Source: Pyropia yezoensis
Lineage: Eukaryota > Rhodophyta > Bangiophyceae > Bangiales > Bangiaceae
DNA: 64,000 nt
Direction: 5' to 3'
NCBI GenBank assembly: GCA_009829735.1
Contig: CM020618.1
Span: 10,259,119-10,323,118 of the forward strand
The notes under the pieces were generated by a model that searched no databases, had not been told where the DNA came from, and worked only from the letters and a program-made list of their open reading frames with translations. Within the stretch, counting starts at the first letter, position 1. The number at the start of each line of letters is the position of its first letter. The translations under genes were made by a program, and so were the position numbers. This document shows, one piece after another, positions 1 to 64,000 of the stretch.

Positions 1-2
1 AT

Positions 3-1730
3 GATGAGCGCCTGACGCGGCAGGGGTGGGGGGATGAGGACCTCTACGCCCGCCTGCGGGCGGCGGGGTTGGGGGGCGCGGAAGCGGGCGAGGGCGGCCA
101 CCGGCACCTGCTGCACGGCTCCCTCCGGCACCTCCCCCCGGCGGCAGGGGAGCGGAGCGCCGCGGCGGCGCTCGCCGCCACCCTCGACATTGACATTAAC
201 CGGCTGCTGCTGGCGCAGGCGCCGTTGTGGGCGGCCGCCCCCGCCTCGGATGACACGTCTGCGGCCGCCCGCCGGACCGCGTGGTCCACCCTGTCGGTCC
301 GGCCCGACGGTCGCGGCGCGGTGATGGCCGCGTCGTCGGCGCCCCGGTCGGTGGCCGACGTTGTCGAGGCGGTGGTCCCCGGCGCCGTGGACGCGGCGAT
401 TGACCTGGCGCGCGGCCGGCGGCTGGCCAATGACCACGAGGTGCCGTGGGACATCCTGGGCGGCATGGACCGCCGCCTGCGGGGCCGCCTGCTGCGCGCG
501 TTGGCCGCCGCGGGCGCCGCGCGCGGGGGCAGCGGCGACGCCGCTGCCGGCGGCGGATCCACCCCGCGGCTGCTGCTGGCCGACGTGCGCGGCGGGGTGG
601 CGGGGCGGGTGCTGGCGCTGGCCAGCGCCGCGGCCTATGCGGCCGCGACGGGGCGGGTGCTGGTGGGCGTGTGGGCGCGTGACTCGGACTGTGGCGCCCG
701 CTTTGAGGACCTATTTGAGACGGGCGGCCGCGCCACCGCCGCCGCCGCCGTTGCCGACGGTGGGGACGGCGGCGGCCGCGGCGACGGTGGGTGGCTGATC
801 CTCGACGGGGACCTCCACCCCGGATGGCCGTTCTCCGGCGCCCCGGCCTTTGACGCGGCCTGGCTGACGCTGGACGGCTACAATTACGCCGACGCGGCCG
901 CCCCCGTGCTGCGGTGGGAAGACGAGCGCCTCGCGGGGGGGGGGGCCGACGGGGCGACCGCCGGAGCCGATGGGGCGGCGGCGGCCACCCCGCCGCCGCG
1001 GCCGCGGCAGTCACACCCCAACGCGACGGTGCGGCCCGACGGATCGGTGGTGGTGCCGCTCGTCGACGACCCGGACAAGCACGTGTACGTGCGGTCCCGC
1101 TGCGCGCTCGCTGCGGACCCGTCCACGACCGACTACACCCCCGCCGCCATCACCGCCGCCCTGCGGTCACTGGTGCCGGTGCCGCCCGTTGCGGCGGCAG
1201 TCGAGGACGCGCTGGCGGCGGCCGCCGCCGCCGCCACCGCAGTGGGCGCCCCACTCACCCCCGTCCACGTGCGAGGGCGGGCCGCGCCGGGTGACCCGCC
1301 GGCTGTCGCTGCCGCCCGTACCGCCGCGTCGGCCGCCACCTTTGGCGCTGAGCTCCGCCGCCGCCGCGACCGCGGTGGCGCTGACGGCGGCGGCGGCGAC
1401 GGTGGCGGAGCCACGCCGGCCTATTGGGTGGCCGCCGACGATGATGGCGCGGCGGCGGCGGTGGCGGCGGCCCTGCCGGCGGGGGTGGCGGTGACCCCCC
1501 CGCCGTCCCCGTTTGGCTGCGCCGCCGGCCGTGGGCCGGTGCCGTGCGCCCGCGAGGCCGCCGCGGCACTGTGGACGCTGGGCCGGCTGCCCGACGCGGG
1601 GGGGGGGGTGGTGGGGTCAGCCGCGAGCGCCTTTTCCGAAGCCGTCGACGCCTTCCGGGGGGGGGGGGGAGCGTTTGCGGGCGTTGACTTCGGGGTTGGA
1701 GGGGAGGGCTGGGGGGGGGGCGCCCCGTGA
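3..1730 (+). CDS. two-domain glycosyltransferase, 5' partial
   Basis: The reading frame is open from the window edge, so the start lies upstream. The first codons give a WGDEDLYARLRAAGL stretch followed by HGSLRHLPP. That resembles the C-terminal end of GT2/GT7-like galactosyltransferases, where a WGxEDxD/Y segment contributes to donor and metal binding. About 150 residues later, RLLLADVRGGVAGRVLALAS, then ATGRVLVGVWARDSDC and FEDLFE, match the start of a NodZ/fucosyltransferase-like (GT-B) domain, in which the G-x-G-x-R loop binds GDP-sugar. The usual invariant asparagine of that loop (GxxN) is replaced here by VAGR. The rest is alanine- and glycine-rich with low-complexity insertions, and the final 60 residues are little more than glycine runs. 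The likely role is glycan or cell-wall polysaccharide synthesis in the Golgi, as a fused bifunctional enzyme. The family placement rests on motifs I recognise, and substrate specificity is unknown. Confidence 0.6.
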   Translation, partial: DERLTRQGWGDEDLYARLRAAGLGGAEAGEGGHRHLLHGSLRHLPPAAGERSAAAALAATLDIDINRLLLAQAPLWAAAPASDDTSAAARRTAWSTLSVRPDGRGAVMAASSAPRSVADVVEAVVPGAVDAAIDLARGRRLANDHEVPWDILGGMDRRLRGRLLRALAAAGAARGGSGDAAAGGGSTPRLLLADVRGGVAGRVLALASAAAYAAATGRVLVGVWARDSDCGARFEDLFETGGRATAAAAVADGGDGGGRGDGGWLILDGDLHPGWPFSGAPAFDAAWLTLDGYNYADAAAPVLRWEDERLAGGGADGATAGADGAAAATPPPRPRQSHPNATVRPDGSVVVPLVDDPDKHVYVRSRCALAADPSTTDYTPAAITAALRSLVPVPPVAAAVEDALAAAAAAATAVGAPLTPVHVRGRAAPGDPPAVAAARTAASAATFGAELRRRRDRGGADGGGGDGGGATPAYWVAADDDGAAAAVAAALPAGVAVTPPPSPFGCAAGRGPVPCAREAAAALWTLGRLPDAGGGVVGSAASAFSEAVDAFRGGGGAFAGVDFGVGGEGWGGGAP

Positions 1731-2080
1731 CTTGCTCTCCCCATCGTCCACCTCTTTCCTCTTCCGACAGGCACACACGCAGACACAATACAACAACACA
1801 CACAGACTGCGGGGTGCCGTCGCCCACTTTTCTTTTTTTGTTATTGCTTCTTCTTGTTGTTGTCTTTTGCTGCCCGTGGTGGTAGTCGATGACTGATCCC
1901 GCCTCCCACCCTCACCCGCGTGCCCCCCCTCTTCCCCGACACGCACGCCCGACACTCGCGGCACGGCGCAGGACTTGCGCCCGCCGGGTGGTTGGGTGCT
2001 TGCGCGGCGCGGCGGCCGCCACACCCTGCCAACCTGCACAGCACTGCTTGGAGTGTTTCCAACCACGCACAACGATCTCG
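1731..2080. other. intergenic spacer after the glycosyltransferase
   Basis: The 3' flank of the first gene is pyrimidine-rich, with CACACA and TTCTTCTTG stretches. It is less GC-rich than the coding sequence around it. I see no further gene here. Confidence 0.4.
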
Positions 2081-2962
2081 ATATGGCCGATTTCTGACGA
2101 ATGATGAGATTCATAAGGGGGTTCACAGCAGGTCACAGCTGCATTCCACCGAAGTACCGATGTTTCCCCCCTTCCCATTGGCTGCCGCTAAATCGCGGCA
2201 GCAGGTATCGCATACGTCTCATCCGATTCGGCGCTCCTCGTCTGACCCCTTTGCGATCGACGTTCCAGGGCTGTGCTCGAGTGACGGATCCCCCCCACAA
2301 CGGGAAATTAACTGGCACAGTACTCTGTGGTGGCCTCCTGTGAGCACGTCACAACAGCCCGTACCTGCTGCGAACCCATCCGTGCAACTGCAGGCTACTT
2401 TGCACTGGCCAATCAGCGCCCTAGTGTCTATTCTACCTTGAGCTTCATTTGAATATTTTAGATTCATATGAAGCTCATTTTCAATCCAGTTTTCTTGTGG
2501 ACTGGGTCATCCTGTCTTGTTTCGGACTGCAGAGACGTGGTCAGCGCTGTCAGTTTACCCTTGGAGCCAATTATGGTCCCTAAACTCACGGTAGTTTCAC
2601 GGCAAGGCGGACTTTCCGTCTCGGGACGGATTCATATGAATCTTTTGCAAGGTAGAATAGACACTAGAATCGGCCTCATTTCGCGGCACCTGGCCTCGGA
2701 CCGATACTGTGAGCCCCTGACAGCAGTCCTCTGCAAGACTGGGCCGGTCTGTGCAGACGGGAGACTTTTCAGCCGGTCTCACATCAAGGCATCACACGGA
2801 TGCGACACGGATTTGCGGTGTTGGATGTGGTTTGGCCAAGGCCGCGGGCACCGCCGGAGAATTCTTGTGGCCCAGACTGCGTGCGCACTTGGCGACGGTT
2901 CTGGGAGATCCTGCTGTGAACCCCCTTACGGAACTGATCAATTCTTTGGAAATTGGCCATAT
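2081..2962. mobile_element. foldback-like element with nested inverted repeats
   Basis: Outer arms at 2081-2132 and 2910-2962 are inverted copies of one another. They share ATATGGCC at the outer end and TAAGGGGGTTCACAGCAGG at the inner end, with a few mismatches between. An inner pair, 2421-2440 and 2648-2667, is a perfect 20-bp inverted repeat centred on almost the same point. Around it sit smaller palindromes: GATTCATATGAATC near 2630, and a hairpin with 15-bp arms at about 2440-2476. There is no convincing ORF and the GC content is clearly below that of neighbouring genes. The nested symmetry fits a non-autonomous foldback/MITE-type DNA element. I did not find a clear target-site duplication, so the exact ends are uncertain. 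Confidence 0.55.
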
Positions 2963-3369
2963 GCGCTGCAGAGCATACTGTACATGTGCGGCTGCTTCGT
3001 CCTCTGGGGACTGGTGGAGCAGACTGCACGCATGCTGCTCTCCCAATATTTACTACCAACTTCATTACGGTACCGAATGGTACGTGCCAACTTGAGGGGC
3101 AAATGGAGCGTACCGTTTACCGATCGGGATATACCGAACTTTACCGGGTTCGGGTAACGGACCGAATTTATCGACGTGCCAACCTCGATGTGGGGTCCTC
3201 GACACCCTTGGCCGCGCCAACGCACGGGCCAGCCCGGTGGCGGGCGTGCGCGGCCAAGGAAAATGGCGGGACCAGTCGATGCGTTTTGCCAGCATCTGAG
3301 CCTGACACACCCCATACGATGATCGCTGGCAAGGGGAGTTGCTGGCTACCAAGCGGAACCAGAGGGTGG

Positions 3370-4180
3370 GTGTCAGGGGTGGGGGGGTGGGGGGGGGGTG
3401 GGGTGTGTGTGTGTGTGTGTGTGGAGGCGCTGCTGCACCCCTGCCGCACCTGCGCGGGCGGCGGTGGGGGCCGGCGCCCCTCCTCGTGGCAAGGCCCACC
3501 ACCCGCCACGGCCGCCGGTCGGTGGCGCGATCCGCGTCGTGCCAACGCGGGCGGTCGGCGGGTCGGCCGGTCGGTCGTGCGGCACGCCACCCCCCTCCCA
3601 GACTTTGCTCCCGCCACTCCCATCCGCATCCAACGAGGCCCTCGCCCCCCCCCCCACCCCCCCCCCCCTCCCCCCCCCCCACCTCGCAACCCCTTCCCCC
3701 CCCCCCCCCCGCACCAGCCCCTCCCCCCTCCCCCACACGCCGGCACGTCGTGGGGGGGAGCCACACCCTCCCCCCCCTCCCCGCGTCCAACCAACGACGA
3801 TCAAAAACGATAGCCCCCCCCCTCCCACCCCCCCCCCCCCCCCACCCCCCCCCCCACCCCCTCGCCCTTTCGCCCCCCGCTCCCCCACCCCGCCCCCCCG
3901 TGTTCCAACGCCACCCCGCCTCCCGCTCCCGGCGGGGGGTGCCGCGTCGCCGACCGCGGGCGGTCGCGCCCCCCCCCCCCGCGGCCAGACGGGCGGGCGA
4001 CGACGGAGGGGGGACGGGGGGGGCGGGGGGGGTGGGGGGGGTGGTGACTGGTGCTTGACACTCTCCCCCCCCCCCCCCCCGCTCACCCCCTGCCTGGCGT
4101 CGGCTGGCTTGCGTCGGCCCCCCCCCCCCCCCCCCCCCCCCCCCTGCCGTCGCCCCCCCCCCACCCCTGGACGTGCCTGC
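3370..4180. repeat. simple-sequence region: GT microsatellite and C/G homopolymer tracts
   Basis: A (GT)n run lies at about 3402-3422. It is followed by dense C homopolymers of up to about 20 bases, broken by short A/T interruptions, and by G-runs near 4010-4045. Open frames across this stretch are only proline- or glycine-rich composition artefacts. Run lengths of this kind are also error-prone in sequencing. Confidence 0.85.
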
Positions 4181-4470
4181 GTCCCTAGCCCCGCCGGTCA
4201 TCCCTCCTGGGTGGGCAGTGCCGCCGTCGGGGAGGCGGCGGACGGGAGCAGGGGGGCGGGCGACGGCGAGCCGGCGCCCGCCCCTGCCCTCCCCCCCTCC
4301 CCCTTCCGCTTCCCCCCCCCCGCCTCCCTCCAACCCCCAGCCGGGACTGGAAAAACACCGGCACCGCGGCGGTGCGCGCGCCGCCGCCGCGGCCACGGTC
4401 CGCGGCGCGTGACGCGCGGGGGGCGGCCGCCGTGGCCGTCGTGCCCCCTGTCTGTGGCATCCGCGGCGAC

Positions 4471-4476
4471 CACCAC

Positions 4477-4530
<54 letters not shown>

Positions 4531-4603
4531 TGCCGCCGCTGCCGCCGCCGCCGCCGCTGCCGCCGCTGCCGCCGCCGCTGCCGCCGCTGCCGCCGTTGCC
4601 GCT

Positions 4604-4634
<31 letters not shown>
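4471..4634. repeat. GCC trinucleotide array
   Basis: About 160 bp of nearly pure GCC/GCT triplets follow a short CACCACCACC start. The array lies upstream of the large secreted-protein gene. It is open in several frames, but I treat it as non-coding because the first plausible ATG with a signal peptide is at 4897. Confidence 0.85.
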
Positions 4635-4636
<2 letters not shown>

Positions 4637-4896
4637 GCGGCTACGTAGTACCGTGGCCGCCGGTGGGGAAAAGGGAGGGGTGGCCCCCACGGGCGGGCGC
4701 GGCGGGCACCCCACCGACGCACCCCGCCCTCCTCACCCGTCCGCCCTTCCATCCGGCGCGCCCTCCCTCCCCCCCCCCTCCCCCCGTCGGCGGCTGGTGG
4801 CCCCGCCGGCCGCCCCCCCTACCGCCTGCCGCCGTGCCGGCCGCCGCCGCGGCGGCGACGCCGTCGCCGGCGCCACCGTCGCGGCGGGCGGCCATC

Positions 4897-5034
4897 ATGG
4901 CCGGCCGCCGCACCTGCCGGCTGGCACTGGCCGTGACTGCCGCCGTCGCCGCCGCCGTGGCCGTCGCCGCTGGCGCCGCCGCCGTCCCCGCGGCGCCATC
5001 GCCAGAGGCCGCGGCGGCGGCGGCGGCGGCCGCC

Positions 5035-5065
<31 letters not shown>

Positions 5066-5436
5066 CCGCCACCACCCCCCTTCCCACCGTCCCCCCCCCC
5101 GCGGCGGCGCTCCTAGAGGCCGGGGCGCCGCCCCCCCCCGGGGTGGGGGCGGCCATCGCGGCGTCGCGCAGGCAGACGGCGGCCAGCCTGGCCGCCGCCG
5201 GCTGGACCGACGCTGCCGCCGCGGCGACCGCATCGGCGGCGGCTGCCGCCGCGGCGGCGGCGGGGGTGTGGGCACCCCCGGCCGCCGGGGGTACCCCCTG
5301 GAGTATGCCCCCGGCGGCCGGGCGGGGGGACAACCCCTACCACGCCGCCCTCCTCCGCCGGCTGGGGGACCTGCGCGGGCGGGTGCCCCCCGCGGGGGAC
5401 GGCGGCGTCGTGCTGCCCCGCACCCGCGCGGCAGCC

Positions 5437-5470
<34 letters not shown>

Positions 5471-8124
5471 CGGCCGGCTTGGCCATCCCCGACCTTGACG
5501 TCCGCGCCCTGCGCTCCGCCGCAGCCGCCGCGCGCGACTGGGCGCTGGTGGCCGCCAACGGGGCCACCGCGGGGGCGGTGCCGGGGCTGGCCCCCGGCGA
5601 GGCGTTTGGCCGTGCCGCCGCCGCCGTCGACGCGCACACGTTTGCGATTGTCACCCTCGGGCGGGGCGCCCTGTGGGCGGCCGCCACCGCCGCCGCCGCT
5701 GCCGGCGACGCCGAGGAGGAGGCCGAGGTGGTGGCCGCCGCCGCGGCGGCAGCGTCCGCGTCGGCGGTGGCGGCAGCGTCCACAGCGGCAACAGCGTCTG
5801 TGGCGGCATCGGCGGCCGCCGCCGCGACGGCCGCGGCGGACCTGGCCATCACTGGCCGGGTGTACGATGACTTTTTCGCCCTCGCCGACACCCTCACCGC
5901 CGGCGCGGTGCTGGTCACCTCCTTTCCCGCCGCGTTCACCGGCCCCGCGGCGCCGCTGGCCGCCTCGGCGGACCGCTGGGCGGCCGCCGCGGCCGCCGCG
6001 TGGGGTACCTGGCGCCCCACCGCGGGGCGTGCGGCGTATGTCAACCGGGACCTGGGGCTGGCCGTGACCTTTCGGGCGGCGGCCGCGCTGCTGGCGGCCA
6101 CGGGGGAGGCGGCCGCCGCGGCCACCTCCGCTGCCGATGCGGTCGCACTGGTCCGGGGGGTGGCGGCGGTCCGCCAGGCGGGGGGGGCGTGGCCGTACAT
6201 TGGCACCGCCCATGAGGTGCCCGTCTACCACGCCATCAATGTGGCGTTCCTCGCTTCCTACTGGGTGCTCGCTGGGGGGTGCGGTGACGATGGCGGCGGC
6301 GGCGGCGGCGGTGGCGGCGGCGGTGGCGGCAACGACGACGGCGGTGGGGAGGGGCGGCCGCCGCCGTGCGTCGACGCGCGGGCGGAAATCGCCGCGTCGG
6401 CGGCGTGGTACCCGACCGCCCTCACCGCGGTGGGGGGCGTCCCCGAGTGGGCTTCCTCCCCATCGTGGAAGGCGCAGTGGCCCAACGCGGGCACCGACGC
6501 GTGGAACGCCCACACCGTCGGCTTGGCCACGCTCGCCACCATCCGCGATGCCAGCCGCCGGGGCGGCGCGGCCGCCGCCCTGCCCGCCGACGTGACCGTC
6601 ACCGCGGCGGGGTGCAACCTGGCGCTGTCCCCCCGCCCCGACGTGCGGCTGGGCACCTGGGCCGACGCGCTGCTGCGGGCGGGGCTGCCCGCGACGGACG
6701 TGGCCGCCGCGGCCGCCGCGTGCCCCGCCGTGCCCGACGGGCAGACGCTCGCCGACGCAGGCCTGGGCGGCCCCCGCGGGCGGTACGGCCGCGTCATGAC
6801 CGTCCTCGCGGGGCGGGACGTGACCGCCGACGGCGCGGGGCGGCCAGGCCCCCAGACGTACGCGGGGGCGGTGGTGGCGGCGGCCCCGGGGGCGGCCGCC
6901 GGGTTGCCGCTCGAGGCGGCGCTCCTCGCCGCCTACCCGCTGCTGTGGACGGAGCCGGCCGCGGCGGGGGAGGGCACGTGGCGCACCCCCGCCGCGCATG
7001 TGGCGCCGCCCCCGCCCGCGCCGGCCGTGCGGGTGGTGGTTGGCCGCGCCGTCGGCGGCCTTGCCGCGTCGCACGGCCTCGGCCGCGTCGGCACGGGGCC
7101 CGTCGGCGGGCCCGCCGCCCCCGGCTGGGCCGCCCGCCAGCTGTGGGTGTCCCTCCCCGACCGGCTGGTCGGCGTCCTGTCGGTGGGCGTGGCGGGTGGC
7201 GGCGTCGACGACCATGACGACGACGGCGGCGGTGGGGCGGCCGCGTTTGGGGTGGGCGTGCGGCTGCGCGTCGGCGCGGGCGTCCTTCCCAGCGGCGGCG
7301 CAGACGGCGGGGGGCTGGACACGACGCTCCGGCCACTCCCCAGCAGCGCCGCCGTCGGTGGTGTGGGCGGGCGGGCGTGGCGGTTTGGGCAGTCCCCGCT
7401 GACGCTCCGCCTCGTGGCCACCAACCTGCCCGACGTGCGGCTGCTGACGGGCGTTGGCACCCAGCGGGACCGCAACGCGGTCGCGACCGAGGTGGCGCTC
7501 GCCGACCGCCGGCTGGCCGCCCTGCTGGACGCCCCGGCCGTGCCGCCAGCCCGGCCGCCGCCCGTCTACCCGCGGGGCACCGCCTACTACGCGGTGGTGG
7601 AGGTGGGGCTAACCGCCGCCGCCGCCGCAACGCCCGCGTTGGCCGTCATCTACACCCCCGCCGCCGGTGACGGCGGTGGCGGCAATGACGGCGGCGCGAC
7701 GGCCAGCCTGCGGGTGACGGTACCCGCCGTCGCGGGCGGGGGCAACCGCACCTTTACACTCCTCCACTCGGCGCCGCGGCGGGGAGGCAGCGGCAACGAC
7801 GGCGGCGTTCCGCCGTCGCCCGCGGTGGACGTGGCCGTCGAGAGCGACGGCCACCCCCGGCGGCGTGTGTCGGTGCTGTCAGCGGCGGCGCCCGGCGGCA
7901 CCACCGCCGCCATCACCTCCACCCTGTATGACGTGACCGACCGGCGCGGGGGGGGGGCAGGGGCGGCGGCGGCCGCGGCGGCGGCAGCGGTTGTGCGGGT
8001 GGCGCTGCCCCGCGGCGGCGCGACGCTGCTCGTGGACAGCCCCGTGGACGCGGACCACAGGCGGAGCGTGGGGGGGGGGGGGGACGCACTCGCCGCCCTT
8101 GCCGCGGCGGCGGCGGCGGCCTGA
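4897..8124 (+). CDS. large secreted protein of unknown function, possibly carbohydrate-active
   Basis: The open frame extends further upstream, but I place the start at the ATG at 4897. It begins MAGRRTCRLALAV followed by an alanine/valine core and an AAAVPAAP cleavage-like site, a good signal peptide. The product is about 1,075 residues. The middle (about 5460-6600) is helical and aromatic-rich, with WPYIGTAHEVPVYHAIN, WASSPSWKAQWP and DAWNAHTVGLATL, as in alpha/alpha-toroid proteins. The last third is valine- and threonine-rich with alternating hydrophobics and looks like a beta-sandwich (RQLWVSLPDRLVGVLSV). Toroid plus sandwich is the layout of several polysaccharide lyase families. I see no diagnostic catalytic motif, so this is only a suggestion. 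Poly-Gly and poly-Ala insertions break the domains. It could act in the cell wall or extracellular matrix. Confidence 0.6.
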
Positions 8125-8158
8125 GGCTAGGGGCGACACCATAGGGTGGGCTTTTGAA

Positions 8159-9052
8159 CACGAGGCAAGTGTGAGGCGGGCGGCGCGGGGGGGGGGCAGC
8201 GACACCCGCGCCGCCCGCCTCACAGCGTTTTTGGTGGCCAACGGGGGGCGGGCCGCCCTCGGCGGCGCCGCCGCCGCCGACCACGGCGCCACCACCCACT
8301 GGGCGATGCTGGCGTACGCGGCCGCGGGGTGGGCGGCCACTTGCGCGCCGCTCGTGGCCCGGCAGGCGGCGGCGGTGGCTCGTCGCGGTCGCGCCGCGGC
8401 CGCTCCTGCGGGCGCGGCGGTGGCGGCGGCGACCGCCGTGGTGGGGGTGTGGGTGGCGGCGGGCACCCTCGTGCACTCGTACACGCTCGCGGACAACCGG
8501 CACTACGCCTTTTACTTTGTCCGCCGGGTGCTGGCGGTGGGCGCCCGCCGTGCGGCGACCGTGCTCGTGTATGGGGTGGCGGTGGCGGCGGCGGTGGCGG
8601 CGCTGCGCTGCGGGCTGGCGGGCGGCAGCCGCGGCGGGGGTGGCGGTGGGGGCCGCCGCCCGCGGGGCCCCAGGCGGGTGGTGGCGGCGGCGCACGGCGT
8701 GCTGCTGGCGGCTGCGGGGGCGGCGGTGCTGGTGCCGACGCCGCTGATGGAGGGCCGCTACCTGGGGCCCCCGGTGATTATGTGGGGCATCGCGGCGGTG
8801 CGGGCAGAGCTGGAGGCGCTTCGCCGGCGGCAGCGGGCAGACGCCGCCCGCGGCAGCGGCGGCGGCGGCGGCGGCGGCCGCGACGCGTGCGACCAGCCGG
8901 CGCGGGCGGCGGTGCGCTGGTACGCCGCGACGGTGGTGTATCTGGTGGTGGTGAATGGGGCGCTGCTGTGGGTGTTTCTGGAGCGCCCGTTTGCGCGCCC
9001 CGTCGACGCACACATGCCGTCCGACACGCCCCCGGGGCGCTTCATGCTGTGA
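8159..9052 (+). pseudogene. ALG10-like alpha-1,2-glucosyltransferase, C-terminal half only
   Basis: This frame encodes the second half of an ALG10/DIE2-family protein, which adds the last glucose to the dolichol-linked N-glycan precursor in the ER membrane. The family signature is clear: an LTAFLVANGG segment, then a histidine-containing TTHWAMLAYA segment, then HSYTLADNRHYAFYF, the hallmark of the family. These are followed by MEGRYLGPPVIMW and a final hydrophobic helix before a short tail. Several membrane segments are visible. ALG10 is normally about 450-500 residues, and only about 280 remain. There is no ATG where the homology begins, and the upstream DNA is occupied by a different gene on the same strand in another frame. 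Either an upstream exon is spliced in, or the copy lost its 5' half. The exact 5' limit is not known; I gave where recognisable sequence starts. Confidence 0.65.
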
Positions 9053-9564
9053 GTGGGAAGGATGGCGGCAGGTGAGCGGGGAGGGGGGGCGCGCTGGGAT
9101 TGACGACTATCCAAGGCAGGTCTGGGTGTGGGGATTGCAGACAATGCGTAGTCGGTTACACACCGCTGCTGGTAAAGCAAACCTCAAGTCGTCCACAACG
9201 CTTTCAAATCGTTCTAACAAGGTGCGGGCATGATACGAGACACCAGTGCAGATGCGGCGGCAGCGACGGGGGCTCCCCAATAGCGGCCACCCCAAGCGAA
9301 CTCGCCCGCGGGCCCACCACAAGCAAATTGATCAGCAGGCCGACAGTCGGAGAGGAGGAAAAAAAAAAAAAGAAAAGGAGCGCAACACAGCCCGAGGGCT
9401 GAAAAAAAGGGAAGGGGCTAGACAAACAAAGGCGGCGGGGCCTCGGCTGGATGGGGGGGGAGGGGGGGACGTAAATCATAGAGAGCGGGCGACGGAACAA
9501 AACGGTCTGCAGCTACAAGCGCCGGTCGACGGGCATGGTATTGCGAGTCGCAGTGACGAGCGCC
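9053..9564. other. intergenic, between converging genes
   Basis: Spacer between the ALG10-like frame (+) and the glutamine synthetase remnant (-). It contains a 12-base A-tract near 9359 and a short G-rich stretch near 9452. I see no gene. Confidence 0.4.
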
Positions 9565-10641
9565 CTAGAGCAGGCACGTCTCCACCAGCGCCGCAGTGAC
9601 CATGTACGGGCCAATGTTGGAGCCCGGGCGGCGGTCCTCATAGTACCCCTTGCCCTCCGCCTCCACGTCGCGGCCGATGCGGATGGACGCCCCACGGTCG
9701 GCAACGCCCCAGGAGAACATATCAATCGCCTGCGTCTCAAACACACCCGACAGCCGCGCGTCATTGTCCACGCCGTACACCGCAATGTGCTTCTCATGGG
9801 CGGCCTCCAGCTTGGGCATGCAATCCTGAATGATCTTGAAGCCGCCCGGCTGGCGCATCGCCTCGGTGGAAAAGTTGGTGTGGCAGCCAGCGCCGTTCCA
9901 CTCGCCCTCCGTCATCGGCTTGGGGTGCAGCGACGCGACGCAGTTGAACTCCTCGCACAGCCGGAGCATGATGTACCGCGCCACCCACATTTAGTCGCTG
10001 CTGTCAATGCCCACGCAGGGGCCCACCTGGTACTCAAGCTGCGACAGGATCACCTCCAGGTAGACGCCCGACAGCTCAATGCCGGCGTACAGGCACGCAC
10101 GGGCGTGGGCGTCCGCGAGCTCGCGGCCAATCGCGCGCGTCGCGCCGGCGCCGCAATAGTACGGGCCCTGCGGGGCGGGGAAGCCCATCTTGGGCCACCC
10201 CAGCGGCTTCCCGTCGAGGTCCAGCAGCGTGTACTCCTGCTCAGTCCCAAAACATGGCTTCTGGTCCACGACCTTGTCCATGAGCACCTTGGCTGGCGCA
10301 CGGGTGTTGGTAGGGATGGGCTCCCCCTGCGGGGTGTAGCAGTCGCACAGGACGAGCACGTGCGGAGAGCCGCGGAAGGGGTCGGGGTAGATGGCCACCG
10401 GCTTGATGACCACCTCCGAGTCGTCGCCCGGCGCCTGGCCCGTTGAAGAGCCGTCCAAGTTGCACGACGGCAGGTCCTCGGGGCCCGACAGGATGCCATT
10501 GACAACCTTGGTCTTGGAGCGGATATCGTCGGGGTCCACGCACTGCTTCGCGCCATTCGCGTCGATGGCAGACCCGGACCTGCACCTCTGGTGTGTGCAA
10601 GGGACGGCTGGCTGCTCGAGCACCGCCAGCGCTCCCGCCAC
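9565..10641 (-). pseudogene. glutamine synthetase (GSII) copy with in-frame stop and missing N-terminus
   Basis: Glutamine synthetase makes glutamine from glutamate, ammonium and ATP. The minus-strand frame carries the eukaryotic type II signatures in order: LDGSSTGQAPGDDSEV, CYTPQGEPIPTNTR, FGTEQEYTLL, GPYYCGAGA, VGPCVGID, EWNGAGCHTNFSTEAMR and DRGASIRIGR. It ends near YMVTAALVETCLL, as the family should. It is broken by a TAA at 9991-9993, between GIDSSD and MWVARY, where homologues have a His or Gln; a CAA-to-TAA change would explain it. The frame has no ATG at its 5' end. The segment before SAIDANGAKQ is not recognisable as the usual GS N-terminus and abuts the BRO1 fragment. Conservation on both sides of the stop is excellent, so the lesion is recent, or it is a sequencing error or readthrough. 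I favour a duplicated gene fragment. Confidence 0.75.
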
Positions 10642-11396
10642 GCAGTGGGCACAGGAGGCTTCACGACGCCCGCCGCCAGCTTGGCCGCGAGCGAGTATGA
10701 AGCCTACGACCGCACCGCCACGGGGATGTGGGCCATCTGCGCGTTGCTCAACATCGCGCTGCAGAGCGCTGCGAAGCCATCCGACGACAGGTCCACCGTC
10801 ACGTCCGCGGCTGAAATTCGCGGCGCCGCCGCGGCCAGGTGGCCCAGTGGCCCCGTTGCGGCCAGGTGGCCCAGCAGCCCCGCCGCCATCCTGAAAGCCT
10901 TGAGCGCCGACTTGTGGCCCTCAGCGGCACAGGCGCGGGCGTCGGCGACGCCCGTCGTGGCAGGCGCCACTGCCAAGTCCACCAGCACCGCTGCGCGCTC
11001 AAACGACAGCAACGGCATGATGACAGATTGGGTGGGCGCAAACGCGTCGGTCCACGGCAGCCGCGCTTCGACGGTGGTGGCTTGGGGGAGGTACGCGTGG
11101 AGGGAGGCCACGTAGACGGTGAGGACGTCAGTGCCCCCGTTGGCGAGCGTCGCCCCGGGGGCGCCCACCAGCACCGCCGCCAGCGACGCGGTCGCCGTCC
11201 GCTGCGCGTCCAGCGCGCGGCAGGCCGTCTCAAGGAGGCCCGGGTGGGAGGCGCCGGAGGGGAGGGCGCGGAAGAGCGCGGCGCCAATGTCGACGGCCTG
11301 GGTGGCCTTGCCGCAGACGAGCGGGAAAAAAAGCCATGACCGCCAGGGGGCCGATCGCTCGCCGGGTGCGGCCCGCAACGACCGGCACGGGAACAA
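10640..11396 (-). pseudogene. BRO1-domain fragment (ALIX/Bro1/Rim20 family)
   Basis: BRO1 domains bind ESCRT-III in endosomal sorting and pH signalling. The frame begins close to the natural start of the domain (FFPLVCGKATQAVDIG). It continues with LPWTDAFAPTQSVIMPLLSF, then ERAAVLVDLAV, the helical core that is the family hallmark, and DLSSDGFAALCSAMLSNAQ. A TAG at 10704-10706 interrupts it, but the same frame continues with SLAAKLAAGV, which matches the next conserved helix. That places the stop inside the domain. The sequence then runs straight into the glutamine synthetase fragment. There is no ATG at the 5' end, which sits only 12 bp beyond the stop of the kinase-like ORF. About 230 of the roughly 380 residues of a BRO1 domain are present. 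I infer a truncated, captured or duplicated copy. Confidence 0.6.
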
Positions 11397-11408
11397 CTAG
11401 CAGCTGGC

Positions 11409-13355
11409 CTACGATGAAACGCCGCGCTCCAGCGGCTGGCGCTCAGTGCTGTTGCAGACGCTTAGATACCGCTCTTGCAATGTGCGGAACACACTGTTGA
11501 CGATGCGCTGGTTCGGGGCGTTGGCGGCTCGCAACCACAGCTTCCAGCCTTCCGCGCTCGGGTCGTCGTCATGGACGCCCCACTCCATTGCGCGGATCAT
11601 AAAGAGGTCCAGCTCCTCGACCTGCTTGGTGACGTCGAAGCGGCCCTTCCACTTGTTCGTGCTCTTCCAAGCGTCATGCAGGTTCTTGGGTATGGCCTGT
11701 CCGATGAAAAAGGCTGTGTCCCAATCAAGCACTTTGACCTCCATGACGCCTCGGCAAAGACGCCACGCAAAGTTGCTGACGTACAGATCGCCATGTACAA
11801 CACCGGCACGGTGCAGCCGAGACGCCACTCTTCCGCACGCGGCCACAAACATCTTGGCCGTTGCCAAATCGGTGGGAACGAAGAGGTTGTAGGGAGGGTC
11901 CTCCTCCGTCAGGTTGGGGAAGATCATGTCCGTGGTCCTGCAGCGAGATAACCCCTCGCGAGCAACATAGCAGTAGCCCAACGGGAAGCATATGCTGTCC
12001 CGTGGTCCGACGTGGTGAAGGTGCGCAAGCACGCGCCCAACGTGCCACACAGACTGCTCCCACGATTCCAGCGCCTGAAACGACCAGCAGGCCTGCTTGC
12101 AGTACAGCGACTTAGGCACGGACAGCACGTCGATGTCAGCATCAGGCACAGCAACCGGGACAGCTTCCTTGACAAGCTGCATCACCTGGTGAAGGTGATC
12201 ACGCGTCTTGCGGTAGTACCGGTCAGCCAACACTGCGCCGTCATGATGCGAAAGGTCCAGCTCCTCGCTTGTGACAACAGCGATGGGAAAGCGCCCGCCA
12301 GCAATGAAGACCGCGGCAAACTGCGCATTCTTGCCCGTCGTCACGTCCACCGGCACAATGACATGTTCGGCCGGGAGGCCGCGCAGCAGCAGGCCGACAG
12401 CAATACACGCCCCGCTTTCCAGCCCTTGTGGAAGAGCATCTAGACAGGAGGAGGCTGATCCCTTGTACTCGCGGACACGCAGCGGAACGAAGTCGTCCTT
12501 GTGAAGGTCGAACCCACCAACGTTGTCCGGAGTCGACCCAGAAGTGGCGTGCACCGGTGGCAGCCTTAACGAAGATATCGTCTGCTGGTTTCGGACCGTC
12601 TCGCCATCGGCGCGGTAGAGCCTGTCCAGGAAGGGTCCAAACGACGACTCCACGCCATCGAGTCCCGGCTTGTTCAGCTCTGGTGCTCCTCGCATGCGAG
12701 CGTCCATCATGACGCCGTCCATCAAGCGTAGTGGAGGAGCACCCGCTTCCGCCACACTTAACTTGCGGCTTGGCACGAGAGCGCGCCACACGCGCCCGTC
12801 ACTTGTCGAGTCAAACCCCATACATGGAAAATTTGAAGGCCCCACCTTGCCAAAGGACGTTGCAGTTTGGTCTGATGACGACTTGCCTGAGAGGGGCACA
12901 TACACCATGACCGCGTCGGCCGCGGCCGCGGCGCTTGTGAAGATCTGGTGGCGTGGCGGCTTGACCGCTTGCAAAGTTTGCACCTTGCTACATAGCTCGC
13001 CCTCCTCGACTTCCAACTTGGACACCACCACCAGCTGCTCGCGAGCGAGGGACGCGACATGCTCGACGTTCTCCTCCGTGAACGCCTCCGGGTCGACAAC
13101 CATCTCAGTGAGCCGCAAAACTTGGACGCTCGCTTTGTGGTCTGCCGTCGCAAGGCTGACACGAATCTCATACAGTGCGGCGCGTGCTGTGTCCAGGTCG
13201 CTTCTTGTTCCATGCACGGCCGCCTCGTCGCGCATGGCGACGGCGCTGCTCAGGGACGCGAGTGCACGTGCCACGTCCTGGAGCGCACAGCCATGGGAGA
13301 GGGGCCGGTCAAGACCACACAGAGCAGCCTTAGCCGCCCTGGTGGTGGCCGCCAT
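11409..13355 (-). CDS. atypical protein kinase-like protein
   Basis: This is an uninterrupted frame. I use the first ATG (13355), giving 648 residues; the frame stays open for 63 more codons upstream with no Met. Residues of about 30-130 are helical and probably coiled-coil (ALASLSSAVAMRDEAAV; EEGELCSKVQTLQAV). The C-terminal third has a kinase-like catalytic loop, VVHGDLYVSNFAW, at about residues 519-531 (D523), followed by KVLDWDTAFF, with D544/D546 in the place of the DFG aspartate. HGD instead of HRD, and DWD instead of DFG, resemble aminoglycoside/choline-kinase-like and other atypical kinases, so the substrate cannot be predicted. I could not find a confident glycine-rich loop. It lies directly before the BRO1 and glutamine synthetase fragments on the same strand, which hints that it may belong to a mobile or gene-capturing unit. 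Confidence 0.6.
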   Translation of the reverse strand: MAATTRAAKAALCGLDRPLSHGCALQDVARALASLSSAVAMRDEAAVHGTRSDLDTARAALYEIRVSLATADHKASVQVLRLTEMVVDPEAFTEENVEHVASLAREQLVVVSKLEVEEGELCSKVQTLQAVKPPRHQIFTSAAAAADAVMVYVPLSGKSSSDQTATSFGKVGPSNFPCMGFDSTSDGRVWRALVPSRKLSVAEAGAPPLRLMDGVMMDARMRGAPELNKPGLDGVESSFGPFLDRLYRADGETVRNQQTISSLRLPPVHATSGSTPDNVGGFDLHKDDFVPLRVREYKGSASSCLDALPQGLESGACIAVGLLLRGLPAEHVIVPVDVTTGKNAQFAAVFIAGGRFPIAVVTSEELDLSHHDGAVLADRYYRKTRDHLHQVMQLVKEAVPVAVPDADIDVLSVPKSLYCKQACWSFQALESWEQSVWHVGRVLAHLHHVGPRDSICFPLGYCYVAREGLSRCRTTDMIFPNLTEEDPPYNLFVPTDLATAKMFVAACGRVASRLHRAGVVHGDLYVSNFAWRLCRGVMEVKVLDWDTAFFIGQAIPKNLHDAWKSTNKWKGRFDVTKQVEELDLFMIRAMEWGVHDDDPSAEGWKLWLRAANAPNQRIVNSVFRTLQERYLSVCNSTERQPLERGVSS

Positions 13356-13696
13356 CCGCGCAGGGGGCTTGGCGACAACCGCGGCGGCGGGGGCCGCGTC
13401 CGTCGCGGCGACCCGCGGGCGCAGCGGCCGCCGGCACCGCGTACCAGCGGCACAGCTTGCCACCGCCACGCCGCGGGTGGATGAGATGGACGCAGCTGCA
13501 GAGCACAGCGCGGGTGGGTGGCTGCGCGACGCGCCGCAGCTCACCGTCAGCGGCCCGTCGGCCGGGCGGGGTGTTTGCTACGCGGCGGCGCAGGAATACC
13601 GTGCAATCGCCGGCACGAAGTGATGAAGTGGCCTCACGACCTGGAACGGCGGCCAATCCAGGCCATAGCCTATATGTACAACCAGGGAAACCACAG

Positions 13697-13747
13697 CCTT
13701 CGTTCTTTGGCGGCCAAAGAACGAAGGCAGGTGCCAAAGAACGAAGG
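13697..13747. repeat. perfect palindrome plus third copy of CCAAAGAACGAAGG
   Basis: Two 14-base arms, CCTTCGTTCTTTGG and CCAAAGAACGAAGG, flank a 3-base centre at 13697-13727. A third direct copy of the second arm is at 13734-13747. It lies about 340 bp upstream of the kinase-like ATG, on the promoter side of that gene. It could be a protein-binding site or a remnant of a mobile-element end. Confidence 0.6.
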
Positions 13748-13779
13748 CAAATGAGCCAATCAGATTGAAGGAACGTGGC

Positions 13780-15380
13780 ATCGACCGTGCCAGGTGTCCC
13801 CCCGCCACCACCCCGCTCCCCTCCCGCCACCGCGCCCCCCCCCCCCCCGCGGCCGGGAGTGGCTGCGCCCCCCCCCCGCCACGCTACGCCGCCGTCCCCC
13901 GGCCGCGTCGTCCCCCCCCCCCGGCCGCGCCCACCGCCGCCGTCCCCGGCCGCGCCGCCCGCCCCACCGCCCTCCCCCCCCCCCGACCGCGCCGCCCGCC
14001 ACCGCGGGCTTCCCCGGCCACCCTCGCCTCCGCCCCTGCCCCCGCCGCCGTCGGCAACCCTGCCATCGCTGCCGCCACCGCCGCCGTCCCCGTCCGGCCT
14101 CCGCTGCTGCCGCCGGTCACTGGCCGCCGCCACCGCCGCCCCCACCCCCGCCGCCGCCGGCCGCCGCTACCGCCGGCCGCCGCTGCTGCTGGCTGCTGGT
14201 CGCCGCCGCCGCCCGCCACCCCCCTCCGTGGCCGCCGCCCGCTGGCCGCCGCCCGCCGCCCGCCGCTCGCCGCCCGCCGCCCGCTGGCCGCCGCCCGCCG
14301 CCCGCCGCTCGCCGCCCGCCGCTCGCCGCCGCCGCCCGCCGCTGCTGCCGTCCGCCGGCCGCTGTCGCGGGCGGCCGTCGCCGGCCGCCGCCGCTGCTGG
14401 CTGGTGGCCGCCGCCGCCCCCCGCCGCTCCCCCCGCGGCCGCCGGCCGGCCGCCGCCGCCGCAGGCGGCCGCCGCCGCCGCAGGCGGCCGCCGCCGGCCG
14501 CGGGCGGTCGCCACCGCTGCCGCCGCCTGTGGACCGCCGCCACTGCCGGCTGCCGGCCGCCGCTGCTGCTGGCTGCCGGCCGCCGCCGCTGCTGGCTGCC
14601 GGCCGCCGCCGCCGCCGCCCGCCGCCCCCCGCCGCGGCCGCCGCATGTTGCCCGCCGCGGCCGCCGCTCGCCGCGGCCCCCCGTCGCCCGCCGCCGCCAC
14701 GGGGGTCCGCCGCCGTCCGCCGCAGCTGCTGGTTTCCGACCGCCGCCGCCGCCCTCCCCCGCCCGCCTCGGCCGCCGGCCGGTCGACGCCGTCGCGGGCG
14801 GCCGCCGCCGGCCGCGGACGGCCGCCGCCGCTGCCGCCGCCCGCCGCCCGCCGCCGCTGCCACCTGCCGCCTGCCGCCGGCGCCGGCCCCCTTCCGCCGC
14901 GGCCGCCGGCCGCCGGCCGCCGCCGTCGGCCGTCGCCGCTGCCGGCCGCCGACCGCTGCCACGTCCGCGGGTGGCGGCCACCGGCCGCTGCCGCTGCTGG
15001 CTGCTGGCCGCCGCCGTCGCCCGCCGCCCACCGCCGCGGCCGCCGCCCGCCGCCTGCCGCTCGCCGCTGCCGGCCGCCACCGCTGCTGCCCCCCCCCTCG
15101 CCGCCGCCGCCGGCCGCCGCTGCGGTCTGCCGGCGGCGGCGGCGAGGGGGGGGGCAGCAGCGGTGGCGGCCGCCGCTGCTGGCTGCCGACCGCTGCCACC
15201 CTCCGCCCCTTCCCGCCACGGGCGCCGGCCGGCCGCCGCTGCTGCTCTGCCGGCCGCCGCCGCTGCCGGCTGGCGGCCGCCGCCGCCGCCGCCGCCGCCC
15301 GCCCTCCCCCGCCGCGGCTGCCGCCCGCCGCGCGCCGCCGCTGCTGCCCCCCCCCTTGCCGCCACCGGCTGCCGTCACCA
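13780..15380. repeat. degenerate GC-rich array, CCG/GCC orientation
   Basis: About 1.6 kb is built almost only from C and G with recurring words such as GCTGCTGGCTGCCGGCCGCC, GCCCGCCGCC and CCGCGGCCGCC. All frames on both strands are nearly free of stops because of the composition, so the long frames here are artefacts. The same words appear as reverse complements at 26.4-28.2 kb. The array looks like diverged tandem or scattered repeat units rather than a gene. Confidence 0.75.
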
Positions 15381-16857
15381 CCTATTGGTGTGCTGTTAGT
15401 GTTGGGTGGGCGCTTGTGCGGAGTGCTGCATTCATTTGGAGCGAGTCACGCTTGTTGGGCACGTTATGACTTTTGTTGGGTGTCCATTTGCGAAGGATGG
15501 TGCGAGAGCACATGCGAAAACAAAGGGGGGGGGGGTTGGCAGACGAGGACGACGATGATGGCACCAAGCACCAGCCGGGAGACGCAAGACTATCAGCTTG
15601 CCCAGTGATACCTGGCGAAAATTATAATTATCAAGAATTCTAATTCATCATTGAGTACGCCTCCGACTTGACTCCCATTTCGGGACGTGTCTGGCCAACC
15701 ACGAGCGCGATTCGGCTGATGTGATAGGCTGTCCCATGATCTGAACAGGACCACCGGAGGAGTTCAATGCTGAATCCACAATCGCTGGATGGACGAGTAC
15801 AGTATTTGACTCGGCGAGTAACCTGGTCAGCGACTCGGGATTGCCGACGCCAACGGCTGAAGCGCCGGCGTCCGACGCCCCCCTCCTCCCCGCCCCGTCG
15901 CCCGCTTCACCGTTTCTCGGCCACCCAGCAGGCCGGGTGGGTACACAACAAGCCTTTGTTACTTGTTCTATTCATTTTTGAGTGCGGGTCTGCAGACGTC
16001 TGCTGGAGAAGAGCCCCCAACGACCCCATGGACGGACACAGTGCATTCACCATTCCCCCTGGGTTCCGCAGCTCGGGGGCGCCCGTGACTGTGAAACACC
16101 GTTCGCTATGACTTATAGATTATGCCTGACGGTCTGTGTCCCAGCAGAACGCAGTCGTTTATGCAGACAGCGCAAGAAAGTGCCCCCAGTCTGTTTCATT
16201 GTCATCCGTTGCCCAGTACGTGCCTGAATATAGAGTGCATGAGAGCTCCGCTGTGGGAAGAGATAGTCAGTTCTAGTTAAAACGAGTACGCTGAATCTGT
16301 TGGTGCACACGTCTGGCCTCGTGCACCCGTACAGCCGACAGGAACGGCGAGAGGCTGGGCGGGTGACGCGCAATAATCGCCCCCTCCGAGCGAGTGTGAG
16401 CGTTATGGGTCTACTTTTTCCGGTGAACGCCCAGGGCGAAGGTACCTGATGGCCATGGTGCCGTAGAAACGCACAGAAAGTACGCTGGAGTCCACACATT
16501 GGCGACTGACTGACTGTTGGTGGGGTGTTGAGCACTGTGGCGTAGCTGGATGCGCCCAGAGTGCCATTGAGAGTGCAAAAAGCTGTGAAGGTAACTGACT
16601 ACACTGTCTAGATCTGACAGGTGTAGTTTTTATATGATGGGAGCACTGTGGGGCGTTGGACGGCCTGTCGAGGCTACCTGCCCAGAATGGAGACTTTAGG
16701 GGCACGGTTGACCCACTTCCCGTCGTTTGTGACACCTTCTGAGCACATGAGCATGCTCAGCGCCATCATTTTAGTCAACTCAGAACAGTTTGAAAATCGT
16801 TTGTCTCACATGCTGAATCGCCTTGTAGCAGCTTGCGGGTTGGGGATGGGGGTGGGG
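15381..16857. other. intergenic region without recognisable gene
   Basis: Composition falls to moderate GC with AT-rich patches (ATTATAATTATCAAG near 15620). Only short frames occur, none with a recognisable product. It ends at the left target site (TTA) of the Harbinger element. Confidence 0.5.
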
Positions 16858-16860
16858 TTA

Positions 16861-16886
16861 GGGTACGTCCAGCAATGTGACTAACG
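16861..16886 (+). repeat. left terminal inverted repeat of the Harbinger element
   Basis: It starts GGGTACGTCCAGCAATGTG directly after the TTA at 16858-16860 and continues ACTAACG. It is the inverted partner of 29925-29952. Confidence 0.85.
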
Positions 16887-18250
16887 CGCGATATTCGCCG
16901 ATACTCGTGCCACGTGGCTTCTGAGGGGGTCCCGTTAGTCTCAGATGGACCGTTTGCTGTCTCGCAGCAATGTCGGATGACCAACGGAACGCTAAAACGG
17001 CCGTATGTGGCCAATGTAGTTGGGTACAGTTATTTCAAGTCGTCATCGCCACGTGTGCTTCCCGTTAGTCACGTGACCAACGGCGTGACCAACGGAGGCC
17101 TCGATAGTCACTCGGTTGGTCGCGGAACTATCCCGTTAGTTATGTAGCCCCCTATCAGGGACTGCCAGAGAACTGCCACGTGGGATCACAAAGCATTTTT
17201 TTTTCGTTGCCTACGCTGGCGAGTGTGGGTTTGAATGACATATAGATATATTATAAATATGGAGTCGCATGGCGAAGACAATCGAAGGGACGCACGAGAT
17301 GAGAAAGCCATGGCAAACCTGCTGGATGGTGCAGGCCGTCCGGTTAAAATGAGGCACGCCGATGCCTCCTTGTCTGTCCTCGCTGGGCGTCGCGACACCA
17401 GCTACGTAGGCCCTTTGTGAGTGGCCACGGACATGGCTGTCGTCCGGATTTTCCGATACGTACGGTCCGGACGACGCCCCGCCTCGCATGGTGGTCGCAA
17501 GGTCGTTCCTCGAGTGACGCAAATGACATGTCCCCGGAAAGGCTCTGTGGCCGCGTCGCGCACACCCCACCGCTCCCTCTCTGAGCCATTTTTGCCTCCT
17601 GTGGTCATCGCCCCGCCTGACGAGGCAGGGTCCAGCGAAGTTTTCTGTTGGGCCTGGTCCCCCTCCTCGCGGGCGACACAGGGGGGACCTGCGGCCACCC
17701 TCCCCCCGCTTGACACCCAAGCAGGGTCTGGCTCGAGGGTGCGTCTTGCCCCATCGACCATCCCTCCTCCCACAGCCCAACTTCGGGGGCCCTGCGGCCA
17801 GCGCGTGGCAACGAAACAGTGGCAGGCTGCGTCCTGGGGTTGCGCGCCCCCCCCGGGCGGGCCTGTGTGGGCGGGGCGAGTGCGCTCTCGGTGCTGTTCT
17901 GCGGGGGAGGATTCAGTGGGTGCCTTGGGAGGAGCTTTTTCGCTGTAAGCCACCAGGTGGCACCTAACGATGTGGGCGCTCTGCTGCTGCGGTGAGTTGG
18001 GGCACGACGACGTCGCCCACACCGTCTGGCTCCCGACGTCCGTCACCGTCAGCGCGGCTTCAGCCTGTACGCGCTCGCCCGCCCCCGTTCCTGTTTGGTT
18101 TGCGCGTTTTCTCTTGGGAGCATGTGAGGTTGGAGACGTCTGTGGGTGCTGACGCCGTGTTTATTATTTTTTTCTTCGCTTCGCATTGGTTGGTGTCCTG
18201 TTTTTTTTGTGATTTTTTTAATACCCCCGCGGTCATCCCAGGTATGAACG
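16887..18250. other. left subterminal and 5' region of the transposon
   Basis: CCCGTTAGT occurs at 16931, 17061 and 17132, with CCAACGG copies between. These are plausible transposase-binding subterminal repeats. A GATAGT...ACTATC arm pair spans 17103-17133. An AT-rich ATATAGATATATTATAAATA stretch near 17240 could serve as a TATA-type promoter. The short frames further on have no recognisable product and may be 5' leader of the transposase. Confidence 0.5.
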
Positions 18251-20731
18251 ATGACCTCAGACGACGATGACGACATGACGATTGCCCTTGCGTACCATCA
18301 CCGCCTTACCCTGCTCCGCCTCATACAACGACGGCGATTGATGTCGCGGATTACCCGCCGGCGGCGGGGCTCGCTGCCTGGCCGACGGCCAAACAAGGCC
18401 CGCGACTTTTCATCGGGCCTGAACGCCATCATGCGGGACTACTTTGGAGTGGACGGGCAGGAGCCCGTGTACGACGATGTCGATTTTGTGCGGCGCTTTC
18501 GCGTCCCGCGCGTCGTTTTTTGGCGCATCTATAACGACATCAAGCACGAGCCGTGGTGGGAGCAGCGACCCAATGCCACCGGGCTGCTGCAATCCCACCC
18601 TCTTCAGAAGCTGGTAGGGGCGTTCCGCGTGCTGGCATACGGGGAGAGCCCGGACCGCACGGACGAGTACGTCCGTCTGAGCAAGTCGACGGTTTCGATT
18701 GCCGTGAAGCGGCTGGTGGCGTTCATTTTGCGCAAGTACCAGTCTGAGTACCTGCGCGCCCCGACCAACGACGACCTGCAGCGGATTATGAGACGCAACG
18801 CGGAGAGGGGCTTTCCAGGGTGCATTGGCAGCCTAGACTGCTCCCACTGGGAGTGGAGGAACTGTCCAACCGCGCATGCCGGCATGTACCAGGACCGTTC
18901 CGGGAAGCGGACCATCGTCCTTGAGACGGTGTGCGACGAGGATATGTGGATTTGGCATATCTACGCGGGCGCACCCGGCAGCAACAACGACTTGAACGTG
19001 CTAGCGCACAGCCCACTCATGAGGAAGGTCACTCAGGGAGTGTGGCCCCCACGTGGTTTGTCCTTTTTTGTTGGTGGCACTCTCTTTCGCATGCCGTACT
19101 ATCTTGTGGACGGCATTTATCCTCGCTATGCATTTCTTGTCTCCCCTCATGCGCTGCCCGCCAATGACCAAGAGCGGACTTTCAACCGTCTTCAAGAGGC
19201 GCTCCGAAAGGACGTAGAGCGCCTTTACGCCGTACTGACCGCCAGGTTCCATGTGGCTCTGCACCCCGCGCGGTCTATGTCTGTGTCTTACCTAGTGTGC
19301 ATCGCCAAGGCCATAGCCATCCTTCACAATATGGTCACCGCGGAGCGTCGCGACAGGTATGTGTCGCGATCGCGCATCGGGTACGGCACCGGGAGACCAG
19401 GCGGGCAACACGGGTGCGGGTCGTGCGAATCTGATTGTGGTTGTGCGGGCGGGGCTGCCCCCAACGTCCGCGGCGGTGGGGGCGCGCGCGGCGGTGGTGG
19501 TGGCGACACTCGCGGTGCCGGTGGTGCGGGCGCCGGCGGCGGTGGTGGCGCGGGCGCCGGTGGTGGCGGCGACACTGGCGGTGCCGGTGGTGGGGGCGTC
19601 GGCGGCGGTGGTGGCGCCGGCCACGGTGGTGGCGGCCACACCGGCGGTGGCGGTGGCGGGAGCGCCGGCGGCGGTGGTGGCGCCGGCCGCGGTGGTGGTG
19701 GCCACACCGGCGGTGGCGGTGGCGGGGGCGACGGCGGCGGTGGTGGCGCCGGCCGAGGTGGTGGCGGCCACACCGGTGGTGGCGGTGGCGGGGGCGCCGG
19801 CGGCGGTGGTGGCGCCGGCCGCGGTGGTGGCGGCCACACCGGCGGTGACGGTGGCGGGGGCGCCGGCGGCGGTGGTGGCGCCGGCCGCGCTGGTGGCGCG
19901 GGCGCCGGTGCTGGCGGCGACACTGGCGGTGCCGGTGCTGCGGGCGTCGGCGGCGGTGGCGGCGCCGGCCGCGGTGGTGGCGGCGACACTGGCGGTGCCG
20001 GTGCTGCGGGTGCCGGCGGCGGTGGTGGCGCCGGTCTCGGTTGTGGCGCGGGCGCCGGTGGTGGCGGCGACACTGGCGGTGGCGGTGGGGGGGGCGCCGG
20101 TCTCGGTTGTGGCGCGGGCGCCGGTGGTGGCGGCGACACTGGCGGTGGCGGTGGGGGGGGCGTCGGCGTCGGTGGTGGCGCCGGCCGTGGTGGTGGCGGC
20201 CACACCGGCGGTGGCGGTGGTGAGGGCTCCGGCGGTGGTGCGGGCTCCGGCTGGCGTGTTGGGGCAGGCGGCGGTGGTGGTGCCGGCGGTGGTGGTGGTG
20301 TCGGCGCGGCGGGCGGCGGCGACACCGGCGGTGGCGGTGGCGGTGGCGCCGGCGCCGGTGGTGCAGGCCTGCCAGGGCCGGCCGTGGCCGACGCGGCCGG
20401 TGTTGTCTGTGGCGTGGGCGGGCCGATGAACGGAGGTGCTGCGGGTGGGGTGGGAGTCGCTGCAGGCGGGGGAGGAGGGGCGGGGGATGGAGCCGGCGGT
20501 GGGGGTGGTGCGGGCGCTGCCGCTGGAAACTGTGTGGCACCGGTTGGTGCTCAGGCTCTTCCTGTGGTTGTTCCCGCGGCCGATCCCGGCGAGGGTGTGT
20601 TTCTTCGAGCGCTTCTGGGCTGGTCGCGTGGAACGGACCGTGCGGTTCACACTGCGCTGAAGGACCGTCTCACAGCGCACGTGTGGGCTCGTCGGGAGGC
20701 CCTACTACGGCCGTATGAGGAAGAGGGATAA
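18251..20731 (+). CDS. PIF/Harbinger transposase (DDE_Tnp_4 / plant transposon protein type) with glycine-rich insertion
   Basis: This is a DDE endonuclease that cuts and joins the element ends; the protein has 826 residues. The start ATG at 18251 is followed by an acidic then basic head, and by a helix-turn-helix-like region (SKSTVSIAVKRLVAF). The catalytic core is complete: GCIGSLDCSHWEW with D196, GAPGSNNDLNVL with D247, and RKDVERLYAVL with E323. It also has the family's YYLVDGIYPRYAF block and LHNMV end. After about residue 395 the protein enters a Gly/Ala-rich stretch of over 300 residues encoded by a 66-bp minisatellite. The true C-terminus (FLRALLGWSRGTDRAVHTAL, then HVWARREALL), typical of this family, resumes in frame. 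The insertion is therefore internal. No stop or frameshift is visible, so the product may be functional. Confidence 0.85.
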   Translation: MTSDDDDDMTIALAYHHRLTLLRLIQRRRLMSRITRRRRGSLPGRRPNKARDFSSGLNAIMRDYFGVDGQEPVYDDVDFVRRFRVPRVVFWRIYNDIKHEPWWEQRPNATGLLQSHPLQKLVGAFRVLAYGESPDRTDEYVRLSKSTVSIAVKRLVAFILRKYQSEYLRAPTNDDLQRIMRRNAERGFPGCIGSLDCSHWEWRNCPTAHAGMYQDRSGKRTIVLETVCDEDMWIWHIYAGAPGSNNDLNVLAHSPLMRKVTQGVWPPRGLSFFVGGTLFRMPYYLVDGIYPRYAFLVSPHALPANDQERTFNRLQEALRKDVERLYAVLTARFHVALHPARSMSVSYLVCIAKAIAILHNMVTAERRDRYVSRSRIGYGTGRPGGQHGCGSCESDCGCAGGAAPNVRGGGGARGGGGGDTRGAGGAGAGGGGGAGAGGGGDTGGAGGGGVGGGGGAGHGGGGHTGGGGGGSAGGGGGAGRGGGGHTGGGGGGGDGGGGGAGRGGGGHTGGGGGGGAGGGGGAGRGGGGHTGGDGGGGAGGGGGAGRAGGAGAGAGGDTGGAGAAGVGGGGGAGRGGGGDTGGAGAAGAGGGGGAGLGCGAGAGGGGDTGGGGGGGAGLGCGAGAGGGGDTGGGGGGGVGVGGGAGRGGGGHTGGGGGEGSGGGAGSGWRVGAGGGGGAGGGGGVGAAGGGDTGGGGGGGAGAGGAGLPGPAVADAAGVVCGVGGPMNGGAAGGVGVAAGGGGGAGDGAGGGGGAGAAAGNCVAPVGAQALPVVVPAADPGEGVFLRALLGWSRGTDRAVHTALKDRLTAHVWARREALLRPYEEEG
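19460..20380 (+). repeat. 66-bp minisatellite coding for the glycine-rich part of the transposase
   Basis: Units of about 66 bp (22 codons) repeat with variation, giving GGGGAGRGGGGHTGGGG-type protein units, often with an HTGG or DTGG turn. Unit length is a multiple of three, so copy-number change keeps the frame. Repeats with CACACCGG and CGACACTGG variants alternate. Confidence 0.8.
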
Positions 20732-22237
20732 ACGTAGGACCCATGCGTCAGCCTTACGTTGCCTACAAAGAAAGTGGGGGAGCAGCTCCTGTTGAGGGCC
20801 GACCTGCGCGCGTCACGACCACCAACACCTGTACCCTTAGCTGACCTGTGCACCTGTGTCACTCCCAGCCGCCAGATGCGTCCTCCCGCGGCTGCGCCCC
20901 ACGCATTTCAGCACACCAAGGCCCTCTATGGACGCCTCTGGCAGGCCTTGTCCAGCCGGCGACGCTGAAAACGGCGGGCGGCGGCGGCGTCCTTCGCCCC
21001 CTCGGCGGCGGCGCAGTTTGCGACCTTGGCGCCGGCGCTGGCGTCGGCGGCATTGGCACTATGGCAGTTGTGTCATAGATATATGGCTAGCAGTGACAAG
21101 TAAAGAAAAAACCTCCCCCCCCCCTCCCCCCCGCCAGGAAGCCTGACCGAAGAAATCGCAGATATTTCTGTGCAAATTCCAAATCCGGAGAAGCCGCCCA
21201 TCCTGATGACGTCAGCTTGCGCACGGCTGCGGCTTCCCCACACCGGCACCACTCGGCAACAGGCGCTGGTGGCTTGCCGGCGAGGTGGTGGCGCCAGTGC
21301 CACCAGCAGCGGCGTTGGGAAGCTGGCGTGAAGGGGTGAGTGCGCGTCGGCGGTGGTGTGGGGCGGTGTGCGGCGGTGTGCGGGCGCTGGCGGCGGTGTG
21401 TGGTCGTCGGCGGTGGTGTGGGGACGTCGGCGGTGGTGCGTGCGCGTCGGCGGCGGCGTGGGGCTTTTCGCGGCGGTGTGTGCGCGTCGGTGGTGGTGTG
21501 GGGCTGTTGGCGGCGGTTTGGGGGCGCTGGCGGCGGTGTGTGCGCTTCGGCGGTGGTGTGCGGCTGTTCGCCGCGGTGAGTGCGCGTCGGCGGTGGTGTG
21601 CGGCGGTTGGCGGCGGGGTGGGGTCGTCGGCGGTGGTGTGGGGACGTCGGCGACTGTGGGGGGGCGCTGGCGGTGATGCGTGCGTGTCGGCGGTCGTGTA
21701 TGGCTGTTGGCGGCGGTGAGTGCGTGTCGACGGCAGCGTGAGGCGGATGGCGGCTGTGTGATTGTACTTGCGTCCGTGTGTGCGTGCCGGAGGGGACGTG
21801 GGGTCATCAGGGGTCAGTAAAGGCGGTGTGAAGAGCCTGGAAGGCGGCCTGGGGGTGGAGATGCGTCCCGCGGCGGGCAGGGGGGCGACGAGGTTCGCCG
21901 CCGCGGCCAAGGGCACTGCCGGCTGAGGCCGCGGTGACGGCTGAGGCCGCGGTGACGGCGACATAGCAACGGCGAAGTGTTCCAGTGGGAAAAAAAAAAC
22001 CGGGGGCGAGCCCCGTAAAAAAAAAAGCATGGGACAGCTACACTACACATCTACGCTACACACCGGTCTCCAAAAGCAGAAGCTACCACTACTACAAAAA
22101 GCTACCATTACTACAAGTCCAAAAGCTACAGGCGAGCACTGCTGCTACTACAGACAGCTGCGCGTGTAGCAACAGACGCTCTGGTACAGCACGTGCTACT
22201 ACTAATAGCAAAGCAGCATGGGCCGCCTTGAAGGAAG
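20732..22237. other. spacer between the two transposon genes, with minisatellite
   Basis: Between the convergent transposase and Myb-like genes. It contains a minisatellite at about 21320-21740 whose units, about 30 bp or multiples, are built from GCGTCGGCGGTGGTGTGGGG and TGTTGGCGGCGGTGTGTGCG. A short G4/C4 palindrome lies between two A-tracts at 21990-22025. The block of CTACT/CTACA repeats at 22040-22210 probably lies in the 3' untranslated region of the Myb-like gene. I see no extra gene. Confidence 0.55.
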
Positions 22238-24577
22238 CTACTCGTCATCGTCGTCGTCGTCCGCCGCCAAGTCTTCGTCCATGTCAAAGGCAGCTGCTTC
22301 CACGTCCTCACCACCAGATCCCTCATCAGCAGCGCGGACATCAAAGTCCACCTCAGTGTCCGCGCCTTTCTCTTCATCGTCGAGCTCAGCTTCCGGCACA
22401 GGCCCATCATCAGATCCACCACGCACACCGCCGGAAGCAGGGCCCGCAATGGCGGGCGTGCCGGCAGTGCGCCCGTTGGGAGGCGTAGTGAGGTCCACGC
22501 TCTGCGCGTCTGCGGCAGCACGCGCGTTCTTGGCCTTGGTAGCCATGGCGTTCGCCCCACGCGCGCGAGCAGAGGGTGAGCCTGCTCCGCCGCTGCGGCT
22601 CCCGGCGTCGCTCGCCGTCACGGCACCGGGAGCCGTAGACGGCTCAGTTGTGCCATCAGAGGCCACCGTCGTACGCTCATGGATGACCTGCTGCGTCACC
22701 GTCCTGCCCAGGTTAACCATGCGTCGCATCATCAGCGCCCGAAACTGCTTGCCCTCGTCGGTGTTCCTGTTCTCTGGCCGGTTGAAGAACTCGATCGCCT
22801 CCCGACGGCTCTCAATCTGGTACGCCGCGTCGGCCAGCTCGGCCTTCTTTGCCATTGACGCAGCGATGCTCTTCATAGCCTTGTCAGAGGAGGCGAGGGA
22901 TTCCTCGAGCAAAGACGTTTTGTCCTCCTTGCTGGCCTTGGCCGCCCGCTTGGCCGCTCTGTGGCCGGGTGGCCGGGTCTGCTGAGGGCCGCCGTCGCTT
23001 CTCTTGCGCTTGCCCTCACGCGATGTGCCGTCGGCTGTCGCCACAGACTCGGACCCATCGCCCGAGCTGTCCTCGTCCTCCGCGTCGTCCAGGAACAGCT
23101 TCTCCATCTCTGGGTTTGCCGACGCCCCACTCCACTTGTCCAATGTGCGTAGCACTTGCCAGCATGGCTGCCAGTTCTCAGGCAGCAGACGGGCGCGGCG
23201 CACGGGCGGCGACTTGCCTTGTTCCTTCAGAACCATCTCGTAGTCAATATCCTTCCGCTCAGCCGTGTAAGCGCCCGTCGCGGAGTACAGGCACCGCGCG
23301 GAGCGCAGCACAGATTCCTCGGTCATGTTACCAGTCAGCTGCGTGCTGGCGACATGATAAAAGTGCGCGAAGCGCTGGCTGCACGGGCCGATGTTGCGTA
23401 GAAATTCAGTCTTTGCCGACGTTGGCGGGCGGTTGCTCCAGCGGCCGTTCAGCTCGGACGCAGGCAGGTTCGGCGGCGTACGACTAGCAAAAGAAAACCA
23501 GACCTTCGCCCAGAGAGTGTTCGAGGTTTGGCTCGTGCCAGCCACAGCGTCCAGCGTGTTGATCTTAAAGGCCTCACACAGAGCCACTCGCTCTGCGGTT
23601 GTCCACACCCTGCCCTTCCCCTTGCCAGTCTTGGCAGCACCAGACTGCCTCGCCGTACGGCCTGGCACCGCAGCCGCGGGGCCAGCCGTTGGCGCCGCGC
23701 GGGCATCCACCGCCCTCCCTGCGGCGGAAGGCCCGTTGACGCGAGGGCCACTCGCCGCAGCGGCGGTGCCAGCTCCCGTCGTCGCGTGGCAAGTCGCGGT
23801 CGACGCACCACCGGCCCCCCCAGCACGGCGAGAAGGCCCAGCCGGAGAGCCAGTCGCCGCCGTCGCTGTAGCAGTCGGCGCCGACACGGCGCCAGCCGAC
23901 GCCTCCTCAGGTGCAGGGCCATCGACCAGTCGCACTGGCAAAGGCACGGACCCCCGCTCCAAGGCCGACGCACGCACCGCCACCCTTGCCGTGTTCATAC
24001 GCTCTTCGCGCTCAACTGGCACCTGGCCTGGAGCTGCACCAGGCGTAGAGCTCCGACTGCGGGATACCACCCGGCCTACCGCTTCAGCTTCCCGCTCCAG
24101 GTCCACGCGCCTGCGCGCAACGCTTCTCGCCGCCATCTCAACCTTGTCACAGTGCTCCAGAAAGTCCGCTGGATAGCCTGCCAGCCCGTTGCGCTCCCCC
24201 TCCACCCCAGTACGCTCGTTCGCAATGGCAAGAGCGATCCCACGCGCACCCCCACGCGCACCTCCTCGCCCACCCCTGCGCGCACCCCCGCGCGCAGCGC
24301 GACGCACACCGCCAGCACGACCAGACGCCGATGGGCGGCCAGAAACGCGAGACGGGGTCACGGGCGACGACCTGGGTGTGCTTGATGGGGCGAGGGCGGA
24401 CCTGAGGGCAGGGGGGGCGGTTGAGGTGCCGCCAGCAGTGGCGGGGTTGGAGATGGCGGAGGCGGTGGTGGCGGGGGCAGCGTCGGGGTTTGAGCCATCA
24501 CCGGCATCGTTGGCGAGTGCAGCCGCGGCTGCTGCGGCCACCAGCTTGGTGGCGTACCCCTCGTTGCCTGAGTCCAT
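22238..24577 (-). CDS. Harbinger ORF1: Myb/SANT-like DNA-binding protein
   Basis: In PIF/Harbinger elements a second protein with a Myb/SANT-like domain binds the element ends and helps the transposase enter the nucleus. I use the ATG at 24577 (MDSGNEGYATKLV), giving 779 residues. The N-terminal half is Ala/Pro/Arg-rich and disordered, with RGGARRGGRGGARGGARG-type runs. A trihelix-like region follows: RVWTTAERVALCEAFK, then TLWAKVWFSFASR and LNGRWSNRPPTSAKTEFLRN. Then comes a NAM-associated-like segment (RPPGHRAAKRAAKASKEDK) with a predicted coiled coil, and a highly acidic end finishing in a run of Asp. This order matches ORF1 proteins of the superfamily. It converges on the transposase gene. 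A proline-rich frame on the same strand overlaps its 5' end and may supply another exon. Confidence 0.75.
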   Translation of the reverse strand: MDSGNEGYATKLVAAAAAAALANDAGDGSNPDAAPATTASAISNPATAGGTSTAPPALRSALAPSSTPRSSPVTPSRVSGRPSASGRAGGVRRAARGGARRGGRGGARGGARGIALAIANERTGVEGERNGLAGYPADFLEHCDKVEMAARSVARRRVDLEREAEAVGRVVSRSRSSTPGAAPGQVPVEREERMNTARVAVRASALERGSVPLPVRLVDGPAPEEASAGAVSAPTATATAATGSPAGPSRRAGGAGGASTATCHATTGAGTAAAASGPRVNGPSAAGRAVDARAAPTAGPAAAVPGRTARQSGAAKTGKGKGRVWTTAERVALCEAFKINTLDAVAGTSQTSNTLWAKVWFSFASRTPPNLPASELNGRWSNRPPTSAKTEFLRNIGPCSQRFAHFYHVASTQLTGNMTEESVLRSARCLYSATGAYTAERKDIDYEMVLKEQGKSPPVRRARLLPENWQPCWQVLRTLDKWSGASANPEMEKLFLDDAEDEDSSGDGSESVATADGTSREGKRKRSDGGPQQTRPPGHRAAKRAAKASKEDKTSLLEESLASSDKAMKSIAASMAKKAELADAAYQIESRREAIEFFNRPENRNTDEGKQFRALMMRRMVNLGRTVTQQVIHERTTVASDGTTEPSTAPGAVTASDAGSRSGGAGSPSARARGANAMATKAKNARAAADAQSVDLTTPPNGRTAGTPAIAGPASGGVRGGSDDGPVPEAELDDEEKGADTEVDFDVRAADEGSGGEDVEAAAFDMDEDLAADDDDDDE

Positions 24578-25611
24578 GGACCTTGAGCGTGTGGCGGTGC
24601 CGCGTCCGGAAACGGCAACAGTGGAGCCGTTGGTAGAGGCGGGGGGCCAGCAAAGCCTGGCACCAGCGCCCACTGGAAGCCAATTGGTGCGGCTGCAGGA
24701 GGCAAAGCCGGCGGCAAACCCAGAGTCACCTCCCCACGTTGTGGCAGCGTCGTTGTCGCCGTAGTCGTCGGCGGTGAAGTCGTGCCCGGAATTGGCGCTG
24801 ACACAGACGGCGGTTGGGGCGGTACGGCCGCCTCCGAGTCCAGCGGCGCCGGGGCGAGGGCGGTGTTCGTCTCGCAGCGAGCACCCCGCGTTGCCGCGGC
24901 TTGGTCGCGAGGGGTGGAAGGGGCGGGGTGGGAGGACGTCCCGATCGGTGGACGTCGCACTGGGCTTGACAGCCGCTCCCGTGGCGGCGCCGGCTCGGGC
25001 TCTCTCGAAACCGCCGACTTGGTCTTGTGGCGCCGCCTCGGCGGTGAGGAAGATCGCGCCTCACTCGTTGAGGTGCAGTGGCAGCGCCGCTCCCGGCGGC
25101 TGCCGCGCGTCCGCGACACTTCCAGCCGGGCGCCGTCGAGCGCCCGAGTGGCTCGGCGGTAGCGGCGCGCCTCGCGCTCCAGCTCAGCCAGGTGGTGGCT
25201 TAGGATGGCCTCCCAGGGAGGCCGCCCTGGCGGCGAGGGTGTCCAGGTGCCTGGCCGCGGAGGGGCTGGCGGAGTGGGGGGTGGCGGAGGTGGGGGTGGC
25301 ACCCACGTCCTTGACGATGGCGACGGGTCGAACGGCGGTGGAGGCGACCACGGCGGCGGCGCGCCACCGTTCCTTGGCGGGTTGAAATCCCTCTCCCTTC
25401 GTGAGGCAGGTGGGGGAGGGCCCCCTTGAGGTGGGGGCCCCCCGCCGCGGTCCAGTCGGTGAGGGGGCGGATGGTAGGGGGGCAGGGGCGGCGCAACGGA
25501 TGGTCGATCAGGCGCCGGCGCAGGCACCGTCCGTCCGCCTCCGCGTGGCGGATTGGTTGGGTAATCGTCGCCGCGCCGACGGTCTCCTTCCCGCTGCCAA
25601 GGGCCGCGCAT
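24358..25611 (-). CDS. proline-rich hypothetical protein or upstream exon of the Myb-like gene
   Basis: This 417-codon frame starts with ATG (MRGPWQREGDRRRGDDYP) and overlaps the first part of the Myb-like frame in a different phase. It is proline-rich throughout. A central segment has a more protein-like composition, AILSHHLAELEREARRYRRA, followed by an Arg/Ser-rich stretch with a CHCTSTSE segment. No family is recognised. Both frames cannot be read fully from one unspliced message, so if this segment is coding, splicing into the Myb frame is the simplest model. Composition bias alone could also keep the frame open, so confidence is low. Confidence 0.35.
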   Translation of the reverse strand: MRGPWQREGDRRRGDDYPTNPPRGGGRTVPAPAPDRPSVAPPLPPYHPPPHRLDRGGGPPPQGGPPPPASRRERDFNPPRNGGAPPPWSPPPPFDPSPSSRTWVPPPPPPPPTPPAPPRPGTWTPSPPGRPPWEAILSHHLAELEREARRYRRATRALDGARLEVSRTRGSRRERRCHCTSTSEARSSSPPRRRHKTKSAVSREPEPAPPRERLSSPVRRPPIGTSSHPAPSTPRDQAAATRGARCETNTALAPAPLDSEAAVPPQPPSVSAPIPGTTSPPTTTATTTLPQRGEVTLGLPPALPPAAAPIGFQWALVPGFAGPPPLPTAPLLPFPDAAPPHAQGPWTQATRGTPPSWWPQQPRLHSPTMPVMAQTPTLPPPPPPPPSPTPPLLAAPQPPPLPSGPPSPHQAHPGRRP

Positions 25612-26299
25612 GGTCTGCTAGATAAAAAGCGGCCACGGGAGACGGCACGCGTAGCGAAGCCCGCCAACCAGAAGCGAAAAGAGGGCAGGTCGTGCAGCTC
25701 GTGTGCCCGGCGGAGGGGCGAGGGGACATTCGCGGTGAGAGAGAGAAGGTGCGCGCGCGGACTAGAGAGGGGCGGTCACGCACGGCGGGACCGCCCGTTG
25801 ATCACGGCATTGGTGGGACGTGCTGTGTACTATCCAGTCGCAGGACCTCTGGGCGGGGCGCCTCGAGAATCTGATTGGGCAGCTCGCCTGTGCCACGGCG
25901 GTGCGGGATTTGAGAAGCACTGACGTAGCGCTCTGTGGGGCGCGCACGTTTGGAGATGGGCTGCCCACTGGCCACCACGCGGGGGGGGGGGGGGGGGCGG
26001 AGGCAGTATCTGAGCGTGTCGACCAAAACGAGGCGGTATCGTAGCATCTGAACCAAACCCGTGAATCCGCATTTTGACTGGAGGGAGGGGGGTGGCTTGT
26101 GCGAGCGCCACGTGGATGGGGGGGAGGGGGCGCTGGGGGGGGTTTGGGGGGGCGGTGCGGGGGGGGGTGGGCGGGAGGTTGGGTAAAATACGCCTGTAGA
26201 CTTGTATACTTACTCGCATCCGTCCGTTATGCCACAGGATCGTAAGGGTGAGTGCAGCCAAGCTGGTTGCTCACCGCTTTGTGTCGGGGGTTTGGCTCC
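25612..26299. other. transposon interior, upstream side of the Myb-like gene
   Basis: No convincing ORF. It contains G homopolymers of about 18 at 25981-25998 and shorter ones at 26118-26180. A less GC-rich stretch, TGTAGACTTGTATACTTACTC, lies near 26192-26215 and could act as a promoter. Confidence 0.4.
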
Positions 26300-28200
26300 T
26301 TCCGTCGCCCGACGTGGCCGTCTCGGCTTCGCCACTGCGGGGTCTACGCCCGTCGGCCTCCCCGCCGCCGGCTGCCGCCGCCATGAGCCGTCGCCGCCTC
26401 CATTAGGGGGCGCTGCCGCCGTCAGCTGCTTCCACCTCCAGCTGCCGTCGGCCGCGAGTGACCGGCCGCGCCGGCTGCCCCCGCTGCTGGCGGACGCCGT
26501 CGCCGAATGCGTCGCACGCTGCTGCCGCCACCGTCCGTCTCCGCCGCCGGCATCCCCCAACACCGGCTGCTTCCGCTGCCGGCTGCCCACGCCGTCGGGT
26601 GCCCCCGCCGCTACAAGGCGCCGCCGCCGCTGGCCGCTGCCGTCCGACGCCCGCTCTCTCGCACCGCTGTCCCCGTGCTGGCAGTGGTCGCCGCCGCTCG
26701 CTACGGCGTCGGCAGCCAGCAGCGACAGCAGCGGCCGCAGCGGCAGCGCAGGCGACAGCCACCCGGCGAAGGCGGCGGCGGTGGGGGCGGCGGCCGGTTC
26801 GGCAGCCGGCCGGCGGCCGGCCTGATAGCCGGCTAGCGGCCGGCCGGGTAGCCGGCCGGCGGCCGGAAGGGCAGCTGGCCGGCGGCGGCAGCCCGCGGGT
26901 GGCAGAAACTAGCAGGCGGCGGCAACCCGCGGGCGGCGGCAGCCTGTGAGCAGCGGTCGGCCGCCGGCCAGGCAGGCGGCCGGCGGCGGCAGCTCGCCAG
27001 CTGCGGTAGCCGGCGACGGCCAGGTCGACGGCCGGTCGCAGCGGCGTAGGCGAGGGGGGGCGCGGCAGCGGCGGCGGGCGGCGGGCGGCGGCCGCGGCGG
27101 GGGGGGGCGGGCGGCGGCGGCGGCGAGCAGCCTGCAGCAGCGGCGGCCGGCGGCGGCCGCCCGCGGCAGCGGATTGCGGCCGGCAGCGGCGGCGGCCGGC
27201 GGGCGGCGGCAGGCGGGCGGCGGCCGCGGCGGAGGGGGGCTGGCGGGGGCGGCGGCGGCGGGCCGACGGCCGCGGCGGGGTGCGCCGGCGGTCGGCAGCC
27301 AGCAGTAGCGGCGGCCGGCGGCAGCCGCCCGCGGCAGCAGCACCCGGCGGGCGGCGGCGGCAACCGTTGGCCCCGGCGGGGGAGGGACGCGGAGCGGCAG
27401 CGGCCAGCGGCCAGCAGCAGCGGCGGCAGGCGGCGGCCGCCCGCGGCAGAGGCCGGCGACCGGCAGCGGCGGCGGCCGGGGGCGGCGGCCGGCGGCCGGC
27501 GGCCGGAAGCCGCGGAGGGGGTGGGCGGGCGGCGGCGACGGCGGGCAGCCAGCGGCGGCGGCGGCCGGCGGTGGTGGCGGCCGGGGGCGGCGGCGGCGGG
27601 GGCGGCCGCGGCGGCGGCCAGTGGCCCGCGGCACCAGCGGGGGCGGCACAGGGGCGGCGGCCGGCCAGGCACGCGCCTGGCGACGGCAGCCCGCTAGCGG
27701 CGGTAGCGGGCGGCGGCGGCAGCCCCCGGCCAGGGCGGCGACCGGCGGCGGTGGCGGCGGCGGCAGGGGCAGCCGCGGCGGCAGTCAGCCGGCGGAGGCG
27801 ACGGCGGCGGGGTGACGGCCACGGCAGCAGCCGGCTGGCGTGGGTCGCGGCGCGCCACGGCCGCGCAGCGGGGGCGGCAGCCACCGCAGCGGGACTCCAC
27901 AGGTTGCGGTGGTGGTGGGGGCGCCGGCGGCCAGTGCGCCGGGAGGCGGGGGGGGGCGAGGGGCAGCCGCACCGTGCCGTTGGTGGGCGCGGGTCAACGC
28001 GCGGCCGCGGACGGGCCGCCGCGCGGCGGGGCGGGGGGGGGGGGGGGGACCGTCGCGCGGGGGGGGGGGGGGGGGGAGGACGCGCGCCGCGGCGGGGGGG
28101 GGGTGGGGGGAGCTGTGCGGCGGGGCGCAGGGGGGGGGGCGGGCCTGCCGCTGGCGGGACGGCTGCGCTCGCGCTGGCTGGAGCGGCTTCGCGCCACCTC
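26300..28200. repeat. degenerate GC-rich array, CGG orientation, inside the transposon
   Basis: About 1.9 kb of G/C words such as GGCGGCCGGCGGCGG, CCGCGGCAGC and CGGCAGCCAGCAG, which are reverse complements of the words in 13.8-15.4 kb. G-runs of 10-20 end the block near 28030-28140. Frames across it are composition artefacts. It probably inflates the transposon as inserted or expanded repeat DNA. Confidence 0.75.
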
Positions 28201-29924
28201 GGCCAGAGGTTGCCTATTGTCAGTACAGGACGGCGTAAGTAAATCCAAGTAGCTCTGGAGGCACACGTGTGCCCAGCGGCCGTCGGTGGCCTCGGGGCAC
28301 CCGGCGTCCATGGTGCCTCGACGCCCGAGCTCCTTGAAATCTGGGGCGGGCGGTGGTCCGTCCGTGCCTCGGCGCCGACAGCAGGTCAGAGCTCAGCGGG
28401 CGTGCGGGGCATGGTGGAGAGGGATAAATCTCATGGACCCAATCTGATTGGTCGGCCCCCCTCTATCACGGGGCACCTGCCTCACATTGATTGGCAGATG
28501 GCAGCCAGGTGGCTCCACAAAAGAACGGGCCACAGGGTCGCCTCAACAAAGAGGGCAACAGGGCCGCCGCAGAACAGGGGCGCCACGGAGCTGTGGTACG
28601 TGTCACTTCTAGGCTGGGTTTGTGGGTGGTGGAATATCAGGGACGGCCACTTGGCGAGAGTGTGCGCTTGTCACGCGTCCTGTCAATTGGTCACCTAGTA
28701 GTGGGGCGGGCTGGGCCGTTCGTCCCGCCACGCGCCAGGTGGCGGGGGGGGCGGGGGGTTCGGACCAACGAACTAATCCTGGCCTTCGTCTGCCGAGGGG
28801 AGAGACGGGCAAGGTGGGATGCCACTCGCGCGGGACGCAACGCAGGGCCTGACGCATGACCGCCGCGCCGGAGCGTCCCTGTGTCGTCTCGCCCCGCACA
28901 CTGCGCGAGAATTTGGGGGGAGCGCACGGCCTGCCGGCGTCGGAGGCAGCGGATCAACGACGTTGGGTCGTATACAGTAGATTTTGAGGCGGCGCGAATG
29001 GGGGGCGCGCCAGCCAGGCGTCGAGGCTACTGATTTTTCGGAGACGACTGTGACACGTCTGAGCACAGCGCTGGATGCGGCCTCACGCGGCCAGAGATGC
29101 CCAGCGATGCACAGTCCGCGTCTCGTTACGAAGAACAAACGTGGGGAATAGCAGATAATGACCAAGAGACCGGAGAAATATTAACGTTCGCAAGTCGTAA
29201 TCTACCGATTTTCGTCGAATCCTACCGGAAACCATCAAAATGGCATCATTAGGCGGCACAAGCAAGGCGCCGTGCGCCCAGCCATCTGTCAGTGGCAACA
29301 ATTTGAGCTACCACGAGCATTTGCGGCCCAGAGCATCTGAGCTCGAACAATCTCACATGCCATGCTGCACCCGCTCACACTGCCAAAAGAGGACCTGTTC
29401 TGTCATTGGTGAGTTCTTCGACAACGTTGAGCTCTCAAGCTGCCGCCATTGAGCGACCGTCCTCACGTGTGCGAGCGAGCTACCCCGCCTGTGCGGATTG
29501 CAGCGCTCGTAGGCGACGAGCTGAAGGCTATTGGTATAAGTGAACATTCATTCTGCACTAATGCACCGATAATCTGATGCACACACGCGCTAATCTTTTG
29601 AGCGGTCGCTTCGGGACACGCTTTGGCACGGTTTCTGGGCGATTATGGGTGGCTATCTCTTTTATTTCCGGTCACAAGAGGACTCTCTCGGGTGTTTTCG
29701 CCAGCTGCTCCCTCAGCTGTCTCGACCGGCTCGAGAGCGTCGCCTCAGGTGCTCCAGCATGAACCCGAGCTGTTTGGGAGATGTAGCCCCTGTGTTGGCC
29801 CCAAGTACATTGCGTTTTTGAGGCCGTCCGTGACGCCCGATAGTACCGTGACTATCGGGTTAGTCGAGCCAATCAGAGGCGCCCACGTTTGCACACGTGG
29901 CATCTTGAGGTGGTCATTTTAGAC
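28201..29924. other. right interior and subterminal part of the transposon, no recognisable gene
   Basis: Moderate GC with only short frames. Near the right end there is a palindrome at 29836-29859, with CCCGATAGT and ACTATCGGG arms around 6 bases. It is followed by GTTAGTCGAG, mirroring the subterminal motifs on the left side. Confidence 0.5.
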
Positions 29925-29952
29925 CGTTAGTCCCACATTGCTGGACGTACCC
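29925..29952 (-). repeat. right terminal inverted repeat of the Harbinger element
   Basis: Read on the minus strand it starts GGGTACGTCCAGCAATGTG, then GG, then ACTAACG. The TTA duplication follows at 29953-29955. It differs from the left repeat mainly by the two extra bases. Confidence 0.85.
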
Positions 29953-29955
29953 TTA

Positions 29956-30548
29956 GGGTCCATATCTGAGGTGGGGTTCAGGTGCCATGGAAGGAAATTT
30001 CGTGGAGTTCACGAGTACACAATTCCAAAAAAATAAGTCTTTCCATGCCGGCCAACCTTCTGGTGACCGCGGGCACCGCGAAATGGAAGAGCTGCGGTGC
30101 GACTGGCGCGAGGGCCTCGCGCAGCTGACGGCTCCTGGCATGGGGTACAATAACCGCACAGAAAACACGCACAATGTCACTCAAAACAAAATATGAGGCG
30201 ATGAGCATCACATCAGCACGTGTGGGGCCCCGAGTGATCAGCCAACGTCAAAACCAAGCCATATAGAAGCCGTTGGAAGTACTCTGGCATATGTGCTGAA
30301 GGAATCCCCGGAGTCCCCTGCGGTGGGGCTTCACCGCCAGCCATCGCTGCTAACTACTCAGCGGTTGATTCATGCGTGATGTCAAGGTACGTCTCCCGAG
30401 GAGGCTCTGTCATCATGCACGCTACGATAAGGTGTCTTCGACAGGGACGTACCGCGGGAAAGAGATGGTGCTCTAATCGGAGGTGGGCACAGGGCCCACG
30501 CTGTCGACGACTGCAGATTCGGGAAGCCCGATCTGGTTATTGTTCCCC
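29956..30548. other. spacer between transposon and ABC1K gene
   Basis: Moderate-GC sequence with no recognisable ORF. It is probably promoter and upstream DNA of the ABC1K gene. Confidence 0.4.
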
Positions 30549-31022
30549 ATGAGGCGTAGCAGGTTATTGTACCGACCGCGTGCCGCCGCGCGCTGGCCAC
30601 TGGCGGCCGCCTGTCCCCGTGGGCGCGCGGCAGCGGCGGCGGTGGCGGCGGTGGCGGCGTTGCGCTGGGCGCATCCGGTCGGTGGGCTGTCGTCGGCGGC
30701 GGTGGCGGCGGCGGCCGCGGCATTGGCGGCGACGCGGCGGTGGTTCCTGGCTTGGCGCCCACTGGTGGCGCTCCTTCGGGTGCGGGCGCTCCCGGCGGCG
30801 TGCGGCCGCTACGCCGACGGTCGTCGGTAGTGGCTGTGGTGGCCGACGTGCCGCCATCGTCTGTGGGCGCCGGGCCTGCCGCGCCGCGCCCGGGCCGGGG
30901 GGGGCGCGGCGGCAATGGGAATGGCGTGCCCGCGGGGGGAGTGGGGGTGGGGGGCGTCCCCCCACTGGGGGTAGGTGGCGGCGAGTATTCCGCTGGGCGG
31001 TGACGCGCCGTCGGCCGACGGG

Positions 31023-33539
31023 ATGACCTTCTCGACGCGGCCGCTCACGCCCGCCGAGGCGGCGACGCCCGCCGCCACCGCCGCGGCGGTCAATGGCACG
31101 CCCGGTCGGGTGGCGGCGGCGCCGCGGCGCGCGCCGCGGTTTCCCTTCCCGCGCCGCGCCGGCGGCGCGGGCGGTCGGGCCGCCGCCGCCAACCCGACCA
31201 CGGCGGCGCCGGCTGCCGCTGCCGCCGCCCCTGGGGTGGCGACGGTCACCACGGGCGCGCCCCTCACCGAGGCAGAGCGGATAGCCGACGTGGAGGAGCG
31301 GGCGGCCAAGGCGGCCATGATTGCTGCCCCCGGCCCCCGCTACGATCCCGCCGCTGCTGAAGTCTTTTTCTGCGGCAAGGGCGTCCTCGTTGCCCGCCGG
31401 CAGGCGCGCATCGCCGTGCCGCTTGCAGCTTTTGTTTCCAAGGTCATTCTGGACTTGCAGATGGGCCGCGAGGCGGAGCGTCGGCCCGCACGGGCAAAGG
31501 AGTTTCTGGACTTCATCGCGTCGCTCGGCCCGGCGTTTATGAAGGCTGGCCAGGCCCTCTCCTCCCGCCCAGACTAGCTGCCCGCGGAATACCTTCTCGA
31601 GCTCCAAAAGCTGCAGGACCGCCTGCCACCCTTCCCCAACGAGGTGGCGTTTGCCCTTATCGAGTCGGAGCTGGGCCGTCCCCTCTCAGAGGTGTACGCG
31701 TCTGTGGAGCCCATGCCGGTGGCGGCCGCGTCGATTGGCCAAGTGTACAAGGGTGTCCTGGGGGGCACGGGCGAGGCGGTGGCGATCAAGGTGCAGCGCC
31801 CCGACTGTGAGCAGATCATCGCCACGGATATGTACATATTGCGCAACCTGTCTGGCCTCTTTACGCGGCTCTTCAAGGTCATCAAGCGGGACGTGGACCT
31901 GCAGTCGGTCATTGGGGAGTTCGGTAAGCTGATCTATGAGGAGATTGACTACCTCTCCGAGGCCCGCAACGCCGAGCGCTTCCTCGCCCTCTATGGGGAC
32001 GTGCCGGACGTGTCAGCGCCCAAGATCTTTTGGCGCTTCTCCAGTCGCCGCGTCCTCACCATGCAGTGGGTGGACGGCGTGCGGGTGACATCGGAGCAGC
32101 TGGCGGACAACAGCCACCTGGTACAGACGCTGGTGCAGTGCTCCCTGCGGCAGATGCTGGAGAATGGGTTCTTCCACGCCGACCCCCATGGGGGCAACCT
32201 TCTGGCCACCCCGTCGGGGCGGCTGTGCTACCTCGATTTTGGCATGATGTCTGAGGTGGGCCAAGCCCAGCGGTACGGTATCATCTTGGCGGTGGTGCAC
32301 ATGGTGAACCGGGACTTTGAGGCGCTCTCAGCGCTGCACATCCGCCTGGGCTTCCTCCCCCCCGACACGGACCTGAGCCCTATCGTGGCCGCCCTAGAGG
32401 ATGCCCTCCCTGACGTGCTCGGTGCGTCCGTTGGGGAGCTAAACTTCAAGTCGGTGATCAACAAGCTCGGCTCTGTCATGTACCAGTTCCCCTTTTCGCT
32501 GCCGCCGTACTACACCGCCATCCTCCGCTGCCTGGGCGTCCTCGAGGGCCTGGCCATCCAGGTGGACCCCAACTTCAAAATCCTCAACGAGGCGTACCCC
32601 TACATTGCGTCGCGGCTGCTGACGGACCCCGCGCCCGAGCTCCAAGAGGCCCTCCAGTACTTGCTGTTCAAGGATGGGCGGCCGCGGTGGAACCGCCTCG
32701 AGTCCCTCCTCGACTCGGCCACGGGTGCGGGCGACTATGACTTGTCCCTCGCGGCCGAGCAGCTGGCGGACTTTTTGCTGTCGCCCAAGAGCGCGGTCAT
32801 CCGCGCTAACCTGGCGACGGACGTGGTGGCCGAGATGGACGCCCTTGCCGCCGACACCTCCTCCTACTACCTCTCCACGTCGGCTCGCACGGCGGCGGCT
32901 GCGGGGCTGTGGGTGCCCCCCGGGCTGCTCAGGTCGCTGCCGCCGCCCGTGTCGACACCCGCCATGAACCGGGCGGCCAAGGTGTGGGCCATCCTGTCGC
33001 GCACCCGCGGCGGGAACGCGTCCAAGCTGGCGCCCATTGTGCGGCGGGTGGTGACGCAGCCAGAGGGCCAGCGCGTCACCACGGATGTGGCGCTCAATCT
33101 GGCGCAGCGCGCATCGTCGCGGTTCATCCGGTTTGCGTTTGGGCTGCCCGAGGAGCCAGGCGCGGGGGCAGGGGTGTACGCGTCGGCGGCGACCGCGGGG
33201 GCGGGAGGGGTGTCGCCGGTGGGCACAACGGTGGCCACCACCACCACCACCACCACTACCCCGGTGGCGGCTAGTGACACGGTGCCCGCCCCGCCGGCGG
33301 CCGCCATCCGACCAGGCGGTGGCTACCAGTCGGCCGCCGCGGCGGCGAACATGTCGCCGGCCAATGGCGGGGTTGCTGGGAAGGAGAGGGGCCGGGGGGG
33401 TGCTGGGAGGGGGTGCCGGCTCCAGCCAATGGCGGGGTTGCTGGGCAGAGGAGGGGTGCTGGGAGGGGGGTGCCGGCTCCAGCCAATGGCGGGGGGGCTG
33501 CTGGGAAGGAGAGGGGGGGAAGGGGGGTGCCGGCTCTAG
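31023..33539 (+). CDS. ABC1K (ABC1/ADCK/UbiB-type) atypical kinase, probably plastid, with in-frame TAG
   Basis: ABC1 kinases act in quinone and prenyl-lipid metabolism in plastids (plastoglobules) and mitochondria. The family motifs are all present: FMKAGQALSSRPD (the KxGQ region), PVAAASIGQVYKG (Ala-rich loop), VAIKVQRP (ATP-binding Lys), EEIDYLSEARNA, FFHADPHGGNLL (catalytic loop) and LCYLDFGMM (metal binding). A TAG at 31575-31577 falls between SSRPD and LPAEYLLEL, where relatives have RPDLLPxEYL, so one Leu codon is replaced by a stop. Both sides are equally well conserved and in the same frame. The first ATG is at 31023. A possible transit-peptide exon lies at 30549-30827 (MRRSRLLYRPRAAARWPLAA, same frame, ending at a TAG just before a GT-rich junction). 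The C-terminal tail runs into a minisatellite. It may be a pseudogene, a sequence error or a spliced form. Confidence 0.75.
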
Positions 33540-34045
33540 CCAATGGCGTGGGGGCTGCTGGGCAGAGGAGAGGGAGGGGAGGGGGGTGCCGGCTCCAGCC
33601 AATGGCGGGGGGGCTGCTGGGCAGAGGAGGGGGGGGGGAGGGGGGTGCCGGCTCCAGCCAATGGCGGGGTTGCTGGGAACGGGAGGGGGCCGGGGGGGTG
33701 CTGGGAGGGGGGGGTGCCGGCTCCAGCCAATGGCGGGGCTGCTGGGAAGGAGAGGGGCCGGGGGGGTGCTGGGAGGGGGTGCCGGCTCCAGCCAATGGCG
33801 GGGCTGCTGGGCAGAGGAGGGGGGGGGGAGGGGGGTGCCGGCTCCAGCCAATGGCGGGGTTGCTGGGAACGGGAGGGGGCCGGGGGGGTGCTGGGAGGGG
33901 GGGGTGCCGGCTCCAGCCAATGGCTGGGTTGCTGGGAAGGAGAGGGGGGGGGGGGGGTGCTGAGAGGGGGGGTGCCGGCTGCAGCCAATGGCGGGGTTGC
34001 TGGGAAGGAGAGGGGGGGGGGGGGGGGGGTGCTGGGAGGGGGGGG
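33355..34045 (+). repeat. minisatellite of about 60-68 bp units overlapping the ABC1K 3' end
   Basis: About 11 units are present, each containing CCGGCTCCAGCCAATGGCGG followed by a GTTGCTGGGAAGGAGAGGGG- or GCTGCTGGGCAGAGGAGGGG-type half. The G-run lengths vary. The first three units are translated as the ABC1K tail until a TAG at 33537. The array could instead be intronic, because each unit offers GT and AG positions. Confidence 0.85.
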
Positions 34046-34059
34046 AAAGCCCGCCAGAG

Positions 34060-34691
34060 AACCGCGACCAGTTCATGGCGTGCTCGCCATGCAGCTCCTT
34101 TGCAGAGCTCGTCGGTGCTGTCGGCCCTGTGCGTAGTGCGGGCACAGACCTGGAGTGGGCAAGCGCTCTGGCCGGCAACCCTGGCACACCACCACTGATC
34201 GTGGACACTACGGAGGAGGAGCGCAAGGTCATGCAGACGCTGATGGAGGCGGTGGGAGGGGCCAAGGGGAGTCGCGGCGGCCACCACGCGAGGTGGCTTA
34301 CTCATACACCACGCCCCACGCTGCTGGGGCAGCCGCTAGCACCCTCCAGGTGGCTAGCCCCCGCCCGCCCCTCCCTCTTCCGCTTGCCAAAGCCGCGCCT
34401 CCATCATCAGTCGCCCCCCGCGGAGGTTCCTGCCCCCTCAACCACCTGGCATGTGAACGACCGCGTCGGACGCGAGTAGCGGCACTGAGTGCCATCGACG
34501 CACAGCCGAAGTTGCGGGGCGCCAAACGAGGAGCACTCTTCGCCAGCCTCCCCTCGGCGCTTGCAGCGGCGAGCACCCGGCGGCGACGGGGGCCCATCAC
34601 AAAACAGGCCGCACGCGCTGCGGCGGCAGCGAGAGCAGAGGTGGCTGCGCGGGCCGCCTCTCGGGCAACCATGCCGCCGCCATCCTATTGA
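34060..34691 (+). other. possible coding exons downstream of the ABC1K minisatellite
   Basis: Two stretches have protein-like composition on the same strand. The first, at about 34060-34280, reads ENRDQFMACSPCSSFAELVG, then GTPPLIVDTTEEERKVMQTL. The second, at about 34480-34691, is in another frame and ends SRATMPPPSY before a TGA-like end. They could be two exons of one gene, or the 3' exons of ABC1K if the minisatellite is intronic. I recognise no family. Confidence 0.25.
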
Positions 34692-34700
34692 GGCGGCGAG

Positions 34701-34760
34701 GGGGGCCGCCCGGGAGAGCAGGGGGCCGCCCGGGAGAGCAGGGGGCCGCCCGGGAGAGCG
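34701..34760. repeat. three tandem 20-bp copies of GGGGGCCGCCCGGGAGAGCA
   Basis: The three copies are contiguous, and the last differs only in its final base. They sit about 500 bp upstream of the DIM1 start. Confidence 0.8.
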
Positions 34761-34838
34761 GGAGGGCGAGGACGGTGTGTCCTTGGATCCGCGCTCGTGC
34801 GCCGCACCTCTCTTTCGCGCCGCCCTTTTTATTGTTAA

Positions 34839-36527
<1,689 letters not shown>

Positions 36528-36689
36528 GGGGAGTGCGGGAGGGGGGGAGGGGGGTGGCGCACAGTTTCCCACGGATCGGGCATGGGGACAAGAGCGAGAG
36601 GGAAACATCAGGCCATGAGCCAATTGCGTGCTGGTAGCTCGCAGCGGACCAATAGCGTGCTGTAGCTCTTCGTCCTCGATCGGGCGATG

Positions 36690-37580
36690 ATTGGCTGCAG
36701 TCGCAGCGGAACTCGTACCAAACGCTGGTTGGTCAGAACGTTGTTGTCATCTCACTCGATCTCGCCCGCTTTCCCTTCATCTGTTCCCGATCCACTCGAG
36801 AACAGCGAGAGAAGTGGCAATTCGTGCCTGTGGTGCCTGTTCCCTCTTCGATGTAGACAGAAATCTCCAGAAAATCTCACATTCGTCTGTTTCCACGGCA
36901 ACGAGAAGCGTTCATTGGTCAGATGTCCGTCATCAGCGGCATGCAAATGGTCTGTTCACGTTGTTGTCACAAAGTGACAAGTTTCGGGGGCCTGCAATAC
37001 CTTAGGACATATTCTAGCTGTTTTCATTCCTATCTGCTATCATACATAACCTGTGTATTTTAACCGAATATCATACCCTTCTTTTTCGTTTTATCGAGTG
37101 GGTAAAGTTCTGATGAAAACAAACTTTCATATTTCAGCAGTAGCTGACAGACGGAAAGAATCAACGCCAGCTTTCGAAATCTTACAAATGAGAACGTTGT
37201 AAAGTCATTCTCGACATATATCCGTGTCGGATGCTTTCCGAGGGGGATACATTGCAGTTCTCCCAAAGTTGTCTCATCGCGAGGACAACAAGACCAAACA
37301 GTACGTGACCAATGAGGAGCCTCAGAATATGTAACTCTTGCCAATTACTGCTCCACCAGAGCGACCACTGGTGCGCAAGCAGTGTGATCTGGAGTTTTCT
37401 CGAGATTGTTGAGCACAACGAAGGGAGAACAGGCACCAGGGCCAGCAAGCGCCTCCGTTCTTCCCAGAAACACGTGAGATGGAGAAAAAAACGAGCATGG
37501 CTGCAAGAGATAACAACAGTGTTTTGATCGATCAGCGCTCCGCTCAAAACGCACTGTCGTTGCAGCCAATAACAACCTTC
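36690..37580. mobile_element. second foldback-like element, arms of about 270 bp
   Basis: Sequence at about 36690-36950 matches the reverse complement of about 37310-37580 in the same order. ATTGGCTGCA comes first, then (A/G)GTTGTTGT(C/T)ATCTC, then GGTGCCTGTTC, then an AATCTC-AGAAAA block and TCATTGGTCA. Divergence is roughly 30-40 percent by eye. Both arms lie in AT-richer DNA without a real gene, and short frames in the arms are mirror copies of each other. It fits an old non-autonomous DNA element. Confidence 0.5.
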
Positions 37581-39500
37581 TAAAGATCTGCGCACCGCAG
37601 CTCGCTCTTGGGTACCTCTCAACCGCCTGCACGCGATCGGCCCATGATCTCGTTCTGGCGCTCTTGTTGTTGTCGCGATGAGACAAATTTGGGCGACGTG
37701 CAATATTCCGACACACTTACAGGTCGTCGTCGGTGGATCATGGCCCATTCATGGCACGTGGCAGGTAGAATCAGATGAAATATGCATTGGCTCCGTGCAG
37801 AGAGCGTCGATCCTCGGCCATGTGAACCAAGGACACTTTAAATCGAGCAAATCTGTTGACGCCACAAGGAGTGATAGAACCGGAGAATGACTGCAACTGA
37901 AAAAAAAAGTGCCCAGGTTACACATCAAATACGACATGCAAGTGAATCAAGCAACGAAACTATTCAAACAAGACATAAAGTGAAAGATACATATGTTATG
38001 GTCATTCACGCCTGACTAAAGAGATCATCTGTTGCCAAACCAACGAAGCAAGGCTGACTGAATTGTTTTCTTTACCGTTTTTCAGTCTGCAAACGTAGTG
38101 AGGACACCGCCATAGGAACTAATGTTGCTACAATGAAATTAAAATCCTAATGAATCGAATACGCATGTACATGGAGCAATCAATCATATTCGAAAATCAG
38201 ACATTGGTTCTCAAACTTGATTGGCTGCAGTTGAGTGGTTAGAGCTTTCGCTTCAATAGCGTCAATTTGATCCATCAAATCCGTTATTTCATATTGTTAT
38301 CAGATTATGCTTCCCTGGCCCCGCCGTTTATGCCAGAGCTGGGGTCATGTAGATCAATCGAGCACTTGAGGGAGGCTTGAAGGCAGGCTACTAGTTGAAG
38401 GACTGGAGGCTACAAATGCACTGTTGGACAAGAACTTGACGGTGCCGCGACGGCTACCAGAGTCGCCACCCTCGCTGGTCACCCATCCAAATCAGCTCAG
38501 TGCCTTCTGTCCGCTCCGTGCCCTACGGTGAAGCGGTTCCTCGGCAAGTGCTCAGCCGCCACTCGTCCAAGAGACGGTGGCGGACATGCCAACTGCATAC
38601 CTCGACCTGTGAGGTGTGGTCTGCCCACGGAAGACGCTCGCGTTCCCATCCGACAGTTTGAACAGTCTGCTCGATCCCACTTCGCTACAGCCCTCCCCCG
38701 CGCCTGCCCGCCCCCCCCCCGCCCCCTTCCACGCCCCCCCCGCCCGCGCGCACCGCTACGCGCAGCCTAGCCCGAGAGCAGGGTGGCCTTTAGAGCACCC
38801 GCTGCCCCGTCGCTCCCGCCATCCGCTCGGGGAAATCGACGAATTTGTAATGCAGCCATGGCCGGACTTGTCAGCGTGTCTCAGGTGCAACCTACTGATT
38901 CGCTGTCATGGCGGTCGACAGGCGGTCGCTTCCGGTGGGCGTTCGGTCTGTCTCTGGATCTCTCCATTGCGCTCTCTGCTCTCTTGTCCACGGTCCACTC
39001 ATTGAGGGGACCCCAGCGCGTATTGGAGTTGAGTTGCCTCCTTTGTGACCCAAGCTTTCCGCGCAGACTCTACGCCGGGCCAGCGTACCACTGTTGACCG
39101 CGCGCGCTCCGCCGGTGCTGGCCCGTCTCTTCATGGAGCTTCCAGCAGCATACTACGGCATCCATAATGGCACCTTTGGGGGGATCCTGAGGCACCATAC
39201 GCCACGTGTCAGCCGCACAAACTGCCACGTGTCAATAAAACTCGTGGAACATTTTTGGAACATTCGAGAGCCGTATGAAAGGCTTTTGAAGCTTTCGGAA
39301 GAGTATTGAGTTCCAGGATGCGGCCCAAAGATGAAGACTGATCGAGTACCGATGTAGTTAGCGCCACATCGACAGCTTGGAAGCGGAATCGGGTCAAGTA
39401 AGGGTCGATCCCATTCAATGGGGGATCCAGCGAGGATGACGAGGCGCGTCCCTTCCGAGAAAAGGACGACCTAGCCCTTCACTGAGAGGTTAACAGCCAC
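37581..39500. other. AT-richer gene-poor DNA
   Basis: GC drops markedly and ORFs are short. A C-rich stretch lies at 38695-38765. I recognise no gene, RNA or complete element. A tRNA-like look near 38226 did not hold up. Confidence 0.5.
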
Positions 39501-40430
39501 AGCAAGTGAGGCGCGCGGGACAACCCCCACACCTCTCTCGCCTCAAGGCCACGCGTCCCGTGTGGCTTCTGCCATGACTGGTCCAATAATCGTTACAGCG
39601 CACCCCTCAAAGGGGGTGCCGCACGGGGAGAGGCCTTCCGGCCCCTGGAGCTCCCACCTCGGTGCGTCATCCGTGACGGTGCGGCAGGGGGGGTCCTTCA
39701 CTCACCCCCTCTCGCTCTCTTCCTTAAGGCAGTGCACTCCCAAGATTTCATCCAGGAGGTGGGGGGGGCGAGGCACACAAGCCCCGTCTCCTCTTTCGCT
39801 CTTCTTCCTTCGTCTTCGCGCGCGCATAGGCGGGCGCACTCGGGCTCCTCACGCGGAGGGTTGGCTCTCCTCCTCCGCCCCAATCCTCCGGTTGCACCCC
39901 CATCCTTAAGGACGAGAACGGGCCCCTAGAGCCCCGGTTGTGGCCATTTCGGGCCGCCGTCGGCGCAGCCACCCCCACGGGTGGGGTCCGCCAAGTCCTT
40001 TTGTCGTCGGACGAATGCGCTGATCCGCTTGGATCGCGCTCACCCACTAGCAGCCCTAGCTCGTCGGACTCTAGCTTTTCGAGCTCCTCTGACAACGTAA
40101 GGCAAGCCGCCGGCGCCTGCGTCATCGACGCCGCCAAGTTGGTTTCTTGACCGGCCACTTGGAGGTGGGGCCCCGCAAGTTGGTCATTTGACCGGGCAAC
40201 AGTCGGATGCAGTCACAGCTGGACTACCGCACCTACTTTCTTCTCCGTCGGAGCACATAGTACACTCCATCAAAGTCGAAAGACACAAGCAAGAGGAATA
40301 AACGTTTGGACGGGGCTTTCCGAGGCCAAGACGCCTTCAACGAAGGGAACCCCTTGTTTTCACCATTCTAGCGATGTTGCTTTGGGCATACGACGCAGCC
40401 AGACTGATGTTTGTTTAGACCTTCCCCCTG
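39500..40430 (+). repeat. possible LTR and leader of a decayed retrotransposon
   Basis: This stretch precedes a gag remnant on the same strand. It includes a GC-rich CACCCC-CAAAGGGGGTG imperfect palindrome near 39600, like the one in the LTR-like copies at 43.8 and 48.3 kb. A Ser/Asp-rich frame at 39938-40150 (SSPSSSDSSFSSSSDNVRQA) resembles a gag N-terminus. The boundaries are not defined. Confidence 0.3.
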
Positions 40431-41279
40431 TTGGTGCTTCGACTAGCAGGGTCGGCCCAGCGCTCGTTTGCCAGCGCGACCAACACGGTCGTGAGTCACA
40501 AACGTTACGAACTCATCACGTACGGTGACCGTGTCAACTGGCTGCTCAAGAAGGACTCCACGCACGCCGCATTTGCCACAGCGTATCACGACATCATCAC
40601 CATGGTCCAGTTGGACACCCAAGCTCCTCGCCTATTCGCTACTCGAGTCGAAGCCGCTTGTGATCGGCTGTGTGGCCTTTTCCACACGCAAGACGTCAGA
40701 AACGCATTCATCAACGGTCTCGACGATCTCATCCAGCCAGACGTGCACGTGCTGGACATCTAGTTCCCGGATTGTCCTCTGGTAAAGACCGTGGCGGCGG
40801 CCCAGGGGTTCTGGGAAGGGGCGGATAGGCTTCGCCTGTTCATCAACGTCAGTCGGCCGCCCCTCATCAAGGTTGGTCAAATTGACCGCGCACTTATGCC
40901 CTCCCGTTCAGTCGCCGGACCCTTCGAGCCCACTAATGCCATTCAGGTACACCCCCCCGCCCGGGCTACGGACGCTTGTTACTGCTGTAACGAGCCCGGT
41001 CACTACGCCTCGCATTCTCCCAAACCGCGGCGCGAACGACGCCAAGCCCATGACATTGCTCTCACCCAGCATGAGATTCGTGAGCAAGTAAACGCAATCA
41101 ATGATAGCGCAGTTCTCAAGGACTCCAGCGGAGACGAAACTTGCGGTTCGGAGGCGCCCGACAACGATGTCGATCATTTAAGAAAAAGAGGAAGTCGGGA
41201 ACCAGCGGGCGCCTGCCCCGACAGGACCAAGCCCGTGGAACTAAAGGTCACCAGAATACTAAGCAAAGCCCATCGGTAA
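40431..41279 (+). pseudogene. Ty3/gypsy-type gag remnant
   Basis: Gag forms the virus-like particle of LTR retrotransposons. The frame shows a gag-like helical region (RVNWLLKKDS, then LFATRVEAACDRLCGLF and FINGLDDLIQPDV), is cut by a TAG at 40761-40763, and continues in the same frame. It then carries a zinc-knuckle-like CYCCNEPGHYASHS, in which the last metal-binding Cys is replaced by Ser. The stop and the lost ligand together mark it as decayed. No pol follows on this strand. Confidence 0.6.
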
Positions 41280-43639
41280 TTCAAAGTGTCGACGCATCTT
41301 ACAACGTCGGCTCTCATCTCCTTATTATCGAATTAAAGCGGCAACGTGGATAACGCTCAGTGGCTGGAGCGCGAGGTAGCGGAGCCCACTGCCATCTCGC
41401 TGGCATAATTTTGAAGAGTCGTGAAGAGCTTGGGACAAATGGGGGCTACTGTGCCACTCTTGTCTCACGATCTCCGAACGGTGGCTGTCCGTGCCACATG
41501 ATAGCCTGTGAGCATATTGTTTTCATTTTGCAAGAAGCTCATCCATTTCGCGAAATGATACCCGCAAGGTCACGCGTCCGCGCCCTGAGCGTCCTAAAAT
41601 CGGCCGATCGTCTATCCATCGCCTCCGAATCCGACGACGATCGTCAATGAATCTGGGTGGGACAGAGCGAATATGAGCCATACTGGATGAGATCTAATAC
41701 ATGGCTGATAGAGCGATCGAGTGTGCCACGTGTGACGGAGTACGGCTCATGCATCCGCCTTTGTGTAAAAAAAAACAGGCCTGCGGCGTTTTTTGCGAGC
41801 CACGACTCGCACGAGCGGGCTGTGGCTTGGGAGGAGTCCTCAGCGTTCTTCGCGCAGTGTTAGCTCTTATGTGCGCAGCTACATTGTGCGCTCTGTGTGC
41901 CACCAGCTTGTAAGGCTTGCGCGGAAAGGGCTAGAAAGGCCGCCTGCTGAAGATGCGCCCTAGGGCCACAGAGCACTAACGTTGGAATGGGCGATGCGGC
42001 GCATTGGCCACTTAATAAGAGCCTGGCTATTCGCACAATGACGCTTTCAGCGCTGCGTGATACCAGGGGCAAAAGGGTCGGCGCGTAGGTGGTACCCACA
42101 AGGCTCAGACGTTTTCTGGGGTTGTGAGGCTGCACCCCCTGTGACCCGCCCGAGAGTTCATCGGCGCGTGAGAGGTGCGTGTCTTGCGCGTGCCTGGCGA
42201 GAGACAGATGGGTGCTTTTTAAGGGCGGTAGGAGCGCCACCGGATGTGTGCTGTCCAAGGTCGAACGGGCGTGACACGTGCGTGGGGTACCCTTCACGTG
42301 GCGATCGGGCGTGTTGAGGGGAGGGTGTGTGGAGCTTGTCGCGCGGGACTCCGCCAACTGACGCAGCACAGCCGCTCGGGCTAGCGCACAGCGGCCGCCA
42401 ACGCCCGAGTCGTTGTGTAGGCACCCGTGCGCGTCGGGGGCTCTGCGCACCTAGGGAGGCCGCGGGCGGCCGCTGGACAAGGACGCCCGGACGGACCGTG
42501 TCGTGGGGACTGACGCCGACGCTGCCGCCAATTGGGGCCGTCCTGGGCGCCGAGTCTCTCTTGGCCGCCCGATGCAGCCGCTGCTAGTGGGTTGGCGGGG
42601 GGGCGGGTGGGGTCCCCAATCGCCAGCACCACTCGCGGGTGGCCCCCACCCCTGGCCAACAACGCCGAATGGCCTGTAGAGGCCGCTTGCATTTGGATAG
42701 CTTCCATGGCCGGCCAGCGCATCGAGGCGGGGCGCACGGCCTGGCTGTGTTTTCGGAGCTCTCGGGTCCCGTCGGGGCCTATAGCTCCTCCTAGACCTGT
42801 GTGCCCGGCCTGTCTGTGTTGGCATGGCGGCTGTCGCGGGGACCGTTGTGGATTCCACCGAAGCTGCAAGACTCTGTCCCAGAGTCTTACCCTTGAATCC
42901 CAAGGGAAAGGACCTGAGATATCGCCTCAATATGTGACCCATCCACACCGGGGCAGCCCTCAACGTACTCTTGGACGAGGGAACGGAGACCTTGAACAAC
43001 AATGAGGTACAAGACTTGGGGAGGTAGAAGGGGGCTTTACCGGTGACAGATCTGGGGAAGGTGACGGGGTCGTAAAGGTAACAGTGGGCGAGGTGTAGCA
43101 TCCCTGGCCTTGACCTGACCCCGACCCAGGATCACGACCAGGGGACTCCAGGTGCAAGGACACGCCCGCCGTGTGTGACGGGTTGGCGGCCGTGGCCCGT
43201 GCCCGGCACTGGGATGTGGTGGCCTTTGCCACCCGCCCTCGAAATGAACTTTCGCTGAGGGTTGTGCATAGCTTGTGGGCACTTGATCGAAGAGATTGAG
43301 TGTGAGATTTGTGAGGGAGAGTAGAAGTAGTAGTATCAGTGGCCCCCCCGACCCGACGATGTTAGACTCGGGTCGGGGCCGCTCGGGGCTAGGGGGGGGG
43401 GCTACTAGGCCAGTGGGCCGGGGCTCCGCCAGATGCGCGTTAAGAGTGACAGCGAGGCGCACTCGGCCCGCGCCCTCAGGAAAAAGACAACTGCGCGATT
43501 GCTTCTCTCTTCCCCGTGTGCACCACCGTCCGTATCTATCCGCCCTTGCCGACTGGCCCGTGAGGCAACAGGTATACCATTCTCGTAGTTCTTCTTTCCG
43601 TGTTCTCTTTTTCCTATCCCCCGAGGGAATGACAAGTGT
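41280..43639. other. intergenic or decayed repeat DNA, no recognisable gene
   Basis: Short frames only, on both strands. The part at 42.9-43.6 kb lies downstream (minus sense) of the LTR-like copy at 43.7-43.9 kb and may be internal sequence of the same decayed element. Confidence 0.4.
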
Positions 43640-43900
43640 CTGAGTGGATCGAGGTTTATACCACACGAGTTAGAGGGTGGCTTGACGTCGGTGATGGTCG
43701 GCGTTGCGTACAATGGCAATAGTGAACTTGTCTCTGTGTGTGGTTGCCTCTCTCTCTCCACACCAGAGGCGTCTACTAGCACACATATACACTTACAGCA
43801 GGGCACACGAGGTGCCCTCAATTATGCAATTCCCCATCGTGCTGCCGTGCGGCACCAGATAGCTCAAATCAACGCATAGGACGAGCGCACAGAACGTGCG
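43640..43900 (-). repeat. LTR-like sequence, minus orientation
   Basis: Read on the minus strand it shares, in order, CGATGGGGAA, a GGGCACCTCGTGTGCCC palindrome, GTATAT..TGTG, GAGGCAACCACA.AGA and CACCGACGTC with the plus-strand copy at 48.23-48.42 kb. Just after it, still on the minus strand, is GTGTGGTATAAACCTCGATC, which could be a degenerate primer-binding region. Confidence 0.5.
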
Positions 43901-45506
43901 GCTCCGAGGCGTTTCAGACGAGGTGTCTGGCATGAGATGCAGAATCTTCATAGACGCACACGTGCCGGGCCCAGGTCCAATCAACCGTTGACCGACCGTC
44001 GAAGATGTGATCTGTGACTGCCGTGGAGCCGTCCTGAGCCGTCCATCAACGGGGTGTCGACGCCGTCAAAGATCCTACTCATGACTGTAGGGACCCTATG
44101 GGCCCTCCACGTGGGGGGGCCTCGTAGAGATCGCATCGTACCCCTGTGCCCACCTTCCTAGTGAGAAGGACGGGGCCGATTTAGCCCCTTGAGATTTTAC
44201 TGGCTTCCGATTGGTCCCCTCCTATGGAGATGGGACCGGGTCGCCATTGGTTCTGGAGCCCATGTTGGGATTTCCAGTGTATGGGAATTTCCCACGACCG
44301 GAATTGGCCATTGGTCAATATTCCGGGATGGGATGCATTTGGGGTTTGGATTTTGATTGTGTATTTTGCGTGATTGTGAGATTGGGGAGATCTTGAGTGT
44401 TGGCACTGATGTCCGGCGGGGCTCCTCTTCCCCGTATCTTGGAGGTTCCTGCCCCGCTGGCAGGGATGATCCGTGGGGGAGGGGGCCCTCCGGACATGTT
44501 GGAGGGTTTTGATTGGCCCGCACGTGGCCCGGTGTGGAGGGTTGCTGGGTGCGGGTGAGAGAGGGTAAGAGTGTGCGTGGGGGTGCGCGTTGCTTCCCCC
44601 TTCGAAAAAAACAGACTCGCGTGTCCTTGAACACTGTCGTCCTGGTCGCGGATCCCCGCGTGAACTAGCCTGGCGGTCGGCGGTTCGGTATCTCTCCTGT
44701 CTCCCCGCGTTCTTGGTGGGTTGTTTCTCTGTGTGTTCTGGGTGCTAAGCGCCTAAGGCACGTAAGACCACTACAATGACACGGGCAGTACTCCCGCCGG
44801 AGAAGATGGCGGGGATGACGGTGGCCGGAGGCTCTAACCCCCAGCCTCAACCAAGCCAAGCGAGAAGCGCTGCCTCTCGGCCACCTCACCATGACTTCCC
44901 CGTGGGTACAGCACAAGGCAATATTGTATTTGTTGATGCATGGACGTCCAAGAGTGGCATACGCCACTATCTGAAGTCCTCCTTATTTCCCTTCAGCTTC
45001 TTGCTACCGTCTGATAAAATAATATTCCGCTCGACGTAACTTCAACGCTGAGCTTCTTTTTGCGCCAATAGTTTCGGACGGCCTCCGCCGGTATGCTTGT
45101 TGCTAGCTGCCAGGTATCAGCCTGGGGGCTATACCGGAGCCAGCGTATCCGAAGCTAGAAAGCTCCCCCTGCGTGATAGCGGCGATCCACGAATATCTTC
45201 TGCACACATTCCTTCTCCCCCCCTGTAGGCGGGGGGGTCGGAGAACCTCTAAAGTTGGCTCAAGTGGCGTCGGCCCGTGCCCAAGCCGAGTGACCCGGTT
45301 GGGGCGCCGGAGCTCGAGTCGTGTGGTCGCTCGTGATCGTGCGGATCCCTGCGGGAGTCTCCACAGTGACGCGGCGCCCATCGGTTTTTCAAACAATTGA
45401 GAACCCCATGCACTCGTGAGCGAGTATCGAACTCTTACGGGCATGAGAGGCCAGGAAAACCAAGCCTCCCTCACGTAGATCCTTATTCTTCTCCGCCGCC
45501 TTGGCG
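43901..45506. other. no recognisable gene
   Basis: Short frames only. The minus-strand part next to 45.5 kb may be the 3' end of the decayed pol region. Nothing else is identified. Confidence 0.4.
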
Positions 45507-47470
45507 TCAAAGATCGGTTTGTAGGCCTTTTGCGCCTCGGTCAGGTGCTTGCGTACCTGGGAGATTATCTCTTAGGTCCTCCACATACTGCATTGCGACG
45601 GCATGGGAGTCCAACTCCCCGCCTTCCTCCAGCTCTTTCTTCTCCGTAAGGGGACGGAGTTCAGGGAGGCGTTCAACCCCTATATTCTGGAGCCGCCTCG
45701 GGCTCACAAACATGAGTGGCTTGCTCATTGCTAGAGTGCACGCGGGTACTACAAGCCGTAGAGAGGAATGAGACATAACGATCCCACTCATTGGTTGCTC
45801 CGCGGCGTATACCCGGGGCTGTGTCATTATAGTGCGATCAAATCGCCATGTCTGCCCATTTGTTTGAGGGTCGTAGGGGTGTCGTATATTTCGTAACAAT
45901 TCCTGTAAGTCCTAATGCCCCCTGGAAAAGTATCGAAGCAACCTGCGGACCGATATCTGTCACCGTCGAGTCGGGTAAGCCAGAAGGAGCTTTGCAGACG
46001 TCGATAAAGGCTTAGGCCACCCCCATGGCGGTGATATCCTTAATGAGGATCGCCCTCGTGAGCTTACTAGGCCGGTCTACCGTAAGAAGTATACGCTTGT
46101 TACCATTCTCGGAGTCCAGGAAAGGCTCACAAAAATCCGTCGCCAGACTGGCGAACGGCTCATCGGCGGGGAATAGCTTGAGCGTAGACGTATGTCTGCG
46201 CGCATCCAACCTGTTCCGGGCACAGCCTGTACACTTGGCGACGTTTGTATACACGTCCACCATCATAGTGGGCCAGTACTCCCCACACCTCACCATGGCG
46301 TACATCCGACGAGCTTCAGGGAGGGCTGCCGATGGCGATTCCTGGTGGTGCGTCATCAGACGCTCCCGTAAAGAAGTAGGGACCACCAACTGCGTGGTGT
46401 CCTCAAAATTTACTTCCGACATATTAATACTTCTTCATCATTGCGGAAGAAGGGCTGCCTCGCCCTCTAAGGGTCAGGTTGGGGCACCGTTTCTCATTCC
46501 TTCCGCCATTCCTGGCAGAAGGGGTCCTGAGCTTGGACTTCCATAAGACTCTCGACCGAGATGGGCCCCAATGGACGATGTTTGTCGCTTCGCCATGTCG
46601 AAGCCTGAGCGGAGCGGGTTACCATGGCGAGGACCGCAAGTTCCTCATACATGGGCGGTCTGTCAGGTTTCAGGTCTGTCACCGCTTACACGACACCGAG
46701 CGCTTCAACCTTGGTGACGAGATAGTTCATTTCTGCCGGCAGCAAAGGCCGGGAGAACCCCACGGGAAGGTACTTCACATCAGGCTTCTGTTGCAAGAAA
46801 CAACATCCGAGCTGATCATCGCTCGCATCCACGTCCAGTTTATAGTGGCCGCCCATTCAAGGAATCGCCAGCACAAGCGGGGAAAGTAGTAGCCCCCGTA
46901 GCGCCTCGAACGCATTCTCCTCCGCGTCTGTAGGCGGAGACAGCTTCGCCGGCAGCTTGGTGCTGGTAAGAAGTGTCAGTGGCTTCGCTACTTTTGCGAA
47001 GTCCCGGACAAGTCGTCAATAGACACCACAGATCCCCAGAAGACTCTGCATTTAGGGTTGGGTGCGAGGATCCTGAACCACTCATAGCGCCCTCGTTATC
47101 TTTTAGCGTAAGAGGACGCGGTCACCGGTACTCGCCAATAGCCGGCGTTACAGGCCTGCGTCGAGAAGACGCAGGCGATCCCGAGGGAGTGAAGCACTTG
47201 TCCATTGGAGGGATTGGATACGCATCCTTATCCGTCATCTCAGGAAAAGGATGATAATGGATACAGCAACGTTTCCCCCCTCAAGGTTTGGGGACGATTA
47301 CCACGGGGATAGCCCAGTCCCCGTAGGCGGGTTCTATGACCCCTAGTGGGTCCATTAATTTGTCTTGCTCTTCTTCCACCATCCGGGTTCCTCGACCCGG
47401 TTTATCGGCATCTTGTCGGACGGTGACCGCTTCTGACTTCAGCTGGAAGAGATGGACCGTCTCCTTGATG
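45507..47470 (-). pseudogene. Ty3/gypsy pol remnant: RT, RNase H, integrase
   Basis: Reading down the minus strand, typical Ty3/gypsy pol blocks appear in the right order but in shifting frames. Reverse transcriptase entry comes first (WAIPVVIVPKP, then DAYPIPPMDK, 47.2-47.4 kb). Next are the RT-RNase H junction (VRDFAKVAKPLTLLTSTKLP near 46.95 kb, with a TGA where the usual Arg lies) and RNase H (YKLDVDASDDQLG). Then come the zinc-binding and core integrase region (46012-46422: VAKCTGCARNR, LATDFCEPFLD) and a late integrase piece, YDPQTNGQTWRFDRTI, near 45.87 kb. Stops and frameshifts are frequent, so it is dead. The orientation agrees with the gag remnant at 48.8-49.5 kb. Confidence 0.75.
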
Positions 47471-48189
47471 GTCCCTAAGGTACCATCCCAGAGTTAACAA
47501 TCTGTCTTTAGTAGGGCAGTGAGCTACTCTGCAGGGTTTCGTTTAAGGCTGAGCCCCCCTTCAGAGGCAGGGGTAGATGTCCTGTAAGGATTTGCCCCTT
47601 AAATCCCCACCCGGAACCCAGGGGATACGGACTGGGACCTCTCCTTACATGTCCGGCCCCGAGAACTCCCCCCAAGACACATCAATTCCCCACTACCCTG
47701 GGCGACACCACGCTGTATCCCTGACATTTTGCGGACGTCGGCCGACCGCACGAAAGCCGCCGTCAACGCACTGTCGGAACCCTGTCATGGACGTCGAAAC
47801 TCGACAACGAGGAGCGAGTGACATCGTCGACCAACCACGGGCGGACATCCCCGTCTGTGCTGCCTGACTTTTATTCTCTGCGCTGCTTGAAAGCTGGCAT
47901 CTAGGACCAGTCACATAACTCACCGCCACTGAGGACACCACACATCCTCGCTGGCGGCTGAGTGCGATATGACTGGCTCGCCGGCTTTTGGATTGATTGA
48001 ATTCGGCCAGCTGGTTGGTGACCGGCTGGCCGGTCAAGGGATTGATTGAATTTGGCCTTGCTGGCCCTTACAGCCGGTAGGACCTTCTGGCCGACCGGCG
48101 TGTGGAGCCGGCTGGTGGGGCGCCCTGGGCGCCATCCACGGGACCCCCTTCGTTTCGGGCAAACTGGGGCTGCACTCCTTTAGTGCGCA
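47471..48189. other. decayed element interior
   Basis: No gene recognised. GGATTGATTGAATT(C/T)GGCC occurs twice, at about 47990 and 48037, within a GGCC-rich stretch next to the LTR-like copy. Confidence 0.4.
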
Positions 48190-48450
48190 CGCCCGCCCAT
48201 GCTTTGTTCTGAGAGACATGCTTTGTTTTTGGACCGTTCTGTGCCTACCGGCGGTGCGATGGGGAAACGCATGCTTTGGGGCACCTCGGGTGCCCCGACG
48301 CGAGTATATAGTGTGTGGGTGTCGGCGCCACCGGGGGAGACGAGAGGGGCAACCACAGACACAGACCAAAGACACTGTTTACCTTTTGTACCCTCGATCC
48401 CCACCGACGTCGCGCCCATCTTCTTCCCCAGACCCACCCCCGTCGAGACC
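48190..48450 (+). repeat. LTR-like sequence, plus orientation
   Basis: This is the partner of the 43.64-43.90 kb copy in opposite orientation. It has GCGATGGGGAAACGCAT, then the palindrome GGGGCACCTCGGGTGCCCC, GAGTATATAGTGTGTG (TATA-like), GGGCAACCACAGACACAGA and CACCGACGTCGCGCC. It interrupts the minus-strand gypsy remnant between its gag and pol parts, so it is probably a solo LTR or part of a nested insertion. Confidence 0.55.
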
Positions 48451-48799
48451 ACCGTCCTCTTCCCCGTGCCCCGCCGCCCTGTTGGCTGGCAGGGCCCGCT
48501 GACACCCCCACGAGTACGTTGAGGGCTCCCCGGTCTTGGGTGGGTCCTCACATGTCCCCTACCCCACAGAGGCCACGGCTCGCGCCGTCCCTGCCACACC
48601 CCGAGGGGTGCATCTTTGGGTCCGCACGCGTTCTTCGCGCGCTTTTTCAAGCTTGGCTCGTGTTCCGGCACAAAAGTCGGGACAGTGGCAGAAAAAGGTT
48701 TATGGCTATTGAAAGCCGGCCAAGGGTAGCGGTTGGAGCGCTTTTGTCCCTTCTTGTCCGCAAGGGTGATTGCCCGGGTACCAAATTTGGCCTTCTCCC

Positions 48800-49500
48800 C
48801 ATACAGCGAAGGCACAGGGGTGCTCTCGACGGTAGCAGCTACCCCCGCGGTCACGCGTCGGGCAGCAGTGTGCTGAGCCCAACGCTCAACGCTCTTTGGA
48901 GATCTTGTTGTTCACGACTCCTCATGCGTCGGCGGCATGTGTCGCCGTTGCGTTGAGCATTGCGCACCAGCACCTCTATGAAAATGGGCGAGGTATTACA
49001 TTCACGGACATCCGCCCGTGTCTCCCAACAGGCCCCTTGCACAAAGCGGTCTTTTCACTGGGTAGAAGTATGGATATCATTGCAAAACTAATTAGGGTCG
49101 CGGACGCGCCCAAGGAAGGCCGTCTCAGTCTTGTCTCCCTCTTGAGCCACGTCATTGAATGCGTTCAGTTGCGAAAAAACAACATCCTCGTCCACATAAC
49201 TGCGGAGGAGCCAGTTCACAAACTCCATGTAGGACGTCACCTCCCCCGCCCGTTCCCCCGCCGTAGTGGGATTCAGGGACAGGAGCTCATTCTTGAGTTC
49301 ACCTCTTGTGAACTCGGGGAGAAGGTACGTATCTCAACCTTCTGAGGGGTCCTTGTCATTGCTAGCATAACGGAAGCGATTCAGAAATTCAAGCACCCCT
49401 AACGAGAGTGTACCGTTCCAAAGGTCGTCGCGCCGAAACGTGAGAGGGATTTCCTTGCGCTTGCGGAGGAAGTGTGACTTGAGAGTCGGCGACGAATTAA
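48800..49500 (-). pseudogene. Ty3/gypsy-type gag remnant, minus strand
   Basis: On the minus strand the sequence reads as a gag-like region in one frame with stops: LTRGELKNELLSLNP, then FVNWLLRSYVDEDVVFSQLN, ETAFLGRVRDPN, a stop, FVQGACWETRADVREC and VLVRNAQRNGDTCRRR. The FVNWLL segment parallels RVNWLL in the gag remnant at 40.5 kb. It belongs upstream of the pol remnant in the same orientation. Confidence 0.5.
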
Positions 49501-51256
49501 CCGACCCCAAAGAGAGATTCAATCCTCGACCTCGTCGAGGCGAACCGAAGTCGGCGTCACAACGTCGGTCATAATTGGCGGAAAGCCGCCAGAGGAATAT
49601 TCCCCACTTTCGTGAAGGACAACCCCCCCACGGCCCGTACGCCCCTTGCACGGGAGCCTGGACAGACGTGCGTCTCTGTACGGTCCTGAGCGGGCGATGT
49701 ATACGTGCCCGACCCGCGGGTGCGGCCCAGGCTCCCCACTCACGGAAGGAAAAGGCAGAGGTGTCAAATGTCGACCACGCTCGCTGAGATCCAAGGTTCC
49801 CGTGGACTACAAGACAAGCACAACACACGTGCTTGTAGAGGACACCGATGCGAGTAAGACGTGTTTTCTTTTTTTCTGATTGCTTCTGTTCTCTCTGAGC
49901 TACGAGCGAGAGAAGCCGAACGGACTGTAAGTGTCGCTCCGGGAATGTCGACCAGATCATGAAGCCAATGGAAACACCCGGATCTGCGATCAATCTGGGT
50001 CTGCGGTACATGGTGAGCGAATCAATCATGCTGCGTGCAGCACGACCACGCACATTGGGCCACCTGGGTGCTAGTTGACGCCGTCAGAAATACACTCTGA
50101 AGTAGAGAAAAAAGCACAGCGTGGAGGGCATCGACCCCCAGGTGTTGATGCTGGACCAGCAAGTGGACAACGTCTATGTCCATCTGCTGGTGGGAGGTCT
50201 CATGCCCAGGTCATGTGAGCTTCTCGTGCTGTTGGATGCAAGCAGGGGAGAAAAATACATCCTCCCAGAATCGGCCTTCTTGGGGCCGTCAGGCCGGTCG
50301 ACATTTCCGGCACTGGTCGACATTTGGCACCTACTAGCTAGTCACACCGATAGTCAACTGACTATCGGGCATGGTGATACGCGCGTCTGATCGGCTGAAG
50401 TGATTTTCAAGTTGTGACGTAAGGTAAGTAGGACTTGCATACAGAGAACGAATATATGGCCTCGTTTAAGTCTCCCAGTTAGTCCACGAGGGTGGGTATG
50501 CCCTGTCGTAAAGGAACAGGGACGTCGAGCAGGAGGCACGGGGGGTTCCTATGTATAAACTCTGTACAACTGATTATTCTCTGGCTGGTCAGATTTACTC
50601 GCCGTGGTCAGATTTACCCACCAGACGGATACAGTATCGTGGAGACTTTCACCGATTGGGCGGTGCGTGGGATGCGCTGCGGAAGCCTCACACAAGGCCA
50701 GATTGTCTCGGGGCCCGACGGCCGTGCGGGGCGCGCAGTCCACGGCGCTTCGCGATGGTTGACTAGAGGTGGCCCACACGGTGCTGGACAGCACGCGCCG
50801 CAGCGCCGTGACAGGGTGGGGGGGCTTGGAATGTCCAGCGGGCCAGCTGACAGCCCGCGCAAACCCGCTGTGCTCTGGCGCTGTTGTCCATGTCCGTACT
50901 GTGAATACGCTGCCAGAGGGGGGGCGTCCACTGAGCCGCACCGGACCGAGCGGTGCGCCTGCCGCGCGCGTCATTTCTCGACGTGCTGTAGAGCCTGCGT
51001 GGATACCCCGGTTAGGTGCTGTGACAGAGCGGCTGTCGCGCATGCGCCCCCGGTCTGTCGCGGCGGCCGCACCGCGACGGTGTACGGGCTTTCCGAGCCT
51101 GCGCGTTGCCCGTCGGCGCGGGCGGGGTGCAGCCCCGTTGGGGCGTACCGCCGCGGCTCGGCAGGCTTGTGCTCGTCCCTCCCCGTGGCTTTGCGGTGCG
51201 TGTCCGGCTCGGAGCGCCGGCGCGCGACTCAGCGTTGCCGCCCGCGGGTGGGGGCG
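49501..51256. other. spacer upstream of the NLR-like gene
   Basis: The first part is retroelement-derived. The long frame of the NLR-like gene stays open upstream of its proposed ATG, but that stretch is Cys/Arg-rich and unlike the protein, so I treat it as leader or promoter. A palindrome is at 50347-50368. Confidence 0.45.
50347..50368. promoter_or_regulatory. palindrome CCGATAGTCA-AC-TGACTATCGG arms
   Basis: Ten-base arms surround a 2-base centre, about 890 bp before the NLR-like ATG. The CCGATAGT and ACTATCGG arms are the same as in the palindrome near the right end of the Harbinger element (29836-29859). It may be a protein-binding site or the trace of a related non-autonomous element. 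Confidence 0.4.
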
Positions 51257-54200
51257 ATGGCCTCGCCGCCGACCACCGCCGCCGGTTCCGCGTCAAGGGC
51301 GGCGCTGTACGACCTGCCCGACCCTGCCAGCATCGACGACTGGGCTGCACTAATGCGTCCGGCAACAGGGCGGCTGGAGCTGGTCAAGGTGTCTAGGCTG
51401 ACTGGGAGGCTTTCCTTGCGTCCGGTTACCGTGTGGGTGCACTGTGGGGTGCACTACCAGCCGTGTCGCGGAAGTGCGGAGCCGTGCGAGGCCCCCAAGC
51501 CTGGGGAGCTGCCGTCGACGGCGGAGCACAGTCGGCATTTTGGTCACGTACCTTTGCGCCGCACAGGCGCGAACGGTAAGGATACGTTCACGGTGGATGT
51601 GTTTCGGACCGACTCTTCGATTGTCCTGAGCAGCTTGCGCGACCGGTGGGTGGTGGAGATCAAGGAGGCGGTAACCGAGAACGTGCTCCTGCGCCTGTGC
51701 GCAACCTCTGAGGAGGTGGCGGAAAGGTGGCGCAAGGAGCTGCGCATGCGGGCGGCTCCCCTGGTGGTGCTGATGGCATTGCCCGCGACGACGGCTGGGG
51801 CAGCCGGTGCGGACTTGGTGCCAGTGGCCAGGTCCTCGCGGTTGGATGCTCGCCGTGAGTGCCCGGCCAAGACCCTGGTCGAAGTCGCTGTGCAGCTGTT
51901 CGACAGTAGCATGACGGCGACTGCGACGGCGGTGGCGGGAGTGGTCACGGCCGAAGAGACGTACGACCTGGCGACGTCGGCGGGTCCCCTCGCGGGCGCA
52001 GTCCTGGGGGCTCTAGTGTTTGGGTTCCGTGTTGCTGTTGCGGTGAGCGCGGCTGCCCAGGACACTGCCGATGCAGCGACAGACCTCAATGAATTCCGCT
52101 CAACGTTGACAGATCACCTGCTTCCGGTGCTGCGGGACCTCGGGCGCAACCCTGATGATGCGGTGATGGGCATGATCAACCAACTGGGCGAGCTAGTGGG
52201 CGACATGGAGATGATGGCGGGTGAATTTCACCACGCGCTGCGCTCGGTGCGACGGCGGTGGTTTGTTGCACTGCGTGCGACGTGCCACGGGGTGGGGGTG
52301 GGGGACGGCATGAGCGTCCAGCTGCAGGCGCTTCGCACAAGGTCCAAGGAAACGTTGTGCCAGGTGCAGGTGAAGCTGCAGAGCGAGACGTTTGCAGTGG
52401 CCAAGCAGACCCAAAAAACTGTGCAGGTCCTTGCAGCCGCGCCGGTCGAGGCTGCGCGCAAGGACCTCCCTTCACTTCCAGAGGGCGTGTATGTGGACTG
52501 GACTGATGACTCTTCACCTGCTGTGCGTCTGCTCAAGGCGGTGATGGACAGGAGCCAACCTTCTGGCTTCTGCACGGCCATTTGCGCTCTAGGAATGGGC
52601 GGAGTGGGCAAGACCGTGTCGAGCCTGCTCGTGGCGCGTCAACTGCTGGAAACCGACGAAGGGCGTAGACGCTTCTCAGACGGCGTGCACTGGGTGCAAC
52701 TGTCGCGGAAGTCGCGCGAGATTGACGTGGTGAAGTGGATGTGCGACCTCGCCACGAACCTGAAGGGCTCCGTCGTTGGGGCCCCCGATATTGACATGGC
52801 GAGGCGCCACCAGCAAGGTGAGCTGGCCAATCGAAAGTGCTTGGTGATTGTGGATGATGTGTGGGAGTATCGGTGGGCTGCGCACTTTAGCGCGGCGTTT
52901 GAGGGGCAGACTACCTCGTCGCTGGTCGTGTCCACCCGCGATCGGAGAGTTGTCAGCATGCTGGCCGATGACCACGTTGTGGAAGTCCGTACCCTGTCTG
53001 AGCCTGTCGCAAAGGAGGTGCTCACCCGCGCGATGCGGCATGCGCCAGATCGCGCCGCCATTAGTGAAGGGCACTTGCAACAAGCCGTGTCCCTGTGCAG
53101 TGGGCATGCGTTAGCACTGTCTGTGATGGGTGCCCTCTTCCACAAGTTGGGCGGGGAGGAGTCTCTGAGGCTGGTGCGCTGTCGGGCAGCGCTTCTCCAG
53201 CAGAGTCTGCCTACGAGCGAGCATGCGCGCACTTACGCGTCGCTGCGTGCGTGCCTCAGCGCCAGCCATGAGGTGCTGAAGCGGCATGACGATGAGGGGG
53301 AGGTGTGTCGGCGGCACTTTCGCGCGCTGTGCGTGCTGCGCACCAAGGAGCTGCTGCCGTGGCGTGCGCTTGCGGCGCTGTGGGACGTGGACACGTTCGA
53401 GGCGGTGACGGAGATCGCGGGTCAGTTGCGTGAGCTGTCGCTGGTGCAGCTGGAAGGCGAGCAGTCCGACAAAGAGGCGTTTCGCTTGGGCCTGCATGAC
53501 CTGGTGGTGGAGTTCGTGAGGGGCTTGGTGCGTATGCTGCCAGAAGAGCGCGACGGTTTTCCTTGTCGACTTTTGGATGGCTACTGCTCGCACAACAAAG
53601 TCAACGAGACGATGGAGCCGGGGCCGTTGGGCGACGCAGGTGCGACTTTCCGGCCTCTGTGGAAGCTGCCGCAAGATGGTTACATTGAGCATGCCGTGTG
53701 CCATCTTCTCCACGCCTGTGGCGCGCAGCATCAACGGGAGCTGCAGGTGATGCTCCATGACATGCGCTTTATCGCGTGGCGGGTAGAGCTTGGGGAGGGG
53801 GCGTGCGGCGTGTACCGCGCGGACATTCGCGGTCGCGGCGTGGCCGTGCTGGACCGGGTGGCAACCGTGGTGGAGGGTGCGATGGTCAACCAAGCCCTGC
53901 CTATAGAGATGCGGCTAAAGCAGGCTGCGTTTGAGGTGGCCGAGCGGTGCAACAGCATGCTGGCGGGTGGCGGTGGGAGCTTCGAACAGGACCTGTTGGC
54001 CCACCTGTGTCGCACTGCACGGGCGTACCTGGGCAAGCCCGCTATTGAGTTGTTTGGACGTAGCAGGCTGGAGATGCCCGCGGAGCTGCGCGTTTTTCCT
54101 GGATCACGCCCCGTCCCGTGCATCTGCCCCTTGACAAGCGCCACCGGGGACAAGCTCTTGGTCGCCGCTGTCAACGGCAACAACCTGGAAGTGCGGACTG

Positions 54201-56332
54201 TAGATGACGGGTCTTGCGTGGCTCTACTAAAAGGCCACACGGACAATGTAAGCTGCTTGGCGGTTGTGGACGGCGGCGACAACGGGATGGGGCCGCGGGT
54301 CGTGTCGGGCGCGTACGACGGGACCGTGCGGGTGTGGGACGTGGATGGCAAGTCCGACGCGGTGGTGCTGACCGGCCACACTGGTTTCGTGACGTGCTTG
54401 GCGGTTGTGGACGGCGGCGGCGACGGGATGGGGCCGCGGGTCGTGTCGGGCGCGTACGACGGGACCGTGCGGGTGTGGGACGTGGATGGCAAGTCCGACG
54501 CGGTGGTGCTGACCGGCCACATTGGTTTGGTGACGTGCTTGGCGGTTGTGGACGGCGGCGGCGACGGGATAGGGCCGCGGGTCGTGTCGGGCGCGTACGA
54601 CGGGACCGTGCGGGTGTGGGACGTGGATGGCAAGTCCGACGCGGTGGTGCTGACCGGCGATACTGGTTTGGTGAGGTGCTTGGCGGTTGTGGACGGCGGC
54701 GGCGACGGGATAGGGCGGCGGGTCGTGTCGGGCGCGAACGACGGTACCGTGCGGGTGTGGGACGTGGATGGCAAGTCCGACGCGGTGGTGCTGACCGGCC
54801 ACACTGGTTTGGTGACGTGCTTGGCGGTTGTGGACGGCGGCGGCGACGGGATAGGGCGGCGGGTCGTGTCGGGCGCGAACGACGGTACCGTGCGGGTGTG
54901 GGACGTGGATGGCAAGTCCGACGCGGTGGTGCTGACGGGCCACATTGGTTCGGTGATGTGCTTGGCGGTTGTGGACGGCGGCGGCACCGGGATTGGGCCG
55001 CGGGTCGTGTCGGGCGCGGAGGACGGTACCGTGCGGGTGTGGGACGTGGATGGCAAGTCCGACGCGGTGGTGCTGACCGGCCACCCGGACTGGGTGAGGT
55101 GCTTGGCGGTTGTGGACGGCGGCGGCGACGGGATGGGGCCGCGGGTCGTGTCGGGCGCGGAGGACGGTACCGTGCGGGTGTGGGACGTGGATGGCAAGTC
55201 CGACGCGGTGGTGCTGACCGGCCACATTGGTTTGGTGAGGTGCTTGGTGGTTGTGGACGGCGGCGGCGACGGGATAGGGCCGCGGGTCGTGTCGGGCGCG
55301 GAGGACGGTACCGTGCGGGTGTGGGACGTGGATGGCAAGTCCGACGCGGTGGTGCTGACCGGCCACACTGGTTCGGTGAGGTGCTTGGCGGTCGTGGACG
55401 GCGGCGGCGACGGGATAGGGCGGCGGGTCGTGTCGAGCGCGGAGGACGGTACCGTGCGGGTGTGGGACGTGGATGGCAAGTCCGACGCGGTGGTGCTGAC
55501 CGGCCACACTGGTTCGGTGACGTGCTTGGCGGTCGTGGACGGCGGCGGCGACGGGATAGGGCCGCGGGTCGTGTCGGGCGCGTTCGACGGGACCGTGCGG
55601 GTGTGGGACGTGGATGGCAAGTCCGACGCGGTGGTGCTGACCGGCCACACGGACTGGGTGACGTGCGTGGCGGTTGTGGACGGCGGCGGCGACGGGATAG
55701 GGCCGCGGGTCGTGTCGGGCGCGTACGACGGGACCGTGCGGGTGTGGGACGTGGATGGCAAGTCCGACGCGGTGGTGCTGACCGGCCACACGGACTGGGT
55801 GACGTACTTGGCGGTTGTGGACGGCGGCGGCAACGGGATTGGGCCGCGGGTCGTGTCGAGCGCGGAGGACGGTACCGTGCGGGTGTGGGACGTGGATGGC
55901 AAGTCCGACGCGGTGGTGCTGACCGGCGATACTGGTTTGGTGAGGTGCTTGGCGGTTGTGGACGGCGGCGGCGACGGGATAGGGCCGCGGGTCGTGTCGG
56001 GCGCGGAGGACGGTACCGTGCGGGTGTGGGACGTGGAGAAGCAGTGTATTGTTCACCCGCGTCAGGGCGATTCCGCCTTGTTGGCTACGTCAAGATGGCC
56101 TCGAGACGCTTCTGGCGATGGAGCAAGTTCTGGTTTGTTAGGTGGGGCGGTTGCGCTCGTTGCCGGTGATGGCACTTGTACGTTGGTGAACACGCGCAGC
56201 GGCAAGTCGCATCATCTTGTCTGTCCTCGTGACGTTCTGAGTCTGTGCTGCTTCACTGGGGGACGCATGGCGTTTGGGACGCGCTCGGGAGGTGTATTTT
56301 TTGGCCGCGTTGACTGGGACGGCGCCGTATAG
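51257..56332 (+). CDS. NLR/STAND-like NB-ARC protein with 13 near-identical WD40 repeats
   Basis: I place the start at the ATG at 51257 (MASPPTTAAGSASRAALYDL), giving 1,691 residues. Residues of about 37-163 look like a PH domain (GRLELVKVSRLTGRLSLRPV through to RWVVEIKEAVTE and EEVAERWRKEL). Residues of about 200-420 are helical with a hydrophobic stretch (AGAVLGALVFGFRVAVAV), possibly a membrane-active four-helix bundle. NB-ARC follows: Walker A GMGGVGKT (K452), Walker B CLVIVDDVWE (D533/D534), SSLVVSTRDRR (sensor), CSGHALALSVMG (GLPL-like) and GLHDLVVEF (MHD-like, H747/D748). From residue 993 come 13 WD40 repeats of 47 residues with DGTVRVWDVDGKSDAVVLTG as the constant part, then a short non-repeat tail. 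STAND proteins switch from ADP to ATP on ligand sensing by the repeats. In fungi this layout controls heterokaryon incompatibility. The role in innate or self recognition is inferred. Confidence 0.85.
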   Translation: MASPPTTAAGSASRAALYDLPDPASIDDWAALMRPATGRLELVKVSRLTGRLSLRPVTVWVHCGVHYQPCRGSAEPCEAPKPGELPSTAEHSRHFGHVPLRRTGANGKDTFTVDVFRTDSSIVLSSLRDRWVVEIKEAVTENVLLRLCATSEEVAERWRKELRMRAAPLVVLMALPATTAGAAGADLVPVARSSRLDARRECPAKTLVEVAVQLFDSSMTATATAVAGVVTAEETYDLATSAGPLAGAVLGALVFGFRVAVAVSAAAQDTADAATDLNEFRSTLTDHLLPVLRDLGRNPDDAVMGMINQLGELVGDMEMMAGEFHHALRSVRRRWFVALRATCHGVGVGDGMSVQLQALRTRSKETLCQVQVKLQSETFAVAKQTQKTVQVLAAAPVEAARKDLPSLPEGVYVDWTDDSSPAVRLLKAVMDRSQPSGFCTAICALGMGGVGKTVSSLLVARQLLETDEGRRRFSDGVHWVQLSRKSREIDVVKWMCDLATNLKGSVVGAPDIDMARRHQQGELANRKCLVIVDDVWEYRWAAHFSAAFEGQTTSSLVVSTRDRRVVSMLADDHVVEVRTLSEPVAKEVLTRAMRHAPDRAAISEGHLQQAVSLCSGHALALSVMGALFHKLGGEESLRLVRCRAALLQQSLPTSEHARTYASLRACLSASHEVLKRHDDEGEVCRRHFRALCVLRTKELLPWRALAALWDVDTFEAVTEIAGQLRELSLVQLEGEQSDKEAFRLGLHDLVVEFVRGLVRMLPEERDGFPCRLLDGYCSHNKVNETMEPGPLGDAGATFRPLWKLPQDGYIEHAVCHLLHACGAQHQRELQVMLHDMRFIAWRVELGEGACGVYRADIRGRGVAVLDRVATVVEGAMVNQALPIEMRLKQAAFEVAERCNSMLAGGGGSFEQDLLAHLCRTARAYLGKPAIELFGRSRLEMPAELRVFPGSRPVPCICPLTSATGDKLLVAAVNGNNLEVRTVDDGSCVALLKGHTDNVSCLAVVDGGDNGMGPRVVSGAYDGTVRVWDVDGKSDAVVLTGHTGFVTCLAVVDGGGDGMGPRVVSGAYDGTVRVWDVDGKSDAVVLTGHIGLVTCLAVVDGGGDGIGPRVVSGAYDGTVRVWDVDGKSDAVVLTGDTGLVRCLAVVDGGGDGIGRRVVSGANDGTVRVWDVDGKSDAVVLTGHTGLVTCLAVVDGGGDGIGRRVVSGANDGTVRVWDVDGKSDAVVLTGHIGSVMCLAVVDGGGTGIGPRVVSGAEDGTVRVWDVDGKSDAVVLTGHPDWVRCLAVVDGGGDGMGPRVVSGAEDGTVRVWDVDGKSDAVVLTGHIGLVRCLVVVDGGGDGIGPRVVSGAEDGTVRVWDVDGKSDAVVLTGHTGSVRCLAVVDGGGDGIGRRVVSSAEDGTVRVWDVDGKSDAVVLTGHTGSVTCLAVVDGGGDGIGPRVVSGAFDGTVRVWDVDGKSDAVVLTGHTDWVTCVAVVDGGGDGIGPRVVSGAYDGTVRVWDVDGKSDAVVLTGHTDWVTYLAVVDGGGNGIGPRVVSSAEDGTVRVWDVDGKSDAVVLTGDTGLVRCLAVVDGGGDGIGPRVVSGAEDGTVRVWDVEKQCIVHPRQGDSALLATSRWPRDASGDGASSGLLGGAVALVAGDGTCTLVNTRSGKSHHLVCPRDVLSLCCFTGGRMAFGTRSGGVFFGRVDWDGAV
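54233..56065 (+). repeat. 13 tandem 141-bp units encoding WD40 blades
   Basis: Units begin at GGC of the GH(T/I/P) codons every 141 bp. They are almost identical at the DNA level, including silent positions. Differences cluster at protein positions 3-5 and 7 (for example TGF, IGL, TGS, PDW, TDW), 19, 21 and 28 (Tyr, Asn, Glu or Phe before DGTVRVWD). Units 4 and 13 have GD instead of GH at the start. Confidence 0.9.
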
Positions 56333-56431
56333 CCCAGTAAACGTGGACGCGGATGTCATGCCCATCGACGCCCCCCTCCTCCCCCCCCCACCCCCACCGC
56401 CCACCCTCCCGCCATCACCCCCGCCCCTCTG

Positions 56432-59400
56432 TCACGCAAACGGCGGGTGGAGCATCTCGAGCAGCACCCCCCGCGTCAGGGCGTCCACGTCCACGCCCGC
56501 CGCCCCCCCCCGCCCCACTGGCCGGGCGGCGCGCTCACACAGCGCGCGCGCGTAGCGGACGAGCAGCTCCTCGTCGAGGAGCGGCAGCCGCCCGACGAGC
56601 ACCGGCACCCGCGGCCGGCCCGGCACGCCCGCGCCATGCCAAAAGGCGGCGGCACCCGCGGCGGCGGCGGCGGTCACCACTGCGGGGGGGCGGGGGGCGG
56701 CACGAGGGGGGGCGGCGGCACCGCCCGCCGCGTCAGCGTCGTCGTCGTCGGTCGGCAGTCGCCGTGCAGCGATGCGCGCCACGTAGGGCACGTACGCAGG
56801 CACCCGCGCCGCCGTCGCCGTCGCCGTCGCCGCCGCCGTCGCGGCAGGTGCGAGCGGTAGCGGGGGCGGGGGTGGCAGGCCGTCGCCGCCCGGGGGGGGT
56901 AGGAAAAAGCCCGCGTCGGCCGCCATCTCGGCAGCCCCCACCAGCGCGGCCACATCGAGCAGCCGCAGCGCGGCGAGCGTGTCGACCACCTCGGCGGCCG
57001 ACACAACGCCGCCGTCGCGGGCGGCGCGGCGGCCAAAAGTAGCGAGCACGCGCAGGAGCTCGGACAGGGTGGTGGCCCGAAAGGCCGTCACCGCCGCCGC
57101 CCCCGACCGCAGCAGCAGCAGGCGGAGCAGCCGAAAGGCGTCGTCGAGCAGCGACAGCGACGACGCCGGCACGACAACCGCGCCGCCCGCGCCGCCGGGG
57201 GCGCCAAGAAAGAGGATGCCGCCAGGGGGGGGGGGGGGTCGCCTACCGCCCCGCACGCTGCCGCCGCCGCCGCCGCCTCCGTCCATACCGCCGCCGCCGC
57301 CGCCGCCACCCACCCCAGTCGCGGGGGGGCGGCCGTGGTCCGCGTCGGCGCCCCCCCCCCCCGCCGCGGCGGCGGCGGCGACGGGGGTGTAGGGCGCGGC
57401 GGGCTCGGCCCCCCCGACACTCCCCGCCGAATGGCGGAGCGCGTCGCGCAGCCGCTCCAGCACCGCCCCCGTGAGGCCCGCAAACGCGCCCGCGGGCGCC
57501 ACCCCCACCAGCAGCGCCGTCCGGCGGAGGCCGCGGGAGCGGGCCGCCGCCTCGGCGTCGCGGCCCGCAAAGACGGCCGTGACGCCGGCAACGCCCACGC
57601 CCGTCGCGGCCGCGGCGGCCGTCAATAGCTCTGTGCGGTTAACGCCCCCGTTGGTCGGGGGGGGGGCAACCGTCGCCGAGCTGATCCCCCGCCCGCCGTC
57701 GCCACCGCTGCTGCTCCGCAAAGCGGTTGGCCCGGCGGCGGCACCGGCGGCACCGGCGCGGGCACCGGCGGGGGCGCTGGTGGCGGCAAAGCGCCCCGTC
57801 GACGGGGACGCTGCCGCACGCAAACCGCCGGGCGGCCGAAGCGCCGCCCAGGCCGCCGCACGATACACGCCCGCCCAGCCGTCCCCTCCCCCTGGCGGGA
57901 GCGCCCGCGGCAGCGGCGCTGGCCGCGCCGACGCGCCCGCGCCGTGGACGAGCTCGTTGGTCGCCGCCGCGAGCAGCACCATCCCCCGCCAGGACTTACC
58001 GTAGAAAAAGGACGGCTCGTCGAGCAGCGGGAGGAGCTCCCGCTTGGCGGCCTTAAAGCCCCACTCGGCGGCCGCCAGCGCCGCCACCACCCCCAGCGCC
58101 GCGGTCGCCGCCTCGGCCTCCCGCCCGTGGTCAGTCGCGGATTCCGCGTCGCCGCCACCGCCGGGCCGCGCCGACGCGGCCTGGGACAGCGCCGCGACCG
58201 CAGCGTAACGGGCTGAAACGCGGCGGAGGGTGGCCACCGCGGGCTTGAGGGCGCCCCCCACCACGGCGGGCAGCAACGCAGCAATGACCCGGTCGTCGGC
58301 CAGTGTCACGACTGACGCGTCCACCAGAGCGGACAGCCCGTCGGCCAGTGCCCACAACGCCGAGACCGCCGCATGCAGGCGGAGAGCCTTGCCACTGGGG
58401 GGGGGGGGCGGGCCGTCGCCGCCGCCGGTGCCGACCTGTCGCGGCCCCGGCGACTTGGTCAGCAGCGCCTCTTCCGCTGCGATATCCACCGTGCCGCCCG
58501 CAATGGCCGCTACGGCGGCCACCGCGTTGCCTGTGAGTGTTGCGAGCTCCTTGCGCACCCGCCGCACATCGGCAGCGACGGCGGCAGCGGCGGCACCCGA
58601 TGCCTTCCCGCCCCTAGGCCCGGCCGCCCCCCCCCCGACGGTGCCAGCCGCTCCATCATGAGCGTCTGCTGGACCTTTGCCGGCGGAAACCCCAAACGCG
58701 GAGCCACCCCCCCGCGGTGGCACCACTGGCGGCAGCGTCGACGCAAACGCCGCCAGCACCCGCAGCGCATGCGCCGGCGTGCACGCGCGGTGACCATGGG
58801 CGAGCACATCCGTCACCGCAGCGGCGGTGGGCGGCCACGCGGCAAGGGCGCGGCGGAGGTCCCGGCGGCTGGCGCTGCTGCTACTGACGCCACCACCGCC
58901 GGTAGGGCCCGCCAGCAACAGCACACGCAGGAGCCACAGGGCAACGGCCTCTGCGTCGGCGGGCGCGAGACGGCCAAACAGACCGACCGCATCAAGGAGG
59001 CACAATGCCTCGGGGGGAGGGGGCAGCCCGTCCAGTGGAACGCCGGGGCTCGCAACGGGGGCGCCCCCTCCCCCGGAGGAACCGCTCGCTGGGGCACCAG
59101 GCCAGCGAGTGGCCACCTCCAGCACTACTCCGAGGGCGGTCGAGAGCGCGTCCACCGGCGCGACTGCGGTGAGCAGGTCTACCAACTGTACCGTTGCATC
59201 AACTGCGGCGGCTCCGGGCGCCCCCCCTGCGTCCACAGAGCTTCCTGCCTCCCTGCAATCACCCGCCTCCTGCCACGGTTGGGGCGGTGCGCCATACTCA
59301 AGCGCCGCCCACGGCGACAGCACGTCCGCCACCCCCCCCCCGGCAGCCAGCACCCCCACCGCTGCGGCGACCGTGTCGGCCAGATGGGCCGCCGCCCACG

Positions 59401-62400
59401 GACGCACCACCCCCACCGCCGCTCGGGCAAGCGCGTCCGCCAGTGATGCAGACCGCCCAGCAGGTGGGGACGGAAGCGCCGACCCGCCAGCAGGGCCCCG
59501 ACTGGCAACGCCCGTCTTGGCCATACGGCCGGCCAGTCGCCAGCCGCGGGCGGCGGCAACCAGGACCCGTGGCAACGCCGCAGCTGCTGCCACTCCCGCC
59601 TGCGCTCTTGGATCGGTACGCACGGGCGTGGCGCCGCGCGGCTCCGCTGTCGCAAACATTGCATCCTTGACAAAGTCGGGGAGGAGGCGCAACGGGTTTA
59701 AGGCCGTAAAAACAGCGCCGCCGCCGCCGCTGCCGCCGCCGCCGGGCGCTGACAGGGTGGTCAGCGCCGAGCGGGCGTCGCCGGCTGAGCCGCCGGCTTC
59801 CGGCTCTCCTCCACTGTTGGCATTTCCACCTCCGCCAGCAGCAGAAGCACTTGCCGCAGCCGACATTGCCAAGCCGCCTCCCGACCCTCCCCCTCCGGCG
59901 TCAACGCCATCTCCCTGGGACGCCGACAGCGCGTGATGGGCGAGAATCAGCTCTCCCGCCGCAATCCCTGCGCCCACCGTATCGACGACCCGTCCACCAA
60001 CGGCGGCCAAGCCCCGAAGCAGCAGCAACCGACGGTCGTGGCGCAGCAGCACGTGATGGGGTAGGCCCCCATTGGAGGCGGCGGTGGCTGATGACGTTGG
60101 CAGGTCCACTGCGTCAAGGGCGTCAAGGGCATCAACGAGTACGGTCACGACACCGGCGACCAGCTCAGGAAGAACCCGCCAGCCGCACTGGACAGCTGTC
60201 TGCGCCAGTGACACCCACTGCTGGGCCACACCCAGCGGCGCACGTCCGCCGCTACCGCTGACGTCCTGACTGCCATCGGCAGGGGCGGCGGCCACTACCA
60301 GCGACCGTCGAAGCCCCTGTAGGAGCAGCGGCACATATAGCGGGTGCGCCTCGACGGCGTCCCCGTTGGCCGCTACTGCCGCCTCAACCGCCGCCGCCAG
60401 CCGCTGCTCTATTCCATGTGAATCGTCTGCGAGATGGTCAGCGCCGCCCTTGACTGCCGCACCGCCAATGGCAGCGACAACTGCCGCGTGAGTTGCGGCC
60501 GTGGCGGCACCGGTCACTGCCTCATGCAGCAGACCAAGCGTGTGCGGGGCGACAGACGACGCCAATGCAGCCGCCGAGCTGCGTCCGCCGTGACGGGCTG
60601 CAGCACGTAAGGTGGAAGTGAGGAGATCAGCGGCGGCGGCGCCGACGGCGGCCGCTTCATCCGAAGCCGCGGCCGCTGCCGAGCCGCAGACTTCCCCGCA
60701 CGATGGAGGGGCAAGCTCGGCCAATGCGGGGGCCACCACCACGTCTCCAGCTATAGCAGCTGCGGCGTCACCACTGGAAACTGGCACGCGGATGTCCTCG
60801 TACGGGGAAGGTGGGGTGTTGCCACGACTCGCCCAGGCGGGCACAAACGCAAGAGCTACCGTGGCAATGGCCACCCAATAGTTTGCTGGTGGCCCGTCCG
60901 CACCTGGGGGCGGCACGCCCAGTGGAGGCAGCGCACCGCCGGCGGGGACCGGTCCTAAGGCAGCTGCAAGGCCGGGTGACAGCGGTGACGCCATGGCCGC
61001 CGCCGCCTGGCGGGCGCCCCAGCCACCAGCCTGCCCGTCTTCACCGTCGTCATCACCGACAGCAAAAGCACCCCTCCCGCCCTGACCGGCGCCAAACGAG
61101 GCGCCCATCACAACGCCAATGGTGGTCAACGCGTACAGGGCGACCGGGGAGTCGAGCTCACCAGCACGCCATTGAGCAGCCAGCATGTGCAGAAGGCCGT
61201 CCAGCACTGCCCCTGGCGCAAGTCGCATCGTAAGTCGAAGCCAGTCGGTGGCAAGGCCACGTTCGGCTGCAGCAACCCCACCAGTAGTCCCGCCGCTAGC
61301 GCCATCGCCCACCTCTCCATCCACACCGTCGAGAAGGGCGTCCAGCAGCAGCCGCACATCCACACCGCCTGCCGGGCCGTGTCCCTCTCCTGCCTCTTCA
61401 CCCAGCCCATACAAAGTGGCAAGGCGAGAGAGGGTGGCCAGACGAGCCAGGTGCCCTAGCCGATCCCCAGACGTCGCTGACGCCAGCACACCATCAGCAA
61501 TGCATACGGCGGTGGTGGATGGCAGGCGGGAAGTCAGCGCCAGCCACCCGTCTGCCGCCGCGAGTGTAGCAGTGGGAAGGTCGGGGTGAAGTGCCGCCCA
61601 CGCGCAGGTGACTACAGTCACCGCGCTGCGACGGTCGCGGCTCGGCCCCACGCCGTCGGTGCCGCCGTGGACGGAGCGGAGAGCAGCCGCGGCAACAGCA
61701 GGCATCAGCAACTCGCCCACATCGGCCGAAGCGTCGTCACAGGTGGCCGCGTCCAAACTGCCCGGCGGCGTTGCAACGCAAAATAGGCGCACTCCCCCGG
61801 CGGCCACGCCCGCGTCAGCTGCTTTGGCAGCCATGGCGGCGACTGTGCGAGCAGCAGGGCGGGCGGCGGCAGCATCGGGAGATCGAAGAAGGGTGGCCAC
61901 GACCGTCAGCGTCGCATCGAACGCCCTTGCGGCGCGTGACGGGGCCAGAAAGCCATCGTCTGTGTTATCCCTCACGTCCGGGCTGCAGTCGCGGCCACTG
62001 GCTGTCGTACCATACGGCCCGCTGCCATCTGTCGAAGCAGCGGCCAGCCACGCGGCAGCCGTGTCGCACAACCTATTCAGCACACCAGATAACGGTGCCG
62101 CCGTACAGGCAAGGGCTGCGTGCGATAGGAGAAGAGCGTACACAGTGTCGAGCAGTGACAGCGCATCCACCACGGCGGAATAGCCCCAGGTGGCCCCGTG
62201 TGAGCCAAGCGCGGTCGTCAGCACCACTGCCAAACGAGCCAGCCCGTTCAACACCGAAGCCCGGTCCATGGACGAACCGTTGGTGGACGACGCCAGCCTC
62301 ACTCCGAGCGCACGCGCCGCCGTAATGGCCATGCCCAGGCCTGCCACGTCCAATCCAAGTGCCTCCCGACATGCGTCTCCATCCTGCTCTGAGGGGAGAC

Positions 62401-64000
62401 ACAAAGCCTCCCACACTACACCGAGCAGCACTGAGATGCCCAGGCGGCCAAGCACGTCCCGGCCAAGCCCGTCCACGTCGACATCCGCCTCCTCCTCTTC
62501 ACGAGAGGCCGCCAGCAGGCGGACAACAGCGCCGCCGAGAGGCAGCCCAACAGCCGCTACCACCTCCTCTCGCTCCGCCACGGCTGACGCCACGCGGAGG
62601 GCGGCCGCGACACCGCCGGCAGCGACGACCCAAGGAGAGGCCGAATCGAGCGTCCATGACAGCCAGCGGCCAGCCGAAGGCCGCAGCGCGTTTGAAGACA
62701 TTTGAACGGACAAGACCCCACCACTGGGGGGAACATCCGCTGAACGCCGCCCTCCCCCCCGGGCAACACCTAACCACGCATGGACGCGCTTCGAGAGAGA
62801 AGCATCACGTCGAAGCAGGGCCGCAAGCACCCCTCCAACGATATGCACACGAGGATCCCCCGCACTCCCCTGCGGGCAGTCAAAAAAAGGCCCGTCGAGA
62901 GCAAGCGCAGGCGTGGCCACCACGTCCAACACTGCCCGCACAACCAGCGCTTGCTCGTCCGCGACACCTGCCGCCAGCGCCAGTGGAATGAGGGCGTCGA
63001 TTGCTCCATTGCCGCTGCCGTCACTGGCGCTGCCCCCGGCAAAACTAGCACCGCCATCGCTCCCCCCCTCCCTTCTTTGAGCAGAGAGCGTCTCGTCCGG
63101 CCCGGCCGCGAGTAGCCGACCTCGTAGCTGACGCGCGGCAGCCAGCCGAACTGGCGGGGCGGCCAACAGCGCCCGCCACAGTGCCGTGTCCACCGCCGCG
63201 GGGGCAGGCGCCGACAGGTCAGCCAGGAGCCGCGACGCGCGCGCGTGGACCTCCCCACCAGGCTCGCCGTCGTCGTCAATGGCAGGCAGCAGCGCCACGA
63301 CGGTGGCGTCAAGAAAGGGGGCGAGCGCGTGGGGCGGCAGCGGCACCAGGTGGGATTCAAAAAGGGAAAGGATGGTCGGCTTGAGGGCGGTCGAAGCGTA
63401 GGACAGCAGCGGGAAGAGGCCCACGGCAAACAGGGGAAGGGACGACACCAACGAGGGGGGAGGCAGACGGGAGAGAACCAGCGCGTATGTTTCCAAGGCC
63501 TTCAAGTGAACACCTATGGGGAAAGGGAGGATGGGGGTGGGTAAATGGTACGATGACCGGGTTGAGTCGCAGCACCAGCAATTCATCCGAGTAGACAAAC
63601 GCGGTGGGGATTAAAACAGAAGGGCGCAGCTTGCAACAGCGCATGAGCAAACACAGAAGTCAGAAAAACTGGAGCGAATACAAGGCGAGAAGGTGAGGAC
63701 AAGAGCAGCGATGGCGGTCTCGAAGCACTCCGCCTCGGCTGGAGACAACATCCTGAGCGCACCGTCCTCGAGAGCGACCCCCAGCCTTGTATTTGCAGCA
63801 TACCACTGGGAAGAGACGCATTCAAGCACTGGGACAGACGCTTCGCAAGCAGCTCCTTGTGCGGCAGCGATGTGGCACGGGCATGCTTCGACAGCACCCG
63901 GTTGACGCGCTGCAGGTCGTGGATGAGGTCCGCCCAGTCCTCGGCGCGGTCAAAGGCGGCAAGGGCGGTGGCCAGCTCTGAACGAAGCTGCTTTTGCTCC
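56432..64000 (-). CDS. DOP1: DOP1/Dopey-family protein, 5' end beyond the window, one intron
   Basis: DOP1 works with Mon2 in endosome-Golgi traffic and in polarity. The N-terminal domain is unmistakable once one intron is removed. Exon 1 (64000-63804) reads DWADLIHDLQRVNRVLSKHA, then ELLAKRLSQCLNASLPSG. Exon 2 (63513-56432) continues VHLKALETYALVLSRLP, GLFPLLSYASTALKPTILSL and FESHLVPLPPHALAPFLDA, the family signature. The remaining roughly 2,200 residues are Ala/Gly-rich helical repeats with long low-complexity insertions. EPSFFYGKSWRGMVLLAAAT stands out near 58.0 kb, and the C-terminal part (LLDEELLVRYARALCERAA) ends LLEMLHPPFA. The total, over 2,400 residues, fits the larger DOP1 proteins. 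It converges with the NLR-like gene, with 99 bp between the stop codons. The true start lies beyond base 64000. Confidence 0.8.
63514..63803 (-). other. 290-bp spliceosomal intron in the DOP1 gene
   Basis: On the minus strand the donor is AGTG|GTATGC and the acceptor is CCCCATAG|GTGTTC. Removal joins AGT-G to GT-GTT and gives SLPSG-VHLKALE, exactly the conserved Dopey sequence. Stops lie between the exons in the exon-1 frame. It is the only intron in the window that I can place to the base. Confidence 0.85.

What the first reader, a model, noticed from the sequence alone, without database searches (positions are those of the whole stretch)
51257..56332. Algal NLR-like receptor with high-identity WD40 array
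One uninterrupted gene joins a PH-like head, a helical segment, a complete NB-ARC ATPase and 13 WD40 blades that are nearly identical. Established knowledge: STAND proteins with highly conserved WD40 repeats, such as the fungal HNWD/HET-E family, are fast-evolving recognition receptors that trigger cell death. Such an architecture outside fungi, animals, plants and bacteria, in a probable red alga, would be a little-described immune or allorecognition system. The biological role is inference.
Basis: partly seen in the sequence, partly recalled or inferred. Interest (0 to 1): 0.88.

Follow-up and report, generated by a model that had tools for sequence, protein, structure and literature searches.

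The report
Red-algal receptor with shuffling WD40 blades
A seaweed (nori) gene encodes an intracellular sensor related to the cell-death protein Apaf-1, whose near-identical sensor blades differ mainly at the same few surface positions that fungi vary in their self/non-self recognition proteins, which suggests a fast-changing recognition system in red algae.

Summary
Window 51257-56332 (+) is one open frame of 1691 codons: PH-like head, helical segment, NB-ARC core closest to Apaf-1, 13 near-identical 47-aa WD40 units with divergent blades at either end. It lies on chromosome 1 of the nori alga Pyropia yezoensis. NB-ARC-WD40 genes of red algae, this species included, are in print, so the architecture is not new. 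How the arrays evolve I found nowhere in ten searches. Seventeen loci share head, NB-ARC and WD40; seven (one of them broken) plus an ankyrin-WD40 gene carry arrays homogenised within the gene. In these eight arrays variation concentrates at unit positions 30, 7, 9, 6 and 32; 7, 9, 30 and 32 correspond to the four positively selected codons of fungal HNWD (HET-E) receptors. A Chondrus crispus TIR-NB-ARC-WD40 protein has exactly these four as its most variable positions. Arrays that are not homogenised show the pattern weakly or not at all. Support for positive selection is nominal only. Best reading: an Apaf-1-like STAND receptor whose propellers are a fast-diversifying recognition surface; ligand, output and role (pathogen or allorecognition) are inferred.

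The parts
51257..56332 (+). whole receptor gene, 1691 aa plus stop, single open frame without interruption
51362..51751 (+). PH-like head, residues 36-165 (eight strands and a C-terminal helix in the model; no Pfam match)
51860..52456 (+). helical segment, residues 202-400 (long helices 243-296, 301-329, 331-343, 348-392); candidate output domain, identity unproven
52577..53164 (+). NB-ARC domain, residues 441-636; P-loop GMGGVGKT 446-453, Walker B
53492..53503 (+). MHD-type motif LHDL, residues 746-749, in the winged-helix domain (weak APAF-1-like_WHD match, E 0.0046, below its cut-off)
53519..54031 (+). HD2-like helical region, residues 755-925, within the stretch aligned to Apaf-1
54110..54226 (+). 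divergent N-terminal blade, residues 952-990, likely closes the first propeller
54227..56056 (+). 13 canonical 47-aa WD40 units, 141-base period; most variable at unit positions 7, 30 and 9, then 5, 19, 6
56057..56329 (+). divergent C-terminal tail, about two blades, with the motif VFFGRV near its end; likely closes the second propeller

Best explanation
The gene encodes a STAND (NLR-type) receptor of Pyropia yezoensis with an Apaf-1-like motor and a WD40 sensor, probably two propellers. In the resting state it should be an ADP-bound monomer. Binding of a ligand (most likely a pathogen effector or a pathogen-modified host protein) to the top faces of the propellers would release the NB-ARC core, allow ADP/ATP exchange and wheel-like oligomerisation, and bring the N-terminal PH-like/helical heads together to act at a membrane or recruit partners, ending in defence or cell death. 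Specificity is renewed by duplication and conversion of blades within the gene (concerted evolution), while selection keeps diversity at a few top-face residues of each blade. Shown here: domain anatomy, NTPase motifs, the gene family, homogenisation within genes, hypervariability at the HNWD-equivalent positions. Modelled at modest confidence: the double propeller and the PH-like fold. Inferred: nucleotide switch, oligomerisation, ligand, output, selection by pathogens.
Against: None of the four sites survives Bonferroni correction for 46 tests, and with a star tree the nominal set is 6, 9, 32 while 7 (p 0.072) and 30 (p 0.15) miss. In the window array alone position 32 is invariant, and 58 of 91,390 sets do as well. 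pN/pS at the four codons is 0.47 in the L014 array. Of 15 relatives with five or more usable units (identity 0.36-0.75), only 3 (P0008, P0009, P0010) have all four positions among their six most variable. Blades recombine, which inflates rate tests, and all arrays were aligned to a profile of the window's own units. One of the eight arrays (L017) sits in an ankyrin-WD40 gene where no NB-ARC was found, so this array type is not confined to NLRs, and the L014 locus is broken. Six further arrays are not homogenised (mean identity 0.41-0.62). Four of seven listed NB-ARC+WD40 genes are not induced by the paper's criterion. No strain data, no expression data for this gene, no ligand, no recognised effector domain.
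Confidence: 0.7

Rival explanations
1. Neutral homogenisation: GC-rich 141-base repeats slip and convert like a minisatellite, and positions 6, 7, 9, 30, 32 vary simply because they are the least constrained surface positions of a WD40 blade. No diversifying selection and no fast recognition function.
For: Positive selection is only nominal; the same positions are also among the most variable in the six non-homogenised arrays; an ankyrin-WD40 gene without detected NB-ARC shows such an array too.
Against: pN/pS at the four codons is above 1 in 7 of 8 arrays, while codons outside 5, 6, 7, 9, 30, 32 give 0.19-0.86; beta/alpha is 2.9-7.3 at exactly the four HNWD sites; a sharp drop between variable and fixed sites appears in a Chondrus array with another unit sequence and another head; homogenisation affects some family members and not others of similar NB-region divergence.
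Confidence: 0.2
2. Allorecognition: the receptor senses conspecific non-self on cell contact or fusion, as HET-D/HET-E do, and not pathogens.
For: The evolutionary pattern is the one reported for the fungal allorecognition genes.
Against: No partner locus and no incompatibility phenotype known to me in this alga (recalled, not searched); the same pattern is expected of pathogen sensors; induction of 3 of 7 listed genes in red rot points to pathogens (PMC6928737).
Confidence: 0.15
3. A conserved Apaf-1-like developmental or stress cell-death initiator whose propellers bind one constant host ligand.
For: Closest motor is Apaf-1; HD2 and a probable double propeller as in Apaf-1.
Against: Seventeen family loci, divergent (35-47% identity to the window gene in the NB region in the 9 compared), with diversified blades fit a constant ligand poorly.
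Confidence: 0.1

Closest known systems
NB-ARC-WD40 proteins of red algae (Pyropia yezoensis, Porphyra umbilicalis, Chondrus crispus)
   Same: Same organism or phylum, NB-ARC followed by WD40; P0018 (BU14_0048s0005, P. umbilicalis) and P0004/P0021 (I4F81_003904, I4F81_005506, P. yezoensis) are relatives. Listed as putative R proteins (PMC6928737); counted in Chondrus (PMC7145615).
   Different: The passages read describe domain content and expression only; high internal conservation, concerted evolution and hypervariable positions are not mentioned in them. The window protein itself was not among the hits.
HNWD / HET-E, HET-D, HET-R of Podospora anserina
   Same: STAND receptor, WD40 units over 80% identical within a gene, concerted evolution, variation focused at residues flanking two conserved positions of each blade, and for HET-E a model of two rings completed by divergent blades (PMC12222747, passages).
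   Different: NB-ARC of Apaf-1 kind in place of NACHT; no HET domain found; unit of 47 aa in place of 42; 13 unit hits in 8 genes against a variable number in HNWD; no incompatibility phenotype known.
Apaf-1 / Dark apoptosome proteins
   Same: NB-ARC-HD1-WHD-HD2 followed by WD40 blades, probably in two rings.
   Different: No CARD match; PH-like and helical head; near-identical, diversifying blades.
Brown algal NB-ARC-TPR and LRR-ROCO genes
   Same: Algal candidate immune receptors whose repeats are shuffled, with four sites per LRR of ROCO genes under positive selection (PMC11378527, passages).
   Different: There each LRR is a separate exon, shuffled by exon exchange and spliced alternatively; here one uninterrupted frame with homogenised blades.

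Membership tests
STAND / NLR (NB-ARC) | NB-ARC domain above the curated cut-off | tested here: met
   67.6 bits against 23.5
STAND / NLR (NB-ARC) | P-loop, Walker B and MHD-type motifs present | tested here: met
STAND / NLR (NB-ARC) | C-terminal repeat sensor | tested here: met
   13 WD40 stretches
STAND / NLR (NB-ARC) | recognised N-terminal effector domain | tested here: inconclusive
   no Pfam match; model with PH-like strands and helices; relatives of about 239-760 aa: none at E 1e-3 among 7991 scored
Apaf-1 family | NBD-HD1-WHD-HD2 order with Apaf-1 as best structural match | tested here: met
Apaf-1 family | two WD40 propellers | tested here: inconclusive
Apaf-1 family | N-terminal CARD | tested here: inconclusive
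   no CARD match in residues 1-434; the head was not fold-searched alone
fungal HNWD | HET domain | tested here: not met
   no match in residues 1-434; PH-like strands and helices in the model
fungal HNWD | NACHT NTPase | tested here: not met
   NB-ARC, closest to Apaf-1
fungal HNWD | WD40 units over 80% identical within the gene | tested here: met
   mean 0.86 in the window, 0.80-0.89 in eight arrays; single pairs fall lower (window minimum 0.65)
fungal HNWD | variability focused at codons 7, 9, 25, 27 | tested here: met
   over eight arrays 2 of 91,390 sets reach the sum; in the window alone 3 of 4 positions vary and 58 sets do as well
fungal HNWD | significant positive selection at those codons | tested here: inconclusive
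   nominal p 0.014-0.023 at all four, none after Bonferroni; star tree 6, 9, 32
fungal HNWD | repeat-number polymorphism between strains | not testable with these tools
   one genome; the only near-identical relative has a collapsed array
plant CNL / HeLo / MLKL | four-helix bundle executioner head | tested here: inconclusive
   helices 243-392 in the model; several CNL rows begin at model 244-273, but with rmsd above 16, so the head is not separately matched

The most novel reading that the evidence does not exclude
Red algae as a phylum run a diversifying intracellular recognition system on the HNWD principle: blade shuffling inside WD40 propellers plus diversifying selection on four top-face residues per blade, joined to exchangeable output heads (PH-like/helical in Bangiales, TIR in Chondrus). 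It would have arisen independently of the fungal one on a different NTPase, and may be missed in short-read assemblies because the arrays collapse.
Probability: 0.45. Interest if true: 0.85.

Novelty: new variant of a known kind. Interest (0 to 1): 0.72.

Why it matters
How red algae recognise pathogens or non-self is little known. A gene family whose variable residues are predictable from sequence gives a direct test: sequence the arrays in strains of a crop seaweed and associate them with red rot resistance. The coincidence of hypervariable positions in fungi, Bangiophyceae and one Florideophycean protein, on different NTPases and heads, would be a clear case of repeated evolution of one recognition design.

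Tried and rejected
Contamination was considered and rejected (eukaryotic neighbour gene, chromosome-length contig). Membership in HNWD was considered and rejected (NB-ARC and not NACHT, no HET match). A first site-wise rate test was discarded because its null model had not converged; one search replaced it, and most's strong p-values vanished. A search for shorter stand-alone relatives of the head found none at E 1e-3 among 7991 scored. PDB search with the head profile gave nothing significant (best E 0.029, a designed protein). One search stopped with an error at L010, after printing eight loci; only its printed part is used. A claim that ring closure fixes the unit number at 13 was dropped: eight genes show 13 hits (L001, L002, L004, L006, L007, L009, the L016/L018 gene, L019; in L007 some hits are split halves), but others show 5, 8, 9, 10, 12 or 18, and L002 and L006 have one degenerate blade more.

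Rows dropped before counting: of 25 frames with unit hits, 15 entered the unit table; the ten left out were frames of the same locus (two of L005, two of L015, the second of L014, L016), the two frames of the duplicate L013, and the weak L010 and L037 arrays. Units beginning after model position 6 or ending before 38 were left out. L008 (4 units, identity 0.83) was left out of the eight arrays because of its length. Entropy and subset tests used unit positions 1-40; the rate test 1-46.

Literature: passages or search listings only; no paper was read whole. The Porphyra umbilicalis genome paper is not held. That I found no report of hypervariable WD40 arrays in red algae rests on the searches in an open-access library, and on nothing else. 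That the HNWD positions sit on the top face is from PMC1805685 (passage); I did not map them on my model. Recalled, from no call: that Gemin5 and Rsa4 are double- and eight-bladed, that Logan (the likely meaning of the source label 'lgn') assembles short reads, and the absence of a known incompatibility system in this alga.

Full report
What is there. One frame, 51257-56332 (+), codes for 1691 residues without interruption. Pfam sees NB-ARC (residues 441-636, E 1.3e-18) and 13 WD40 stretches. The NTPase motifs are present. The repeat is also the highest-scoring tandem array of the window at DNA level (141 bases, 12.7 copies, 94% matches). The next gene, on the other strand, has a Dopey domain. 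The window lies on contig C1 of a 107.5-Mb genome in 11 contigs; C1 has 43,592,136 bases, the very length of the contig that carries I4F81_003904 of Pyropia yezoensis. So this is, very probably, chromosome 1 of the cultivated red alga Pyropia yezoensis (Bangiophyceae). C2 differs by 642 bases from the contig length given for I4F81_005506.

The family. NB-ARC matches 32 places of the genome above its cut-off. Seventeen score 61 bits or more; each of the 17 has a match to the window's head (in L010 only from head residue 99, in L037 only from 125) and WD40 unit hits. The other 15 score 49.7 bits or less; of nine examined, on loci cut at about 3.6 kb, six have a TPR match above its cut-off (two of these with a trypsin-like domain) and three have none. 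Some members look broken: the locus at C3:13.54 Mb has stops between the NB-ARC part and a long array, and L013 and L037 are interrupted.

Two regimes of array evolution. Eight arrays are homogenised (mean identity of units 0.80-0.89 in protein, 0.87-0.94 in DNA): the window, L002, L006, L009, L011, L019 and the broken L014 locus, all with NB-ARC, and L017, an ankyrin-WD40 gene. Six arrays are not (0.41-0.62). In the eight, 100 of 101 units are closest to a unit of the same gene; in the 15 pairs of genes compared, same-register distances differ from off-register ones by at most 0.011. A matched comparison makes the point: of the L012 units 7 of 9 are best matched by the L020 unit in the same place (NB regions 84% identical), but of the L002 units only 2 of 13 by the L006 unit in the same place (NB regions 89% identical), and those 13 best matches fall on three L006 units. 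This is concerted evolution of blades within genes, at work in some members only.

Where the blades differ. Over the eight arrays, mean entropy is highest at unit positions 30, 7, 9, 6 and 32 (1.91, 1.76, 1.35, 1.25, 1.22); position 5 follows at 0.64 and the rest at 0.51 or less. Positions 7 and 9 flank the near-fixed V8, and 30 and 32 flank D31, for which no amino-acid change was counted. In Podospora, codons 7, 9, 25 and 27 of the unit, flanking the conserved 8 and 26, were reported under strong positive selection and placed on the top of the propeller (PMC1805685, passages); PMC12222747 uses seven positions, 10, 11, 12, 14, 30, 32 and 39, which would be 5, 6, 7, 9, 25, 27 and 34 in the older numbering (the shift of five is my inference). 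The five residues by which the algal unit is longer lie between the two groups, so 25 and 27 become 30 and 32. The set {7,9,30,32} is equalled or beaten by 2 of 91,390 four-position sets, itself included, and by 0 of 20,000 permutations. In the window array alone 7, 30 and 9 rank 1-3 but 32 is fixed, and 58 sets do as well. Counts of pN/pS at the four codons exceed 1 in 7 of 8 arrays (0.47 in the L014 array); codons outside 5, 6, 7, 9, 30 and 32 give 0.19-0.86. A site-wise likelihood test that I wrote gives beta>alpha at nominal p<0.05 at 7, 9, 30 and 32 and nowhere else; none survives correction for 46 tests, and a star tree gives 6, 9 and 32. So the coincidence of positions is strong, the proof of positive selection weak.

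Relatives elsewhere. Searching with the array brought up a Chondrus crispus protein of 1981 aa (P0024; Florideophyceae) with TIR and NB-ARC among its precomputed domains. Of its 23 units 21 could be used; they are 85% identical, and the four most variable positions are exactly 7, 30, 9 and 32, followed by 6 and then a drop from 2.24 to 0.72. Only 1 of 91,390 sets, the set itself, reaches its sum. Among the other five proteins of that list the signal is clear in P0008 (4 sets) and P0021 (21 sets; by its sequence the annotated copy of L002) and weaker in P0022, P0013 and P0023 (502, 471 and 911 sets), whose arrays are less alike (identity 0.47-0.61). Among 15 relatives of the first search with five or more usable units, mostly with divergent arrays, only 3 (P0008, P0009, P0010) have all four positions in their top six. 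The pattern thus belongs to homogenised arrays and is not a general mark of the family. High internal conservation is rare outside fungal NLRs (0.4% of such repeats in Viridiplantae, 0.8% in Metazoa; PMC4986451, passage; red algae are not given there).

What is known and what is new. NB-ARC-WD40 in red algae is in print (PMC7145615; PMC8891106; NB-ARC families of P. umbilicalis in PMC8307928; passages of each), as are seven NB-ARC+WD40 genes of this species, three of them induced in red rot (PMC6928737, passages). I found nothing on array homogenisation or hypervariable blade positions in red algae in ten searches of an open-access library. The window protein itself is not among the hits of two searches that should have shown it, so it may be unannotated or wrongly modelled. 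The head has no known sequence family.

How it likely works. By analogy with Apaf-1 and NLRs: ligand at the propeller tops, nucleotide exchange, oligomerisation, clustering of the head, defence or death. Only the anatomy and the evolutionary pattern are shown; each mechanistic step is inference. Pathogen sensing seems likelier than allorecognition because of the red rot induction, but that evidence is thin and concerns family members that I could not match to this gene.

Noticed in passing
P0024 (Chondrus crispus): TIR-NB-ARC-WD40 protein with 23 near-identical WD40 units; read by eye, a run of five units appears twice, differing in one unit; the four most variable positions are exactly the HNWD-equivalent ones.
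   Followed up: partly
L017 (C1:36369436-36373590): Ankyrin-WD40 gene, not among the NB-ARC matches, carrying a homogenised eight-unit array with high variability at 32, 30, 2, 7, 6 and 9.
   Followed up: partly
L014/L005/L015 (C3:13539252-13548019): Family locus with a very long near-identical array (18 units in one frame) separated from its NB-ARC part by stops and frame changes; looks like a broken member.
   Followed up: partly
L007 and L013 (C3 and C2): Copies 99.7% identical over 5,773 bases on two chromosomes: a recent interchromosomal duplication of a family member; the L013 array is split over two frames.
   Followed up: partly
G000:C1:16983763-16984311 (-): Relative of the PH-like head (36% over residues 4-173) in a 381-aa frame, not among the NB-ARC matches; possible adaptor or fragment.
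   Followed up: no
L046 and L049: Trypsin-like peptidase + NB-ARC + TPR genes, an unusual protease-headed NLR-like architecture in the same genome (one such gene is listed in PMC6928737).
   Followed up: no
P0002: Near-identical relative of the window gene in which the whole array is reduced to one chimaeric unit, probably assembly collapse; such receptors may be missed in many algal assemblies.
   Followed up: partly
window 18251-20731 (+): Frame with Plant_tran (E 5e-63) and DDE_Tnp_4 transposase domains, whose downstream part is a GC-rich array of 66-base tandem units.
   Followed up: no
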